50,723 nt of DNA, taken from Aquisalinus sp. GTDB lineage: Bacteria; Pseudomonadota; Alphaproteobacteria; Caulobacterales; Parvularculaceae. Of this stretch, positions 1 to 50,723 are shown piece after piece. Both the position numbers and the translations under genes were made by a program. How positions within the stretch are numbered: the stretch's first letter is position 1; each line of letters begins with the position of its first letter. The notes below the pieces were generated by a model. The model saw nothing but the letters and a program-made list of their open reading frames with translations, made no database searches and had not been told where the DNA came from. Location: contig JALEGJ010000067.1 of NCBI GenBank assembly GCA_022763115.1, forward strand, positions 1 to 50,723, written 5' to 3'.

Positions 1-2
1 AA

Positions 3-698
3 ACAGAAACTGCCGGGCGCGATGGCAGCTGGGCTATCAACACCGAAACCCCCCTAAAAGCCGGACCAGTCGAACTCACTCTGTCCATGACCACAACGGA
101 CGGGCTGACGGTCCAGTCTGATGAGACGATCGTGATTTATGTGCCTGAGCGGCCGGGTGATAAGCCACTGATCCTGCGCACAACACCGGGCGGTGCCAGT
201 GAAGTTCTGCAACGCCCGACGGACCCGGATGTGAGCCTTGGGCCGCTAGCACTGGAGACGATTGATTATGACGATGCGGGCAGTGTGGTCTTTGCCGGGC
301 GCGCCTCACCGGGCGCAACAGTTTCGATCTATGCCAATCGCAGTTTTATCGGGCAGACGACAGCGGATGAGAATGGCCGCTGGTCAGTTTCGGAACAAAT
401 CATGCCGGGCCGATACACATTGCAGGTGATCCAGTTGGATGAGTTTGGGGAACCTGAATACGCGCTCGAGCTTCCATTCGAGCGCGCTTCTTACAGCGAT
501 GTGCAGTTCAAGGATGGTAACGTCATCGTACAGCCTGGAAACTCTCTATGGGTCATTTCACGCCGCATCTATGGTGAAGGGGCGCAATACACGATTATCT
601 ACGAAGCGAATGCTGACCAGATTCGTGATCCTGATCTGATCTATCCGGGACAAATTTTCTCTGTACCAGAGGATGAGGAAGAAGAGTCTTCCGAGTAA
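3..698 (+). CDS. LysM/Ig-like repeat cell-envelope protein, 5' end outside window
   Basis: The reading frame is open from base 3 to a TAA ending at 698, so the gene begins upstream; an internal ATG at 87 is not needed as a start because the residues before it already resemble the Ig-like repeats that follow. The visible 231 residues hold the end of one small beta-sandwich repeat (ending in a G-x-W...LKAGPVELTL pattern), a second repeat (A-S-P-G-A-T-V-S-I-Y ... G-R-W-S-V), and a C-terminal LysM module of about 50 residues (VQPGNSLWVISRRIYGEG ... YPGQIFSVP), followed by a Glu/Asp-rich tail. LysM modules bind peptidoglycan GlcNAc, so a periplasmic, wall-associated role is inferred. It converges on the 2OG-Fe(II) oxygenase gene with 11 bases between the stops. 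The N-terminal part and any signal peptide cannot be seen. Confidence 0.85.
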   Translation, partial: TETAGRDGSWAINTETPLKAGPVELTLSMTTTDGLTVQSDETIVIYVPERPGDKPLILRTTPGGASEVLQRPTDPDVSLGPLALETIDYDDAGSVVFAGRASPGATVSIYANRSFIGQTTADENGRWSVSEQIMPGRYTLQVIQLDEFGEPEYALELPFERASYSDVQFKDGNVIVQPGNSLWVISRRIYGEGAQYTIIYEANADQIRDPDLIYPGQIFSVPEDEEEESSE

Positions 699-709
699 AC
701 TGTATCAAG

Positions 710-1363
710 TTACACGTTCGCCGGTTTGGCGATTGGCGTGGCAATCAGGTTCATCGCGATGGAGATACGCTCGGCCTGTCCGTGGTGAGGTCGGACGCCA
801 TGTGTCAGCCATGATGGAAAAGCGAGCATCCGACCCGGCTTAGGTGTTACGGATATTTCTGTGCGTTCGAGATTGCCTTTGCTGTCCCTGATCGTCAGGT
901 CAGGGACGCTCATCTTGTTTAGGGGAAAACGAGGATCCTGCAGGACAAGGTGACCAGCCCCGATCTCGCCACCATCATCAACATAATAGACAGCCGACCA
1001 GAATGCGCCCGGGTGTGCGTGGTACTGATTGGAAGCGCCGGGTTGTGAGACGTTCGCCCAAGCCTGAATGCTCCAGCTAAAGCGGGGATCATCCCCTTGC
1101 ATGCCGTTATCGTGGGTATAGCTGTTGCACATTTCTATCGCAGCGACTGCGACAGTACGCATCGCGTCGCCGCCCCATTGCAGAATATCATCCTTCGAAT
1201 GCCAGCCATTGAAGTTCGAGCGGTGAATGCCGGCATCTTGCGACCTCTTCTCAAGGATTGCCTGCTTAAGCTCCGTGTTGATGCGGTCTGCGTCAGGAAC
1301 TGTACACTCCAGTATGAGGGTCGGAAAAATGGTTCGACTGCGGATATCCTGGGCCGTTGTCAT
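710..1363 (-). CDS. putative 2OG-Fe(II) oxygenase (TIGR02466-like)
   Basis: This 217-residue protein resembles the putative 2OG-Fe(II) oxygenase family of TIGR02466. It has an H-A-H-P-G segment followed by W-S-A-V-Y-Y-V, then the typical end block of a GRMLAFPSWLTHGV stretch and E-R-I-S-I-A-M-N, which would supply iron-ligand histidines and the 2-oxoglutarate-binding arginine. Substrate is unknown. Two starts are possible: GTG at 1384, whose bases overlap the TGA of the upstream RND gene (GTGA), or ATG at 1363, which has an AGGGA ribosome site 8 bases upstream; I prefer 1363. Either way the gene sits last in the minus-strand efflux operon and is probably translated together with the pump. Why an oxygenase is coupled to an RND pump is not evident from the sequence. 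Confidence 0.8.
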   Translation of the reverse strand: MTTAQDIRSRTIFPTLILECTVPDADRINTELKQAILEKRSQDAGIHRSNFNGWHSKDDILQWGGDAMRTVAVAAIEMCNSYTHDNGMQGDDPRFSWSIQAWANVSQPGASNQYHAHPGAFWSAVYYVDDGGEIGAGHLVLQDPRFPLNKMSVPDLTIRDSKGNLERTEISVTPKPGRMLAFPSWLTHGVRPHHGQAERISIAMNLIATPIAKPANV

Positions 1364-1380
1364 CTCAAGCGTCCCTGCAG

Positions 1381-4300
1381 TCACTCTGCGGCTGTGCGAT
1401 GATAGTCGTCATCAGTGGTGCCTTGAGTATTTTTACTGCCGTTCGTCGTGCCGCTTGGCAGTTGGGGGCGAAGTGTTTGATGATCGCGCAATTCTTTAAT
1501 CCAGTCACGAATTTCGCGCCATGCAATCATGAGGTTGGCAGGTATCTGGCTCGGAGCTGCCAGCATCACCGGGGTCAAGACAAGTGTCAGCAAGGTGGAG
1601 AAGGCGAGGCCGTAAACAACGGCAGAGGATAGCAATACCCACCAGTCAGAAACTGCGTTGCCGATACCGATTTGCCCGGTGAGGAAGTTCACGTTGATTT
1701 CGAAAACCATCGGAAGAAGGCCCATAATGGTCGTGATGGTCGTCATCAAAACCGGACGCGCCCTTTGTGCAGCGGTACGAATAACAGCTTCTTCAATCGA
1801 AAGGCCTGTCTTGCGCAGATGCTGATAGGTATCAATCAATACGATGTTATTGTTCACCACAATACCGGCCAGCGCCACGATACCAGTGCCGGTCATGATG
1901 ACGGAAATGTATTGCCCTGTCAGGGCAATACCCAAAAGAACACCGAATACGGATAGAACAACAGCAGAAAGTGTCAGGGCAGCATGATAGAAGGAATTGA
2001 ACTGTAACAGCAGGATCAGGCCGATCATGAACATGGCTGCTGCCATGGCACCGGCAAAGAAGGTAGAGGCTTCGTCACGCTCCTCGGTAGATCCAACAAG
2101 GGCCCACGAAACGCCAGGGCCAACAGTTTCCGCCAGTTCGCCTGTGTCCAGCCACTCCTGCATGACAGATATGGCAAGATCCTGACTAACCTGATGACCC
2201 GGAACATTCGTATTGCCGTTAGCTTTCACATCTAGGACGCGCCGGCTGTCGCGTCTTGTCACCCGGTCAACTTGTGGCTGTGCCACACGCTCAACGAAGT
2301 TGGAGATGGGGAGCGGCCCTGACTGCGTCTGTATCTTTACATCTTCAAGTGCGGCTATGGTGCGCTCATCAGCAGGGTAACGAATACGAATGTCAATTTC
2401 CTCATCGCTGTCATCCGGTCTAAACTTGTCGATCAACAATCCGTCCGTCACCAGCTGGATCGCCGCGCCGATGTCATCCACTGACACGCCAAAGCGACCA
2501 GCCTGTTCCCGGTCCACCTGCAAGGCCCACTCAATGCCGGGGAGGGGCCTATTGTCTTCAATGTCGATATAAGTGGGCACTTCGAGGCCGTTTACTTCAA
2601 CCGTACTCTGATTGACAAACTCGCGGATCAGACGTGCTGCCTCGCGGCCTTTAGCTTCATCTTCGGCGACAATCTCAACCTGTACGTCTTTACCAATTGG
2701 CGGGCCGTTTTCCGGTTGCCCGATTTCCAGCACGATGCCCGGCAGGCCGGCGGTAAGTTCACGGAACTCTTCGAGAATCACCAAACTGTGTTCACGGTCT
2801 TCATAATGAATCAACTCGATGTTCAGTTGTGCGATCGTTTCTACAGGAGAATTGTTGCCGCGACTCAAGGCAGGACCTGTTTGCGTGTAGATACTCTCAA
2901 TTGCGTAATGGCCCTCGACTTTTTCCCGCACCTCATTGGCGATTTGAAGCTTCTCTTCCTCAGAGATATTGCCGCGCCCCTGTATGTTGATATAGGTTTG
3001 CTCACTGTCGCCACGAATAAAGAATTCTGATTCAGGATTGGCGTTGCTGAACATGAAAATACAGAAATTCAGTGCAATGAATGCGACTACAAGTGTTGCT
3101 AGAGGTTTTCGTAAAATCCAGCGAATAAAGCGCGCATAGCGGCCCGTAATATTTGGCAATGTTGTCGGGTCGATACTGTCAAAGTCGGCCTGCTTGTCGT
3201 TGTCAGTCTTGCCTTTCATGTGCAGACGTTTTTTCACCACTTCAGGTATGGCGAAGAAAGAGCCGAAAAGGGGGAGAAAGATCAGTGCAACAAAAACCGA
3301 GCCTGTCAGAATAAAGATGAGTGTAATCGGCAAGAGGCGCATGAATTGCCCCGGCACGTCCTGCCAGAACAGGAATGGCACGAAGGCTGCCAGCGTAGTC
3401 GCCGTGGAGGCGACAATTGGCCAGAACATGCGTTTTGCTGCGCTGGCATAGGCGTCGCGGCGGCTCGATCCCTCCGCCATGCGCCGGTCCGCAAATTCGA
3501 CAACGACGATGGCTCCGTCAACAAGCATGCCGACTGACAAGACCATGGCGAACATGGTCATCATGTTCAGGGTGTAACCGGAGAGATTCAGGAGCGCGAG
3601 ACCGATCAGGAAAGATGAAGGGATCGCGAAACCAACCATGACCGCGGACCTTAATCCGAGCGCTGCAACCACGACAATCATCACGAGCAGGATTGCCAGA
3701 ACGATAGAGGCCGTGAGGCTGTTGAGGATCGTGTCTACAAAATAGGACTGGTCCCCGATGAATTCGTAACGGATGGAAGCTGGCCAGTCAGAAGACGCGG
3801 CCATTTCCTCCGTCACCCGTTTCACGCCCTCGGTCATGTCGATAATGTTTGCACCGGAGCGCTTGCTGACATTCAGGCCGACAGCTGACTCGCCATTGAA
3901 TTGAGCATAGCCATCCGGGTCTTCAAAGGTCCGCCGGATATCTGCGACATCAGACAAAAGGACCACATTCTGTCCATCGCTGCGTACCGGAATTGACTTC
4001 ATTTCCTCAACACTGCGGATGAGGCCCGGCAGTTTTACGGCATAAGCGCCGTCCGGAAAACGGATCGACCCGGCGGTGATCAGGCTATTGTTATTGCGGA
4101 TGGCTGCCGCAACTTCCTGTGCGCTGAGGCCGTAAGATTGCAGGGTATCAGGATCAATAACAACTTCCAGCACTTCATCACGTTTACCGACCAGATCAAC
4201 TTCAAGCACACCCTGAACGTTCTGAAGGGCTTTCTGCAATCTGTCTGCGGTCTGATAGAGTGTCCGATCAGGTGCATCACCTGACAACGTGATGGAGATA

Positions 4301-4719
4301 ATCGGGAACATCTGCTGGGCATTGAATTCCTCAATCACCGGCTCCAGAGTTTCAGCCGGGTATTCACTGCTGGCTTTATCCACAGCTTCACGAATATCCA
4401 CCAAGGCCTGGCTCATGTTTGCCGTGGGCTCAAACTCAAGGCGTATCTGAGCGGCACCTTCATAGGCGAGGGCGTTCATTTCTGTGACGCCCTCCAGTGA
4501 TTGCAGTTCCAGTTCTGTCGGTTTTATCAGCAGACGTTCTGCATCTTCCGGCGAAACACCTGGCAGGGGTATGACGATCAGCGCCATTGGCAATGGCACG
4601 TCAGGATCCGCCTCGCGCGGGATGGTGTTAAATGAATTGACCCCGGCAAATACAAGCAACGCCAGTGCCAGCAGTGTTACCTTGGCGCGCTTGAAGGCGA
4701 TATCGACAATATGGGTCAT
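1381..4719 (-). CDS. RND-family efflux pump inner-membrane permease
   Basis: The 1112-residue product is a full-length resistance-nodulation-division transporter: an N-terminal membrane helix (about 12-32), a periplasmic porter loop, a first helix bundle (about 335-500), a second large periplasmic loop, and a C-terminal bundle (about 885-1050). Helix 4 carries the VLSVGMLVDGAIVVVE pattern, keeping the first of the two proton-relay aspartates of AcrB and replacing the second by Gly. Helix 10 has an N-N-N-I-V-L-I-D segment instead of the AcrB lysine; both features are common in non-AcrB branches of the superfamily. It should exchange protons for an exported substrate that cannot be predicted. 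The adaptor gene lies 4 bases upstream and the oxygenase follows. No TolC-like outer-membrane gene is adjacent, so the pump must borrow one. Confidence 0.93.
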   Translation of the reverse strand: MTHIVDIAFKRAKVTLLALALLVFAGVNSFNTIPREADPDVPLPMALIVIPLPGVSPEDAERLLIKPTELELQSLEGVTEMNALAYEGAAQIRLEFEPTANMSQALVDIREAVDKASSEYPAETLEPVIEEFNAQQMFPIISITLSGDAPDRTLYQTADRLQKALQNVQGVLEVDLVGKRDEVLEVVIDPDTLQSYGLSAQEVAAAIRNNNSLITAGSIRFPDGAYAVKLPGLIRSVEEMKSIPVRSDGQNVVLLSDVADIRRTFEDPDGYAQFNGESAVGLNVSKRSGANIIDMTEGVKRVTEEMAASSDWPASIRYEFIGDQSYFVDTILNSLTASIVLAILLVMIVVVAALGLRSAVMVGFAIPSSFLIGLALLNLSGYTLNMMTMFAMVLSVGMLVDGAIVVVEFADRRMAEGSSRRDAYASAAKRMFWPIVASTATTLAAFVPFLFWQDVPGQFMRLLPITLIFILTGSVFVALIFLPLFGSFFAIPEVVKKRLHMKGKTDNDKQADFDSIDPTTLPNITGRYARFIRWILRKPLATLVVAFIALNFCIFMFSNANPESEFFIRGDSEQTYINIQGRGNISEEEKLQIANEVREKVEGHYAIESIYTQTGPALSRGNNSPVETIAQLNIELIHYEDREHSLVILEEFRELTAGLPGIVLEIGQPENGPPIGKDVQVEIVAEDEAKGREAARLIREFVNQSTVEVNGLEVPTYIDIEDNRPLPGIEWALQVDREQAGRFGVSVDDIGAAIQLVTDGLLIDKFRPDDSDEEIDIRIRYPADERTIAALEDVKIQTQSGPLPISNFVERVAQPQVDRVTRRDSRRVLDVKANGNTNVPGHQVSQDLAISVMQEWLDTGELAETVGPGVSWALVGSTEERDEASTFFAGAMAAAMFMIGLILLLQFNSFYHAALTLSAVVLSVFGVLLGIALTGQYISVIMTGTGIVALAGIVVNNNIVLIDTYQHLRKTGLSIEEAVIRTAAQRARPVLMTTITTIMGLLPMVFEINVNFLTGQIGIGNAVSDWWVLLSSAVVYGLAFSTLLTLVLTPVMLAAPSQIPANLMIAWREIRDWIKELRDHQTLRPQLPSGTTNGSKNTQGTTDDDYHRTAAE

Positions 4720-4723
4720 CTGG

Positions 4724-5821
4724 TTACCCCGTCGTCAGTGTGTCGCCGGGGGCAGCTGTCTGCACTTCCTGACCATGTTGCACATAGTCCTGACCACGGA
4801 CGATGAGGTCGACAGAGCCATCGAGACCAGCTACCCAGACGCCCTCCGAAACGTCATCAAGAATTGCCACGGGGACGAACCGAACCAAGCCTTGGCTATT
4901 TTCAGGTGATATGTTTTCAACGATCCGTACCCCGAGTTCACCTGAATCATCCTGCAAGAGGGCGTTGCGCGGCACAAGATGAGCCGGCTTGTTGCCCAGC
5001 ATGACTTTCGCATTGGCTGTCAGGCCGTCTGGCAGGCTGTCCGGGTTGCTGGCTTCCAGCTCAATCGTGAAGGTGCGTGTCATGTCCGAGGCGGTTGGCG
5101 AAATCAGGGTGACGGTTGCTTCAAGCTCGTCCCCACCTGAAACACTAACCCTCGCAGGTGCGCCGAGGGCAAGGCGCCGGACTTCCTGTTCAGAAACTGA
5201 TCCGGTGATGATGATAGGATCAAGTTGTGACACTTTCGCACACGGTGATCCGATTGTCAGAAGGTCGCCGACTTCCACGTGGCGTTCGACCAGAACGCCA
5301 TCAAACGGGGCCGTGATTTTTGTTTTGGCGAAGTCCAGCTGCGCGCGCGTAAGATTCGCCTGGCTTAAATCAAGGGCCGCTCTGGCGGCAGCGACGGCAG
5401 CCTCTGATGAATACCCCTGTTGGGACAGCTCGACGGCGGCGTTGTAGTCAATGCTCGCCTTGTCATAAGCGGCGCGTGCTTCCGCAAGGCCAGCGTTACG
5501 GGTGCCCGGCGTTATCCGGCACAGTTCAGTACCTTTTTTGACAAAGCTGCCTTCGCGCGCCGGCGTTGCGGAGACTTGTCCGGCTGTTTCTGCACGCAGA
5601 ATGGCGGAGCGGGTCGCTTTTGTTCGCCCGCGAATGGTCACTGTCTGAGCCTGATCGCCAGCCGCTATATTTTCTACAACCACGCGCGTAACGGGAAACT
5701 CGAAACTCTCATCAGCCGTTTCCGGCACGGGCCTGAAAATGTAGCTGCTGACGAAATACAGAGCGACGATGAGTGTCAGAATTAGTGATGTTCTGACCGA
5801 ACTTGGAATTTTGCTGAACAT
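4724..5821 (-). CDS. RND efflux periplasmic adaptor (HlyD/MFP family)
   Basis: This 365-residue membrane-fusion protein starts with a membrane anchor (about residues 12-30, T-S-L-I-L-T-L-I-V-A-L-Y-F-V), continues with a lipoyl/barrel-sandwich half (about 75-105), an alpha-helical hairpin rich in Ala and Gln (about 105-165), the second lipoyl half (KITAPFDGVLVERHVEVGD), and a beta-barrel plus membrane-proximal domain. It would link the downstream RND pump to an outer-membrane channel. It is the first gene of the minus-strand operon and ends 4 bases before the pump start, so the two are surely co-translated. The ATG at 5821 begins a conventional N-terminus. The 253 bases upstream should hold the promoter; I saw no regulator gene next to it. 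Confidence 0.92.
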   Translation of the reverse strand: MFSKIPSSVRTSLILTLIVALYFVSSYIFRPVPETADESFEFPVTRVVVENIAAGDQAQTVTIRGRTKATRSAILRAETAGQVSATPAREGSFVKKGTELCRITPGTRNAGLAEARAAYDKASIDYNAAVELSQQGYSSEAAVAAARAALDLSQANLTRAQLDFAKTKITAPFDGVLVERHVEVGDLLTIGSPCAKVSQLDPIIITGSVSEQEVRRLALGAPARVSVSGGDELEATVTLISPTASDMTRTFTIELEASNPDSLPDGLTANAKVMLGNKPAHLVPRNALLQDDSGELGVRIVENISPENSQGLVRFVPVAILDDVSEGVWVAGLDGSVDLIVRGQDYVQHGQEVQTAAPGDTLTTG

Positions 5822-6074
5822 GGCGATTACCAGCCTGAACCTGAATTATGTCAACTGTATCACTGATTTAGGGATCAATTCTTAAAATAACACGTTCAGT
5901 GACTTCCTCTGTCGCATTTGAAAACAGTTCTCAGGCCGCAGGCGCCGCAGCTAAATGCATGAAAATTATGGGATATATCGTTATGTATGCGCTGGGGTAA
6001 TAATCTAAATGTTTTGCAAGAACGCCTGTTTTTTCCCGGCAGGTTAAATGTTGGGTGGTGAAGCTGATCTGAAA
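5822..6074. other. 253-base intergenic region upstream of the RND operon
   Basis: This gap separates the start of the efflux adaptor from the stop of the hybrid kinase, both on the minus strand. It is AT-rich, particularly around 5860-5890 and 5955-6055, which is consistent with a promoter for the efflux operon. I could not pick a convincing -35/-10 pair or a terminator hairpin for the kinase gene, and I see no small gene in it. Confidence 0.4.
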
Positions 6075-9000
6075 TCAGGCCGTTTCTGCAAGATCGTTGT
6101 CCTGTTTGCGCTCATCGATCCATTTCGTCACAACTGCTAACAGCTTATCCTGTTTGATTGGTTTGGGCATATAGCCGTCCATGCCAGCTGCCAGACACTT
6201 CTCTTCATCTTCTTTCATAGCATGTGCTGTTACCCCAATAACGGGCACATACGGCATACCTTCGGTACGCAATTTGACGATTTCGGTCGTTGCCTTAAGG
6301 CCGTCCATCACCGGCATGGAGACATCCATCAGGACTAGATCATACGTATTCTCTTGCAGCTTATCCAACGCTACCTGACCATTCTCGGCAATATCTACAC
6401 GACAATTCAGGGGCTCCAGCATCGACCGCAAGACCATCTGGTTGACGGTATTATCTTCTGCCACGAGAATGTGCCGGTCAATATTTGCGACTGAACCGGT
6501 GACGACTTCTTCAGGGGCTTCCCGCTTCAATTTTGCGCTTGCTTCCTGCAGCCCGCGCACAGTGTTACTGTGCAGGGCACAAATGATCGTATCCAGGAGG
6601 TGAGACGACCGGGCCGGCTTTACAAGATAGCCAGCGAGGTCCAGTTCCTTCTGCAGGTTCTGGCCTTTTGTCTGGCCAGCGGATGAAAGCAAGATCATCG
6701 GCAGTTCATCAGCAGAATAACTCTGTCTGATCTTTCGTGCGAGCTCTGCTCCGTCCATTTCAGGCATCTGGAAATCCAGTATGGCAAGCCCAAAAGGTTG
6801 TCCGTCGTTTCTGGCCTGCTCAAGTTTCTGAAGGGCGTCAAAACCATCTGTTGTCAGAACAGGCACAAGCGACCAGCTTCTGAGTTGCTCCTGCAGAATG
6901 GTTCTGTTCACTTTATTGTCGTCAGCAACCAGCACGCGTGTGCCGCTCAGCACGGGCGTTACAATGCTGGACTGCTGAGGCTTTTGTGAATCAATCGGTA
7001 GGCGAACATTGAAGAAGAATGTTGAACCGCTATCAAGGTCGCTTCGGACAGAGATTGTGCCACCCATCAGTTCGATAATTTTGCGGGAGATACTCAGACC
7101 AAGCCCGGTACCCTCGAATTTCCTGGAGTTGGAGCCGTCCACCTGTTCGAATTTGTTGAAAATCTTGTCGAGTTTTTCCTGCGGAATGCCACAGCCCGTA
7201 TCTTCTACCGAAATACACAATTCTGCATGGCTTTGACTTGCGTTTCCGGAAACATCAACAAGGATATGTCCGGACTCGGTAAATTTAACAGCGTTGCCAA
7301 CAAGATTGGTGATAACCTGACGCAAGCGCCCGACGTCACCTATGAAATCCTGTGGTAAGTCCGGCTGATACCGTATCATCAGCTCAAGGCCTTTTTCCTG
7401 TACATGCGGCGATACAAGACTGGCTACGTCTTCGATGGCGGCACGCATATCAAAAGGTTCGGAACCAATGGCCATTTTACCGGCTTCGAGCTTGGAGAAG
7501 TCAAGGATGTCATTGATAATCGTCAACAGGCTGTCGCCGGAACGCATGATGACCTGGGCCATTTCATGTTGCCGATCGGTAAGGCCCGACTTGATAAGCA
7601 GTTCAGCCATACCCAGAACGCCATTCATTGGTGTCCGAATTTCGTGGCTCATATTCGCAAGGAATTCAGATTTTGCCCGGTTGGCTTCCTCGGCAAGGTC
7701 GCGTGACTTGCGCAAGTCGCGGGATAGTCCGCGCAACTCTTCCTCACGGCGCATGTCGCGTGTCACATCAGAGTAGAGAATGACATATCCCCCGTCAGGT
7801 CGGGGGTAAAAGACCTCGCTGATATGCTGGCCGGAAACATCCAGCCGTTTTATTCGAAATGCCTTACGACTTCGGAGATTTTCGATCAGCCTGCGGTTTT
7901 GTTCTTTGATGCTGCAGGAATTGCCTGTGCCAGGTAATTCCACGCTTGCCGCACTTTCATACAGGTCGATGGCATTTGCACCCACACGCCATTGGCCAGG
8001 CGGTAGAGGCACATCTTCCTTTTCGTTGATCATCTCAATATTGAAATTCTGATCCAGGACGACCAGGCTTTCACCCATCGTATCAAAAATTTCCTGAAGC
8101 AGATCGGTTTGACGTTGAAGATCAAGCGTTCGCCCTTTGATGCGTTTCTCAAGTTCCAGGTTGGCGCGCTGCAATTCAGACTGGGCAGCGTTCGCCTCAA
8201 GTCGTGCGGTGTGCTCGCGCGTAATTTCTTTTGTATAGCCGCGATATCCGGTAAAGACGCCATTCGCATCAAACTTCGGCTTGCCGCTAGTGCTGAGAAT
8301 ATCGTTATTATGTGTGCGCACAATAAAGTTCTGGAATGGTTTTTTCTGTTCCAGGTCAGCGATGTGGGTCGCCCAGTCGGTATGGCTAGTTTCCGGTGTT
8401 GAATTTTCCAGCACCTCACCCCGCTTTTTCCCCAGGAGATCCTCTGCATTTTGGCCCGTCCACTTTTCGATGACATCTGAAATGTAAGTATATCGATGGT
8501 TGGCATCCGTCTCCCAGAGACAGTCAGCAGCTAACTCGGCGAAATCACGGAACCTTTCTCTGGTGCGTATGATGTCATTGCGTTGGTGCATAAGTCGCGT
8601 AATGTTGGTCATGACGCCGCGATACCCTGTCAGTTCGCCTGCCTCATCGAAAACAGGGGCGCCGGATACATCTGCATAGAGACTATTTCCATCGTCGGTA
8701 ACAACATTTACCACCAGGTGGTGAAACGGGCTGGCGCTTTCAACAGCCTCTTTGAACTTTATGATGTTGCCACTCGTTTCCTGATCCTCTTTGTTGAGGA
8801 GGCTGATCGGAGATCGGTTCAGAAATTTATGAGCGGGTTGGCCTGAAAAAGTCTCGATAGCATCAGAAATGAAGGTAAAGTTCAACTGCCGGTCCGTTTC
8901 CCAGACGATATCATCAGACATGTCGAAATAGTTCTGCATCGCTAACGCCAAATCACGGCTGCGTTCTGCATTTTGCAATGCCTGCTCCTTGATCTGGGTA

Positions 9001-9572
9001 ACCACGCGCATGACGGTAGAAAAGCAGCCGATAACCAGCAGGCTGCTCAGAATCATGACAGCGCCGAATGCCTGCAAACGGTAATCGTCCTGGAACACCA
9101 TCATCAGGTTTGCCGGCAGCATCAGCGTGACCATGATTATTTTTGCGGTGAACGGGGTCGCGCACATGCTGATACTGCTGATACAGGCCATCATGGTCAT
9201 CCAGCCGGCAATAATGAACATAGCTTCAACAGGCATTGTTGACATGATGAACAATGCCATGGCTGAGAATATCGGTCCGCAGAAAGCAGCTGAAAGTGGC
9301 ACAAAAGAAAGTGCTTTATCAAGTTCAGCCACACTGAAGCTGTTGACATCAACTTTTCGCCAATGGAGGTACCGGATCAATGAAAAGATACCTATGAGTA
9401 ACAGAGGTATTGCAGCCAGAGGCTGGCCTGCCACTATCACACCTGGGAGGCCCAGTGCAGCAGTCGCGCCCATGCAGGCGAAAAGCATGGGGGACATGCC
9501 CTTGAAAACTTCAACGGCCTGAAGTTTGGCAGAAGGTGACCGTTCGGGCCAAATAGATTTCAGAGCGCGCAA
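6075..9572 (-). CDS. membrane-bound hybrid sensor histidine kinase with three PAS-like domains and two receivers
   Basis: The product (up to 1165 residues) has about six membrane helices (roughly 28-200), PAS-like domains near 215-330, 345-460 and 490-610, and a coiled segment at 460-490. The histidine kinase core has the H-box FLANMSHEIRTPMNG near residue 640 and N, G1 and G2 boxes including D-T-G-C-G-I-P and G-T-G-L-G-L-S. Two receivers follow, with acceptor aspartates near 932 (L-D-F-Q-M-P-E-M-D-G) and 1080 (L-M-D-V-S-M-P-V-M-D-G). There is no HPt domain, so phosphate must pass to a separate phosphotransferase; no response regulator or HPt gene is adjacent. The only start that keeps the whole N-terminus is TTG at 9572; the first in-frame ATG is residue 26, still before the first helix. 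The signal sensed is unknown. Confidence 0.9.
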   Translation of the reverse strand: MRALKSIWPERSPSAKLQAVEVFKGMSPMLFACMGATAALGLPGVIVAGQPLAAIPLLLIGIFSLIRYLHWRKVDVNSFSVAELDKALSFVPLSAAFCGPIFSAMALFIMSTMPVEAMFIIAGWMTMMACISSISMCATPFTAKIIMVTLMLPANLMMVFQDDYRLQAFGAVMILSSLLVIGCFSTVMRVVTQIKEQALQNAERSRDLALAMQNYFDMSDDIVWETDRQLNFTFISDAIETFSGQPAHKFLNRSPISLLNKEDQETSGNIIKFKEAVESASPFHHLVVNVVTDDGNSLYADVSGAPVFDEAGELTGYRGVMTNITRLMHQRNDIIRTRERFRDFAELAADCLWETDANHRYTYISDVIEKWTGQNAEDLLGKKRGEVLENSTPETSHTDWATHIADLEQKKPFQNFIVRTHNNDILSTSGKPKFDANGVFTGYRGYTKEITREHTARLEANAAQSELQRANLELEKRIKGRTLDLQRQTDLLQEIFDTMGESLVVLDQNFNIEMINEKEDVPLPPGQWRVGANAIDLYESAASVELPGTGNSCSIKEQNRRLIENLRSRKAFRIKRLDVSGQHISEVFYPRPDGGYVILYSDVTRDMRREEELRGLSRDLRKSRDLAEEANRAKSEFLANMSHEIRTPMNGVLGMAELLIKSGLTDRQHEMAQVIMRSGDSLLTIINDILDFSKLEAGKMAIGSEPFDMRAAIEDVASLVSPHVQEKGLELMIRYQPDLPQDFIGDVGRLRQVITNLVGNAVKFTESGHILVDVSGNASQSHAELCISVEDTGCGIPQEKLDKIFNKFEQVDGSNSRKFEGTGLGLSISRKIIELMGGTISVRSDLDSGSTFFFNVRLPIDSQKPQQSSIVTPVLSGTRVLVADDNKVNRTILQEQLRSWSLVPVLTTDGFDALQKLEQARNDGQPFGLAILDFQMPEMDGAELARKIRQSYSADELPMILLSSAGQTKGQNLQKELDLAGYLVKPARSSHLLDTIICALHSNTVRGLQEASAKLKREAPEEVVTGSVANIDRHILVAEDNTVNQMVLRSMLEPLNCRVDIAENGQVALDKLQENTYDLVLMDVSMPVMDGLKATTEIVKLRTEGMPYVPVIGVTAHAMKEDEEKCLAAGMDGYMPKPIKQDKLLAVVTKWIDERKQDNDLAETA

Positions 9573-9693
9573 AATTGTTCTAACCCGCCAGAGAGAGACT
9601 AACTTTTGTGCCAGTTTAAGCGTTTCTGGTTAATCCTGCGTTTAAGCGCGCGGCAATCTGACGTGTCAGGCAAACAAGTTGGTTTACAAAGTA

Positions 9694-11493
9694 TTACCCT
9701 TCGAGGTTTTCACGCTTCATTTCAAGCTCCAGCCATAATTCTTCCTTGATGGAGAGGTCTTTCTGAGCCTTGTCGAGGCGTGCAGCCATGGTATTAAATT
9801 TTTCCGGATTCTGTGAGAACAGATCAGGGTCCGCCATTTTCTGTTGGCAGTCGCTTATGAGTTCCTGAAGGGCTTCAATTTCTCCGGGCAATGTATCAAG
9901 CGCATATTTTTCTTTATATGAGAGTTTTACAGCAGCGGTTTTGGGTTGCGTTTTCATTGGCCGGGAAGAGGCCGGGGCGGTGGCTTTTCGTTCCTGAGCG
10001 TCAGGCGAGCCCTGCTGACGTTTCATGTCTGAGTAGCCGCCCGGATATTCCCGCCAGAGACCTTTGCCTTCGGGCGTTAAAGTGCTGGTAACGGTACGAT
10101 CAAGGAAATCACGGTCATGACTGACGAGCAATACAGTGCCCTGATAAGCGCTCAACATCTCCTGCACCAGGTCCAGTGTCTCAAGGTCCAGATCATTTGT
10201 GGGCTCGTCCAGAACCAGCAGATTTGAGGGACTGGCAAAAGCAATGGCAAGCGCCAGTCTGCCTTTCTCGCCGCCCGACAAGGCGTTGATCGGAGAGCGT
10301 GCCTGTTCCGGCAGAAAAAGAAAATCCTTGAGATAACTAATGGCATTACGCATCTGTCCGCCAACAGAAATTGAATCACCGCGACCGCCAGTTACTGCAT
10401 CTACGAGCCTCGTTTCAGGTTTCAGGGTCGCACGTTGCTGGTCAAGGGTCAGAATTTCGAGATTGGTGCCGAGGCGTACGCTCCCTTTGTCGGGTTGAAG
10501 TTGCCCCAGGAGCAAGTTCAGCAAAGTAGTCTTGCCGGAGCCGTTCGGACCTGTAATGCCCACACGGTCACCCCTGTTGAGACGCAAGCTGAAATTATTA
10601 ATGAGGGTTTTATCACCGTACGCCTTGCTTAAGCCCGCTGCCTCGATAACTAGCTTGCCGGACTGACTGCTCTCAAATGCTTCAAGTTTGGCTTTGCCGG
10701 GCGTTTTTGCGGCCTCCTTACGTGTCTGGCGTAAAGCATCCAGTTCTTTCAGTCGTCGGACGTTTCTTTTTCGCCTTGCGGTGACGCCATAGGTTATCCA
10801 GTGCTCTTCGCGGACAATCTTGCGATCCAGTTTGTGTCGCTCAAGTTCTTCCTGCTCCAGAACCGTATCGCGCCAGTTTTCAAACCCGGAAAAACCTTCG
10901 TTCAATTCTCTGGTCTGTCCACGATCCAGCCAGACTGTTTTACGCGTCATATTCTCCAGAAACCGTCGGTCATGACTGATAAGGATCAGCGCGGACTGTG
11001 AGCGGCCAAGCACTTTCTCCAGCCATTCTATGGTTGGCAGGTCAAGGTGGTTGGTTGGTTCATCTAGCAATAAAATGTCCGGCTCGGGCGCCAGGGCTCT
11101 GACCAGAGCAGCACGGCGGGCTTCTCCGCCGGAAAGTTGTGCCGGAGATTCTTCACCTGTCAGGCCAACCTGTTCGAGCAGGAGGGTGATGTTGTGGGCA
11201 GCATCGCCGGGTGCCAGGCCTTGTTCTGCATACGCCCTCACGGTGGGGCTTTCAGAGAAGTCCGGGTCCTGTTCAAGATACCTGACTGTTATATCGGGCC
11301 GACTGATAATTTCGCCCTTGTCAGCCTCGACAAGGCCTGCGGCTATTTTCATCAGGGTCGATTTGCCGGACCCATTGCGGCCTACAAGGCACAGACGGTC
11401 TTTTTCATGAACAGTCAGGTTCGCGCCTGTCAGCAATGGCGTGCCGCCAAAGGTCAGGTGTATATCCTGTAAGGTGAGCAGGGGAGGCGCCAC
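9694..11493 (-). CDS. uup: ABC-F ATPase Uup
   Basis: This 599-residue protein has two ABC nucleotide-binding domains in tandem and no membrane segment, the ABC-F pattern. The first has Walker A G-R-N-G-S-G-K-S (about 38-45), signature L-S-G-G-E-A-R-R and Walker B L-L-L-D-E-P-T-N-H-L-D. The second has G-P-N-G-S-G-K-T, L-S-G-G-E-K-G-R and L-V-L-D-E-P-T-N-D-L-D. The C-terminal 80 residues form the Uup-type coiled coil (KLSYKEKYALDTLPGEIEAL...). The family acts on ribosomes; Uup is also linked to tolerance of replication stress and lower transposon precise excision in enterobacteria. The start is GTG at 11493. It reads in the same direction as the hybrid kinase downstream but is separated from it by 121 bases. 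Confidence 0.93.
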   Translation of the reverse strand: MAPPLLTLQDIHLTFGGTPLLTGANLTVHEKDRLCLVGRNGSGKSTLMKIAAGLVEADKGEIISRPDITVRYLEQDPDFSESPTVRAYAEQGLAPGDAAHNITLLLEQVGLTGEESPAQLSGGEARRAALVRALAPEPDILLLDEPTNHLDLPTIEWLEKVLGRSQSALILISHDRRFLENMTRKTVWLDRGQTRELNEGFSGFENWRDTVLEQEELERHKLDRKIVREEHWITYGVTARRKRNVRRLKELDALRQTRKEAAKTPGKAKLEAFESSQSGKLVIEAAGLSKAYGDKTLINNFSLRLNRGDRVGITGPNGSGKTTLLNLLLGQLQPDKGSVRLGTNLEILTLDQQRATLKPETRLVDAVTGGRGDSISVGGQMRNAISYLKDFLFLPEQARSPINALSGGEKGRLALAIAFASPSNLLVLDEPTNDLDLETLDLVQEMLSAYQGTVLLVSHDRDFLDRTVTSTLTPEGKGLWREYPGGYSDMKRQQGSPDAQERKATAPASSRPMKTQPKTAAVKLSYKEKYALDTLPGEIEALQELISDCQQKMADPDLFSQNPEKFNTMAARLDKAQKDLSIKEELWLELEMKRENLEG

Positions 11494-11634
11494 GAAGATT
11501 CCCTAAACTGGCTGAGCGTGTCATCTAAACTGTGACGCGGAATTCATCAAATACAATGAACGATATATTGTTGTTGCCCTGAAAAAGTCGCATATGAGTA
11601 GTGTAACAATCATTATGATTGAAGGGAGGTCATC

Positions 11635-11802
11635 ATGACTCCTGAGCAGAAACGACTACAGATAATCGCTGGCTCCCAAATTGCGGGTAAAAAGAAAGAG
11701 CCGATGCCGGATGGCAGAGGTCTGGATTTGCTGGGTTTTGCCTTTATCGGCGCCTTGCTGATTATCATGCTGTTCGCCTGGATCGCAGGGGCGAACAGCT
11801 AA
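11635..11802 (+). CDS. 55-residue single-pass membrane peptide
   Basis: A short open frame begins at ATG 11635 after a strong ribosome site (GGGAGG, 11624-11629, 5 bases before the ATG) and stops at TAA 11802. The first 29 residues are polar and basic (MTPEQKRLQIIAGSQIAGKK then K-E-P-M-P-D-G-R-G), and residues 30-52 form one hydrophobic helix (L-D-L-L-G-F-A-F-I-G-A-L-L-I-I-M-L-F-A-W-I-A-G). This suggests a cytosolic N-terminus with a C-terminal membrane tail. It converges on cobS, with three bases between the two stops. I do not recognise the family. The good ribosome site, amphipathic layout and lack of rare features make it a likely real gene. Confidence 0.65.
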   Translation: MTPEQKRLQIIAGSQIAGKKKEPMPDGRGLDLLGFAFIGALLIIMLFAWIAGANS

Positions 11803-11805
11803 GAT

Positions 11806-12798
11806 TTATGCAATTTCCAGCAAATGCGCAGCTTCCGGCAAGTCCTCTCCAAAGGCGCGCTGGTAGAACTCGGCCACGGTCGGGCGCTCCAGTTCATCAC
11901 ATTTGTTCAGGAAGGTGACGCGGAAGGCATGGCCAACATTCTGGAAGATCTCGGCATTCTGTGCCCAGGTAATAACTGTGCGCGGGCTCATGACGGTGGC
12001 GATGTCACCATTCATGAACGCGTTACGCGTCATGTCGGCAACCTTGACCATGGCATCCAGCTTCTTCAACCCGTCCTCATTGTCATATGACGGCAATTTG
12101 GAGAGCACGATAGCGACTTCCTCGTCATGATGCAGGTAATTCAGTGTCGTGACGATTGACCAGCGGTCCATCTGGCCCTGATTGAGTTGCTGGGTGCCAT
12201 GATAAAGACCTGTTGTATCGCCAAGACCAATCGTATTGGTTGTCGCAAAGAGGCGGAAGTGCGGATTTGGTGTCAGTACACGGTTCTGGTCAAGAAGGGT
12301 AAGGCGGCCCTCAGCTTCCAGCACCCGCTGAATCACAAACATCACATCTGGCCGTCCGGCGTCATATTCGTCAAAGACAAGCGCAACAGGGCGCTGAAAT
12401 GCCCAGGGCAGCATCCCTTCCTTGAAAGAGGTGATCTGCTTGCCATCCTCAATCACGATCGCGTCCTTGCCGATCAGGTCAATTCGGCTCACATGACTGT
12501 CGAGATTGACCCGGATACAAGGCCAGTTCAGACGTGCCGCCACTTGCTCAATATGGGTGGATTTGCCAGTGCCGTGATAGCCTTGCACCATGACCCGGCG
12601 ATTATGGGTGAACCCGGCCAGGATCGCGAGCGTGGTTTCCGGATCAAAGCGATATGTCGGGTCAACCGGCGGCACATATTCGTTGGCCTCTGAAAAAGCC
12701 GGCACTTTCAGATCTACCTCGACGCCGAAAATTTCTTTCGCTGACACTTCCTTGTCTGGCGCTTCCTGAAAATGCGCGTCACTTGTCAGATTACTCAT
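11806..12798 (-). CDS. cobS: cobaltochelatase subunit CobS (AAA+ ATPase)
   Basis: The 330-residue protein matches CobS, the AAA+ motor subunit that with CobT drives CobN-dependent cobalt insertion in aerobic cobalamin synthesis. Walker A is G-Y-H-G-T-G-K-S-T near residue 75, Walker B is A-L-V-F-D-E-Y-D near 142, and an arginine/sensor region follows ([12 protein letters not shown]). The N-terminal [14 protein letters not shown] block is typical. It is full length. The DnaJ-like gene lies 88 bases upstream on the same strand, as in many alphaproteobacteria, but cobT, which usually follows cobS directly, is absent: the next gene is the convergent small membrane peptide. CobT may lie elsewhere, or this CobS may act in another MoxR-like role. 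Confidence 0.93.
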
Positions 12799-12886
12799 CT
12801 AGAATCACTCCGGTCCTGTTGGGCGGACATTCCCTGAATTGAATTGGGGTGGCAAGAAGCTGTTGCACATCTATTTAGGCGAAATC

Positions 12887-13534
12887 CTAGCAGTAGCCAG
12901 CTTTCTTCAAAATCTGGTGTGCCTTGATGACTTCCTGTAGCTGTTCTTCGGCGCCGCGATCCCCGGCATTGGAGTCCGGGTGGAAGCGCTTGACCAGTTC
13001 CGCATAGCGCTTGCGGATATCACCTTCCGGCGCGTTGGTTGGCAGATTAAAGGTCTTGAACGCCTGCACCTGAAGTTTGGTGAGTTTGCGCCCCTCGCGA
13101 TATGCCCCCTCCATGCCGGGCTTGGCCTGAGGGCTCTGGGCAAAAACGCCAATGCTGTCGTCAATGCTCGCCTGCCCATCGACGCCAGCACGGGCCGCGG
13201 CACTGGCGCGGGCATTTTTAGACATCTGCCAGGTTGGCCGACCGCCATAGCGTTGTGATTCCCGAAAAGCCTTGGCTTCTTCATCAGACATACTGGCAAA
13301 GAAGTTCCAGTTCTTATTGTGCTCCCTGGCATGCGTTGGACAAAACCAGAAATATTCGTTCAACTGCTGGGGGGATTTGGGCGCGCGTGACTCGGCTGCG
13401 TTCGTGCAGTCAGGCGCATCGCACTGGCGCACTTCTTTCTTGGCCCAGCTTTTTGCAGCTGTGCGCCCGCCGCGGGATGGTTTTACCCTGATATCGAAGC
13501 CATGACGCGGCTTATAGGAATAATCATCTGACAT
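12887..13534 (-). CDS. J-domain protein (DnaJ-like, C-terminal J domain)
   Basis: This 215-residue protein carries its J domain at the C-terminus (about 150-213, with LPTNAPEGDIRKRYAEL and the H-P-D tripeptide in K-R-F-H-P-D-S-N). An alphaproteobacterial N-terminal part holds a C-D-A-P-D-C cysteine pair near residue 39 and an F-W-F-C-P-T-H segment near 63, which may bind zinc. The J domain would stimulate DnaK ATPase; no substrate-binding domain of DnaJ type is present, so this is a specialised co-chaperone. It is upstream of cobS on the same strand, a conserved pairing. The ATG at 13534 is well placed and begins the usual M-S-D-D-Y-S-Y-K-P-R sequence. Confidence 0.88.
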   Translation of the reverse strand: MSDDYSYKPRHGFDIRVKPSRGGRTAAKSWAKKEVRQCDAPDCTNAAESRAPKSPQQLNEYFWFCPTHAREHNKNWNFFASMSDEEAKAFRESQRYGGRPTWQMSKNARASAAARAGVDGQASIDDSIGVFAQSPQAKPGMEGAYREGRKLTKLQVQAFKTFNLPTNAPEGDIRKRYAELVKRFHPDSNAGDRGAEEQLQEVIKAHQILKKAGYC

Positions 13535-13681
13535 GTTTGTAGTATGGGATGTTCGGTATGCCGATACAATCTTGACAGTGAAGTGATTGTTTGGCTTTCT
13601 CCACAGTTTTTGAAATTTCCTGCACCATTGTCGGACGCTTCCTGTTCATGCTATTTCACGTCAAAACAAGAGGTGAGGAAG

Positions 13682-15295
13682 ATGTATAAGGTAGAGCTGA
13701 CAGAGTCCCTGTTCCCGGCAGTAGCGGATGGCAATCTCGAGGAGATCACAGTTGGGGGACTACTGGAAAAGATGGCGGAAAGGTATCCTGATAAGGTTGC
13801 CCTCAAAGAGCTGGATTTCGAAGGCAATATTGGCCGCAGTTGGACTTATCCTGCGCTTCTGGCAGATAGCAGAAAACTGGCTGGTGCGCTCGCCTCTCGT
13901 CACGATAAGGGCGCGCGCATAGCTGTTTGGGCACCGAATTGCCCTGAATGGGTGCTGCTTGAGTTTGCCGCTGGTTTGGCCGGCGTGACTCTCGTCACGG
14001 TCAACCCGTCATATCAGGCGCGAGAGCTGAAATACGTACTCGAACAGTCACGGGCAGAGGCGATTTATCTGGTCAACGAGTTCCGGGGAAATCCGATGAA
14101 GAATATCGCTGATGAGGTCTGCGATGAAGTGCCTGCTATAAAACACCGCATTCTGCTTGATGACGAAGCAGCCATGTATGAAGGCGAAGGAGCAGAATTG
14201 CCTGATGTGACACCAAGGGACATCGCGCAAATACAGTACACGTCGGGCACGACAGGATTTCCCAAAGGTGCCTTGCTGCATCATCACGGGCTGGTTCAAA
14301 ACGCCATTGATACGGCAGGACGTATCGAAACGGATGAGAGCGCCATCATTCTGCATAACATGCCGCTTTTTCACACAACTGGTTGCGCGGTGGTGTTGCT
14401 GGGGGGGATAGGTGTCGGTGGTACGTTGCTGTTAGCACCGATATTTGATCCGTTGATGATCGCGAAAGTGATAGAGCGCGAAAAAGTCACGCATTTCATG
14501 GGGGTGCCAACCATGATTGTCGCTATCATCGAAGTGGTCAAAAAACTGGGCACAGATACCTCCTCGCTTCAGGCCATTTTTTCCGGCGGCGCCATGGTGT
14601 CGCCGGAGTTATGCCGGGAAGCGAAGGATGTCCTCGGCCATTATATCCAGATCGTATATGGGCAGACAGAAAGCTCGCCCTGCATCACGGGATGCTGGGC
14701 TGGCGACAGTCTTGAAGATCTGACCACAACGATTGGCCAACCAATGCCAAATGTGGACGTATCCATTCGTGATCCGCAAACGAATGAAGTGCTGCCTATT
14801 GGTCAGCAGGGTGAAATATGCGCGCGGGGTTATCTTGTGATGCACGGGTATAATGACAACCCGGAGGCAACCGCCAATACTATTGATGAAGCTGGCTGGT
14901 TGCACACCGGCGACCTTGGGCGAATGGATTCGCGCGGCTACATCAAGATCACGGGCCGGGTGAAAGAGATGATTATTCGCGGTGGTGAAAACATCTTTCC
15001 TGTGGAAATTGAAAACGCGATGGCCGAGCATCCCGCTTTGGCCGAAATTGCGGTTGTCGGTGTGCCTGACCGGAAGTGGGGTGAGCAGGTTGCCTGCTTC
15101 ATGCGTGCTGCAGGAGACAGCAAACCATCGCCGGATGAATTGAAAGCCTTCGTGCGCGAGCGTTTGTCGCCACAGAAGACACCGGTCTACTGGGTGTGGG
15201 TGGATGAATGGCCGCTAACCGGATCGGGCAAAATACAGAAGTTCAAGCTGGCAGAACAGTTTGAGCAGGGACAATTGAAGGACACGGCCCGATGA
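13682..15295 (+). CDS. AMP-binding acyl-CoA synthetase (FadD-like)
   Basis: This 537-residue enzyme belongs to the adenylate-forming superfamily and most resembles medium/long-chain fatty acyl-CoA ligases. Visible signatures are the ATP loop Y-T-S-G-T-T-G-F-P-K-G (about 184-194), Y-G-Q-T-E-S-S-P, the hinge block GWLHTGDLGRMDSRGYIKI, and the catalytic lysine in L-T-G-S-G-K-I-Q-K near the end. It activates a carboxylic acid to acyl-AMP and then acyl-CoA; the chain length cannot be read from sequence. I place the start at ATG 13682, preceded by GAGGTGAGGAAG; the frame is open to an ATG at 13544 but that extension is unlike the family. Its TGA overlaps the bolA ATG (ATGA), so the two are coupled. 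It seems inserted into a dnaJ-like/bolA neighbourhood that is usually contiguous. Confidence 0.92.
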   Translation: MYKVELTESLFPAVADGNLEEITVGGLLEKMAERYPDKVALKELDFEGNIGRSWTYPALLADSRKLAGALASRHDKGARIAVWAPNCPEWVLLEFAAGLAGVTLVTVNPSYQARELKYVLEQSRAEAIYLVNEFRGNPMKNIADEVCDEVPAIKHRILLDDEAAMYEGEGAELPDVTPRDIAQIQYTSGTTGFPKGALLHHHGLVQNAIDTAGRIETDESAIILHNMPLFHTTGCAVVLLGGIGVGGTLLLAPIFDPLMIAKVIEREKVTHFMGVPTMIVAIIEVVKKLGTDTSSLQAIFSGGAMVSPELCREAKDVLGHYIQIVYGQTESSPCITGCWAGDSLEDLTTTIGQPMPNVDVSIRDPQTNEVLPIGQQGEICARGYLVMHGYNDNPEATANTIDEAGWLHTGDLGRMDSRGYIKITGRVKEMIIRGGENIFPVEIENAMAEHPALAEIAVVGVPDRKWGEQVACFMRAAGDSKPSPDELKAFVRERLSPQKTPVYWVWVDEWPLTGSGKIQKFKLAEQFEQGQLKDTAR

Positions 15296-15558
15296 AGGTT
15301 GCTGAACAAATTAGAGCGCGACTCACAGAAGCCCTGGCACCTCTTGAACTGGAAATTGTGGATCAGTCACATCTCCATGCAGGCCATGCGGGGGCACCGG
15401 AGGGGGGAGAATCTCACTTCCGGATACGCGTTGTATCTGCTGAATTTACCGGCAAGACACGCGTTGCCCGGCAACGCCTCGTGAACAGTATTCTCGCGGC
15501 TGAGCTGGCTGGTCCGGTACACGCCCTCTCCATGGACCTGCAGGCACCAGAGGCCTGA
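15292..15558 (+). CDS. bolA: BolA family protein
   Basis: An 88-residue BolA-like protein with the class II KH-like fold: an N-terminal helix (V-A-E-Q-I-R-A-R-L), the S-H-L-H-A-G-H loop, the conserved HFRIRVVSAEF strand and a V-A-R-Q-R-L-V-N helix ending near H-A-L-S-M. BolA proteins pair with monothiol glutaredoxins around a [2Fe-2S] cluster through the conserved histidines and influence iron-sulfur metabolism and cell shape. The ATG overlaps the stop of the acyl-CoA synthetase by four bases. The monothiol glutaredoxin partner (CGFS type) is not in this window; the Grx at 25.3 kb is the dithiol type. Confidence 0.93.
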   Translation: MKVAEQIRARLTEALAPLELEIVDQSHLHAGHAGAPEGGESHFRIRVVSAEFTGKTRVARQRLVNSILAAELAGPVHALSMDLQAPEA

Positions 15559-15582
15559 TTTTTTACGTGTTGAAAACAATTG

Positions 15583-15608
15583 TTAAGCGCCTCTTAAGCG
15601 GTGCTTAA
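15583..15608. promoter_or_regulatory. two overlapping CtrA boxes (TTAA-N7-TTAA-N7-TTAA)
   Basis: TTAA occurs at 15583-15586, 15594-15597 and 15605-15608, each separated by exactly 7 bases, giving two overlapping perfect matches to the full CtrA consensus TTAA-N7-TTAA. A fourth TTAA is at 15619-15622 with a different spacing. The array lies in the 184-base gap between bolA and the RTX protein gene, 134 bases before that gene's ATG. The 11-base period equals about one helical turn, so CtrA dimers could stack on one DNA face. CtrA itself is encoded in this window. Confidence 0.75.
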
Positions 15609-15742
15609 TCCATTGCACTTAAAGTTCCACATCTGAGCCAACAGACAGAAACGTGGAGCCGTGGGCTGTGACTTTCATCACAGCGCTTTTTGCGAAAAAG
15701 CATATTTTCCAAATATCAAATGCAAACACAGGGAGAGAGTGA

Positions 15743-18535
15743 ATGCCTTACGACAGTCTCGAATCAGAAGAGCAGTTTGACGGTCAAGCCACAGACTTAG
15801 CAGATGCCATATCAGTTTTCTGTGGCTGTATGCTGAATGCCCATGATCCTAATGACGGGCATAATCATAGTTTTGAGCAGAGCAGCTTCAGTTTTGATGG
15901 CGGCGTACAAGGCGCTGGCATCGCGGTTTCGGGAGATGGTGGCGTAATCGGCATTTCAGCTGATGACCTCGCTGAAGCCATCGGCTCGGTTTCGGACGGT
16001 TTCCAGAACGCTCTCGAATTTGGTTTGAATGTTGTTGATCTGACCGGCACGGCAACGGCTGAAACGCTCTCCCTGTTTGAGACAATCGCCGGGCAGGCAC
16101 TGGACACCTGGGGGCAGTTTATAGATGCAGCCGAAGGTGCCAGTCTCGAAGTGACGTTGAATGTTGGCGGCACAAACGCAGTTGCCTCAGCGGGGCCGGG
16201 GACATTTGCAATCAGTAATTCGTTTGACCTCAATGGTTCTGGCGAGCTGGATGAGGGAGATTTTCTGCTGCTTGAGGCGGGTAGTCTTTTCGAATTGCGT
16301 ACCGGTATCGATGTGAATGGAGCGGGTACAGATATTGTCATCAATGTGAATCCGGCATTTATCGAAAGTGGTCAGTTCTTCTTTGATCCTGAACTTGATG
16401 ATCCGGTACCGGCAGACCAGTTTGATTTCTTCTCGGTACTTCTGCATGAGCTGGCTCATGGTCTTGGCTTCCTTGGAATCCGTGACACACAGAACCCGTT
16501 TGACTTGCCACTCTTCGATCTTGCAAATCTCGGCCTCGATCCGGGGCTCGTGACAATCGGCACCCCGTATGACCTGCTGATCGATGTAACGGAAGAAGGC
16601 GCGCCCGTCTTCAACGGCGCGCTATCTGCCGCGGCTTATGGCGAGGCGTTGCCACTTGAATTTCAGACAGGTAGCCCGGGATCAGACCTGTCCCACTTCC
16701 TTGGCACCGGCGGTGACATTGCACTCGCATTGATGAATCCGTTTGTGATTCCTGGTGATCGTGTGGAAATCGGTCAACTCGAACTAAACCTGTTGGCCGA
16801 TATCGGCATGCCGATCATCAATGCTGAGCAGGTGCCGTTTATCAACAGGTTCGATCAGTTGCCTGAGGAACTGGAGCCAACCTTCTTCTTTGGTGGTATT
16901 ACAGGGCTGGCGGATAATGCGCTGAGCTTCTCGATCAATCTGACTTCGGCGCCACCTTTTGTATCCTTGCCATCTTCGGTGGGATTTGGTGTTGCGACGC
17001 AGGCCGGTGAATTCAGCCAGCGGTTGAGCCTGACCAACCCCGAGACCGAAGCCAATTTCAGCATCGCCTTGTCGGAGATATTTGGCGAGGATGTTTCTGC
17101 CTTCGTCGGCACAGCCTCTGGCACGCTGGACATTCGTTTGTTCAATCCGACGCAGGCGACACTGGTGGATGGCGTGTCGGAAGATCTGACTGCTCTTACC
17201 CTGACCTTTGTCGGTGGTGATGACGGGAGAGACAGAATCACTGCCGGGGATGATATCAATATCATCTTCAGCCGGGGCGGCAATGATCGTATCGAAACGG
17301 GGGCGGCTGATGACTTTATTGACAGCGGTGAGGGGAATGACAGAGTCGAGTCAGGTAGCGGTGATGACAACATCACAACCGGGCTTGGTAATGATCGCGT
17401 TGATGCGGGCGGTGGCAACAATCAGATAGATGCTGGCGATGGCAATGACCGGGTAACCGCAGGTGATGGCGATGACATTGTCATTACGGGGGCTGGTAAT
17501 GATCGGGTGTTTGCTGGCGACGGCAATAATCAGATTGATACGGGCTCCGAAAATGATCACGTCGAAGCGGGTGATGGTGATGACAGTATTACGACCGGGG
17601 CAGGTCGCGACCGTGTCCAGGCCGGGGGGGGCAACAATCAGATAGATACTGGTGATGGGAATGACCGGGTCACCGCAGGTGATGGCGATGATATAGTCAT
17701 TACGGGGGCTGGTAGTGATCGGGTGTTTGCTGGTGAAGGCAATAATCAGATAGATACGGGCTCCGAAAATGACCGCGTTGAAGCCGGTGATGGCGCCAAC
17801 CTCGTGCTGACGGGTGATGGAAAAGATCGCGTGATTGTTGGAAACGGAGATAATCAGATCGATACGGGTACGGAGCGTGATCGTGTTGATGCTGGTGACG
17901 GCAATAACCTGATTATCACCGGTGATGGCAATGACCGGGTAACGCTCGGCAATGGTGATAACCAGATTGATGCGGGCGCTGACAATGACCGTATCGATGT
18001 TGGTGATGGTAATAACATCATCTTCGCTGGTCTTGGTAATGATCGTGTCTTTGCCGGAAATGGAAATAACGAGATTATCGGTGATGCTGGTAATGATCGC
18101 ATCTTCACAGGCGAGGGAAGTGATGTGATTTTCGGTGATGCCGATAATGACCGTATTTTCTCAGGTGCCGGTGCCGATATCCTTTTCGGCGGCACTGGGA
18201 ATGACCAACTTTCAGGTGAAGACGGTGATGATATTCTGGTTGGGGATGAAGGGTTCGATAATCTGTTCGGCGGTGCCGGCGCGGATCTATTTGTTATCAA
18301 TGTGGGTACGGAGAGAGATACGATCCGTGATTTCAATTCCGAAGAGGGCGATACGATAGACGTTACCGGTTTTGGTGAGGCATTTGACACTTTCGAGGAA
18401 ATCATTGCTGCTGCCACGCAGCGCGGTAATCACACAGTGATTGATTTTGGTAATGGCGATGAGCTTGTCATTCGGTCCACGCAACTTGATACGCTTACTG
18501 CAGAAGACTTTATTGCGGTGATCCCTGGTTTTTAG
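15743..18535 (+). CDS. RTX-type secreted protein with HExxH motif (candidate metalloprotease)
   Basis: The 930-residue product has no N-terminal signal peptide; it begins with a polar, acidic, Asp/Gly-rich region (1-120). A probable peptidase region holds F-S-V-L-L-H-E-L-A-H-G-L-G-F-L-G with His235, Glu236 and His239. The third zinc ligand expected at the metzincin position is Gly, so the fold is not a plain serralysin. A linker of about 150 residues follows. Residues 491-850 are exactly 40 RTX-type nonapeptides without a slip, and the last 80 residues (T-I-R-D-F-N-S-E-E-G-D-T-I-D-V) match the C-terminal region of type I-secreted proteins. Calcium-dependent folding outside the cell is inferred. 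No ABC exporter gene is nearby. GGGAGAG at 15732-15738 is its ribosome site; two overlapping CtrA boxes lie upstream and a strong terminator follows. Confidence 0.88.
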   Translation: MPYDSLESEEQFDGQATDLADAISVFCGCMLNAHDPNDGHNHSFEQSSFSFDGGVQGAGIAVSGDGGVIGISADDLAEAIGSVSDGFQNALEFGLNVVDLTGTATAETLSLFETIAGQALDTWGQFIDAAEGASLEVTLNVGGTNAVASAGPGTFAISNSFDLNGSGELDEGDFLLLEAGSLFELRTGIDVNGAGTDIVINVNPAFIESGQFFFDPELDDPVPADQFDFFSVLLHELAHGLGFLGIRDTQNPFDLPLFDLANLGLDPGLVTIGTPYDLLIDVTEEGAPVFNGALSAAAYGEALPLEFQTGSPGSDLSHFLGTGGDIALALMNPFVIPGDRVEIGQLELNLLADIGMPIINAEQVPFINRFDQLPEELEPTFFFGGITGLADNALSFSINLTSAPPFVSLPSSVGFGVATQAGEFSQRLSLTNPETEANFSIALSEIFGEDVSAFVGTASGTLDIRLFNPTQATLVDGVSEDLTALTLTFVGGDDGRDRITAGDDINIIFSRGGNDRIETGAADDFIDSGEGNDRVESGSGDDNITTGLGNDRVDAGGGNNQIDAGDGNDRVTAGDGDDIVITGAGNDRVFAGDGNNQIDTGSENDHVEAGDGDDSITTGAGRDRVQAGGGNNQIDTGDGNDRVTAGDGDDIVITGAGSDRVFAGEGNNQIDTGSENDRVEAGDGANLVLTGDGKDRVIVGNGDNQIDTGTERDRVDAGDGNNLIITGDGNDRVTLGNGDNQIDAGADNDRIDVGDGNNIIFAGLGNDRVFAGNGNNEIIGDAGNDRIFTGEGSDVIFGDADNDRIFSGAGADILFGGTGNDQLSGEDGDDILVGDEGFDNLFGGAGADLFVINVGTERDTIRDFNSEEGDTIDVTGFGEAFDTFEEIIAAATQRGNHTVIDFGNGDELVIRSTQLDTLTAEDFIAVIPGF
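17213..18292 (+). repeat. 40 in-frame RTX nonapeptide repeats
   Basis: Counting from G-G-D-D-G-R-D-R-I, the next 1080 bases are 40 consecutive 27-base units encoding G-x-G-N-D-x-[VIL]-x-x variants. Odd-numbered units 1 to 35 end in D-R-V or D-R-I (unit 13 has D-H-V). From unit 8 to 28 every fourth unit ends in N-Q-I, and the units between end in D-I-V, D-S-I, N-L-V or N-L-I. The last four or five units return to the standard G-G-x-G-x-D-x-L form. The pattern gives an 18-residue (one beta-roll turn) and a 36-residue higher period. Confidence 0.9.
17414..17845 (+). repeat. 216-base tandem duplication inside the RTX region
   Basis: The DNA from 17414 (GGCAACAATCAGATAGAT) recurs at 17630, an offset of exactly 216 bases, or eight nonapeptides. 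The two copies are highly similar over most of their length, for example both contain GTCATTACGGGGGCTGGTA and GATACGGGCTCCGAAAATGA. Similarity fades after about 17790, so the second copy is only partly preserved. This points to a recent unequal exchange or slippage. Confidence 0.75.
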
Positions 18536-18553
18536 TCAGGATTGACACGCTGA

Positions 18554-18583
18554 AAAAAGACCGCCCTTTGAGGCGGTCTTTTT
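18554..18583. terminator. bidirectional rho-independent terminator between the RTX gene and secA
   Basis: A 12-bp stem (18554-18565 with 18572-18583, core AAGACCGCC/GGCGGTCTT) closes a 6-base loop. It is flanked by an A run on one side and a T run on the other, so it works for both converging genes: the RTX gene ends at 18535 and secA ends at 18595. Confidence 0.92.
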
Positions 18584-18594
18584 GTATCTGTAGC

Positions 18595-21534
18595 TTAAAT
18601 GCTGCCGTGGCAATGTTTGAACTTGCGCCCGGAACCACAAGGGCAGGGGTCATTGCGACGCACACGCCCCCATGTTGCCGGATCATTCGGATTTATTTCA
18701 GCTGCAGCCTGGCGTGCCTGCATGGTCGTGACGCCAGCGGAGCGCCCATATGAGCGCTGCGGCGCATCCGGGTTGCCATGTGCCGCGTCATTTTCACCTG
18801 TCGTCGCATCAATATGCGTCGCCTGTAGCTTGGACGTGTCAAGCTGTCGTCTCGCGGCCAATTCGCGCAGCATCCGTTCTGCGTCATTATTTTCATCTGG
18901 CAAGTCAATATGCATCAACTCGCGCACGACATCCCGGCGCAGACCGGTAATGAGAGACTCGAACAAGGCAAAGCTCTCGGTCTTGAACTCGTTCAGCGGG
19001 TCACGCTGGCCCATGCTGCGCAGGCCTACAATCGAGCGCAGATGGTCAATCATCTGGATGTGTTCGCGCCAGTTTCGATCCAGCGTGCTGAGGAGAACAC
19101 TTTTTTCTACACGGCGAATGAAATTGTCCGGGTCAGACATGCCGCGATTGCGGGCCTTTCCATTGAGATCAACAGCCCGTTGTGATGCATACGCCTCGAC
19201 GGCTTCTGTCAGCCGTTCGGTAATTTCGGAATCTGCAACACCTTCCTCAGCGGCCCATTCCTTGACCGGGAAAGAGCGCCCGAAGACCTCTTCAACTTCC
19301 TTGTGCAGACCGTCTATATCCCAGCGCTCAACATAAGATTTTGGCGGGATATAAGTCTCGACGATGTCCTCAATGACTTCCTGACGCATATCCCGAATTG
19401 TGTCCTCGACACTCTTCGCGGACATAAAGTCGATACGTTCCTCGAATATCGTTTTGCGCTGGTCATTAATAACATCATCATACTTCAGGACATTCTTGCG
19501 AATATCGAAATTGCGCTGCTCGATCTTGCGTTGGGCGTTTTCAACAGCCTTGGTGAACCATGGATGCTCAATGGACTCATCTTCCTTGATGCCAAAGCGC
19601 TTGAGCATGTTTTCCATACCGGTGCCGAAAATGCGCATCAGGTCGTCCTGAAGGGACAGAAAGAACTTGGTTGTACCCGGATCACCCTGACGACCGGAAC
19701 GACCACGCAGCTGGTTATCAATCCGTCGGCTTTCATGTCGCTCTGTCGCCAGCACATATAGGCCACCGGCATCGAGGGCTTTCTGCTTTTGCTCGGCAAT
19801 GCGCTTTTCGATTTCGGCACGTTTTCTTGCAATTGTTTCTTCGCTGTCGCCTTCTTCGAGTTGTTTCATCAACTCAAGGTCAACAGAGCCGCCAAGCTGA
19901 ATGTCCGTACCCCGACCTGCCATGTTCGTGGCAATCGTAACTGCACCCGGCACACCAGCCTGAGCGATAATCTCGGCTTCCTGCTCGTGGAAACGGGCAT
20001 TCAGCACGTTGTGCGGCACAGGCTCCTTGCGCTTGGCCAGTTCTTCAAAAAGGGCAATCTGCCTTTTGACTTCTGCAATTTCTTCATCGTGTTTGCCGGG
20101 CTTGAATTCAGCAAGGTATTTTTCTGTATCCTTGGCCAGGTCACGGAAGAATTTTTTCGAGAGCAGCAGCTCTGAAATCAGCTCTGACTTCTCGATGGAC
20201 GCCGTACCGACCAGAACAGGTTGTCCCTTGTCATGGCAATCAGCGATTTGGCGCGCGATGGCTTTATACTTTTCTTCTACACTGATGTAGAGTTCGTCAT
20301 CAATGTCTGCACGTGCGATTGGCCTGTTGGTCGGGATTTCGTACACGTCCAGTTTGTAAATATCAGCAAATTCCGATTCCTCGGTCAGCGCCGTGCCGGT
20401 CATGCCTGAGAGCTTTTCGTAAAGGCGAAAATAGTTCTGGAAGGTGATGGATGCCAGCGTCACATTTTCTGGCTGGATGCCGACCCCTTCTTTTGCCTCG
20501 ACCGCCTGATGCAGGCCATCTGACCAGCGGCGGCCTTCCATCATCCGGCCGGTGAATTCATCAATAATGACCACTTTGCCGTTCTTGACGATATAGTCCT
20601 TGTCCCGCTTCTGGGTGATGTGCGCTTTCAGCGCGTTCTGAACATGGTGCACAACAGAGACGTTTTCTGCTTCGTAAAGGCTGTCGCCTTTAAGCAGCCC
20701 GGCCTCAAGCAGAAGCTGCTCAATATGTTCATTGCCCTCATCCGTCAGGGTGACCTGACGCTGTTTCTCGTCAAGTTCGTAGTCTTCTTCTGTCAGCTGC
20801 GGGATGAATTTGTCGACAGTAATGTATAGTTCGGATTTGTCTTCTGTCGGGCCGGAGATAATAAGCGGTGTCCGCGCTTCGTCGATGAGAATTGAGTCGA
20901 CTTCATCAACAATGGCGTAATGGTGTCCGCGCTGAACCATCTCCTCGAGAGAGGATTTCATGTTATCGCGCAGATAATCAAAGCCGAGTTCGTTATTGGT
21001 CGCATAGGTGATATCTGCGGCATATTGGTCACGGCGTTCCGGATCACTCAATTCATTGACGATAACGCCGGTGCGCAGGCCAACTTTCTCGAACACCCGG
21101 CCCATCCATTCGGCATCCCGTTTGGCCAGGTAGTCGTTAACCGTAACGATATGCACGCCTTTGCCGGTCAGGGCATTGAGGTAAGCGGGCAGTGTTGCAA
21201 CCAGCGTCTTGCCTTCCCCGGTTTTCATCTCCGAGATGTTGCCTTTGTGCAAAACGATGCCGCCGACGAGCTGTACGTCATAAGGTCGCAGGCCCAACGC
21301 GCGTTTTGCGCCTTCGCGCACCGTCGCAAAGGCTTCCACCAGCAGATCGTCCAGTGTTTCGCCATCCTGAAAACGCCGGCGATATTCTTCTGTTTTCGCG
21401 ACCAGTTGTTCATCGGTCAGCGCGGTAAACTCGTCTTCAAGGGCGTTGATTTTCTCAACCGTCTTCATCATCGGTTTCAGACGACGGTCATTCGAGGAGC
21501 CAAAGATTTTTTTTGCAACGTCCAGTAAGGCCAT
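18595..21534 (-). CDS. secA: preprotein translocase ATPase SecA
   Basis: The 979-residue SecA powers Sec-dependent export through SecYEG. It shows Walker A M-K-T-G-E-G-K-T near residue 105, [15 protein letters not shown], the second motor domain with the conserved N-M-A-G-R-G-T-D-I segment and R-G-R-S-G-R-Q-G-D, and a C-terminal zinc-binding tail ([16 protein letters not shown]) that binds SecB. It is longer than the usual length of about 900 residues, mainly because of roughly 45 charged residues inserted near 457-501 between I-E-K-S-E-L-I-S and H-N-V-L-N-A-R-F-H. The start ATG at 21534 is standard. It is divergent from a PpiC-type isomerase, a common alphaproteobacterial pairing that puts export motor and periplasmic folding factor side by side. 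Confidence 0.97.
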
Positions 21535-21647
21535 TTGGTATCCTTCAGGCAGGAACGCAGCATTGGCGGACCTGCACTGTTTCTTGACTATGTGATGTTA
21601 GTCTCTAATCCACATCGGAATGGGACACATAAGCAGGGCCTTAGCCA

Positions 21648-22793
21648 GTGTCAACGAAACGGACCGCAATGGAAAAAAAGCCTGAAATTGCAGGAACTTC
21701 CGCAGCCACCGCCGCAAGAATGGAGGCTGCAAAGGCATTCCTTGGCAAGGCGCTGCGCCTGACAGGCTGGTTCTGGCAACTTGTCTGGCGCTCTTGCCTG
21801 CTGGCCTCCAGAGACATTGTCACCGGCTTTGCAGCCTTTCGCCGCTGGTTGAATTCAACGGATGGTCAGGTGGCCATGTGTATTCTTACGCTTGCGCTTG
21901 TTATCATCGGAATGAAAACAATTGACGTGCTGCGGCTCTACACACCTCCCCAAGAAGCGCTAACCGACGTTTCAGCACCGCTTGTTGTGGCGGAGGCACC
22001 GGACCCGGTGCTGGTGCGTGTCGGTCGGCGGGAGCTCAAACACAGTGACATTCTGGAATATGCCCATCAGGCTGGCAAACTGCCGGAAGCAGAAAGCCTG
22101 TCTGTGGCTGAGGTCTTCGAGCGGGGGCTGGTTGAGGAAGCCACAGATCAGATGCTACTGGCTCAGGCAGGGCAGGCGAATGTGGCTGTGACATCCGACG
22201 AAGATGTTATCGCCAGACTGACCATGGCCCAAAACCGCATTCTCTCAGCTGCGCATCTCCGCCAGGTGATAGAAGAGAATGTCACAGAGGAAAAAGCCGT
22301 ACGCGTTTATCAGAGCCAGCGGGAAAACATCTCTTTTGGGGACGAATTGCGTTTGCGCCATGTCGTTGTGGCAGAAGAGGCGCTGGCGCAAGGGTTGCGG
22401 GATGCGTTGCTGGAGGGAGGGGATTTCGCCCAGATCGCAAGAGATTTCTCAATTGACCAGGCGTCAGCGGCCCGAGAGGGACAGATGGGCTATCTCGCCT
22501 TCGGGCAGATGCCTGCGGGCTATGCTGAACGTGCATACGCCATGAGGAATGGTGACATTAGTGAGGTTTTCGAGACTGGCACAGGATGGGCTTTTTTCAA
22601 AGTTGAGGGACGTCGGCCTGTTCGTCCGCCCAGTTTCAACAGCGTGAAGCCGGATATCATGGAATTTTTGCGCCTTCAGGCTATTGAAAAGGAGCTTCAA
22701 CGTCTTCGGGAAAGCACTGAGGTCGTTATGTACAGGTTGTCAGAAACAAATATGTCCGATTCTGATACGGAAGATGTCCTTTTTCGGGAATGA
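21648..22793 (+). CDS. membrane-anchored PpiC-type peptidyl-prolyl cis-trans isomerase
   Basis: The product of up to 381 residues has an N-terminal cytosolic part (1-75), one membrane helix (about 78-96, V-A-M-C-I-L-T-L-A-L-V-I-I-G), a SurA-like helical chaperone region (130-215), and a parvulin domain (about 228-325: LRLRHVVVAEEALAQGLRD, D-F-A-Q-I-A-R-D-F-S, G-Q-M-G-Y-L-A-F-G). It would isomerise prolyl bonds in proteins emerging from the Sec channel, facing the periplasm. The frame opens at GTG 21648; an ATG seven codons on (21669) is an alternative with a weak CGGA site, so the start is unsure. It is divergent from secA. Parvulin lipoproteins next to secA are common in this class, but this one is anchored by a helix instead. 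Confidence 0.85.
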   Translation: MSTKRTAMEKKPEIAGTSAATAARMEAAKAFLGKALRLTGWFWQLVWRSCLLASRDIVTGFAAFRRWLNSTDGQVAMCILTLALVIIGMKTIDVLRLYTPPQEALTDVSAPLVVAEAPDPVLVRVGRRELKHSDILEYAHQAGKLPEAESLSVAEVFERGLVEEATDQMLLAQAGQANVAVTSDEDVIARLTMAQNRILSAAHLRQVIEENVTEEKAVRVYQSQRENISFGDELRLRHVVVAEEALAQGLRDALLEGGDFAQIARDFSIDQASAAREGQMGYLAFGQMPAGYAERAYAMRNGDISEVFETGTGWAFFKVEGRRPVRPPSFNSVKPDIMEFLRLQAIEKELQRLRESTEVVMYRLSETNMSDSDTEDVLFRE

Positions 22794-22884
22794 AGATCGC
22801 AATCTTAGTCTGTTTACAAAGTTTTTTATAAAATATGATATTTCTTGTTCAAAGCAGCAAGTTTCGACAAATTGTTGAATTATC

Positions 22885-22899
22885 TTAAAGGCATCTTAA
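22885..22899. promoter_or_regulatory. perfect CtrA box upstream of mutT-flp
   Basis: TTAA at 22885-22888 and 22896-22899 are separated by exactly 7 bases (AGGCATC), a perfect TTAA-N7-TTAA match. It is centred about 36 bases before the mutT ATG. If CtrA activates from a -35-overlapping site, the transcript would start almost at the ATG; if it lies downstream of the start site, CtrA would repress. Confidence 0.65.
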
Positions 22900-22927
22900 A
22901 GACATCAGGCGACAATGAGGCGAAAGA

Positions 22928-23329
22928 ATGTCGAGAATACTGCTGGTTGCGGCTTGCGCGTTGATTGACAGAGATGGGCGCGTGCTGATGGCACAAAGGC
23001 CTGCAGGAAAGACAATGGCTGGTCTGTGGGAGTTCCCCGGAGGCAAGGTCGAACAAGACGAAACGCCTGAAGAGGCCTTGATACGAGAATTGAAAGAAGA
23101 GTTGGATATCGAAACCGAAACTTCATGCCTGGCGCCATTGGCATTTGCGTCTCATGCTTACAAGGATTTCCATCTCCTGATGCCCTTGTTCGCCTGCCGC
23201 AAATGGAACGGCACGCCTCTGCCGACAGAAGGTCAGACACTGAAATGGGTTCGTGCCAGCGACATCATGCAACTGGATTTACCGCCTGCGGATATTCCCC
23301 TGGCGGCGCAACTAAGGGATCTCTTATAA
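22928..23329 (+). CDS. mutT: 8-oxo-dGTP diphosphatase MutT (Nudix)
   Basis: A 133-residue Nudix hydrolase that cleans oxidised dGTP from the nucleotide pool. The Nudix box reads G-G-K-V-E-Q-D-E-T-P-E-E-A-L-I-R-E-L-K-E-E-L in the middle third, with all metal-binding glutamates; the usual Gly near the box end is Asp, which is tolerated in MutT relatives. The N-terminal strand L-L-V-A-A-C-A-L-I and the W-V-R-A-S-D-I end block also fit MutT. A GAGGCGAAAG ribosome site precedes the ATG. Its TAA overlaps the ATG of the next gene by one base (TAATG), so the two are read from one message. Confidence 0.92.
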   Translation: MSRILLVAACALIDRDGRVLMAQRPAGKTMAGLWEFPGGKVEQDETPEEALIRELKEELDIETETSCLAPLAFASHAYKDFHLLMPLFACRKWNGTPLPTEGQTLKWVRASDIMQLDLPPADIPLAAQLRDLL

Positions 23330-23535
23330 TGCCTCCGTTGATGACACATTTTGCGGAGTTGCGCCGTCTTGTAAACGCTTTCTCGGAAAGCGAGAGTGGT
23401 ACAACTTTCATGGAATATACCATGATCATTGCCCTGTTGAGCGTCGCGACGCTCGCTTTTTTCGGACAGGCAGTTGATACGATGAGTGATTTGCTATCAG
23501 ACATTTCAAGTGAAGTGGATAGCGCGGTACCTTAG
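23329..23535 (+). CDS. Flp/Fap-type small pilin
   Basis: This 68-residue protein has the prepilin layout of Flp pilins: a short polar leader ending E-S-E-S-G, then T-T-F-M-E-Y with Glu and Tyr at positions +5 and +6 after the presumed prepilin-peptidase cut behind Gly, then a hydrophobic helix (T-M-I-I-A-L-L-S-V-A-T-L-A-F-F-G) and a short Asp/Ser-rich tail. Such pilins build Tad-type adhesive pili or act as orphan pseudopilins. Met at residue 5 (23341) is an alternative start. No tad or cpa assembly gene is nearby. It is translationally coupled to mutT (TAATG), an unexpected partnership, and the shared promoter region carries a perfect CtrA box; in Caulobacter the pilin gene pilA is CtrA-activated. 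Confidence 0.82.
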   Translation: MPPLMTHFAELRRLVNAFSESESGTTFMEYTMIIALLSVATLAFFGQAVDTMSDLLSDISSEVDSAVP

Positions 23536-23572
23536 ATAACGCCCTTGTCCATACTGGTATGAGCGCCTGACC

Positions 23573-24469
23573 TCATAATTTCCTTATGGCTTTTTCCAGA
23601 GAGGCCTTTGCAGAACCTGGTTTCAGTGGCTTTTGCTGGCTGTCATGGGGTGCCCAGCCTGTCAGCATCGCGATGTGAAATGAGGCCGTGACGCCATCGC
23701 TCTTCGGGGTCAGGAACTTCTGCTTGTATATTTCAAGAGCCCTTGAGAGAAGTTGACGACCAAGACCACCAGTCTTCCGATTACTGAGCACATTCGTTTC
23801 TCCCATATAGCGCAAATCTTCCAGCAATCTGGCCGGTTCGCGATACGTCACAGGAATGCGGATGATATCTGCAACGGGCAATGTGAAGCCTGCCCGTTGC
23901 ATCAGGGCGCCAAGATCTTTCAAGCTTGAAAAGGGATGTACTCTGGGACTTACACCGCCGGTGAGTTCTGTTTCCGCTGTATAAAGACTTTGTCGAAGCT
24001 CCTGCAGAGTGTCTTCCGCTGGCAGTGCAGCGATGAACAAGCCATCGGGTTTCAGGGCGCGTCTGGCCTGCAACAGATAGCCCGGAAGATCATTCATTGC
24101 GTGCAGTTCCATCATGGAAATCACAAGATTGAGGGTCGTCGGTTCAGCAGCGAGTTCTTCATTCAGAAAATTCTGTTCGTAGGTGCCTTTATTTTCTTCG
24201 CATATCAGTAGCGTGTCTCGTGAGGTAATGCTGCCTACAGAACAATTATCTGTGATCGCTTCCTTGAGTATGGAGGAGCCGGGGCCTGTGAAGAGCGCAG
24301 CAGGAAATGACCGCATCACTGTTTCCAGTCTGTCAACGATGTCTTCCGCAATAAGTTGGTGCAGGAAGTCGTGATCAGCAAAATAAGGGGCTGCGCGCTG
24401 GTGGCGTTTATACAGTAGTTGCCGGTCAAAAATCTGCGGTGCTGTGCGGGTCTGGTAAGGGCTGTTCAT
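23573..24469 (-). CDS. SAM-dependent methyltransferase-like protein (BioC/NDUFAF5 type)
   Basis: A protein of 298 residues, taking ATG 24469 as the start; the frame continues to a TTG at 24484 but M-N-S-P-Y-Q-T-R-T-A-P-Q-I-F-D-R is the usual family beginning. It resembles alphaproteobacterial class I methyltransferases related to BioC and to mitochondrial NDUFAF5, with L-V-I-S-M-M-E-L-H-A-M-N-D-L-P standing for the post-motif region and A-L-K-P-D-G-L-F-I-A-A-L-P the next strand. The SAM-binding motif I is degenerate (F-T-G-P-G-S-S), so the activity is uncertain. NDUFAF5 is an arginine hydroxylase of a complex I subunit, which is another possibility. It is divergent from comF, a pairing found widely in this class. 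Confidence 0.8.
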   Translation of the reverse strand: MNSPYQTRTAPQIFDRQLLYKRHQRAAPYFADHDFLHQLIAEDIVDRLETVMRSFPAALFTGPGSSILKEAITDNCSVGSITSRDTLLICEENKGTYEQNFLNEELAAEPTTLNLVISMMELHAMNDLPGYLLQARRALKPDGLFIAALPAEDTLQELRQSLYTAETELTGGVSPRVHPFSSLKDLGALMQRAGFTLPVADIIRIPVTYREPARLLEDLRYMGETNVLSNRKTGGLGRQLLSRALEIYKQKFLTPKSDGVTASFHIAMLTGWAPHDSQQKPLKPGSAKASLEKAIRKL

Positions 24470-24510
24470 GGGCTTTATATGCAATCACGCGGTGGACAGG
24501 GCAATTCTTG

Positions 24511-25320
24511 ATGCAAAGCCGTCTGAGTAAAATACGAGATATAGCTGGAAATAGGCTTGTGAGCCTCTGCGCTGGCGCGCGGGACATAGTATTACCACCG
24601 CAATGCCCGGTTACAGGTGAGCGCGTTGCCGGTCATGGTGAGTTATCGCCCGGGGCCTGGCAGAATATTTCCTTTATTGCAGCCCCATATTGTAAAATGT
24701 GTGGCTTGCCGTTTGAGTTTGCCTCGTCGCCCGACTTACTCTGTGCCGCCTGTGCTGCGCCTGAGAGTTTTGAGCATGGTCTGATCTCCGAAAAGGGCCT
24801 GGATAAAGTCCGTGCTTCAATGCGTTACGATGACGTTTCTGCCGAGCTTGTGATGAGCCTTAAATACGCAGACCGCCACGATCTTGCCGGCGGTTTTGCG
24901 ACATTGATGCTGACGGCAGCGCGGGACATGCCCATACGGGATATGGTGATCGTGCCGGTGCCACTGCATCCCGGCAGGCTACGGCAGCGCAAATTCAATC
25001 AGGCAGCCTTGCTGGCCCGTTCTCTCGCCGAGAAGGCCGGTTCAGGTCTCGCAATTGATCTGCTTGAGCGGCATCGGGCCACGCCACAACAACAGGGGCT
25101 TTCGGCCAAGGCGAGGCAACGCAATGTCAAAAGCGCTTTCCGCATCAGGGAAAAATACCAGTCCACCATATCTAGTCGGAACTATCTGCTTGTTGATGAT
25201 GTTCTAACGACAGGCGCAACGCTGAAAGAGTGCGCGCGGGTTTTGAAGAGGGCAGGCGCTTCACAAGTCTGCGCGGTTGTTCTTGCACGGGTTGTGAAAG
25301 ATGATGTGATGGCAATATAA
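24511..25320 (+). CDS. comF: ComF family phosphoribosyltransferase-like protein
   Basis: A 269-residue ComF-family protein, counting from ATG 24511 (the frame is open further upstream but that part overlaps the divergent methyltransferase start). The N-terminal half has a cysteine cluster of zinc-ribbon type (P-P-Q-C-P-V-T-G-E and Y-C-K-M-C-G-L-P-F ... L-C-A-A-C-A). The C-terminal half has the phosphoribosyltransferase signature L-L-V-D-D-V-L-T-T-G-A-T-L. ComF is needed for DNA uptake in naturally competent bacteria and has been linked to single-strand DNA handling; no competence genes are adjacent. It heads a plus-strand set comF-grxC-nitrilase-DUF1178 whose last three genes are tightly overlapped. 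Confidence 0.88.
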   Translation: MQSRLSKIRDIAGNRLVSLCAGARDIVLPPQCPVTGERVAGHGELSPGAWQNISFIAAPYCKMCGLPFEFASSPDLLCAACAAPESFEHGLISEKGLDKVRASMRYDDVSAELVMSLKYADRHDLAGGFATLMLTAARDMPIRDMVIVPVPLHPGRLRQRKFNQAALLARSLAEKAGSGLAIDLLERHRATPQQQGLSAKARQRNVKSAFRIREKYQSTISSRNYLLVDDVLTTGATLKECARVLKRAGASQVCAVVLARVVKDDVMAI

Positions 25321-25346
25321 AGCTCATCTTCAAAGGAGTTCAGGCC

Positions 25347-25613
25347 ATGGTGACAGTTGATATCTATACGCGACCGTTTTGCTCTTACTGTCAGCGTGCC
25401 TTGCGTCTGCTGCATGAGAAGCAGGCTGATGTGAACGAGATTAATGCCGGTATGGATAAATCCAAAAGAGCGGAGATGATTCAGCGTGCAAATGGTGCGT
25501 CAACATACCCTCAGATATTCATTGGTGATTATCATGTTGGTGGTTCTGACGATCTTCATGCGCTCGAGGCCGCCGGAAAGCTGGATGCGCTTTTGCAGGG
25601 AGAGCCGGCGTGA
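25347..25613 (+). CDS. grxC: dithiol glutaredoxin (GrxC)
   Basis: An 88-residue class I glutaredoxin with active site C-S-Y-C in R-P-F-C-S-Y-C, the cis-proline in S-T-Y-P-Q-I-F-I and the glutathione-binding G-G-S-D-D-L-H. It reduces disulfides and glutathionylated proteins in the cytosol. Ser in place of Pro in the active site is unusual against C-P-Y-C and can change redox potential and cluster binding. An AAAGGAG site lies upstream of the ATG. The TGA overlaps the GTG start of the nitrilase gene (GTGA). Confidence 0.93.
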   Translation: MVTVDIYTRPFCSYCQRALRLLHEKQADVNEINAGMDKSKRAEMIQRANGASTYPQIFIGDYHVGGSDDLHALEAAGKLDALLQGEPA

Positions 25614-26452
25614 AGGTTGCCTGCATACAGATGTGTTCAGGGCTTGATCGCTCCCGTAACACGCAAGATGCTGCGACTTTAATCCGTGAGGCTGCGGGTG
25701 AGGGGGCAGAACTGATCCTCACGCCCGAGATGACGAACATTGTGGACCGAAAGCCAAAGCGTCTTTTCAGTGAGTTGCCCGATGAGAGTGGCCTTGAAGA
25801 GATTTCGACATTTGCATCGCTCGCAGATGAATTGGACATCTGGCTCGCAATAGGTTCGCTGGCCTTCGCTGTTTCCGGGCAGGGAGATCATCAGCGTGCT
25901 GCCAATCGCGGGTATCTGTTCAGCCCTGATGGCAAGCAGGTCAATACCTATGACAAGATACACATGTTTGATGTTGATCTGCCCGACGGAGAAAGCTGGA
26001 AGGAGTCAGCCATCTATGCGGCTGGTGACATGGCAGCCGTAGTCGAAACGCCCGGCGCAAAAATTGGCCAGACTATCTGTTATGATTTGCGGTTTCCGAC
26101 TCTCTACAGACGCCTCGCCCAGGCAGGGGCCGAAATACTGATGATCCCGGCAGCGTTCACATACCAGACCGGCAAGGCACACTGGGAATCTTTGCTCCGG
26201 GCACGCGCCATTGAAACGGGCTCTTTCGTGATGGCAGCAGCACAAGGCGGCGACCATGAAGACGGGCGCAAGACCTGGGGGCATAGTATGGTCATTGATC
26301 CGTGGGGAGAGGTCATAGAGGTAAAGCCGGATACCCGGCCGGGTATCATCATTGCAGACATTGACCTCGCAAAAGTCAAAAAGGTTCGGCAGCAGATACC
26401 GAACCTGAAACTTGAAAAAATGCCGCAGATCACCAATATATCTGTTCTATGA
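25610..26452 (+). CDS. carbon-nitrogen hydrolase (nitrilase family, Nit1/NIT2-like)
   Basis: A 280-residue nitrilase-superfamily hydrolase. The catalytic triad is visible: Glu in L-T-P-E-M, Lys in Y-D-K-I-H-M-F-D and Cys in Q-T-I-C-Y-D-L-R-F-P. The sequence type fits the branch that includes deaminated-glutathione amidase (Nit1/YbeM) and omega-amidase; a link with the neighbouring glutaredoxin makes a glutathione-repair role plausible but this is inference. The start is GTG at 25610, overlapping the grxC stop, and its TGA overlaps the ATG of the DUF1178 gene (ATGA), so three genes are translated as a chain. Confidence 0.9.
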   Translation: MKVACIQMCSGLDRSRNTQDAATLIREAAGEGAELILTPEMTNIVDRKPKRLFSELPDESGLEEISTFASLADELDIWLAIGSLAFAVSGQGDHQRAANRGYLFSPDGKQVNTYDKIHMFDVDLPDGESWKESAIYAAGDMAAVVETPGAKIGQTICYDLRFPTLYRRLAQAGAEILMIPAAFTYQTGKAHWESLLRARAIETGSFVMAAAQGGDHEDGRKTWGHSMVIDPWGEVIEVKPDTRPGIIIADIDLAKVKKVRQQIPNLKLEKMPQITNISVL

Positions 26453-26904
26453 TTAAGTATCAGCTGAAATGTCAGGACAGCCACCAGTTTGAGGGGTGGT
26501 TTCGCAACAGCCAGGATTATGACGAGCAGGCTGATAAAAAGCTGCTCGAATGCCCCGCCTGTGGTTCTTCTGAAATCAGTAAGGCATTGATGGCTCCGGC
26601 GCTTGCGCGCACCTCTGCAATCTCCACGTCTTCTGACAAGGAAGAAAAGATCGCTGCCTACAAGCGCGACCTCAATGAAGCAGCACGCAAGGCCAAAACC
26701 TATATTGAGAAAAATTTCGACAATGTGGGAAAGCGTTTTCCAGAAGAGGCGCGCAAGATTCACTATGGTGAAGCCGAGGAGCGCGCTATTTACGGCGAAG
26801 CCACGGCAACAGAAGTCAAGGAACTGGTCGACGAGGGCGTGGAAATCGCCCCTGTGCCGCAGCCTCAGGATGATAGTTCAGAAATCAAAAAGAAACTGAA
26901 CTAG
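26449..26904 (+). CDS. DUF1178 family protein
   Basis: The 151-residue protein matches the alphaproteobacterial DUF1178 family. It starts M-I-K-Y-Q-L-K-C-Q-D-S-H-Q-F-E-G-W-F, where Cys8 and His12 together with C-P-A-C near 36-39 could bind zinc as in a small ribbon. The rest is charged and helical, with a H-Y-G-E-A-E-E-R-A-I-Y-G-E-A block that is the family hallmark. Function is unknown. It is last in the grxC-nitrilase-DUF1178 chain and converges on the DUF885 lipoprotein gene with 7 bases between. Confidence 0.9.
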   Translation: MIKYQLKCQDSHQFEGWFRNSQDYDEQADKKLLECPACGSSEISKALMAPALARTSAISTSSDKEEKIAAYKRDLNEAARKAKTYIEKNFDNVGKRFPEEARKIHYGEAEERAIYGEATATEVKELVDEGVEIAPVPQPQDDSSEIKKKLN

Positions 26905-26911
26905 CGACAGG

Positions 26912-28264
26912 CTATTCTTCCGCAACCAGCAGCTCTGATGCTGTCTTCGGGTTGCGCAGCATGTCTTCGAAAATATCCCAGCGTTCTTCATCCGTCTCTG
27001 CCTTTGCTTCGATATAGGCTTTGACCAGATTGTATCCATGCGAATAATTTATGATATATCCGCGATACTTCTCGATGAACGCAAGTGACTGTTCGGCACG
27101 ATCACGGGAGATCAGGCGATATTTCTGCAGCACATCAATCGCTTCATCGCGTGTGAAGTTTCCATTGAGATACTCCCGCGCCACATAAACCGAGACAAAT
27201 TGAAGTTGCCGTGAGGCTTCTGCAACGATGCTGTCTATGTCCGCGAGTGCAGGGTCTATCCCGGCGATCAGGTATAAGACGTCCCGCTCATAGTTTTTCT
27301 TTTCATCGCCGGGAAAGGCGACGTCCACACCATAGTTCGCAGAACCTTCCGCAAAGAAAGCGCCGGGGCTGAAAAGCGGGAATACATAATACTCGATCCA
27401 GCCCTTCTCTTTCAGCAGATAGCGCTCTGTATAGATATTCCAGACATGGTGGCCGGGATACCCTTCATGGCAGCCAAGGTCGATTGCCCTGTCGACCCGG
27501 AAGGGTTGGTCCAGATTGATCTGTATCAGGCTTTCATAATCACCCTGGTACCAGTTGTAGCCGCTCCATGGCTTGTCGCGCACCAGTTCGAGCGTAAAAG
27601 ATTCATCCTCGGGCAAGTCATAATAGGCCAGCGTTCGTTTGCGACATTCAGCAATGGCTGTCCGGATCATTTCCTCAACCTTGTCCTCAGGGACTTCAAG
27701 CTGGCGCTGTAGCGCCTCGCGACGCTCCGCAATGCTGCCGTCACCTGGCAAAACATCATCCAGCCGGGCCAGCGCCGCATCAAAGATCGCGGGATCAATC
27801 TCCGGAACGACAGCATCATAGATCAGGGCAGTTTCCTCATCAAAGGACAGGGTTTCACCGCGCACCATCCGCATACGGGCGATCATCGCCTGAATATTGC
27901 CGCTCAGAATTTTTGCCCGGCGCTCTTCTCCCGCCGGCGGCGTAGTGAGGGCAAGGTCTGCGGCAAGGCCAGCTGCTTCCGTGTAGAGTTCATCGAGCGC
28001 CCGACCGGCAGAAAGCGCTTCTTCTTTCCAGTCTTCCGGCCCGGTATAGGCATCAACGTAGTCCGGGTCGAACTCCCCGAAGGCAAGGGCGACAGAAATG
28101 TAGTCCCGGGCGATTTCATCAATGTCACGGATGACAGTTTCAGCGTTGGTCTCAGCCGCTGATGGTGGTGTCGTGCCTGTGGCGGGAGCATTTGCTTCAG
28201 GCGCGGTATCATTACCGCAGGCAGCAAGGGCTAGGGCAAGGCAGGAAACAACTATTCTTTTCAT
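26912..28264 (-). CDS. DUF885 lipoprotein, candidate zinc peptidase
   Basis: A 450-residue lipoprotein when started at ATG 28264, which gives a perfect signal: K-R-I-V-V-S-C-L-A-L-A-L-A-A-C-G with the lipobox L-A-A-C; the frame is open 16 codons further upstream but that adds nothing sensible. The body is DUF885-like, with D-L-G-C-H-E-G-Y-P-G-H-H near residue 263 (an HExxH-like HEGYPGHH motif) and an F-A-E-G-S-A-N-Y-G segment that may supply a further ligand. A periplasmic or outer-membrane-anchored metallopeptidase is inferred; substrate unknown. A low-complexity Ala/Pro/Thr/Glu spacer follows the lipid cysteine. It lies 60 bases downstream of ubiG on the same strand. Confidence 0.85.
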   Translation of the reverse strand: MKRIVVSCLALALAACGNDTAPEANAPATGTTPPSAAETNAETVIRDIDEIARDYISVALAFGEFDPDYVDAYTGPEDWKEEALSAGRALDELYTEAAGLAADLALTTPPAGEERRAKILSGNIQAMIARMRMVRGETLSFDEETALIYDAVVPEIDPAIFDAALARLDDVLPGDGSIAERREALQRQLEVPEDKVEEMIRTAIAECRKRTLAYYDLPEDESFTLELVRDKPWSGYNWYQGDYESLIQINLDQPFRVDRAIDLGCHEGYPGHHVWNIYTERYLLKEKGWIEYYVFPLFSPGAFFAEGSANYGVDVAFPGDEKKNYERDVLYLIAGIDPALADIDSIVAEASRQLQFVSVYVAREYLNGNFTRDEAIDVLQKYRLISRDRAEQSLAFIEKYRGYIINYSHGYNLVKAYIEAKAETDEERWDIFEDMLRNPKTASELLVAEE

Positions 28265-28324
28265 GAGAAATCCCTCGAAAACGTGTCGCTGAGATACCGG
28301 GTATTTACGCAAGGCGCAAATAGG

Positions 28325-29071
28325 TCAGGAAAGAGTAGGCCGGACCGAGGAAATCATATAATTGACGGAGGCATCGTCGGTGATGCGCCAGGCATCCAGC
28401 AATGGCTGGTAACTCATGCCCACGGGCACCCGCACCTGCAGGCCGGCTTTTTCCAGTATCGCCCGAATTTCGGTGGGCTGGACGAATTTGCGTGGGTCAT
28501 GCGTGCCCACCGGTAGCCAGCGCAGAATGTATTCGGCGCCTATTTTCGCCGTCATCAGTGCTTTCAGGGTGCGATTAATCGTTGCTGTCATCATGATCCC
28601 CCCCGGTTTGAGCAATTCAGCCGAGGCACTTAGGAACAGGGAAATGTCCGCCACATGTTCGACCACCTCCAGATTGAGGACAACATCAAAACTGCCGGCT
28701 TCTGTTTCCAGCAGCTCTTCTACGGTCGTATTGCGGTAGTCGATCTCGAGTTTCTGCTCGAGCGCGTGCGCGATGGCGGTCTTCACGTTCTTTTCGCCAG
28801 CATCTATGCCGGTCACGTCTGCGCCAAGGCGTGCCATCGGCTCGGAAACCAGTCCGCCGCCGCAGCCAATATCGACCACTTTCAAGCCCTCCAGCGGCGT
28901 GCGGGCGAACCTGTCCCGCTCGAAGTGGCTGCACACTTCATCCCTGATATGACCAAGGCGCACCGGGTTGAATTTGTGCAATGGCTTGAATTTGCCCAAA
29001 GGATCCCACCATTCAGCCGCGATTGCCGAGAATTTCTCTATTTCTTCAGGATCTATGGTGGTCGCCATCAT
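28325..29071 (-). CDS. ubiG: ubiquinone biosynthesis O-methyltransferase UbiG
   Basis: A 248-residue UbiG that carries out both O-methylations in ubiquinone synthesis using S-adenosylmethionine. The N-terminal F-S-A-I-A-A-E-W-W-D-P-L-G-K-F-K-P-L-H block is diagnostic, and motif I is V-V-D-I-G-C-G-G-G-L-V-S-E-P-M-A-R-L-G with G-I-D-A at the ribose-binding acid. Length and motifs are normal. It is divergent from lysC (123 bases), a conserved arrangement in alphaproteobacteria. Two ATG codons stand in tandem at the start, so the true first residue may be the second. Confidence 0.95.
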   Translation of the reverse strand: MMATTIDPEEIEKFSAIAAEWWDPLGKFKPLHKFNPVRLGHIRDEVCSHFERDRFARTPLEGLKVVDIGCGGGLVSEPMARLGADVTGIDAGEKNVKTAIAHALEQKLEIDYRNTTVEELLETEAGSFDVVLNLEVVEHVADISLFLSASAELLKPGGIMMTATINRTLKALMTAKIGAEYILRWLPVGTHDPRKFVQPTEIRAILEKAGLQVRVPVGMSYQPLLDAWRITDDASVNYMISSVRPTLS

Positions 29072-29193
29072 TTGTCCCTTGTCGGTCAGGTCGGCGGGCA
29101 GCCGGATTAAATCTTGCCTTGATCGGACAGCATCATTAGGTACGTGGGCTTGCCCATCACAATTCAGGACTCATATAGGCCCCGAGAGAGAGA

Positions 29194-30498
29194 ATGTCTG
29201 CACCTTCACAACAAATGCCGCGCCAGTCACGCGTTGTGCTGAAGTTCGGCGGTACGTCTGTGGCGGATCTTGACCGGATTGCCAATGCTGCGGAGTTCAT
29301 CAAATTGGAAGCGGATGCCGGGCATGGTGTCGTGGTAGTGGTTTCCGCCATGGCAGGCGAGACCAACAGGTTGGTAGACCTCGTTCGGCGGGTCGATGCC
29401 ATCGGGAATGCTGCTGACTACGATCGGCGCGAGTATGATGCAGTTGTTTCGTCCGGGGAGCAGGTCACTTCGGGGTTGCTGGCGTTGACGCTGCAACGGC
29501 AGGGCTACAAGGCCCGTTCCTGGCAGGGCTGGCAGATACCCTTGCGTACAAACGAGGCACATGGCCGCGCTAGAATAGTCGATATTCCTGAAATAGTCAT
29601 CGGACCTGCCATAGATGCCGGAGAGATCGCGATTATTGCGGGTTTTCAAGGCATTACGGAGGAGAGCCGCATTTCGACCCTTGGGCGCGGTGGCTCGGAT
29701 ACCACAGCAGTCGCCCTCGCGGCGGCCCTTGGCGCAGAGCGCTGCGACATTTATACTGACATTGACGGGGTCTATACGACTGACCCGCGCATAACGTCAG
29801 AAGCGCGCCGGCTTGACCGTATTTCCTACGAAGAAATGCTGGAAATGGCCTCTTTGGGTGCGAAAGTTTTACAGACCAGATCTGTCGAACTGGCGATGGC
29901 TTATAACGTCCAGCTACGCGTGCTCAGCAGTTTCGCCAATCCGGAAGAAGCGCGTGCCGGTAAACTGCAACCCTGCACGGTTATTTGTAATGAGGATGAG
30001 ATCGTGGAAAAACATATTGTCAGCGGCATCACCCATAGTCACGCTGAAGCTAAAATCAGCCTCATGACGGTTCCTGATGAGCCGGGCCGCGCGGCGCGTA
30101 TTTTTGAGGAATTGGCCGCCGCGGACATTAATGTGGACATGATCGTCCAGAGCCCGGCCAAGACCGGCAAGGCAGCCAACATCTCGTTCTCCCTTGATGA
30201 GGGGGATGTGGCGAGGGCCCAGGAGTTGCTGGCAACCCTGAAAGATACAATCGGCTATACAGACGTTGTGGCCGACCGCAGTGTCTCAAAGATCTCGGTC
30301 ATTGGTGTGGGGATGAAGTCTCACGCCGGTGTTGCTGCGACCATGTTCAAGACGCTGGCGGACCGCAGTATCAACATTCTGAACATTTCCACATCAGAAA
30401 TAAAAATCAGTGTGCTGATTCATTCAGAATATACCGAGCTCGCCGTGCGGGCTCTGCATCAGGCCTATGGTCTGGAGAAGATTGCGGAAGCCTCTTGA
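29194..30498 (+). CDS. lysC: aspartate kinase
   Basis: The 434-residue aspartokinase phosphorylates aspartate, the first step to lysine, threonine, methionine and diaminopimelate. The kinase domain shows V-L-K-F-G-G-T-S-V-A, G-R-G-G-S-D-T-T-A-V-A-L-A-A and Y-T-D-I-D-G-V-Y-T-T-D-P-R. Two ACT domains follow (from about residue 277 and 357), with S-H-A-G-V-A-A-T-M-F in the second. It is a monofunctional enzyme slightly longer than the usual 405-420 because of a short N-terminal extension. It leads an operon with ptsP, 4 bases downstream, a pairing conserved in the class. Confidence 0.96.
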   Translation: MSAPSQQMPRQSRVVLKFGGTSVADLDRIANAAEFIKLEADAGHGVVVVVSAMAGETNRLVDLVRRVDAIGNAADYDRREYDAVVSSGEQVTSGLLALTLQRQGYKARSWQGWQIPLRTNEAHGRARIVDIPEIVIGPAIDAGEIAIIAGFQGITEESRISTLGRGGSDTTAVALAAALGAERCDIYTDIDGVYTTDPRITSEARRLDRISYEEMLEMASLGAKVLQTRSVELAMAYNVQLRVLSSFANPEEARAGKLQPCTVICNEDEIVEKHIVSGITHSHAEAKISLMTVPDEPGRAARIFEELAAADINVDMIVQSPAKTGKAANISFSLDEGDVARAQELLATLKDTIGYTDVVADRSVSKISVIGVGMKSHAGVAATMFKTLADRSINILNISTSEIKISVLIHSEYTELAVRALHQAYGLEKIAEAS

Positions 30499-30502
30499 AG
30501 TC

Positions 30503-32794
30503 ATGAGTGATACCGGCGCTACAGGACATCCATTTCGACACGGCGGCAGTTCGCCGCGCGTTCTGCTGCGTCGCTTGCGTGAAATCATGGCAGCCGAAGA
30601 GGGGGCTCAGGCAAGGTTGGATAAGCTCTCTGAAGCTATTGCCGCAAACATGGTGGCGGATGTCTGCTCAATCTATCTGCGCCGGGATGATGATGTTCTG
30701 GAGCTGTTTTCGACGGTCGGCCTTAATCAGGAGGCCGTCCACAAGACGCGCCTTAACTGGCAGGAAGGCCTGGTCGGGTATGTCGCAGACAAGGCGTTAC
30801 CGCTGAATATAAATGAAGCTCAGGATCATCCCGCATTCTCTTTCAGGCCGGAAGTCGGGGAAGAGATGCTGCACGCATTTCTGGGTGTCCCAATCATCCG
30901 TACAGGACAGGTTTTGGGTGTGCTGGTTATCCAGAACCGCACGTCACGGCATTATACAGAAGAAGAAATGGAAGCGGCGCAACTTGTCGCAACCGTCCTG
31001 GCAGAAATTGTTGCTGCGGGCGACCTCCTGGAAAAAGAGGATGCTGCAGAAGTAGACCGCCTGTTGCACCGTCCGGAGTATCTGAAGGCAATGCCGATCG
31101 TACCGGGGATCACCATCGGTACGGCTGCCCTGCATGAGCCGCCTGCGCCCAAGCACAAGGTCTTTGCAGCAGATGTGGCGCTGGAAACAGAGCGCTTGCG
31201 GGAAGGCATTGTCCGCCTGCAGAAGTCGGTTGATGACATGATCGCCCGCAACAGCCAGCTGAGTGCGATCTCGCGCGAAGTGATAGAGGTCTATCGTCTT
31301 TTTGCGTATGACAAGGGCTGGGCTAAACGACTGGAAGAAGCGGTGCTCTCCGGGCTTAGCTGCGAGTCTGCTGTCGAGCAGGTGCAGGCGGAAAATCGCC
31401 AGCGGATGCGCAAGGCCACAGACCCTTATCTGCGCGAGCGATTGCATGATCTGGATGACCTCTCCCGGCGCCTGCTGCGCTCTTTGTCAGGCAAGACAAG
31501 ACGGGATGAGCTTGAATTGCCGGAAAACGCTGTTCTGTTTGCGCACGCGCTGGGCCCGGCAGAGATTCTGGAATTTGATCGGCGAAAACTAAAAGGCATC
31601 GTTCTCGCGGAAGGAGCAGATACCTCCCACGCGGCCATTGTGGCCCGGTCACTTGGCATACCAATGATTGGTCGCAGTGAAGCGGCGATTGAGCGAGTAG
31701 AGATTGGTGATGCCGTCGTCATCGATGGCGAGAGCGGTGAGATCTTCATCCGTCCCGAGGCTGACGTTATCTCCGGCTATCAGGAAAAGCTCGCGCTCTT
31801 TTCCGCCGCGCAAAAAGAATACGCCCAGTTGCGTAATCTGCCTTGCGTCACGCGCGATGGCACTGAGGTCGAACTTTTCATGAATGCCGGGCTTGTCCTT
31901 GATATGCCGCATCTGGAAACAACGGGTGCGGAGGGTGTTGGCCTTTTCCGGACAGAGCTGCAGTTTCTGGTCAGTCCACAATTGCCGACGGCCTCCTCTC
32001 AGGAAGAGCTTTACAGGCAGGTGCTTGACGCAGCAGACGGCAAGCCGGTCATTTTCCGCACGGCCGATCTGGGCAGTGATAAGTCGGCCCCTTATATGAG
32101 AGTTGTTCGCGAGGGAAACCCGGCCATGGGCTGGCGCGGTCTCAGGATGTCGATAGATCGCGAGGGGCTTATCAGGCCTCAGCTACGCGCTCTTCTGGGG
32201 GCTGCTCAGGGGCGTGAGCTGAATGTTCTCTTGCCGCTCGTGACAACCAGCGACGAGGTCGGGGCCATTCGGGCGATCCTCGAGCGTGAAGTCGAACGTC
32301 GGGACAAGCTTGGTCTTGGGCAACCGACATCAATCAGGGTTGGGGCAATGATTGAGATACCAGCTGCGGCCTGGCGTCTTGAGCATATTGCGCCGCAAGT
32401 GGATTTCCTGTCTCTTGGGGGTAACGATTTGGCTCAGTTCTTTTTCGCTTCCGACCGGGAGTCCGAAAAGATGGCGGGGCGTTACGATCACTTGCATCCA
32501 GCCTTCCTGAGTTTCATTGGCATGACGGCGACCAAGGCTAACAGGGCAGGGAAACCATTGTGCTATTGTGGTGAACAGGCAGGCGATCCGTTAATGGCTC
32601 TGGCATTGCTGGCACTGGATATACCAAGACTGTCCGTCTCGGCCTCCAGTATTGGCCCGCTCAAGAAACTTATCCGCGCAGTTGATCTGAACGATCTGAC
32701 CGCGTGGCTCGAGCCAAGATTGCAATCTCCTGCGCAGAGCTTGCGGGCTGAGCTGGAGGCTTACGCAGCGGATCGATCCCTGCCCCTCAGGTAG
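30503..32794 (+). CDS. ptsP: phosphoenolpyruvate-protein phosphotransferase PtsP (EI-Ntr)
   Basis: The 763-residue enzyme I of the nitrogen PTS, started at ATG 30503. An N-terminal GAF domain (about 25-170) precedes the EI domains. The phosphorylated histidine is His376 in G-A-D-T-S-H-A-A-I-V-A-R-S, the PEP-binding barrel holds L-F-R-T-E-L-Q-F-L and L-S-L-G-G-N-D-L-A-Q-F, and the catalytic cysteine is Cys689 in C-G-E-Q-A-G-D-P. It passes phosphate from PEP to NPr and then EIIA-Ntr, linking carbon and nitrogen state to regulation of potassium, stress and stringent-response pathways; the GAF domain can bind glutamine in relatives. NPr and EIIA genes are not in the window. Confidence 0.95.
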   Translation: MSDTGATGHPFRHGGSSPRVLLRRLREIMAAEEGAQARLDKLSEAIAANMVADVCSIYLRRDDDVLELFSTVGLNQEAVHKTRLNWQEGLVGYVADKALPLNINEAQDHPAFSFRPEVGEEMLHAFLGVPIIRTGQVLGVLVIQNRTSRHYTEEEMEAAQLVATVLAEIVAAGDLLEKEDAAEVDRLLHRPEYLKAMPIVPGITIGTAALHEPPAPKHKVFAADVALETERLREGIVRLQKSVDDMIARNSQLSAISREVIEVYRLFAYDKGWAKRLEEAVLSGLSCESAVEQVQAENRQRMRKATDPYLRERLHDLDDLSRRLLRSLSGKTRRDELELPENAVLFAHALGPAEILEFDRRKLKGIVLAEGADTSHAAIVARSLGIPMIGRSEAAIERVEIGDAVVIDGESGEIFIRPEADVISGYQEKLALFSAAQKEYAQLRNLPCVTRDGTEVELFMNAGLVLDMPHLETTGAEGVGLFRTELQFLVSPQLPTASSQEELYRQVLDAADGKPVIFRTADLGSDKSAPYMRVVREGNPAMGWRGLRMSIDREGLIRPQLRALLGAAQGRELNVLLPLVTTSDEVGAIRAILEREVERRDKLGLGQPTSIRVGAMIEIPAAAWRLEHIAPQVDFLSLGGNDLAQFFFASDRESEKMAGRYDHLHPAFLSFIGMTATKANRAGKPLCYCGEQAGDPLMALALLALDIPRLSVSASSIGPLKKLIRAVDLNDLTAWLEPRLQSPAQSLRAELEAYAADRSLPLR

Positions 32795-32927
32795 TATAAC
32801 ATTGTTGCGTGTATTAACTACTTTATCCCCTGTATTTTAGCCATAATGGCAGGCTCGGGCAAAAATCCGGCTTAAAATGGCAAGTTTGGCATTGATCTCG
32901 CATTATTTGCCTGAAACCGGTTTAACT

Positions 32928-32955
32928 TTGCCCGAAATTAGGGTTACTATATAAC
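32928..32955 (+). promoter_or_regulatory. possible sigma70-type promoter before the RodZ/TonB gene
   Basis: TTGCCC at 32928-32933 and TATAAC at 32950-32955 are spaced by 16 bases, 38 bases before the ATG at 32994. It is the best -35/-10 pair in the 199-base gap after ptsP. No terminator hairpin was seen in that gap. Confidence 0.4.
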
Positions 32956-32993
32956 AGCGTTCCAGCCGGGGATCGCCGTGAGGTTAGTGGCAT

Positions 32994-34253
32994 ATGTCCA
33001 GTGTGGCTGACATTGTTGAGTTGCAGGAAGAGCGGTCAAAACGTGCTCCGCTGACGGATGAAGAGTTTCAGACCGCAGGCGCGATGCTGAAAGCAGCCCG
33101 GGAGGCCGCGGGGCACTCTCTGGAAGATGCCCATGATGCAACCAATGTCCGGGCAGATTATCTTGAGGCCATCGAGGAGATGGACATCTCGCGATTGCCT
33201 ATCGCCGCCTATACAACAGGTTTCGTCAAGGCCTACGCCCAGTTTCTGGAGTTACCGGATGAGGCTCTGGTGGCGCGTTTTCGAAAGGAAGCCGGCTATG
33301 TCGCCGGCGCTGCCGTTGCCCCTGAAGTGCCAGCCACGTCACGTGAAGATATTTCTGCCGGTCGTGAGTTGTCCTTGCTGGCAGTTGTCGCGATCCTTTT
33401 CTTTGTGATCTGGGTCGCATTTCAGATCACAAGACCGCCAGCAGATACTGGCCCTGTGGCTGTAGAGGGCACACCTTTGCAACAACGTCCGGCAGAGCAG
33501 CTGACAGAGCCGACATATACTGTCGCTAATGAAGCCTCTGATGACGTAGCAATCACGGATGACAGCGAAACAGCTGCGGAACCTTCCGTCAATGTCGCAA
33601 CAGCTTCCGCAGATACCGCAGAGGCATTGGAAGGGGTATTGCAAGCCCCGGCGGATGACGTTGGTGCGAGCGTACTGACTGAAGCGCCTGCTGCGCAGGA
33701 GGGTGACCTAGCTACAGTGATAGCTGATGAGCCAGCAGCAAGTGACGCGCAGGACCTTAATACAGCACAGCTTGAAGCCTTAACCGACACTGATGGTGCT
33801 ACGGACGTGGCTGCTGTTTTGACAGAATTGCCTCTGGCGGAAACCTTCCCTCTTGAGGTCACGCCCGAGCAAAATGCTGAAAGACCAGCTACTGCAGAGG
33901 AGTCACTTGCCACACCGGTTGTCGAACAACCTCAGCCTGCGGTGACATCTGAACCGGTAACACCACTGGAGCCTGTGCTGACAGAGGCTGTTCGTCTGTC
34001 ATCGGTCTCCCCGGTTTATCCCAGCAGGTGTCAGCGCCGGGCAGATGGTACCGAGCGTGTGACCGTGATGTTCGATATCGACAGCCGTGGCCGTCCCGTG
34101 AATCAGCGTGTGAGCCAGTCCAGCAACAGCTGTTTCAATGGTGCTTCCTTGAGCGCGATTGACCGCTGGACCTTCCAGCCTGCGACCAGAGATGGCGCGC
34201 CTGTACCGGTCTTCGGGCAAACCACGACCTTCGTCTATAATCTCCCTGAGTAG
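32994..34253 (+). CDS. RodZ-like HTH / transmembrane / TonB C-terminal hybrid protein
   Basis: The 419-residue product combines three parts. Residues 28-100 form a RodZ/HTH_25-type helix-turn-helix (G-A-M-L-K-A-A-R-E-A-A-G-H-S-L-E-D then Y-L-E-A-I-E ... Y-T-T-G-F-V-K-A-Y-A). A membrane helix spans about 126-145. A long acidic Ala/Glu/Thr-rich periplasmic linker (147-330) leads to a TonB C-terminal domain (about 332-419: S-P-V-Y-P-S-R-C-Q-R-R-A, A-I-D-R-W-T-F-Q-P, dG-x-P-V). Two cysteines in that domain could form a disulfide. RodZ N-termini bind MreB at the inner membrane; TonB ends contact outer-membrane receptors or envelope partners. It sits between ptsP and ispG, where a plain RodZ-like gene is often found in this class. 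No exbB or exbD is adjacent. Confidence 0.85.
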   Translation: MSSVADIVELQEERSKRAPLTDEEFQTAGAMLKAAREAAGHSLEDAHDATNVRADYLEAIEEMDISRLPIAAYTTGFVKAYAQFLELPDEALVARFRKEAGYVAGAAVAPEVPATSREDISAGRELSLLAVVAILFFVIWVAFQITRPPADTGPVAVEGTPLQQRPAEQLTEPTYTVANEASDDVAITDDSETAAEPSVNVATASADTAEALEGVLQAPADDVGASVLTEAPAAQEGDLATVIADEPAASDAQDLNTAQLEALTDTDGATDVAAVLTELPLAETFPLEVTPEQNAERPATAEESLATPVVEQPQPAVTSEPVTPLEPVLTEAVRLSSVSPVYPSRCQRRADGTERVTVMFDIDSRGRPVNQRVSQSSNSCFNGASLSAIDRWTFQPATRDGAPVPVFGQTTTFVYNLPE

Positions 34254-34269
34254 GCGGCTCGGAAGCCGC
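34254..34269. repeat. inverted repeat immediately after the RodZ/TonB stop
   Basis: GCGGCT (34254-34259) pairs with AGCCGC (34264-34269) around a 4-base loop, starting right after the TAG. No T run follows, so it may be only an mRNA-stabilising stem before ispG rather than a terminator. Confidence 0.35.
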
Positions 34270-34334
34270 ACGAGGTGCTCTTGACAGGGCTGTGAAATGA
34301 TTACACCTGCTTATCAGATATGCGAAGGTGAGAC

Positions 34335-35453
34335 ATGAGCGTAAGACCCTGGAGAGATATTGAGAGGCGCAAATGCCGTCAGATTATGGTCGGCAATGTG
34401 CCTGTTGGCGGGGACGCCCCCATAACCGTTCAGTCGATGACAAATACCCTCACTTCCGATGCGACTGCTACATTGAAGCAGGTTGAGGAGATTGCCGAGG
34501 CAGGCGGTGACATTGTTCGGGTTTCCTGCCCTGATGAGGCTTCAACGGCGGCGATGAAGGAAATCTGTGCTCAGTCACCAGTGCCAATCGTAGCGGATAT
34601 TCATTTTCATTATAAACGCGGCATCGAAGCAGCCGAGGCCGGGGCGGCTTGCCTTCGCATCAATCCTGGAAATATCGGCTCGGAAGATCGAGTCAAGGAA
34701 GTCATCAGAGCTGCGAAGGACAATGGCTGCTCCATGCGGATCGGGGTCAATGGTGGATCTCTCGAACGGCATCTGCTGGAGAAATATGGAGAGCCGTGCC
34801 CTGAGGCAATGGTTGAAAGTGCGCTCGATCATGCTCGAATCCTTCAGGACAATGACTTTCATGAGTTCAAGATATCAGTCAAAGCCTCGGACCTGTTCCT
34901 CACGGTCGCGGCATATCAGGGACTGGCGGATGCTATAGATTGTCCGTTGCATCTGGGCGTGACGGAAGCGGGCGGTGCGCGTATCGGGTCAATCAAGTCA
35001 GCGGTGGGGCTAGGTTCCCTTTTGTGGGCGGGCATCGGGGACACGATCCGTATTTCCCTGTCAGCGGACCCTGTTGAAGAAATCAAGGTGGGGTACGATT
35101 TGCTGAAAAGCCTCGGCCTGCGCCATCGCGGTGTCAATATTATCTCTTGCCCATCCTGTGCGAGACAGGGGTTCGAAGTCATCAAGACAGTTGAAATCCT
35201 CGAAGAACGCTTGGCGCATATTGCCACGCCCATGTCGCTCTCAATCATCGGTTGCGTCGTGAACGGTCCTGGTGAGGCGCGTGAAACCGATATTGGTTTT
35301 ACTGGTGGCGGCGCCGAATCCGGTATGGTCTATATTGCCGGCTTGCCCGATCATAAAATGTCGAATGACAAAATGGTCGATCATATCGTCGAATTGGTCG
35401 AGGAAAAGGCGGCACAGATAGAAGCAGCCAGGAATTTGAATGCGGCTGAGTAA
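34335..35453 (+). CDS. ispG: 4-hydroxy-3-methylbut-2-enyl diphosphate synthase (flavodoxin)
   Basis: The 372-residue IspG (GcpE) reduces MEcPP to HMBPP in the non-mevalonate isoprenoid pathway with a [4Fe-4S] cluster. The N-terminal barrel has V-Q-S-M-T-N-T and V-A-D-I-H-F-H-Y; the C-terminal cluster domain has [11 protein letters not shown] and [11 protein letters not shown], giving the three cysteine ligands and the glutamate. Length is typical of the bacterial two-domain form. An AAGGTGAG site precedes the ATG. prfA follows after 23 bases; the hisS gene often found between them in this class is missing here. Confidence 0.96.
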
Positions 35454-35476
35454 CCTGAAAAAGAAGTAGTACAGTT

Positions 35477-36556
35477 TTGATTCCTCAGGAGAAACTCGAC
35501 AGTCTCATCGCGCGCTTTGAGGCGATAGAAAAGTCAATGGAGACCGAAACGGACGCCGAAGAAATTGTGCGTCTGTCAAAAGAGCATGCCGAGCTGCGCC
35601 CTGTTGTGGAAGCAGGTCGGGAACTTACCGATGCCCGACGCCAGCTGGACGAATTGGTAGAGCTCTCCGGGTCAGATGATCCGGAAATGGCTGAAATGGC
35701 AGCAGAGGAACTGGAAGAACTGAAAGCGCGTATTCCTGAAATCGAACACGCTCTGCAGATCATGCTGTTGCCGCGCGACAAGGCAGACCGCTCTGCCAGC
35801 GTCATTATTGAGGTTCGTGCTGGAACCGGCGGAGATGAAGCAGCTCTTTTTGCGGGTGATCTGTTCCGAATGTATCAGCGCTACACACAGATCAATGGCT
35901 GGAAAATGGAGGTTCTGTCTGCATCCGAGTCAGATGTGGGCGGCTACAAGGAAGTGCAGGCCAGCGTTACAGGAGATGGTGTCTTTGCACGTCTGAAATT
36001 TGAATCGGGCGTGCATCGTGTGCAACGGGTGCCGGAAACAGAGACGCAAGGCCGTGTTCATACTTCCGCAGCAACAGTTGCTGTTCTGCCAGAGCCGGAA
36101 GAAGTTGATATTGAGATTAATGAAAGTGATCTGCGTGTTGATGTTTTTCGGGCGTCCGGTCCCGGCGGCCAGTCTGTGAACACAACAGACAGCGCGGTGC
36201 GTATCACGCACTTGCCGACAGGACTAGTTGTGTCGCAGCAGGACGAAAAATCCCAGCACAAGAACCGCGCAAAGGCCATGAAAGTGCTTCGGGCACGCCT
36301 TTATGAGGCAGAGCGAGCGCGGGCTGATGCAGAGCGCGCAGCCGAACGCAAAGGTCAGGTCGGCTCGGGTGATCGTTCCGAACGTATACGCACCTATAAC
36401 TTCCCTCAAAGCCGTGTGACGGATCACCGCATCAATCTGACGCTGTACAAGCTGGATAAGGTGATAGCCGGTGAGGCGCTGGATGAGCTGGTTGATGCAC
36501 TGATTACACAGGACCAGGCAGACAGGCTGGCGGCCATCGAAACCGAAGGAACCTGA
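35477..36556 (+). CDS. prfA: peptide chain release factor 1
   Basis: The 359-residue RF1 reads UAA and UAG stop codons. The codon-recognition region is in the middle domain, and the ribosomal catalytic motif is G-G-Q in [14 protein letters not shown], where the Gln is methylated by the downstream PrmC. The RF1-type [15 protein letters not shown] block is intact. The only in-frame start is TTG at 35477, so initiation is probably weak or tuned. prmC begins 3 bases after the stop, placing the factor and its modifying enzyme in one unit. Confidence 0.95.
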
Positions 36557-36559
36557 TCT

Positions 36560-37420
36560 GTGAGCGTCAGTGCCGGGGTTGAGGCTGCAACAGCCTTGCG
36601 CAGCATCAAAAAGGCGCATCCGTCATTATCACGTCTTGATGTCCGTATATTGCTTTTGCATTGTCTCAATATATCGCTTGAGCAATTCATTGCTGAACCG
36701 GCCCTCAGCCTTGATGCATTGCAGGCTGACCAGTTGAACAATCTGATTGCCCGACGGTTGAAGGGTGAACCGATATCCCAACTGATCGGCCAGAAAGAAT
36801 TCTGGGGTCTCCCTTTTAAGGTGACCAGCGACGTACTCACGCCGAGGCCAGACAGTGAAACATTGATTGAGCTGGCGCTCGAGATATTCGCGGACAAGCC
36901 GCCAGCGCATATTCTTGATCTAGGCACGGGTTCCGGATGCCTACTGGCTGCTTTGCTCAACGAGTTCCTGGAGGCGACCGGGGTTGCAGTGGATATCAGT
37001 GCAGATGCACTGGCGCTCGCAGAGGCGAATTTCGAAGCGCTGGATATTGGTGAACGCATAAAAACTCATTGCACCGACTTCGCCGCTTTCAATTCTGGCA
37101 CTTTTGATCTGGTAGTTTCAAATCCGCCTTATATAGCGGAGCATGATCGTTATGACTTGTCTGCCGATGTAAGAGATTTCGAGCCTGCCGCAGCATTATT
37201 TGCTGGCGACGGCTACGATGCTTACCGCAAACTGGCGAAGCAGGTGCCATCCTTGCTCAACCCGGGTGGGGTTGTGATACTGGAAGTCGGGCAGGGCCAG
37301 GCAGGGCGTGTTCTGACGATGTTTGAACAGTCATTTCGGGAGAAGGGGGTGAACGCAACATCTCTTGTGAAGCCTGATCTTGCTGGCATTGAGCGTGCCA
37401 TTGCGTTGAAACGGCCATAA
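36560..37420 (+). CDS. prmC: release factor glutamine methyltransferase PrmC
   Basis: A 286-residue PrmC (HemK) that N5-methylates the glutamine of the GGQ motif in RF1 and RF2. The N-terminal helical domain is followed by L-T-P-R-P-D-S-E-T-L, the SAM-binding I-L-D-L-G-T-G-S-G-C-L-L-A and the catalytic N-P-P-Y in V-V-S-N-P-P-Y-I-A-E. The start is GTG at 36560, just after the prfA stop, so translation is coupled. Function is secure from the motif set and the neighbour. Confidence 0.95.
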   Translation: MSVSAGVEAATALRSIKKAHPSLSRLDVRILLLHCLNISLEQFIAEPALSLDALQADQLNNLIARRLKGEPISQLIGQKEFWGLPFKVTSDVLTPRPDSETLIELALEIFADKPPAHILDLGTGSGCLLAALLNEFLEATGVAVDISADALALAEANFEALDIGERIKTHCTDFAAFNSGTFDLVVSNPPYIAEHDRYDLSADVRDFEPAAALFAGDGYDAYRKLAKQVPSLLNPGGVVILEVGQGQAGRVLTMFEQSFREKGVNATSLVKPDLAGIERAIALKRP

Positions 37421-37461
37421 AAAAGTGTTTGAAAAGCAAAAAGATATGCTTCATAAAGGTG

Positions 37462-37481
37462 GTGAAAACAAGAGTTTTCAC
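37462..37481. repeat. perfect 8-4-8 inverted repeat downstream of prmC
   Basis: GTGAAAAC (37462-37469) and GTTTTCAC (37474-37481) flank AAGA. It lies 42 bases after the prmC stop within a 264-base gap before the DUF4167 gene. The lack of a clear T run argues against a strong terminator; an operator is possible. I see nothing else in this gap. Confidence 0.5.
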
Positions 37482-37684
37482 AACGCTTTTACCTCTACAT
37501 GCAACGGATCGTCATGAAGACCAGTTCTCACGCCGATCAGATTGTTGAGTGGCTGACGTGAGTCAGGAAAGGGCACAGTAATAACTGGCGATAGCTGCAG
37601 GCGCAGCATACATAAAACTTTCAGCCAATCAGTATGCGAACTTATGCGCGTGATTTGGTGTAGGACTGACAAGGACAAACTGAT

Positions 37685-38197
37685 ATGGCGCAAAACATGA
37701 AGCGCGGGCGCAATCAGCGCAGAAGAACCGGCTCAAACGTCAACCGGGCATTTGATTCTACCGGGCCTGACGTTAAAATTCGTGGCACAGCCCTGCAGAT
37801 CCACGACAAGTATCAGGCACTGGCTCGTGACGCTGCCTCATCTGGTGACCGTATTCGCGCAGAAAGCCTTTTGCAACATGCTGAGCACTACCATCGTATG
37901 CTGAAGGCAATGCAGCCTCCACAACAGCCACAGCAAAATCAGCAGGATCCGTCAGACGAACCGCAACCTGATGTGGCTGAAAGCAATAACGACAAACAAT
38001 CTGCCTCTTCCGCCGACGACAAACTTCATGAACCAGCTGACAGTACCTCGGAAAATACTTCCGATACAGAAGCCTCACAGGAAGAGGAAAAGACACGTCG
38101 ACCGCGCCGCCGCCGTGCACCACGCAAGACCACTGAAGATTCTGATAGTGCTCAAGAGGAAGCATCTCAGGAAAAGGCTGAAGTTGCCGCAGAATAG
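37685..38197 (+). CDS. DUF4167 family RNA-binding-like protein
   Basis: A 170-residue alphaproteobacterial DUF4167 protein. The N-terminal basic R-G-R-N-Q-R-R-R-T-G-S-N-V-N-R and the conserved G-T-A-L-Q-I-H-D-K-Y-Q-A-L-A-R-D-A ... A-E-S-L-L-Q-H-A-E-H-Y-H-R block (up to about residue 75) define the family. The rest is low-complexity: Gln/Pro runs, an acidic Ser/Glu/Asp stretch and a basic R-R-P-R-R-R-R-A-P segment near residue 140. Such composition suggests nucleic-acid or ribosome association, but function is unknown. Its place after prfA-prmC and before clpB is conserved in the class. Confidence 0.9.
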   Translation: MAQNMKRGRNQRRRTGSNVNRAFDSTGPDVKIRGTALQIHDKYQALARDAASSGDRIRAESLLQHAEHYHRMLKAMQPPQQPQQNQQDPSDEPQPDVAESNNDKQSASSADDKLHEPADSTSENTSDTEASQEEEKTRRPRRRRAPRKTTEDSDSAQEEASQEKAEVAAE

Positions 38198-38285
38198 GCA
38201 AGGCGTAGATATCTGTTACTGCGTCTTTTGGTTGCTGACAGGGGCCGTTTTGGCAAAGTATGTCTCCAGATAACAGGAGATAATC

Positions 38286-39080
38286 ATGGCTGGAATTACA
38301 GATACACTCTTCAATCTCGAAGGAAAAAACGCGATTGTAACAGGCGCGTCGCGTGGCATTGGCGAAGCGATTGCACGCCGCTTTGCACAACATGGTGCAA
38401 ATGTCGTTGTCTCCAGCCGCAAGGTTGATAGCTGTCAGGATGTTGCGAATTCAATTAACAAGACTGAAGGGCGTGAAGCGGCACATGCTGTTGCCTGTAA
38501 TATTTCCCACAAGGAACATTTACAGGGGCTGGTTGACGCGACGAATGAGAAATTTGGTGATGTTGACATCCTGATTTGCAATGCAGCCGTCAACCCTTCC
38601 TTTGGACCGTCAAAGGATATTACGGAGGAGGCGATTGACAAGATTTTTGCCTGCAACATCAAGGCAAATCACTTTCTGGCGCACATGGTTTTGCCCCAGA
38701 TGCAAGCCAAAAAAGACGGCGCTATCGTTATCATCTCGTCGATAGGCGGTTTTCTCGGCAGTCCGACAATCGGTACGTATGGTATTTCCAAGGCGGCGGA
38801 TATGCAGTTGGCGCGCAACCTCGCAGTTGAATATGGTAAAGACAATATACGGATCAACTGTATCTGTCCGGGCATCGTCAAAACCTATTTTGCCGAGGCC
38901 CTCTGGAAAGACCCCAAGACAGAAGAATTTATAGCTGGCCAATTGCCGATGCGTCGCTTCGGAGAGCCAGACGATATCGCAGGTGCCGCCGTTTTCCTTG
39001 CATCTCCGGCAGGAGCCTGGATGACTGGCCAGCATATGGCAATAGATGGCGGTACGCTGATCGGTATTGGTGCTCTTTAA
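38286..39080 (+). CDS. short-chain dehydrogenase/reductase
   Basis: A 264-residue classical SDR with the cofactor loop T-G-A-S-R-G-I-G-E-A, the N-A-A motif in I-C-N-A-A-V-N-P, the catalytic Ser in I-I-S-S-I-G-G and Tyr-x-x-x-Lys in Y-G-I-S-K-A-A, and a C-terminal G-x-x-x-x-I-D-G-G. NADP preference is suggested by Ser-Arg after the second strand (V-S-S-R-K). The substrate cannot be assigned. It resembles the DHRS4-like/acyl-reductase group used in fatty acid or carbonyl metabolism. AGGAG precedes the ATG. Its stop codon interlocks with that of the convergent gene. Confidence 0.9.
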   Translation: MAGITDTLFNLEGKNAIVTGASRGIGEAIARRFAQHGANVVVSSRKVDSCQDVANSINKTEGREAAHAVACNISHKEHLQGLVDATNEKFGDVDILICNAAVNPSFGPSKDITEEAIDKIFACNIKANHFLAHMVLPQMQAKKDGAIVIISSIGGFLGSPTIGTYGISKAADMQLARNLAVEYGKDNIRINCICPGIVKTYFAEALWKDPKTEEFIAGQLPMRRFGEPDDIAGAAVFLASPAGAWMTGQHMAIDGGTLIGIGAL

Positions 39081-40069
39081 CTGGCTGCGGCTGCGGCACC
39101 TGCCGTACTGGCGGTAATGACTGCAACCATAGCGGCTTGCTCCTGCATGGCGATATATGCTTGCAGGGCCGTAATCACTGTCGTGAAGCCAGCCAAATTG
39201 CCATCATCACTTGCTGTGTCGCGCAGGCTGATAACACGGCTCATATTCGTGAAGTTCATCGCCAGGGCACCTGCATTGGACGACCTGAAAGGCCCTTCCT
39301 TGAGGTGTTGACGGACTTCATCAACCTCCGCTGCGAAAGCCTCCGGTGTTATGTCGGTCAGGCTGGCCACAGCCAGCGAAGTGGTGCGACGGCCAGCTGT
39401 ATGCATTTTTCGTGTGCGGAATGCTTGATAGGCATCCGTTAGCCAGCGACTCGTTTCCTGATGACCGGTTTGGCGCAGTGTAGCAATCAGGGAGGTTGAC
39501 ATTCTGTACTGAGAAGGAAACTTCTCCTGTCTCAGAGTGTCAAAAATAATGGCACCATCTGTTGCCGCGCCTGAACGGTGATGGATCGCAAGCGAAAGTG
39601 CCGGCAGGGTGAGTGGCCCGACATGCCAGAAATATGCATCTTTCAACATGTCAAAAGACATTTTCACCGTGCTCAGAACACTGCGGTCAATGGAGCCGCG
39701 CCCGGCGAAGTATAGCGTTATCAGGCTCGCACCTTCATAAGGTGATGTGCGTCTGAGTTTCAGATCCTTCCAGGACTGGCGTGCCGCAGAAATGTCGGTG
39801 ACAAACTTTTCCGCATCCATGTCTTCGGTCAAAAGTGATGCAGCAACGGCGTAACGTGTCGAAGAGCGCAGAAAATACAGTTTGGCATTGTTCTTCTTCA
39901 GAAACGCTGCCGTGTCGCGCAACCGGGTATAGTCCACGGGCCCTTGCAATGCAGCCGGTAACAGCGCCAATGCGACAGCATCGCGCATCGGACCGGCGCT
40001 CCCCCATTTCAGTTCCGTCTTGATAGCCTGTCTGAGTGACTGGAATGTGTCGAAATGTGTACGGTTCAT
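39077..40069 (-). CDS. uncharacterised all-helical 330-residue protein
   Basis: I do not recognise this protein with confidence. It is 330 residues, soluble, without signal peptide, and appears mostly alpha-helical; a C-terminal Ala-rich helix (I-T-A-S-T-A-G-A-A-A-A-A-S) ends it. The layout (W-x-x-x-x-P-M-R-D-A-V-A-L-A-L-L at the start, then L-R-S-S-T-R-Y-A-V-A-A-S-L-L, paired helices after it) reminds me of the Firmicutes DUF4003 family, but that is from memory only. The ribosome site is excellent (AGGGAGG on the minus strand at 40074-40080), supporting ATG 40069. It is alone on its strand between the SDR and clpB and diverges from clpB, so it may share stress regulation with it. Confidence 0.75.
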   Translation of the reverse strand: MNRTHFDTFQSLRQAIKTELKWGSAGPMRDAVALALLPAALQGPVDYTRLRDTAAFLKKNNAKLYFLRSSTRYAVAASLLTEDMDAEKFVTDISAARQSWKDLKLRRTSPYEGASLITLYFAGRGSIDRSVLSTVKMSFDMLKDAYFWHVGPLTLPALSLAIHHRSGAATDGAIIFDTLRQEKFPSQYRMSTSLIATLRQTGHQETSRWLTDAYQAFRTRKMHTAGRRTTSLAVASLTDITPEAFAAEVDEVRQHLKEGPFRSSNAGALAMNFTNMSRVISLRDTASDDGNLAGFTTVITALQAYIAMQEQAAMVAVITASTAGAAAAAS

Positions 40070-40162
40070 AATGCCTCCCTTTATAACATATGGGTATCGC
40101 GGAATGCGATGAAAAGGGGATGGCGGTCAGATCAGAACAGAAACATAAGTGCAGAGAGGCTG

Positions 40163-40191
40163 CTTGAAAGACGGGGGGCGGCTCCCCATTT
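40163..40191 (+). promoter_or_regulatory. sigma32 (RpoH)-type heat-shock promoter of clpB
   Basis: CTTGAAAG begins at 40163 and CCCCATTT at 40184, with 15 bases between CTTGAA and CCCCAT, close to the RpoH consensus CTTGAAA/CCCCATnT. It lies 58 bases before the clpB ATG, as expected for this chaperone. Confidence 0.78.
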
Positions 40192-40248
40192 CCTTATCAG
40201 GCGTTGCCGTTCGGGACGCAAAATTTTGATGCTCAAAAGAGGTCACCT

Positions 40249-42900
40249 ATGAACTTTGATAATTATACGGATCGCGCACGCGGTCTCATTCAGGCCGCCC
40301 AGACGATTGCGCTGCGCGAAAGCCATCAGCAACTCACCCCGGAGCATGTTTTGAAAGCCTTGCTTGATGACAGGGAAGGGCTGAGTGCGAACCTTATTCG
40401 AGAGGCCGGGGGCAGGCCGGAACAGGCGCTGCAGGATGTAAACGCAGCGGTCGATACACTGCCGCGTGTGGATGGTGGTGGTGCCCAGATGATGTTGAGC
40501 CAGCAGGCCGCTAAAGCTTTTGCCCGTGCTGATGAAATCGCGAGCAAAGCCGGTGACTCCTATGTCACTGCAGAACGCCTGCTGATCGCACTGTCCATGG
40601 AAGGGAAGACTGCAGACTATCTAAAAGCTGCAGGTGTTACGCCGCAGAGCCTCAATGAAGCTGTTAATCGTATCCGCAAGGGCAGAACAGCTGATACCGC
40701 TACTGCGGAAGAGGGGTATGACGCACTGAAAAAATATGCGCGTGATCTTACAGAAGAAGCATTGAACGGACGTCTCGATCCGGTCATTGGTCGCGGTGAT
40801 GAGATACGCCGGACGATGGAGGTTTTGGCCCGACGCACAAAGAACAATCCGGTTCTGATTGGTGAGCCAGGCGTTGGCAAGACTGCTATTGTCGAAGGGT
40901 TGGCTCTCCGCATCGTCAATGGCGATGTGCCTGAGTCTCTTCGTAACAAGCGTTTGCTGTCGCTTGATATGGGCAGCCTGATTGCCGGGGCGAAATATCG
41001 CGGTGAATTTGAGGAACGCCTGAAGGCCGTGTTGCAGGAAGTGACGCAGGCAGAAGGCCAGATCATTCTCTTCATTGATGAGACCCACACCCTCGTCGGG
41101 GCCGGAAAGACGGATGGCGCGATGGATGCGTCCAACCTGTTGAAGCCTGCTTTGGCAAGAGGGGAGTTGCATTGTATCGGTGCTACGACACTTGATGAGT
41201 ATAGAAAGTATATCGAAAAGGATGCGGCCCTCGCGCGCCGTTTCCGTGCTGTCTATATTCAGGAACCAACCGTTGCCGACACGATCTCAATCCTTCGGGG
41301 GTTGAAAGAAAAATACGAACTGCATCACGGTGTTCGTATTTCGGACAGTGCGATCGTCTCCGCCGCGACACTTTCTAACCGCTATATCACAGACAGATTT
41401 TTGCCCGACAAGGCGATTGACCTTGTTGACGAAGCGTCCTCGCGGCTGCGCATGGAAGTGGATTCCAAGCCGGAAGAACTTGATGCGCTTGACCGTCAGA
41501 TCATCCAGATGAAGATCGAACGTGAAGCGCTCAAAAAGGAGACGGATGATGCTTCCAGCGATCGCCTTGAAAAACTCGAGAAAGAGTTGGCCGAACTGGA
41601 GCAGACATCTGCCGCGTTGACTGCGCGCTGGTCACGCGAGAAGCAGGCGTTGGCATCTGCCACGCAGGTGAAGGAAGCAATAGACCGTGCACGGCAGGAA
41701 CTGGTTGACGCAGAACGCAAGGGTGACCTTGCCCGCGCCTCCGAGATCAAATATGGCGAGTTGCCGGAGTTGGAGAAAAAACTTCAGGAGGCAGAACAGG
41801 TCGGTGACCAGGACACGCTGGTGCAGGAAGTAGTCGATGCAGAACATATCGCCGGTGTCGTCTCGAAATGGACGGGCGTACCTGTCGACAAGATGCTGGA
41901 AGGCGAGCGCGAGAAACTGCTTTCCATGGAGACTGCCTTGCATGACCGCGTCATCGGGCAGGAGGAAGCTGTAGCGGCTGTGTCCTCTGCTATCAGGCGC
42001 GCACGGGCAGGCTTGCAGGACCCGAACAGGCCGCTGGGGTCATTCCTGTTCCTTGGCCCGACAGGTGTTGGCAAAACCGAGTTGACGAAAGCGCTGGCGG
42101 AATTTTTATTCGATGATGATGCCGCTATCGCGCGTATTGACATGTCCGAGTTTATGGAGAAGCACTCTGTCGCGCGGCTCATCGGTGCACCTCCCGGTTA
42201 TGTTGGTTATGAAGAAGGCGGCGTGCTGACGGAAAAAGTCAGGCGGCGTCCGTATCAGGTCGTTCTGTTTGACGAAATTGAAAAAGCACATCCGGACGTA
42301 TTCAATGTGCTGTTGCAGGTTCTTGATGATGGCCGCCTGACAGACGGTCAGGGGCGCACAGTTGATTTCAAGAATACGCTTATCATCCTGACCTCCAATC
42401 TGGGCTCTGAATATCTGGCACAGCAACCGGACGGGCAGGACACGGATATGGTGCGCGATCAGGTGATGGGTGTCGTGAAATCCACGTTCCGGCCAGAATT
42501 TCTCAATCGACTGGACGAGATGATCCTCTTCCATCGTCTTCAGAAGTCACAGATGGGCAGCATTGTCGATATCCAGATTGCCCGATTGCAGAAGCTGCTG
42601 GCTGATCGCTCCATCACCCTGGAACTTGACGGGGCTGCGCGTGACTGGCTTGGTGAGGCAGGGTATGATCCCGCTTTCGGGGCACGTCCGCTGAAGCGGG
42701 TTATCCAGAAGAAAGTGCAAGACCCGTTGGCGGAGCTTTTGCTGGCTGGTGAAATTCGGGACGGTGAAGCCCTGAACCTCTCGGTCGAAGGCGATAGTCT
42801 GACCGTAAACGGTCGTGTGCTGACGGGCGGAAGTGCCTACGCACTGGGCGGCAACACGCCTGACATCAATAGTCCGGCAGGCTCGGCGCTGCTGAATTGA
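40249..42900 (+). CDS. clpB: ATP-dependent disaggregase ClpB
   Basis: The 883-residue ClpB works with DnaK to resolve protein aggregates. It has the Clp N domain (1-145), first AAA+ with Walker A G-E-P-G-V-G-K-T at 205-212, a coiled-coil middle domain (about 410-525) with charged repeats, and second AAA+ with G-P-T-G-V-G-K-T near 603 and the signature G-P-L-G-S-F-L-F. The pore segment [11 protein letters not shown] is present. Start ATG 40249 follows AGAGGT; the frame is open upstream to 40204 but [10 protein letters not shown] is the normal beginning. It ends with a Gly/Ala-rich tail. A heat-shock promoter lies upstream. Confidence 0.96.
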
Positions 42901-42917
42901 CGTTGAAAGGAGACAGC

Positions 42918-43127
42918 ATGACGGAGCAAGGCAACTGGAAGCCCGACATTGAGGAAGCGATCAAAAACATCATCAAGGCAACCTACAGAACGTCAGGAGC
43001 GCCGAGACCTGATGAAATTCCGCATCTGGTGAGGTCGCAATTGAGCGATCATGTGTCCGGCAGGACCGACCTTGATCAGTACATCAAGGATACCTTGCAG
43101 AAAATGAAGGAGGCAGGAGAAATCTGA
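42918..43127 (+). CDS. 69-residue protein of unknown function, downstream of clpB
   Basis: Starts at ATG 42918 after a strong AAAGGAGA site, 17 bases beyond the clpB stop; the frame is open to a TTG overlapping that stop. The protein is charged and helical, with no membrane segment: M-T-E-Q-G-N-W-K-P-D-I-E-E-A-I-K-N-I-I-K then a R-P-D-E-I-P-H-L-V motif and a C-terminal amphipathic helix D-T-L-Q-K-M-K-E-A-G-E-I. I do not recognise the family. Co-transcription with clpB suggests heat-shock induction. A terminator-like hairpin follows directly. Confidence 0.7.
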   Translation: MTEQGNWKPDIEEAIKNIIKATYRTSGAPRPDEIPHLVRSQLSDHVSGRTDLDQYIKDTLQKMKEAGEI

Positions 43128-43135
43128 AGTCTCTC

Positions 43136-43158
43136 CTGACTTGTCGGAAGTCAGTTTT
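43136..43158 (+). terminator. terminator of the clpB unit
   Basis: CTGACTT (43136-43142) pairs with AAGTCAG (43148-43154) around a 5-base loop and is followed by TTTT. It overlaps the last codons of the convergent M23 peptidase gene. The stem is short, so efficiency may be moderate. Confidence 0.5.
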
Positions 43159-44827
43159 GCGCTAGAACCAACAAGGGTTGCGGCTGGCGCAACTGCTCGA
43201 TCCAGTCACGCTCTTCAGCAAAGGCGACCATTTCAGCGTCATCAAGCTCTTTGCCGGTCGCAACCTTGATGGTCATCGGATTGATCTGCTTGCCGTTCTT
43301 GATCACTTCGTAATGGAGATGAGGGCCTGTCGACGCCCCTGTAGACCCGACATAACCGATGACTTGTCCCTGTCTGACTTCTGATCCTGAACGGATCCCC
43401 CGGGCAAAGCCTTTCAGGTGAGCATAGGCGGTCTTGTAGCCATTGGCATGGCGGATACGGACGTAATTACCATATGACCCGAAGCGGTTGGCGCGCTCTA
43501 CCACGCCATCACCTGCTGCCATGATGGGTGTACCGCTTCGGGCACCGAAATCTGTGCCTTTGTGGCGCTTTGTGTAACCTGAGATTGGGTGACGCCGCAT
43601 ACCAAAACCTGATGTGATGCGGGCACCATCTATCGGTGTTTTCATCAGCAAGCGCTTGGCGCTTTTCCCGCCAAAGTCGAACCAGGCGATCTTGCCATTA
43701 TCGTGATACCGATAATAGCCGCGCTCCTTGGTGCGATTGAGCCAGCTCATCCGTCCGAACACGATATCACCATACCCTGCGATCCGCCCCAGTTCGTCAT
43801 AAAAAACTTCGTAGACGGCTTCAAATTTGTCTCCACGACGGATCTGGCGCTGAAAGTCCACATCATAGACGAACATGTTAGCGAGTTTTGCGACAATCTC
43901 ACGTGGCGCTCCTTTGCGCTCTGCACTCGCAAAAAGACTGTCTGTTATGACGCCCGAGATGGCGGCATAATGCATCGTCGTTTCCGCGACCTCGGTTTCA
44001 GCATAAAAGCTGCCATGCGGGTCACGCCGGACAAAGACCCGGCGTATCGGATCGTCCGCCAGCATCAGGCGCAGCAATGTGTCAGTTGCGCGCTTGTTGC
44101 CCTGATGGATGGTTGCCATTTCCTGGAACTCGGTTTGGGCTGAAGGAATGCGCGTGATTGAAAACCGGGTGCCAGCTTTCAAGCTGCGCACGTTGATCAG
44201 GTCTGAAAGAGCAATAACTGCATCATTACTGTCAGTTCGCGAAATGCCAGCGCGTATCAGGGCAGAATAGAGGCTCTCCCCGCGCTGAAGCGTGACTGAA
44301 TCCTCGTTCAGAACGGTTTCAGTTTCTGCAAACGGGGAGACATATTTTGTGAAAACAGGCTCGCGCCCTCCGGTAAAGTCGCGATTATGGGCAAAGCTGT
44401 AGAACTCGCTCTCGGCAAGCCATGTGCCGTTCATGTCGATGGAGGTCGCTATAGTGCGAACAGGCTGAGGCGCTGGAGGTTTAAGGCGGGGTAAGGGCTG
44501 TTGAGACGCTAATTGAGTTGCTGTGATAATGGTCTGCGGGGGCGCGAGATTTTCACCTTCTGGGTGCGCTGTCTTGCCGCCCAGGATCGCGAACACATCC
44601 CGGGTGGTGTGCGACAGGATAATGACGCCATCCCCTCGCGGTCCGTCTTGTTCGGCAAACTCAGGGTGTCTGTCGGAGTTGCCAATATTGATCAGATAAG
44701 AAATGCCGACAAAGAGAACAGCGACCGAAAGAGTAGCCAGAGAGAGCGCACCGCAGAAAAAAAATCTTGCGATACTGCCAAGGCTTATTCGTCGGCCAGC
44801 CGGTATTAATTCAGGTAATGCAAACAC
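43151..44827 (-). CDS. M23-family peptidoglycan endopeptidase
   Basis: A 558-residue envelope protein with an N-terminal membrane helix (about 20-46), a proline-rich linker near 100-120, a region with G-E-S-L-Y-S-A-L-I-R-A-G-I-S resembling the OapA/LysM-like part of MepM, and a C-terminal M23/LytM domain. Zinc ligands are in H-K-G-T-D-F-G near residue 420 and H-L-H-Y-E near 501; the pattern matches active enzymes, not the degenerate EnvC type. It would cut peptide cross-links to let new wall be inserted or septa split. The start is GTG 44827, since no in-frame ATG exists before the upstream stop. It is divergent from chpT, sharing a 211-base control region that contains TTAACCAT. Confidence 0.9.
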   Translation of the reverse strand: MFALPELIPAGRRISLGSIARFFFCGALSLATLSVAVLFVGISYLINIGNSDRHPEFAEQDGPRGDGVIILSHTTRDVFAILGGKTAHPEGENLAPPQTIITATQLASQQPLPRLKPPAPQPVRTIATSIDMNGTWLAESEFYSFAHNRDFTGGREPVFTKYVSPFAETETVLNEDSVTLQRGESLYSALIRAGISRTDSNDAVIALSDLINVRSLKAGTRFSITRIPSAQTEFQEMATIHQGNKRATDTLLRLMLADDPIRRVFVRRDPHGSFYAETEVAETTMHYAAISGVITDSLFASAERKGAPREIVAKLANMFVYDVDFQRQIRRGDKFEAVYEVFYDELGRIAGYGDIVFGRMSWLNRTKERGYYRYHDNGKIAWFDFGGKSAKRLLMKTPIDGARITSGFGMRRHPISGYTKRHKGTDFGARSGTPIMAAGDGVVERANRFGSYGNYVRIRHANGYKTAYAHLKGFARGIRSGSEVRQGQVIGYVGSTGASTGPHLHYEVIKNGKQINPMTIKVATGKELDDAEMVAFAEERDWIEQLRQPQPLLVLAQN

Positions 44828-44971
44828 TAAGAACCCACACCCAAGGTAACGCTACGGTCTTGATCTATCCTGCAAACTTCGTGCTGCTTCCTTGCAGAAC
44901 CCCAACGATCAGAACCTGGATCATGACAAGCACGTGACAGGGAGTCAAATAAACCACTGGTAATTTCGAGG

Positions 44972-44979
44972 TTAACCAT
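44972..44979 (+). promoter_or_regulatory. TTAACCAT, CtrA-type half-site motif before chpT
   Basis: The 8-mer TTAACCAT, known in Caulobacter as an alternative CtrA motif, stands 59 bases before the chpT ATG and about 145 bases before the divergent M23 gene. Two GANTC sites (44942-44946 and 45000-45004), the target of the CcrM methylase in related bacteria, flank it. Confidence 0.5.
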
Positions 44980-45038
44980 GCCCATGGCTACCTGTGGTAG
45001 AATCGGGACAACGTCATCTTCCAAATAGAAGGTCTGTT

Positions 45039-45686
45039 ATGAATACTCCCCTTGATCCGCTCACGCTTGCGTCACTGCTTGCCTCCCGTCTTTGCCATGA
45101 TCTTGTTAACCCGGTTGGTGCTCTTAGCGCCGGTCTTGAGGTGATGCAGGACGAAGACGATCCAATGATGAAACAAGAAGCACAGAAGCTCATCAGCCTC
45201 TCGACACAAAAGTCTATCGCTATGCTGACATTCGCACGACTCGCCTTCGGCGCTGGTGGCGCTTATGGGGCAGAGATTGATCTGGACGAGGCAAAGCTGG
45301 CAACTGCTGAATTGTACAAGCATGTAAAGGCCGAGCTGCACTGGGAATTACCGTCGCAACATGTGGCAAAGGATAACGTCAAGGCAATCATGAATATCGC
45401 GCTTGTCGTGGCAGATTGTGTGCCACGCGCTGGCAGCACTGTGACGGTCGGTGGGTCACTTCAGGAGGTGAGTTTTACAGCCCAAGGTCCGCGTGCGAAG
45501 CTCAAGGAGCAGCTGATTAATGCTCTGTCAGGTCAAACTGATGAGTTGGAGCCAAAAATGACTCCGGCCTATCTTGCCAGTGTACTGGTGCAGAAGGCAG
45601 GTGGCACCATCCACGCTGAGCTCGTGAATGAGGAACAGGTTACTGTCACGGCAACATTCCCGGCGCAGGCGGAAATAGCTGCCTGA
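45039..45686 (+). CDS. chpT: histidine phosphotransferase ChpT
   Basis: The 215-residue ChpT relays phosphate from the hybrid kinase CckA to CtrA and CpdR in the alphaproteobacterial cell-cycle phosphorelay. The phosphorylated histidine is His20 in R-L-C-H-D-L-V-N-P-V-G-A. The remainder is the degenerate, ATPase-like domain of the family (A-R-L-A-F-G-A-G-G ... N-I-A-L-V-V-A-D-C-V-P-R-A-G). The frame continues upstream to 44994, but ATG 45039, preceded by GAAGG, gives the normal start. A CheY-like receiver follows 90 bases downstream on the same strand and ctrA is just beyond, converging. Confidence 0.93.
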   Translation: MNTPLDPLTLASLLASRLCHDLVNPVGALSAGLEVMQDEDDPMMKQEAQKLISLSTQKSIAMLTFARLAFGAGGAYGAEIDLDEAKLATAELYKHVKAELHWELPSQHVAKDNVKAIMNIALVVADCVPRAGSTVTVGGSLQEVSFTAQGPRAKLKEQLINALSGQTDELEPKMTPAYLASVLVQKAGGTIHAELVNEEQVTVTATFPAQAEIAA

Positions 45687-45776
45687 TCGATGTTCCTTTA
45701 ACTATGATGGCCCTTAACGGTCTGTTCAATCGTTCTCGCCTAAGGTTTCCTCTGGATAGTTAAGAGGAACAGAGCT

Positions 45777-46169
45777 GTGGCCACTTGTCTGATTGTTGAT
45801 GACTCCGAGGTCATTCGTCTCATTACAAGAAGAATTCTGGAAAATCTTGGCCACTCAGCCAGCGAGGCTGAGAGCGCGCAAGAAGCTGTGGACGCTTGTG
45901 CCACGACCATGCCTGAAGTTGTGTTTCTTGATTGGGATTTGCCGTCCCTCGGAGCGCTCGATTTTCTGAAGGGGCTGAGCGAGATCAAGAACGTCAATCG
46001 CCCGGCGGTTGTGCTTTGTGCCACTGAAAATGATGGCCAGCAATTTGCTCTCGCACGTGCTGCCGGTGCCAGATACCACATTCTCAAACCATATGAATTG
46101 AGCACGATCCGTGCGGTTCTTGAGCAGGCAGGCATGGGAGACACCGAAGCAGACGCCGCAGCTTCCTGA
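45777..46169 (+). CDS. single-domain CheY-like response regulator
   Basis: A 130-residue receiver with no output domain. Acidic pocket Asp8/Asp9, acceptor Asp52 in V-F-L-D-W-D-L-P and Lys104 in I-L-K-P-Y-E are present. The conserved Ser/Thr that senses phosphorylation is replaced by Cys81 in V-V-L-C-A-T-E-N-D; the related alphaproteobacterial subfamily usually has F-C-T-T-E-N-D here. Start is GTG 45777 after TTAAGAGGAACAG. Its position between chpT and ctrA suggests a side branch or phosphate sink of the CtrA relay, as DivK or CpdR are in Caulobacter, though it is not clearly either. Confidence 0.88.
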   Translation: MATCLIVDDSEVIRLITRRILENLGHSASEAESAQEAVDACATTMPEVVFLDWDLPSLGALDFLKGLSEIKNVNRPAVVLCATENDGQQFALARAAGARYHILKPYELSTIRAVLEQAGMGDTEADAAAS

Positions 46170-46188
46170 TTTCAGCATTGCTTCAAAC

Positions 46189-46219
46189 AAAAAAGGCTCC
46201 CTCAAGGGGAGCCTTTTTT
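46189..46219. terminator. bidirectional terminator between the receiver gene and ctrA
   Basis: A perfect 13-bp stem (46189-46201 with 46207-46219, core GGCTCCC/GGGAGCC) around a 5-base loop, with six A on one side and six T on the other, ends both converging genes. Confidence 0.95.
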
Positions 46220-46236
46220 GTTTGGTAAAGCGCTGT

Positions 46237-46929
46237 CTATGCAGCTTTTTCTTCTGCCGGGTCACGCAGCACATAGCCACGGCCCCATACTGTTTCGATA
46301 TAGTGCTCGCCACTTGTTGCCGCAGCCAGTTTCTTGCGCAGCTTACAGATGAACACGTCAATAATTTTCAGTTCCGGCTCATCCATCCCGCCATAGAGAT
46401 GGTTGAGGAACATTTCCTTGGTCAGGGTCGTGCCCTTGCGCAAGGAAAGTAGCTCCAGCATTTGATATTCCTTGCCGGTCAGGTGTACGCGCTGGCCGCC
46501 GACATCAACAGTCTTCGCATCAAGGTTCACTGTAAGTGAGCCTGTTGTAATGACAGACTGGGAATGGCCTTTCGAGCGACGGACGATCGCGTGAATGCGA
46601 GCCACAAGCTCATCCTTGTGGAATGGCTTTGTCATGTAATCGTCAGCGCCAAATCCGAGACCACGGACCTTGTTTTCGGTATCGCCAAGGCCGGTGAGAA
46701 TAAGGATCGGGGTGTTAACCTTCGCAACACGCAGCTGCTTCAGCACATCAAACCCGGTCATGTCAGGCAGGTTAAGGTCAAGCAGAATGATGTCATAATC
46801 ATAGAGCTTACCGAGATCGACACCTTCTTCGCCGAGATCGGTTGTGTAGACGTTGAAACCGTCTGATTTCAGCATCAGTTCGATACTTTGTGCTGTTGCC
46901 CCGTCGTCTTCAATCAGCAATACGCGCAT
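46237..46929 (-). CDS. ctrA: cell-cycle master response regulator CtrA
   Basis: The 230-residue protein is a near-canonical CtrA. The receiver begins M-R-V-L-L-I-E-D-D with acceptor Asp51 in [11 protein letters not shown] and switch residues in I-L-I-L-T-G and T-K-P-F-H-K-D-E-L. The OmpR-type winged helix includes the highly conserved [18 protein letters not shown] and I-E-T-V-W-G-R-G-Y. It ends in Ala-Ala, the degradation signal read by ClpXP in Caulobacter. CtrA controls division, motility, pili and, in some groups, replication. Having ctrA beside chpT keeps regulator and phosphate donor linked. The upstream region has a palindrome but no perfect TTAA-N7-TTAA. Confidence 0.97.
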
Positions 46930-47285
46930 GCCGCAAGTCTCCTGAGTAGCCTTATGTTGGCAGCCTCCCCTGAAGCAGCCATATTGTTAGTGAGACCACG
47001 TTCCAATAATTTACTTTCGTAAATGTTAACGCGAGTAACTTTTTGTCTTTTTCTGGGCAACTGCATTAAGCTATCCGCAACCTGAACCCCTGCGGAAACG
47101 GCATAAACACTGGCGTCCCGGTAGTTTCACTCTCTCAACCATGTTTTTTATGGTTACCCTGATTCATTTTACTTCACGAGGTATGAACCTGTTTGGTTAA
47201 GAGGGAAGATAATATTCACATGGTTTTATTTGTCTGATGTAAGCCATACCAGCCGTCATGCCTGTGAAACTTAAGAGGCAATGGC
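46930..47285. other. 356-base ctrA/DUF2461 divergent intergenic region
   Basis: This is the longest gap in the window and should hold promoters for ctrA (minus) and the DUF2461 chain (plus). It contains a 6-4-6 palindrome at 47009-47024, single TTAA half-sites at 47026-47029, near 47066 and near 47197, and one GANTC site (GATTC, 47161-47165). I found no open frame with a good ribosome site in it, and no tRNA-like fold. Confidence 0.5.
47009..47024. promoter_or_regulatory. palindrome ATTTAC-N4-GTAAAT in the ctrA upstream region
   Basis: ATTTAC (47009-47014) and GTAAAT (47019-47024) form a perfect inverted repeat around TTTC, 80 bases before the ctrA ATG, followed at once by TTAAC. It has the form of a small dimer operator. 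The binding protein is unknown. Confidence 0.4.
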
Positions 47286-47999
47286 ATGACAAGGGAGCAC
47301 GATCAAATGTATTTCAACGGATTTCCAAAGGACTTCTTCGCGTTTTTTTCCGAATTGGCGGATAATAACGACCGTAGTTGGTTTGAAGAAAACAAGCCCC
47401 GTTACGAGGAAAGCGTGGTCGGTCCCTGCCTGGATTTCATCAGTGCCATGGGACCTGAATTGAAAAAAATTTCGCCGCACTTCACAGCTATCCCCAAAAA
47501 AACCGGCGGCTCGATGTTCCGCATTTACCGCGACACGCGCTTTTCGAAGGACAAGACGCCTTACAAGACCAGTGCGGCCCTGCATTTTCGTCATGCTCTG
47601 GGAAAGGATGCGCATGCCCCCGGATTTTACCTCCATCTGGAACCCGGGCAGGTTTTCTTCGGAGGGGGCATGTGGATGCCGCCCTCTGATGCACTGAAGA
47701 AAATCAGGGGGGCGATTGATGAAGATCAGGCGTCCTGGAAAAAAGTGAAAAGTAACAAGAGGTTGAAGGATACTTTTGGGGCTTTGGCTGAAGGTAATCC
47801 GTTAACGCGTCCACCGAAAGCGTATGCGCAGGATCATCCACTGATAGAAGACCTGAAAAGGCGCAGCTTCTTTGTAATGAGAGACTCCAGCCCGAAATCT
47901 GCCCTGAAGCCTGATTTCATCCGTGAAGTATCGGAAACCTATCGCGCTGCAAGCCCGCTTATGTCATTTTTGTGCAAGGCAACAGGAGCCTCTTTCTGA
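47286..47999 (+). CDS. DUF2461 domain-containing protein (TIGR02453)
   Basis: The 237-residue protein matches the DUF2461/TIGR02453 family: F-x-x-L-A-D-N-N-D-R-S-W-F-E-E-N-K-P-R-Y-E near the start, then M-F-R-I-Y-R-D-T-R-F-S-K-D-K-T-P-Y-K-T and G-F-Y-L-H-L-E-P-G. These conserved blocks are all present and the length is normal. Function is unknown. It leads a plus-strand chain; the coding end overlaps or touches the start of the thioesterase gene. Confidence 0.92.
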   Translation: MTREHDQMYFNGFPKDFFAFFSELADNNDRSWFEENKPRYEESVVGPCLDFISAMGPELKKISPHFTAIPKKTGGSMFRIYRDTRFSKDKTPYKTSAALHFRHALGKDAHAPGFYLHLEPGQVFFGGGMWMPPSDALKKIRGAIDEDQASWKKVKSNKRLKDTFGALAEGNPLTRPPKAYAQDHPLIEDLKRRSFFVMRDSSPKSALKPDFIREVSETYRAASPLMSFLCKATGASF

Positions 48000-48484
48000 C
48001 CTACTTTTCTGAGAAGTATCCGCACCTGACCTGGGATCTGCCGATGCAGCACCTGCATGAGGTCAGAGCTGAGGCGCATCACACGGACATGTTCGGCCAT
48101 GTGAACAACGCCTGGTATGTCGCCTGGGCGATGGATTGCGCCTGGGGGCATTCCGAAGCGCTGGGGCTCGATTTTGCCGCTTATGAGCGCGTGGGTATTG
48201 GCTGCGTTATCCGCGAGCATCGCTACACCTATCTGGCTGCGGCCCATGAGAATGATGACATCATCATCGGTACTGCCATCATCCATAATGATCGCAAGCT
48301 GCGCCTGACCCGCGCCTTCGAGTTACGCCGCGCCGCAGATGACCGGTTGTTGGTGAAAGGCCAGACAGACTTTGTGTCTATTAATATCAAATCCGGACGT
48401 GCGGTGCGAATGCCCGAGGAATATGTACACCTCTATGCATGTGCCAGGCCTGAAAACAGTATCGTGAAAAGCCGGAAATCATGA
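47972..48484 (+). CDS. hotdog-fold acyl-CoA thioesterase (4HBT family)
   Basis: A thioesterase of the YbgC/4HBT type, with D-M-F-G-H-V-N-N-A-W-Y near the start, where the acidic residue and the H-V-N-N block mark the active site, and a C-terminal strand L-V-K-G-Q-T-D-F-V-S-I-N. It should hydrolyse acyl- or aroyl-CoA; substrate unknown. The start is unclear. GTG 47972 would overlap the DUF2461 end by 28 bases and has no good ribosome site. CTG 47996 overlaps the DUF2461 stop (CTGA) and lies 7 bases after AGGAG, and ATG 48044 is just before the conserved region. Its TGA overlaps the next ATG (ATGA), so translation is coupled. Confidence 0.85.
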   Translation: MQGNRSLFLTYFSEKYPHLTWDLPMQHLHEVRAEAHHTDMFGHVNNAWYVAWAMDCAWGHSEALGLDFAAYERVGIGCVIREHRYTYLAAAHENDDIIIGTAIIHNDRKLRLTRAFELRRAADDRLLVKGQTDFVSINIKSGRAVRMPEEYVHLYACARPENSIVKSRKS

Positions 48485-49839
48485 TCGTACATGGCTTGCA
48501 TATTTATCCCCTGAAAAGTGCGCGGGGCGTGACATTGTCTTCATCAGCGGTATCGCCTGCCGGGCTATTCGGTGACCGGCAACTCATGCTGATTGATGAG
48601 CAGGCGTGTTTTCTGACGCAACGAGAGCATCCACAACTCGCGAAAGTTTCGGTGCAGGCGCGTGCAGACGGCTATGAGTTTGCCTTCGGGAACGGCGAGC
48701 CCATTACAACCCCGGTGCCGGATGAAACGCGCCGTGAAGCTGTGCAGGTTTGGCGCTCCACCGTGAATGCAGCTGTCTTTGATGAAACGATAAACAGGCA
48801 CCTGTCGGACTGGCTGGGCAGACCTGCAAGGCTGGTCATGCTCGATGGTCAGTCTGCGCGCAACGCCAATCCTGACTGGGCCGGGCGCGATGCACCGATC
48901 AGCTTTTCCGACGGCTATCCCGTTCTGATAACGACCACAGGCTCGCTCAGGAGCCTGAATGATGACCTTGCGCAGCAAGGCCATCGTCCCGTGCCGATGG
49001 CTCGTTTCCGCCCGAATATCGTCATCGATCATGAAGAGCCCTGGTCCGAGGATTACTGGTCAGCCATAGAAATCAACGGCCTCCGCTTTGATCTGGTGAA
49101 GCCATGCCAGCGCTGTGTGGTGACAACCCAGGACCAGCTTTCCGGAGAGACCGGTCATGGCGATCCGATGCCTGCCTTGCGTCGCTTGCGCATGTCAGCC
49201 GATGCCCGCGTAAAAGGCGTGTTGTTCGGCTGGAATACGGCGCCGCGTGGCACCGGCGAAATTCGGGTTGGTGATCGCGTTAAAATCATCGACAAGAGAG
49301 AAGACGGGTGGCCGCTCAGAGACGTCACGGCGGCACAAAAGGAGAAACAGGAAATGCCTTCATTTGACATCGTTTCCGAGGCTGACCTGAATGAGGTCAA
49401 GAATGCCATCGGCAACGTCATGAGAGAAATCGAAACACGCTATGACTTCAAGGGCTCGCAATCGCGTGTTGAAGAGAAGGATGGCGTGATTACGATCCAT
49501 GCGGACGATGACCTGAAACTGCGTCAGGTGCACGAAATCCTGCAAGGTAACCTGCAGAAGCGCGGGATTGAGCCGGGGATGCTCGACTATCAGAAAGTGG
49601 AACCTGCTGCCGGGCAGTCAGTGCGGCAAAATGTTCTGGTGAAGCAGGGCCTTGATCGTGACCTTGCCAAAAAGATCACCAAGCACATCAAGGACTCCAA
49701 GATGAAGGTGCAGGTTGCCATTCAGGGCGAGGAATTGCGTGTGACGGGCAAGAAACGCGATGATCTGCAAGCTGCCATTTCACTGGTCAAAGAGATGGGC
49801 CTCGATCAGCCGGTCCAGTATAAAAATTTCCGGGATTAG
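48481..49839 (+). CDS. MOSC domain protein fused in frame to YajQ
   Basis: The 452-residue frame joins two proteins usually separate. Residues 1-280 are a MOSC N-terminal beta-barrel plus MOSC domain (Y-P-L-K-S-A-R-G-V-T-L at the start, and the conserved Cys in K-P-C-Q-R-C-V-V-T-T-Q-D). MOSC domains handle sulfur carried on cysteine and molybdenum-cofactor chemistry. Residues 292-452 are a complete 161-residue YajQ (M-P-S-F-D-I-V-S-E at the start, the end block A-I-S-L-V-K-E-M-G-L-D). No stop codon separates them; the 11-residue joint is rich in Lys, Gln and Glu. The YajQ Met is at 49354 and has its own ribosome site, so both a fusion and a free YajQ may be made. Confidence 0.88.
   Translation: MIVHGLHIYPLKSARGVTLSSSAVSPAGLFGDRQLMLIDEQACFLTQREHPQLAKVSVQARADGYEFAFGNGEPITTPVPDETRREAVQVWRSTVNAAVFDETINRHLSDWLGRPARLVMLDGQSARNANPDWAGRDAPISFSDGYPVLITTTGSLRSLNDDLAQQGHRPVPMARFRPNIVIDHEEPWSEDYWSAIEINGLRFDLVKPCQRCVVTTQDQLSGETGHGDPMPALRRLRMSADARVKGVLFGWNTAPRGTGEIRVGDRVKIIDKREDGWPLRDVTAAQKEKQEMPSFDIVSEADLNEVKNAIGNVMREIETRYDFKGSQSRVEEKDGVITIHADDDLKLRQVHEILQGNLQKRGIEPGMLDYQKVEPAAGQSVRQNVLVKQGLDRDLAKKITKHIKDSKMKVQVAIQGEELRVTGKKRDDLQAAISLVKEMGLDQPVQYKNFRD
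49354..49839 (+). CDS. yajQ: YajQ (UPF0234), possible internal initiation
   Basis: Within the MOSC frame, ATG 49354 is preceded by AAGGAG (49339-49344) with a 9-base spacer, and what follows is exactly the usual YajQ length (161 residues) and start (M-P-S-F-D-I-V-S-E). YajQ has two RNP-like ferredoxin folds; family members bind nucleic acid or cyclic di-GMP (Xanthomonas XC_3703 type). Independent translation is inferred from the ribosome site; whether it happens, or whether only the fusion is made, is unknown. Confidence 0.75.
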   Translation: MPSFDIVSEADLNEVKNAIGNVMREIETRYDFKGSQSRVEEKDGVITIHADDDLKLRQVHEILQGNLQKRGIEPGMLDYQKVEPAAGQSVRQNVLVKQGLDRDLAKKITKHIKDSKMKVQVAIQGEELRVTGKKRDDLQAAISLVKEMGLDQPVQYKNFRD

Positions 49840-49845
49840 GAAGAC

Positions 49846-50217
49846 TCAGTAAGGGTACACGCCACCAGCCGGGCGTGCTTCTTTCGGCTTGTGCCCGCCG
49901 TGAATGATGCGGCGTATATTGTATCCGAGATAAACAAGGCCGAGTATACCAAGATACCGTACGACATAGTAGGTAATATCCTGCGGTATCGCCATCAGCG
50001 TTGCCCAGAACGCTGCCCAGATTGCGTCTGTCTCATAGCCATGCAGGTGCATACTGTAATACGGCCAGGCCCGATCAAAGATGAATGCGAGAATACCCAC
50101 TTTCCACGGGCGGAATTTACGAGTTGCCAGCAGGGATGCCAGCAGGCCAACCCACAGGGCACGCCAGAAGTCGCTGCCCGCAAACCCAATGTTGAATATG
50201 TACTGAAGGTCTTCCAT
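49846..50217 (-). CDS. small multi-pass membrane protein, unknown function
   Basis: A 123-residue membrane protein from ATG 50217; the frame is open to a TTG at 50259, which would add a hydrophobic stretch V-L-I-Y-A-V-I-L-A-V. Helices are visible at about 19-32, 38-49, 63-80 and 83-103, the tail is basic and ends P-A-G-G-V-Y-P-Y. The family is not recognised. It converges on the MOSC-YajQ gene with 6 bases between stops and diverges from yajC. Hydrophobicity and a GGGA ribosome site support it, but the start is uncertain. Confidence 0.65.
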   Translation of the reverse strand: MEDLQYIFNIGFAGSDFWRALWVGLLASLLATRKFRPWKVGILAFIFDRAWPYYSMHLHGYETDAIWAAFWATLMAIPQDITYYVVRYLGILGLVYLGYNIRRIIHGGHKPKEARPAGGVYPY

Positions 50218-50398
50218 GTCCCGATCAACAGCCAGAATTACAGCGTATATTAAGACCAACCGTAGTTAATGTGGCGTAAACTGGCGGCTTGATCCCGGGG
50301 AAGCATAAAGGGCGCATTGCATCCCGAACGCTAATCGTTATATATCGCCAGACTTGATTTCACGCCTTTGAGAAAAAAGGCCTCGCAAGGAGTTTCGG

Positions 50399-50723
50399 AT
50401 GTTCACTTTGACTGCCTTTGCTGCCACCGCAGCAGGTGCCCCGGCCGCGCCAAATCCGTTGGTTCAGCTTATTCCTTTTGTTTTCATTTTCGTGGCCTTC
50501 TGGTTTCTGTTGATACGCCCGCAGCAACAGGCGCGGAAGAAACATCAGGAAATGGTCATGTCCGTGCGTCGTGGTGACAAGGTCGTCACGGCCGGTGGCC
50601 TTGTGGGAAAGGTCATAAAGGTACCAGAAAACGGCGAGGAAATTGTCGTAGAAATAGCTGATGGCGTTCAGGTCAATGTCATGAAGGCAACTCTGAGTGA
50701 TGTGCCGTCAAAGACTGAACCGG
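50399..50723 (+). CDS. yajC: Sec translocase accessory subunit YajC, 3' end outside window
   Basis: The first 108 residues of YajC are visible. A short Ala/Pro-rich lead is followed by one membrane helix (about 20-40, L-I-P-F-V-F-I-F-V-A-F-W-F-L-L) and the family signature I-R-P-Q-Q-Q-A-R-K-K-H, then the cytosolic beta domain with G-D-K-V-V-T-A-G-G-L-V-G-K-V. YajC joins SecD and SecF at the SecYEG channel and also contacts AcrB-type pumps. AAGGAG (50386-50391) lies 7 bases before the ATG. In most relatives secD and secF follow, so they probably begin just past the window edge. Confidence 0.95.
   Translation, partial: MFTLTAFAATAAGAPAAPNPLVQLIPFVFIFVAFWFLLIRPQQQARKKHQEMVMSVRRGDKVVTAGGLVGKVIKVPENGEEIVVEIADGVQVNVMKATLSDVPSKTEP

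Follow-up and report, generated by a model that had tools for sequence, protein, structure and literature searches.

RodZ is a cell-shape protein that links MreB, the bacterial actin, to the membrane. It is composed of a cytosolic HTH_25 domain, a single transmembrane helix and a periplasmic linker ending in a RodZ_C domain (PF13413/PF13464), and in Alphaproteobacteria its gene occupies a ptsP-rodZ-ispG locus and co-occurs with mreBCD. TonB and TonB2 (PF03544) possess an inner-membrane anchor, a disordered linker and a C-terminal fold with a YP motif. Peptide binding by strand addition has been described for TonB and TolA (PMC12204202). Not all TonB-like proteins serve uptake: SjdR (TonB1) of Anabaena and TonB3 of Pseudomonas aeruginosa have structural roles, in the septal wall and in pili (PMC8262864, PMC8597729). 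In Rhodospirillum rubrum the movement of RodZ, as part of the elongasome, is controlled from the outer membrane by the PapS-porin system (PMC11369160).

The protein described here is encoded in a window of 50,723 nucleotides (the whole stretch of Aquisalinus sp. contig JALEGJ010000067.1 that was analysed) and shares features with each of these systems. It has the cytosolic domain, helix, linker and locus of RodZ, but RodZ_C is replaced by a TonB_C domain that bears a pair of cysteines. Unlike TonB and TonB2, it possesses a folded cytosolic HTH domain ahead of the membrane helix, lacks the SHLS motif, and is encoded in a housekeeping gene neighbourhood without ExbB/ExbD. Like the fusion, SjdR has an N-terminal extension in the cytosol. 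However, no RodZ HTH is described in either SjdR or TonB3, and the TonB domain of SjdR is truncated. In the PapS-porin system the link is an outer-membrane lipoprotein serving as a roadblock and not a domain of RodZ. No paper on a RodZ-TonB_C fusion was found in the literature searched.

Architecture and gene neighbourhood

The initial annotation had recognised a RodZ/HTH_25 domain, a membrane helix, a long acidic linker and a TonB_C domain with two cysteines in one protein, at a locus where a RodZ-like gene is common. The features, in window coordinates, are:

30467..32794, + strand: ptsP (PEP--protein phosphotransferase), conserved upstream neighbour (synteny)
32994..34253, + strand: rodZ orthologue fused to TonB_C, 419 aa, ATG start (ORF, profile and synteny)
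33084..33266, + strand: HTH_25, RodZ-type cytosolic domain, aa 31-91 (Pfam E 2.7e-20; fold match to RodZ in 2wus, Z 12.2)
33342..33431, + strand: membrane-spanning helix within aa 117-146, hydrophobic core LSLLAVVAILFFVIWVAFQI (sequence and model)
33432..33989, + strand: periplasmic linker, disordered, acidic and Ala/Pro-rich, about 186 aa (model and composition)
34011..34244, + strand: TonB_C domain, aa 340-417, replacing RodZ_C (Pfam E 3.7e-11, model and fold match)
34335..35453, + strand: ispG, conserved downstream neighbour (synteny)
35477..36556, + strand: prfA (release factor 1), conserved neighbour (synteny)

Both profile libraries, the AlphaFold2 model and the fold matches bore out this domain reading. 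HTH_25 and TonB_C had been expected within residues 28-100 and 332-419; they were called inside these ranges, both above the Pfam curated cut-offs, and NCBIfam tonB_Cterm likewise exceeded its own cut-off. In the AlphaFold2 model, built from six window/locus sequences, the two domains had pLDDT values of about 90-96 and most of the linker fell below 50, with a helix at 117-146. As in RodZ, this single membrane helix follows the cytosolic domain, according to both sequence and model. Residues 26-105 resembled RodZ in the MreB-RodZ crystal 2wus (rmsd 2.4 over 78 residues), while residues 329-419 resembled the TonB C-terminal domain bound to FoxA (6i97 chain D; Z 12.7, rmsd 1.9, 89 residues) and that bound to BtuB (2gsk; Z 11.6). 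The closest solved TonB structure was 6i97 by fold and 2k9k, a TonB2, by sequence. The linker contained 38 D/E against 2 K/R, and the two cysteines of the TonB_C domain were C346 and C380.

The gene order around the fusion was ubiG, lysC (aspartate kinase), ptsP, fusion, ispG, prfA and prmC. The order ptsP-rodZ-ispG-prfA also surrounds the ordinary rodZ of sister families, in line with the initial annotation's view of the locus, and the fusion is thus the RodZ orthologue and not an extra gene. Next to ubiG there is an ORF of 466 aa that has no NCBIfam match (window 26912-28312, - strand). The source genome has mreB, mreC, mreD, a PBP2-type transpeptidase and RodA-type genes clustered on another contig (C165). 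Profile searches found no RodZ_C domain anywhere in this genome, and the only full-length RodZ-type HTH_25 was that of the fusion. Nothing pointed to the division machinery in particular, to which a link had also been proposed.

The HTH_25 domain of the fusion has the MreB-binding fold, which implies no role in DNA binding, and, like that of other RodZ proteins, it would be expected to bind MreB. The contact helix that faces MreB has kept its aromatic residues, Y/F73 and F77, which were equated by motif alignment with E. coli F60 and Y64. F77 was present in all 82 complete fused ORFs of the family, and both positions were aromatic in all 82. In E. coli RodZ, the F60A substitution weakens the interaction with MreB (PMC6946637). 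Since the HTH fold is related to XRE regulators, and Shigella RodZ is reported to bind RNA (PMC7018016), the protein could instead be a membrane-bound regulator. Its HTH domain would then bind DNA or RNA and its TonB_C domain would sense the state of the outer membrane or periplasm, making it a signalling receptor and not a shape protein. We find this very improbable. The domain is of the RodZ subtype, sits at the RodZ locus and keeps the MreB-contact aromatics, and the genome, which possesses an mre cluster, offers no other RodZ candidate.

Distribution and origin of the fusion

The closest named relatives were Aquisalinus and Parvularculaceae. Within this family the protein was matched at least partly in all 62 genomes examined; the rodZ fusion gene was not found in two low-quality Parvularculaceae genomes. 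Every one of the 82 complete distinct fused ORFs possessed both HTH_25 and TonB_C, and none possessed RodZ_C. The 42 RodZ ORFs compared from sister families and elsewhere in Alphaproteobacteria differed: all 42 had HTH_25, 40 had RodZ_C (counted at E <= 0.01, some of these matches being under the curated cut-off), and TonB_C was absent from every one. A search for this domain order in alphaproteobacteria, which the initial annotation had advised, showed it in this one family among the matches listed. Three Parvularculaceae RodZ ORFs without the TonB part stop at contig edges. No fusion was found outside Parvularculaceae among the best matches listed for the order, class and phylum samples (over 600 genomes), lists in which rare cases could be missed. 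The fusion is a family trait, retained in every Parvularculaceae species that could be checked.

Since the architecture is present throughout the family, the fusion cannot be attributed to chance. Chance or mis-called domains were ruled out by the family-wide conservation, the fold model and the agreement of two profile libraries, and a chimeric or frameshifted ORF of a single assembly was ruled out by the 82 distinct fused ORFs.

In the tree of N-terminal parts, ordinary RodZ and fused proteins were split with an SH-aLRT support of 95, and orthologues and second fused copies were each confined to one side of a branch. In the TonB_C tree, stand-alone domains were split from fused ones at 72/97. 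This branch was recovered in 70% of bootstrap trees, so that bootstrap support for the split was moderate. The second fused copies, which occur in genus g6 and in part of g2, formed a single clade (97/94). In g6 the second copy (L120-L132, L140 and L145) occupied a fairly constant site between sdhB/creD/enoyl-CoA hydratase and M19 dipeptidase/sdhA.

RodZ_C was exchanged for a TonB-like C-terminal domain, most simply once, before the family diversified. The simplest reading of the second copies is a single duplication of the fused gene after the fusion, in part of the family's history. The fusion is a RodZ by descent, without the full RodZ architecture.

Linker length, motor coupling and proposed function

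The linkers of the orthologues were bimodal in length, with 31-63 aa in 36 of them (L050-L117) and 97-333 aa in 19 (L003-L029), and those of the second copies ranged between 89 and 244 aa. The shortening mapped to a single change on the N-terminal tree, with the short form clustering as a sister clade. The long form was retained in genera g1, g4, g8 and g9 and in all second copies, and genera with a short orthologue often have a long second copy too (e.g. g6). A rule of at least one long linker per genome was ruled out by G001, G006, G017, G047 and G048, which are 96-99% complete and have only a short-linker copy. Arg345 (YPxR) was found in 38 of 46 long-linker and 10 of 36 short-linker proteins (Fisher p 1e-6). 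This association was dropped as evidence, since one shortening event amounts to a single independent contrast.

We suggest that the family's RodZ, with a TonB-type peptide-binding domain swapped in, acts as a passive, MreB-coupled anchor or tether in the envelope, a reading that we hold to be somewhat more probable than its negation. By analogy with TonB C-terminal domains, the TonB-type domain, possibly stapled by a putative C346-C380 disulfide, would take up a short peptide from an envelope partner as an added beta-strand, and the length of the linker would set its reach. The periplasmic partner would then govern the position or movement of the elongasome. With a long linker, as in the window protein, it would be an outer-membrane protein, and with a short one it would lie nearer, as an elongasome subunit or a wall protein.

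The initial annotation had suggested that the protein could tie MreB to outer-membrane partners. Its inner half was strengthened by the RodZ identity, the contact aromatics and the mre genes. Its outer half, reach to the outer membrane and binding there, was not established, and linkers in the sister clade measure just 31-63 aa. For the window protein itself, outer-membrane reach is possible, given its long linker and a fold of the receptor-binding type. A published envelope simulation set the two membranes 12 and 23 nm apart (PMC11633176). A 31-residue linker extends to about 11 nm at most and would thus reach the outer membrane only across a narrow periplasm. The short-linker clade and the five genomes with short copies alone therefore weaken a general outer-membrane role. 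A broader view, in which TonB-box-like recognition couples MreB filaments, through the full depth of the envelope, to proteins of the outer membrane, the composition of the outer membrane steers wall synthesis, and the duplication split short-reach from long-reach RodZ in some genera, is in our opinion doubtful.

The same short linkers, and the genomes in which they occur alone, would fit a structural replacement that creates no new link. In that case the TonB_C domain would contact the same elongasome partners as before (PBP2, MreC or peptidoglycan) and the outer membrane would not be reached. The disordered part of E. coli RodZ self-associates (PMC6946637), and SjdR, a short TonB-like protein, affects wall structure and not transport (PMC8262864, PMC8597729), both of which agree with such a replacement. 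However, the strictly conserved TonB fold, YP motif and cysteines suggest specific binding, and the long-linker form has been kept in four genera and in all second copies. We consider a mere replacement unlikely, although it deserves some weight. Rod shape in E. coli depends little on the periplasmic part of RodZ (PMC6946637), so the swap could have been near-neutral and a mild effect is to be expected.

The fusion, taken as a passive tether, is not expected to be a component of a Ton motor, and no sign was seen that ExbB/ExbD drive it. ExbB/ExbD-type genes were searched for on its contig and none were found, in agreement with the initial annotation, which had described a TonB-like span without nearby ExbB/ExbD. 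Strong matches were present on contigs C77 and C96, and the former carries an operon of the form DUF3450-ExbB-ExbB-ExbD-ExbD-TonB-TPR. This separate Ton operon means that the fusion is not the TonB of the genome, and the earlier description holds for its own contig only. TolQ/TolR-type genes were present as well. The existence of both motor types, the true TonB_C fold and a window-protein linker long enough for the periplasm would allow an active transducer, energised by ExbB/ExbD or TolQ/TolR, that pulls outer-membrane receptors while bound to MreB. The folded cytosolic domain ahead of the helix and the lack of a motor gene nearby make this improbable.

The Ser-X-His-X-Leu-X-Ser (SHLS) motif of TonB and TolA was absent from the helix of the window protein, which has no His. 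Nearly all fused proteins likewise lacked the SHLS histidine, and only a few members had histidines at the helix edges. Against motor coupling this is weak evidence, since the TonB of the C77 operon (G000, L171:3657-4259, + strand) also lacks the histidine in its membrane helix. Judging by this TonB, which has the cysteine pair, the motif classically tied to motor coupling may not apply to this lineage. The missing histidine could thus not serve as proof.

In Parvularculaceae, then, a domain whose mode of binding is well understood took over from another and became fixed family-wide, with two reaches kept in some genera. The fusion makes it testable whether the elongasome is under outer-membrane control.

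Stand-alone TonB_C proteins and the cysteine pair

C346 and C380 were invariant among the Parvularculaceae fusions. The pair was rejected as a hallmark of the fusion, since the family's stand-alone TonB_C proteins mostly carry it too. Its presence in stand-alone proteins of the same genomes fits a donor of the domain from the same lineage.

On contig C161 of the source genome (G000, L173:4522-6121, - strand), two adjacent ORFs of 357 and 173 aa matched the family TonB_C model and possess YPxxC cysteines, with only the larger passing the Pfam TonB_C threshold. In another genome (G026, L215:1761-2819, - strand), a protein of 353 aa had two TonB_C domains in tandem, with the cysteine pair in both.

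What the first reader, a model, noticed from the sequence alone, without database searches (positions are those of the whole stretch)
48481..49839. MOSC domain reads through without a stop into a complete YajQ
A MOSC protein (291 residues up to the joint) and a full-length YajQ share one uninterrupted frame, yet YajQ keeps its own AAGGAG ribosome site and start. This is either a real fusion with two products from one message, or a lost stop codon. It would link sulfur/molybdenum-cofactor chemistry to a cyclic di-GMP or nucleic-acid binding protein. The joint is short and charged and looks like a linker, which argues against simple sequence error.
Basis: partly seen in the sequence, partly recalled or inferred. 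Interest (0 to 1): 0.75.

Follow-up and report, generated by a model that had tools for sequence, protein, structure and literature searches.

The report
MOSC–YajQ fused frame from stop loss
In one bacterium two neighbouring genes have run together because the stop signal between them is missing, joining a molybdenum-enzyme-type protein to a small nucleotide-binding protein; its close relatives keep the two genes separate, so this looks like a recent, probably real but possibly unimportant accident of evolution.

Summary
In detail: window 48481-49839 is one open frame of 452 codons holding a complete MOSC_N+MOSC protein followed by a complete YajQ. In the three congeners that have both genes side by side they are separate: G001 has TAA-TAG where the window has CAA-AAG, and its yajQ is in another frame; G005 has TGA and TAA in the same frame; G003 has 174 bases between. 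No other genome listed in the searches has a match across both domains without a stop. The fusion is thus a stop loss private to this lineage, known from one draft assembly. Against a single-contig relative this is the only one of 33 matched genes in the window that is fused. The 'charged linker' is not a linker by design: KEKQE is the in-frame reading of YajQ's ribosome-binding region AAGGAGAAACAGGAA. That site is kept and strong, so free YajQ is probably still made, while the genome's only MOSC-domain protein found would be made as MOSC-YajQ. YajQ is 161/161 identical to the unfused sister. A new domain combination, probably real; functional meaning unproven.

The parts
47972..48484 (+). upstream gene (thioesterase-like by eye, no family search); its TGA overlaps the MOSC ATG (ATGA)
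48481..49335 (+). MOSC_N + MOSC protein, 285 codons up to the position where sister G001 has its TAA stop; the conserved MOSC Cys is residue 212 (KPCQRC)
49336..49341 (+). CAA-AAG (Q286-K287), the place of TAA-TAG in sister G001
49336..49353 (+). joint QKEKQE; KEKQE is the reading of the YajQ ribosome-binding region; all six codons are one base from a stop
49339..49344 (+). AAGGAG ribosome-binding site of YajQ; computed duplex -8.9 kcal/mol; unpaired in the centroid fold
49354..49839 (+). complete YajQ (DUF520), 161 aa, own ATG

Best explanation
In this lineage the stop codon(s) between two tightly spaced co-directional genes, a YcbX/mARC-like MOSC gene and yajQ, were lost by point change, with the frames in register, so that ribosomes starting at the MOSC ATG run through into YajQ. 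YajQ's own strong ribosome-binding site and ATG are kept inside the fused frame, so the message most likely gives two products: MOSC-YajQ (about 50 kDa) and free YajQ (about 18 kDa). Free YajQ keeps the ancestral job; the MOSC enzyme now carries YajQ as a passive tail. Shown: fused frame, separate genes in sisters, kept site, kept YajQ sequence, a Moco-synthesis gene in the genome. Inferred: expression, two products, near-neutral tail.
For: Fused frame and both full domains. Separate adjacent genes with stops in G001, G005, G003. Window collinear with G005 2,012,663-2,063,495; of 42 window ORFs 33 match a collinear G005 ORF, 32 to one and only this one to two; of 13 tight same-strand pairs in a gene list I drew up, only this one is fused. 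Internal site -8.9 kcal/mol: 1 of 33 chosen window gene starts and 39 of 1827 ATGs are as strong. YajQ 161/161 identical to G001, third positions 69% identical; private MOSC changes 11 in the window, 22 in G001: no sign of relaxation. MOSC and a MoaA-family domain (PF06463) co-occur: G000, G001, G003, G005 have both, G002 and G004 neither. One place in the genome matches this protein.
Against: One draft assembly (169 contigs), no reads, no second genome of the species. Six consecutive joint codons are each one base from a stop, so a single wrong base or a minority allele could hide a stop. No expression data. In the predicted RNA fold of the window the YajQ ATG is partly paired. Site strength varies widely among congeners (-4.0 in G003 to -12.0 in G002), so the strong site is not a special mark of the fusion.
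Confidence: 0.68

Rival explanations
1. Assembly or sequencing artefact, or a minority strain allele: in the real population a stop stands in the joint and the two proteins are separate as in the sisters.
For: Only one genome shows it; six joint codons are one base from a stop; a draft of 169 contigs.
Against: Two codon differences and a one-base length difference from G001 at the joint; a single-base indel there would not restore the relatives' layout, since the other two frames stop only inside yajQ; no other one-to-two match among 33 matched ORFs of the contig.
Confidence: 0.12
2. Selected bifunctional protein: tethering YajQ to the MOSC reductase has a function, for example nucleotide- or c-di-GMP-responsive placement or control of a Moco enzyme.
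For: Both halves keep sequence constraint; a Moco-synthesis domain and five GGDEF matches in the same genome; the only MOSC domain found in the genome is in this frame.
Against: No fusion in any relative listed; the joint is just the ribosome-binding region; YajQ unchanged from the unfused sister; not all YajQ tested bind c-di-GMP (PMC4199771, passages).
Confidence: 0.12
3. Only free YajQ matters: the read-through product is unstable or little made and MOSC function is being lost.
For: MOSC and the MoaA-family domain are both absent in two congeners, so the system is dispensable in the group.
Against: Window MOSC keeps the conserved Cys and the ATGA-overlapped start and has fewer private changes than its sister.
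Confidence: 0.08

Closest known systems
YcbX/mARC-type MOSC proteins (MOSC_N + MOSC)
   Same: Same two domains and conserved Cys; aligned to human mARC1 chains
   Different: No ferredoxin or FAD family matched at the C terminus; YajQ there instead. The 2023 mARC review (PMC10637980, passages only) names ferredoxin, FAD-binding, 3-alpha, NifS, MoaB and XdhC partners; YajQ is not among those in the passages seen
YajQ / DUF520 (1in0, 8k4i, 5b7w XC_3703)
   Same: Full-length match over residues 292-452, E 3e-43 to 3e-37
   Different: Here also the tail of a MOSC protein; separate genes in the congeners
Separate adjacent MOSC and yajQ genes in the same genus (G001, G003, G005)
   Same: MOSC directly before yajQ on the same strand in all three; in G001 and G005 also the same two genes before MOSC as in the window
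   Different: Stops between MOSC and yajQ; G003 lacks the thioesterase-like gene before MOSC in the stretch read

Membership tests
MOSC superfamily, YcbX/mARC-like (MOSC_N + MOSC) | Pfam MOSC and MOSC_N above curated cut-offs | tested here: met
   74.1 and 66.5 bits
MOSC superfamily, YcbX/mARC-like (MOSC_N + MOSC) | the single universally conserved Cys (Cys273 in mARC1 per PMC10637980, passages) | tested here: met
   C212 aligned to a Cys of mARC1 and invariant in three MOSC rows; that this is Cys273 rests on conservation here and on my recall of mARC1 numbering
MOSC superfamily, YcbX/mARC-like (MOSC_N + MOSC) | C-terminal ferredoxin domain typical of YcbX | tested here: not met
   no such family matched; residues 293-451 are DUF520. 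So it is mARC/YcbX-like, not a typical YcbX
MOSC superfamily, YcbX/mARC-like (MOSC_N + MOSC) | Moco-dependent N-reductase activity | not testable with these tools
   PF06463 match in the genome; activity needs an assay
YajQ (DUF520) | Pfam/NCBIfam match over the full length | tested here: met
   211 and 214 bits
YajQ (DUF520) | cyclic di-GMP binding | not testable with these tools
   reported for XC_3703, PA4395 and Smlt4090; E. coli, Clostridium and B. cereus proteins preferred ATP and/or GTP (PMC4199771, passages)
Established multidomain family MOSC-YajQ | same architecture in more than one species | tested here: not met
   only the window's genome among those listed (one search list cut)

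The most novel reading that the evidence does not exclude
A molybdenum N-reductase tethered to YajQ by recent stop loss, so that one message gives a MOSC-YajQ enzyme and free YajQ, with the YajQ tail giving the enzyme nucleotide-dependent control or location: a natural experiment in the birth of a bifunctional protein, with the unfused state preserved in sister species.
Probability: 0.13. Interest if true: 0.6.

Novelty: new variant of a known kind. Interest (0 to 1): 0.33.

Why it matters
Domain fusions are often used to infer functional links. Here the fusion can be placed on one lineage, its molecular cause read off, and the old ribosome-binding site seen turned into coding sequence. If expressed, it is a neat case of a fused gene that keeps a second product. 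If not selected, it warns against reading a link from one fused gene. A partner enzyme for YajQ would be useful only if the fusion proves functional.

Tried and rejected
Tried: (a) Other long open frames upstream of yajQ as independent fusions: nine yajQ stretches fetched, a hand-picked part of those listed; eight gave a yajQ start in my script, G707 gave none. G787, G652, G645, G360 and G612 have long open upstream frames that look like off-frame reading of other genes (judged by eye from composition, no family search); in G677, G184 and G276 a stop lies 3-12 residues before yajQ (for G677 the search had listed a 274-aa frame, which I did not reconcile). (b) AlphaFold: single sequence, mean pLDDT 40.3; with 16 rows 60.5, pTM 0.35: YajQ blocks 67-89 falling to 63 and 38 at the end, MOSC_N partly and MOSC poorly modelled, residues 274-290 below 50. 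This agrees with a floppy joint but is too weak to judge domain contacts; no fold search was run. In its alignment A3 the short G001 MOSC row was partly misplaced (73% against 77% identity). (c) Alignment A1 was misaligned and not used. (d) RNA structure: no unusual fold in the window (z -0.07); in the minimum-energy fold one G of the site and part of the ATG are paired, in the centroid the site is free; the three stretches folded are not in the same register, so they are not compared. (e) Literature: 'MOSC' with 'YajQ' as whole words, 0 papers in the held open library; the 7 papers matched word beginnings only. (f) MOSC-yajQ as a wider conserved pair: adjacent in 4 of 6 genus genomes (the window fused); in the other family genomes for which both halves are listed they are on different contigs or far apart. 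(g) The one search list was cut, and a fusion with a very different MOSC could show only as a YajQ match with a long open frame, so distant fusions are not excluded.

Full report
The observation. Window 48481-49839 reads as one ATG-started frame of 452 residues. Residues 3-115 match MOSC_N, 139-268 MOSC and 293-451 DUF520/YajQ, all over the curated cut-offs, and NCBIfam calls the end a YajQ equivalog. Against solved structures the YajQ part matches 1in0, 8k4i and 5b7w over its whole length, and the MOSC part matches human mARC1 chains. The MOSC ATG overlaps the stop of the gene before it (ATGA).

What the relatives show. The window is contig C160 of a 3.03 Mb, 169-contig genome with a single match for this protein. 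Six genomes of its genus are held, its own included. In the named scan, L039 has the contig length of G001:C98 (15,292; Aquisalinus sp. CC_bin13) and L042 that of G003:C6 (997,524; Parvularculaceae bacterium OFTM378), which places the window near Aquisalinus, family Parvularculaceae. In G001, G003 and G005 the MOSC and yajQ genes are neighbours but separate; G002 and G004 have yajQ without MOSC. G001, the closest of the three by these genes, reads TAA-TAG where the window reads CAA-AAG, and is one base longer between there and the yajQ ATG, so its yajQ lies in another frame. G005 has TGA and TAA in the same frame. G003 has 174 bases between stop and start. A stop is thus the common state, and its loss is most simply derived in the window's lineage.

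How rare. A match across both domains without a stop was seen only in the window's own genome: 1 of 61, 1 of 6 genus, 1 of 62 family, 1 of 299 order, 1 of 385 class, 1 of 398 phylum genomes. These sets overlap, and genomes with any match numbered 38, 6, 57, 73, 113 and 252 (E limits 0.001 for the first three, 1e-20 for the rest); the match list was cut. The named scan gave 39 loci; two of them, L039 and L042, match across both halves, and these are the separate genes of G001 and G003; that scan reaches close relatives only and may leave out the window's own record.

Is it an error? Against the single-contig relative G005 the window is collinear. Of 42 window ORFs picked by a simple length rule, 33 have a collinear G005 partner by protein comparison, 32 to one and one, this one, to two; of the other 9, eight matched by translated search. 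One gene (12887-13534) is shorter than its partner, 215 against 310 aa, which may be a matter of start choice. Among 13 tightly spaced same-strand pairs in a gene list I drew up from those calls, this is the only fused one. Single-base indels in the joint would not restore the sisters' arrangement, since the other frames stop only inside yajQ. Still, each of the six joint codons is one base from a stop, and without reads an erroneous base or a mixed population cannot be excluded.

The joint. It is the translation of yajQ's own ribosome-binding region: AAG GAG AAA CAG GAA gives KEKQE. Computed against a recalled 16S tail, the site is -8.9 kcal/mol, against -7.3 in G001, -7.4 in G005, -4.0 in G003, -12.0 in G002 and -8.7 in G004; it is stronger than 32 of 33 chosen gene starts in the window, and 39 of 1827 ATGs are as strong or stronger. 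It is unpaired in the centroid fold, though part of the ATG is paired. So an inner start at YajQ is likely. Ribosomes leaving MOSC no longer stop before it, so any coupling by termination is lost and direct initiation must supply free YajQ (inference).

Constraint. YajQ is 161 of 161 identical to the unfused G001 although third codon positions are only 69% identical; the MOSC part has 11 private changes against 22 in G001, with G005 as outgroup. Neither half shows decay. MOSC and a MoaA-family domain are found together in four of six genus genomes and both missing in the other two, which fits a working Moco enzyme. The genome also has five GGDEF matches, so c-di-GMP may be present, but YajQ proteins differ in what they bind (PMC4199771, passages seen).

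Reading. Most likely a genuine, recent stop loss that makes the only MOSC-domain protein found in this genome a MOSC-YajQ fusion while free YajQ continues from its own start; the tail is probably tolerated rather than selected. The mARC review names several MOSC fusion partners (ferredoxin, FAD-binding, NifS, 3-alpha, MoaB, XdhC), not YajQ, in the passages I saw (PMC10637980), and no paper in the held open library has both whole words MOSC and YajQ. The combination is new to what I could search, but it is a one-lineage event of a well-known kind.

Noticed in passing
G002, G004 (L034, L035) against G000, G001, G003, G005: MOSC and MoaA-family domains are present or absent together within the genus; in G002 and G004 the thioesterase-like gene and yajQ lie next to each other on one strand with no MOSC between them.
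   Followed up: partly
window 48481-49335; G906, G713: The MOSC part is closer to MOSC of another family of the class (55 and 53% identity) than to MOSC listed in the other genera of its own family (40-47%), hinting at horizontal gain of this copy; no tree was made.
   Followed up: no
G001, L039:3001-3855: The MOSC motif is KPSDRC in G001 but KPCQRC or KPCDRC in the window, G005 and G003: the first Cys is not conserved, the second is.
   Followed up: no
window 12887-13534: ORF of 215 aa matches residues 96-310 of a 310-aa ORF in G005; start choice or a shortened N terminus.
   Followed up: no
window 37685-38197: Gene with conserved N-terminal half and a fast-changing, charged, low-complexity C-terminal half compared with G005.
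   Followed up: partly
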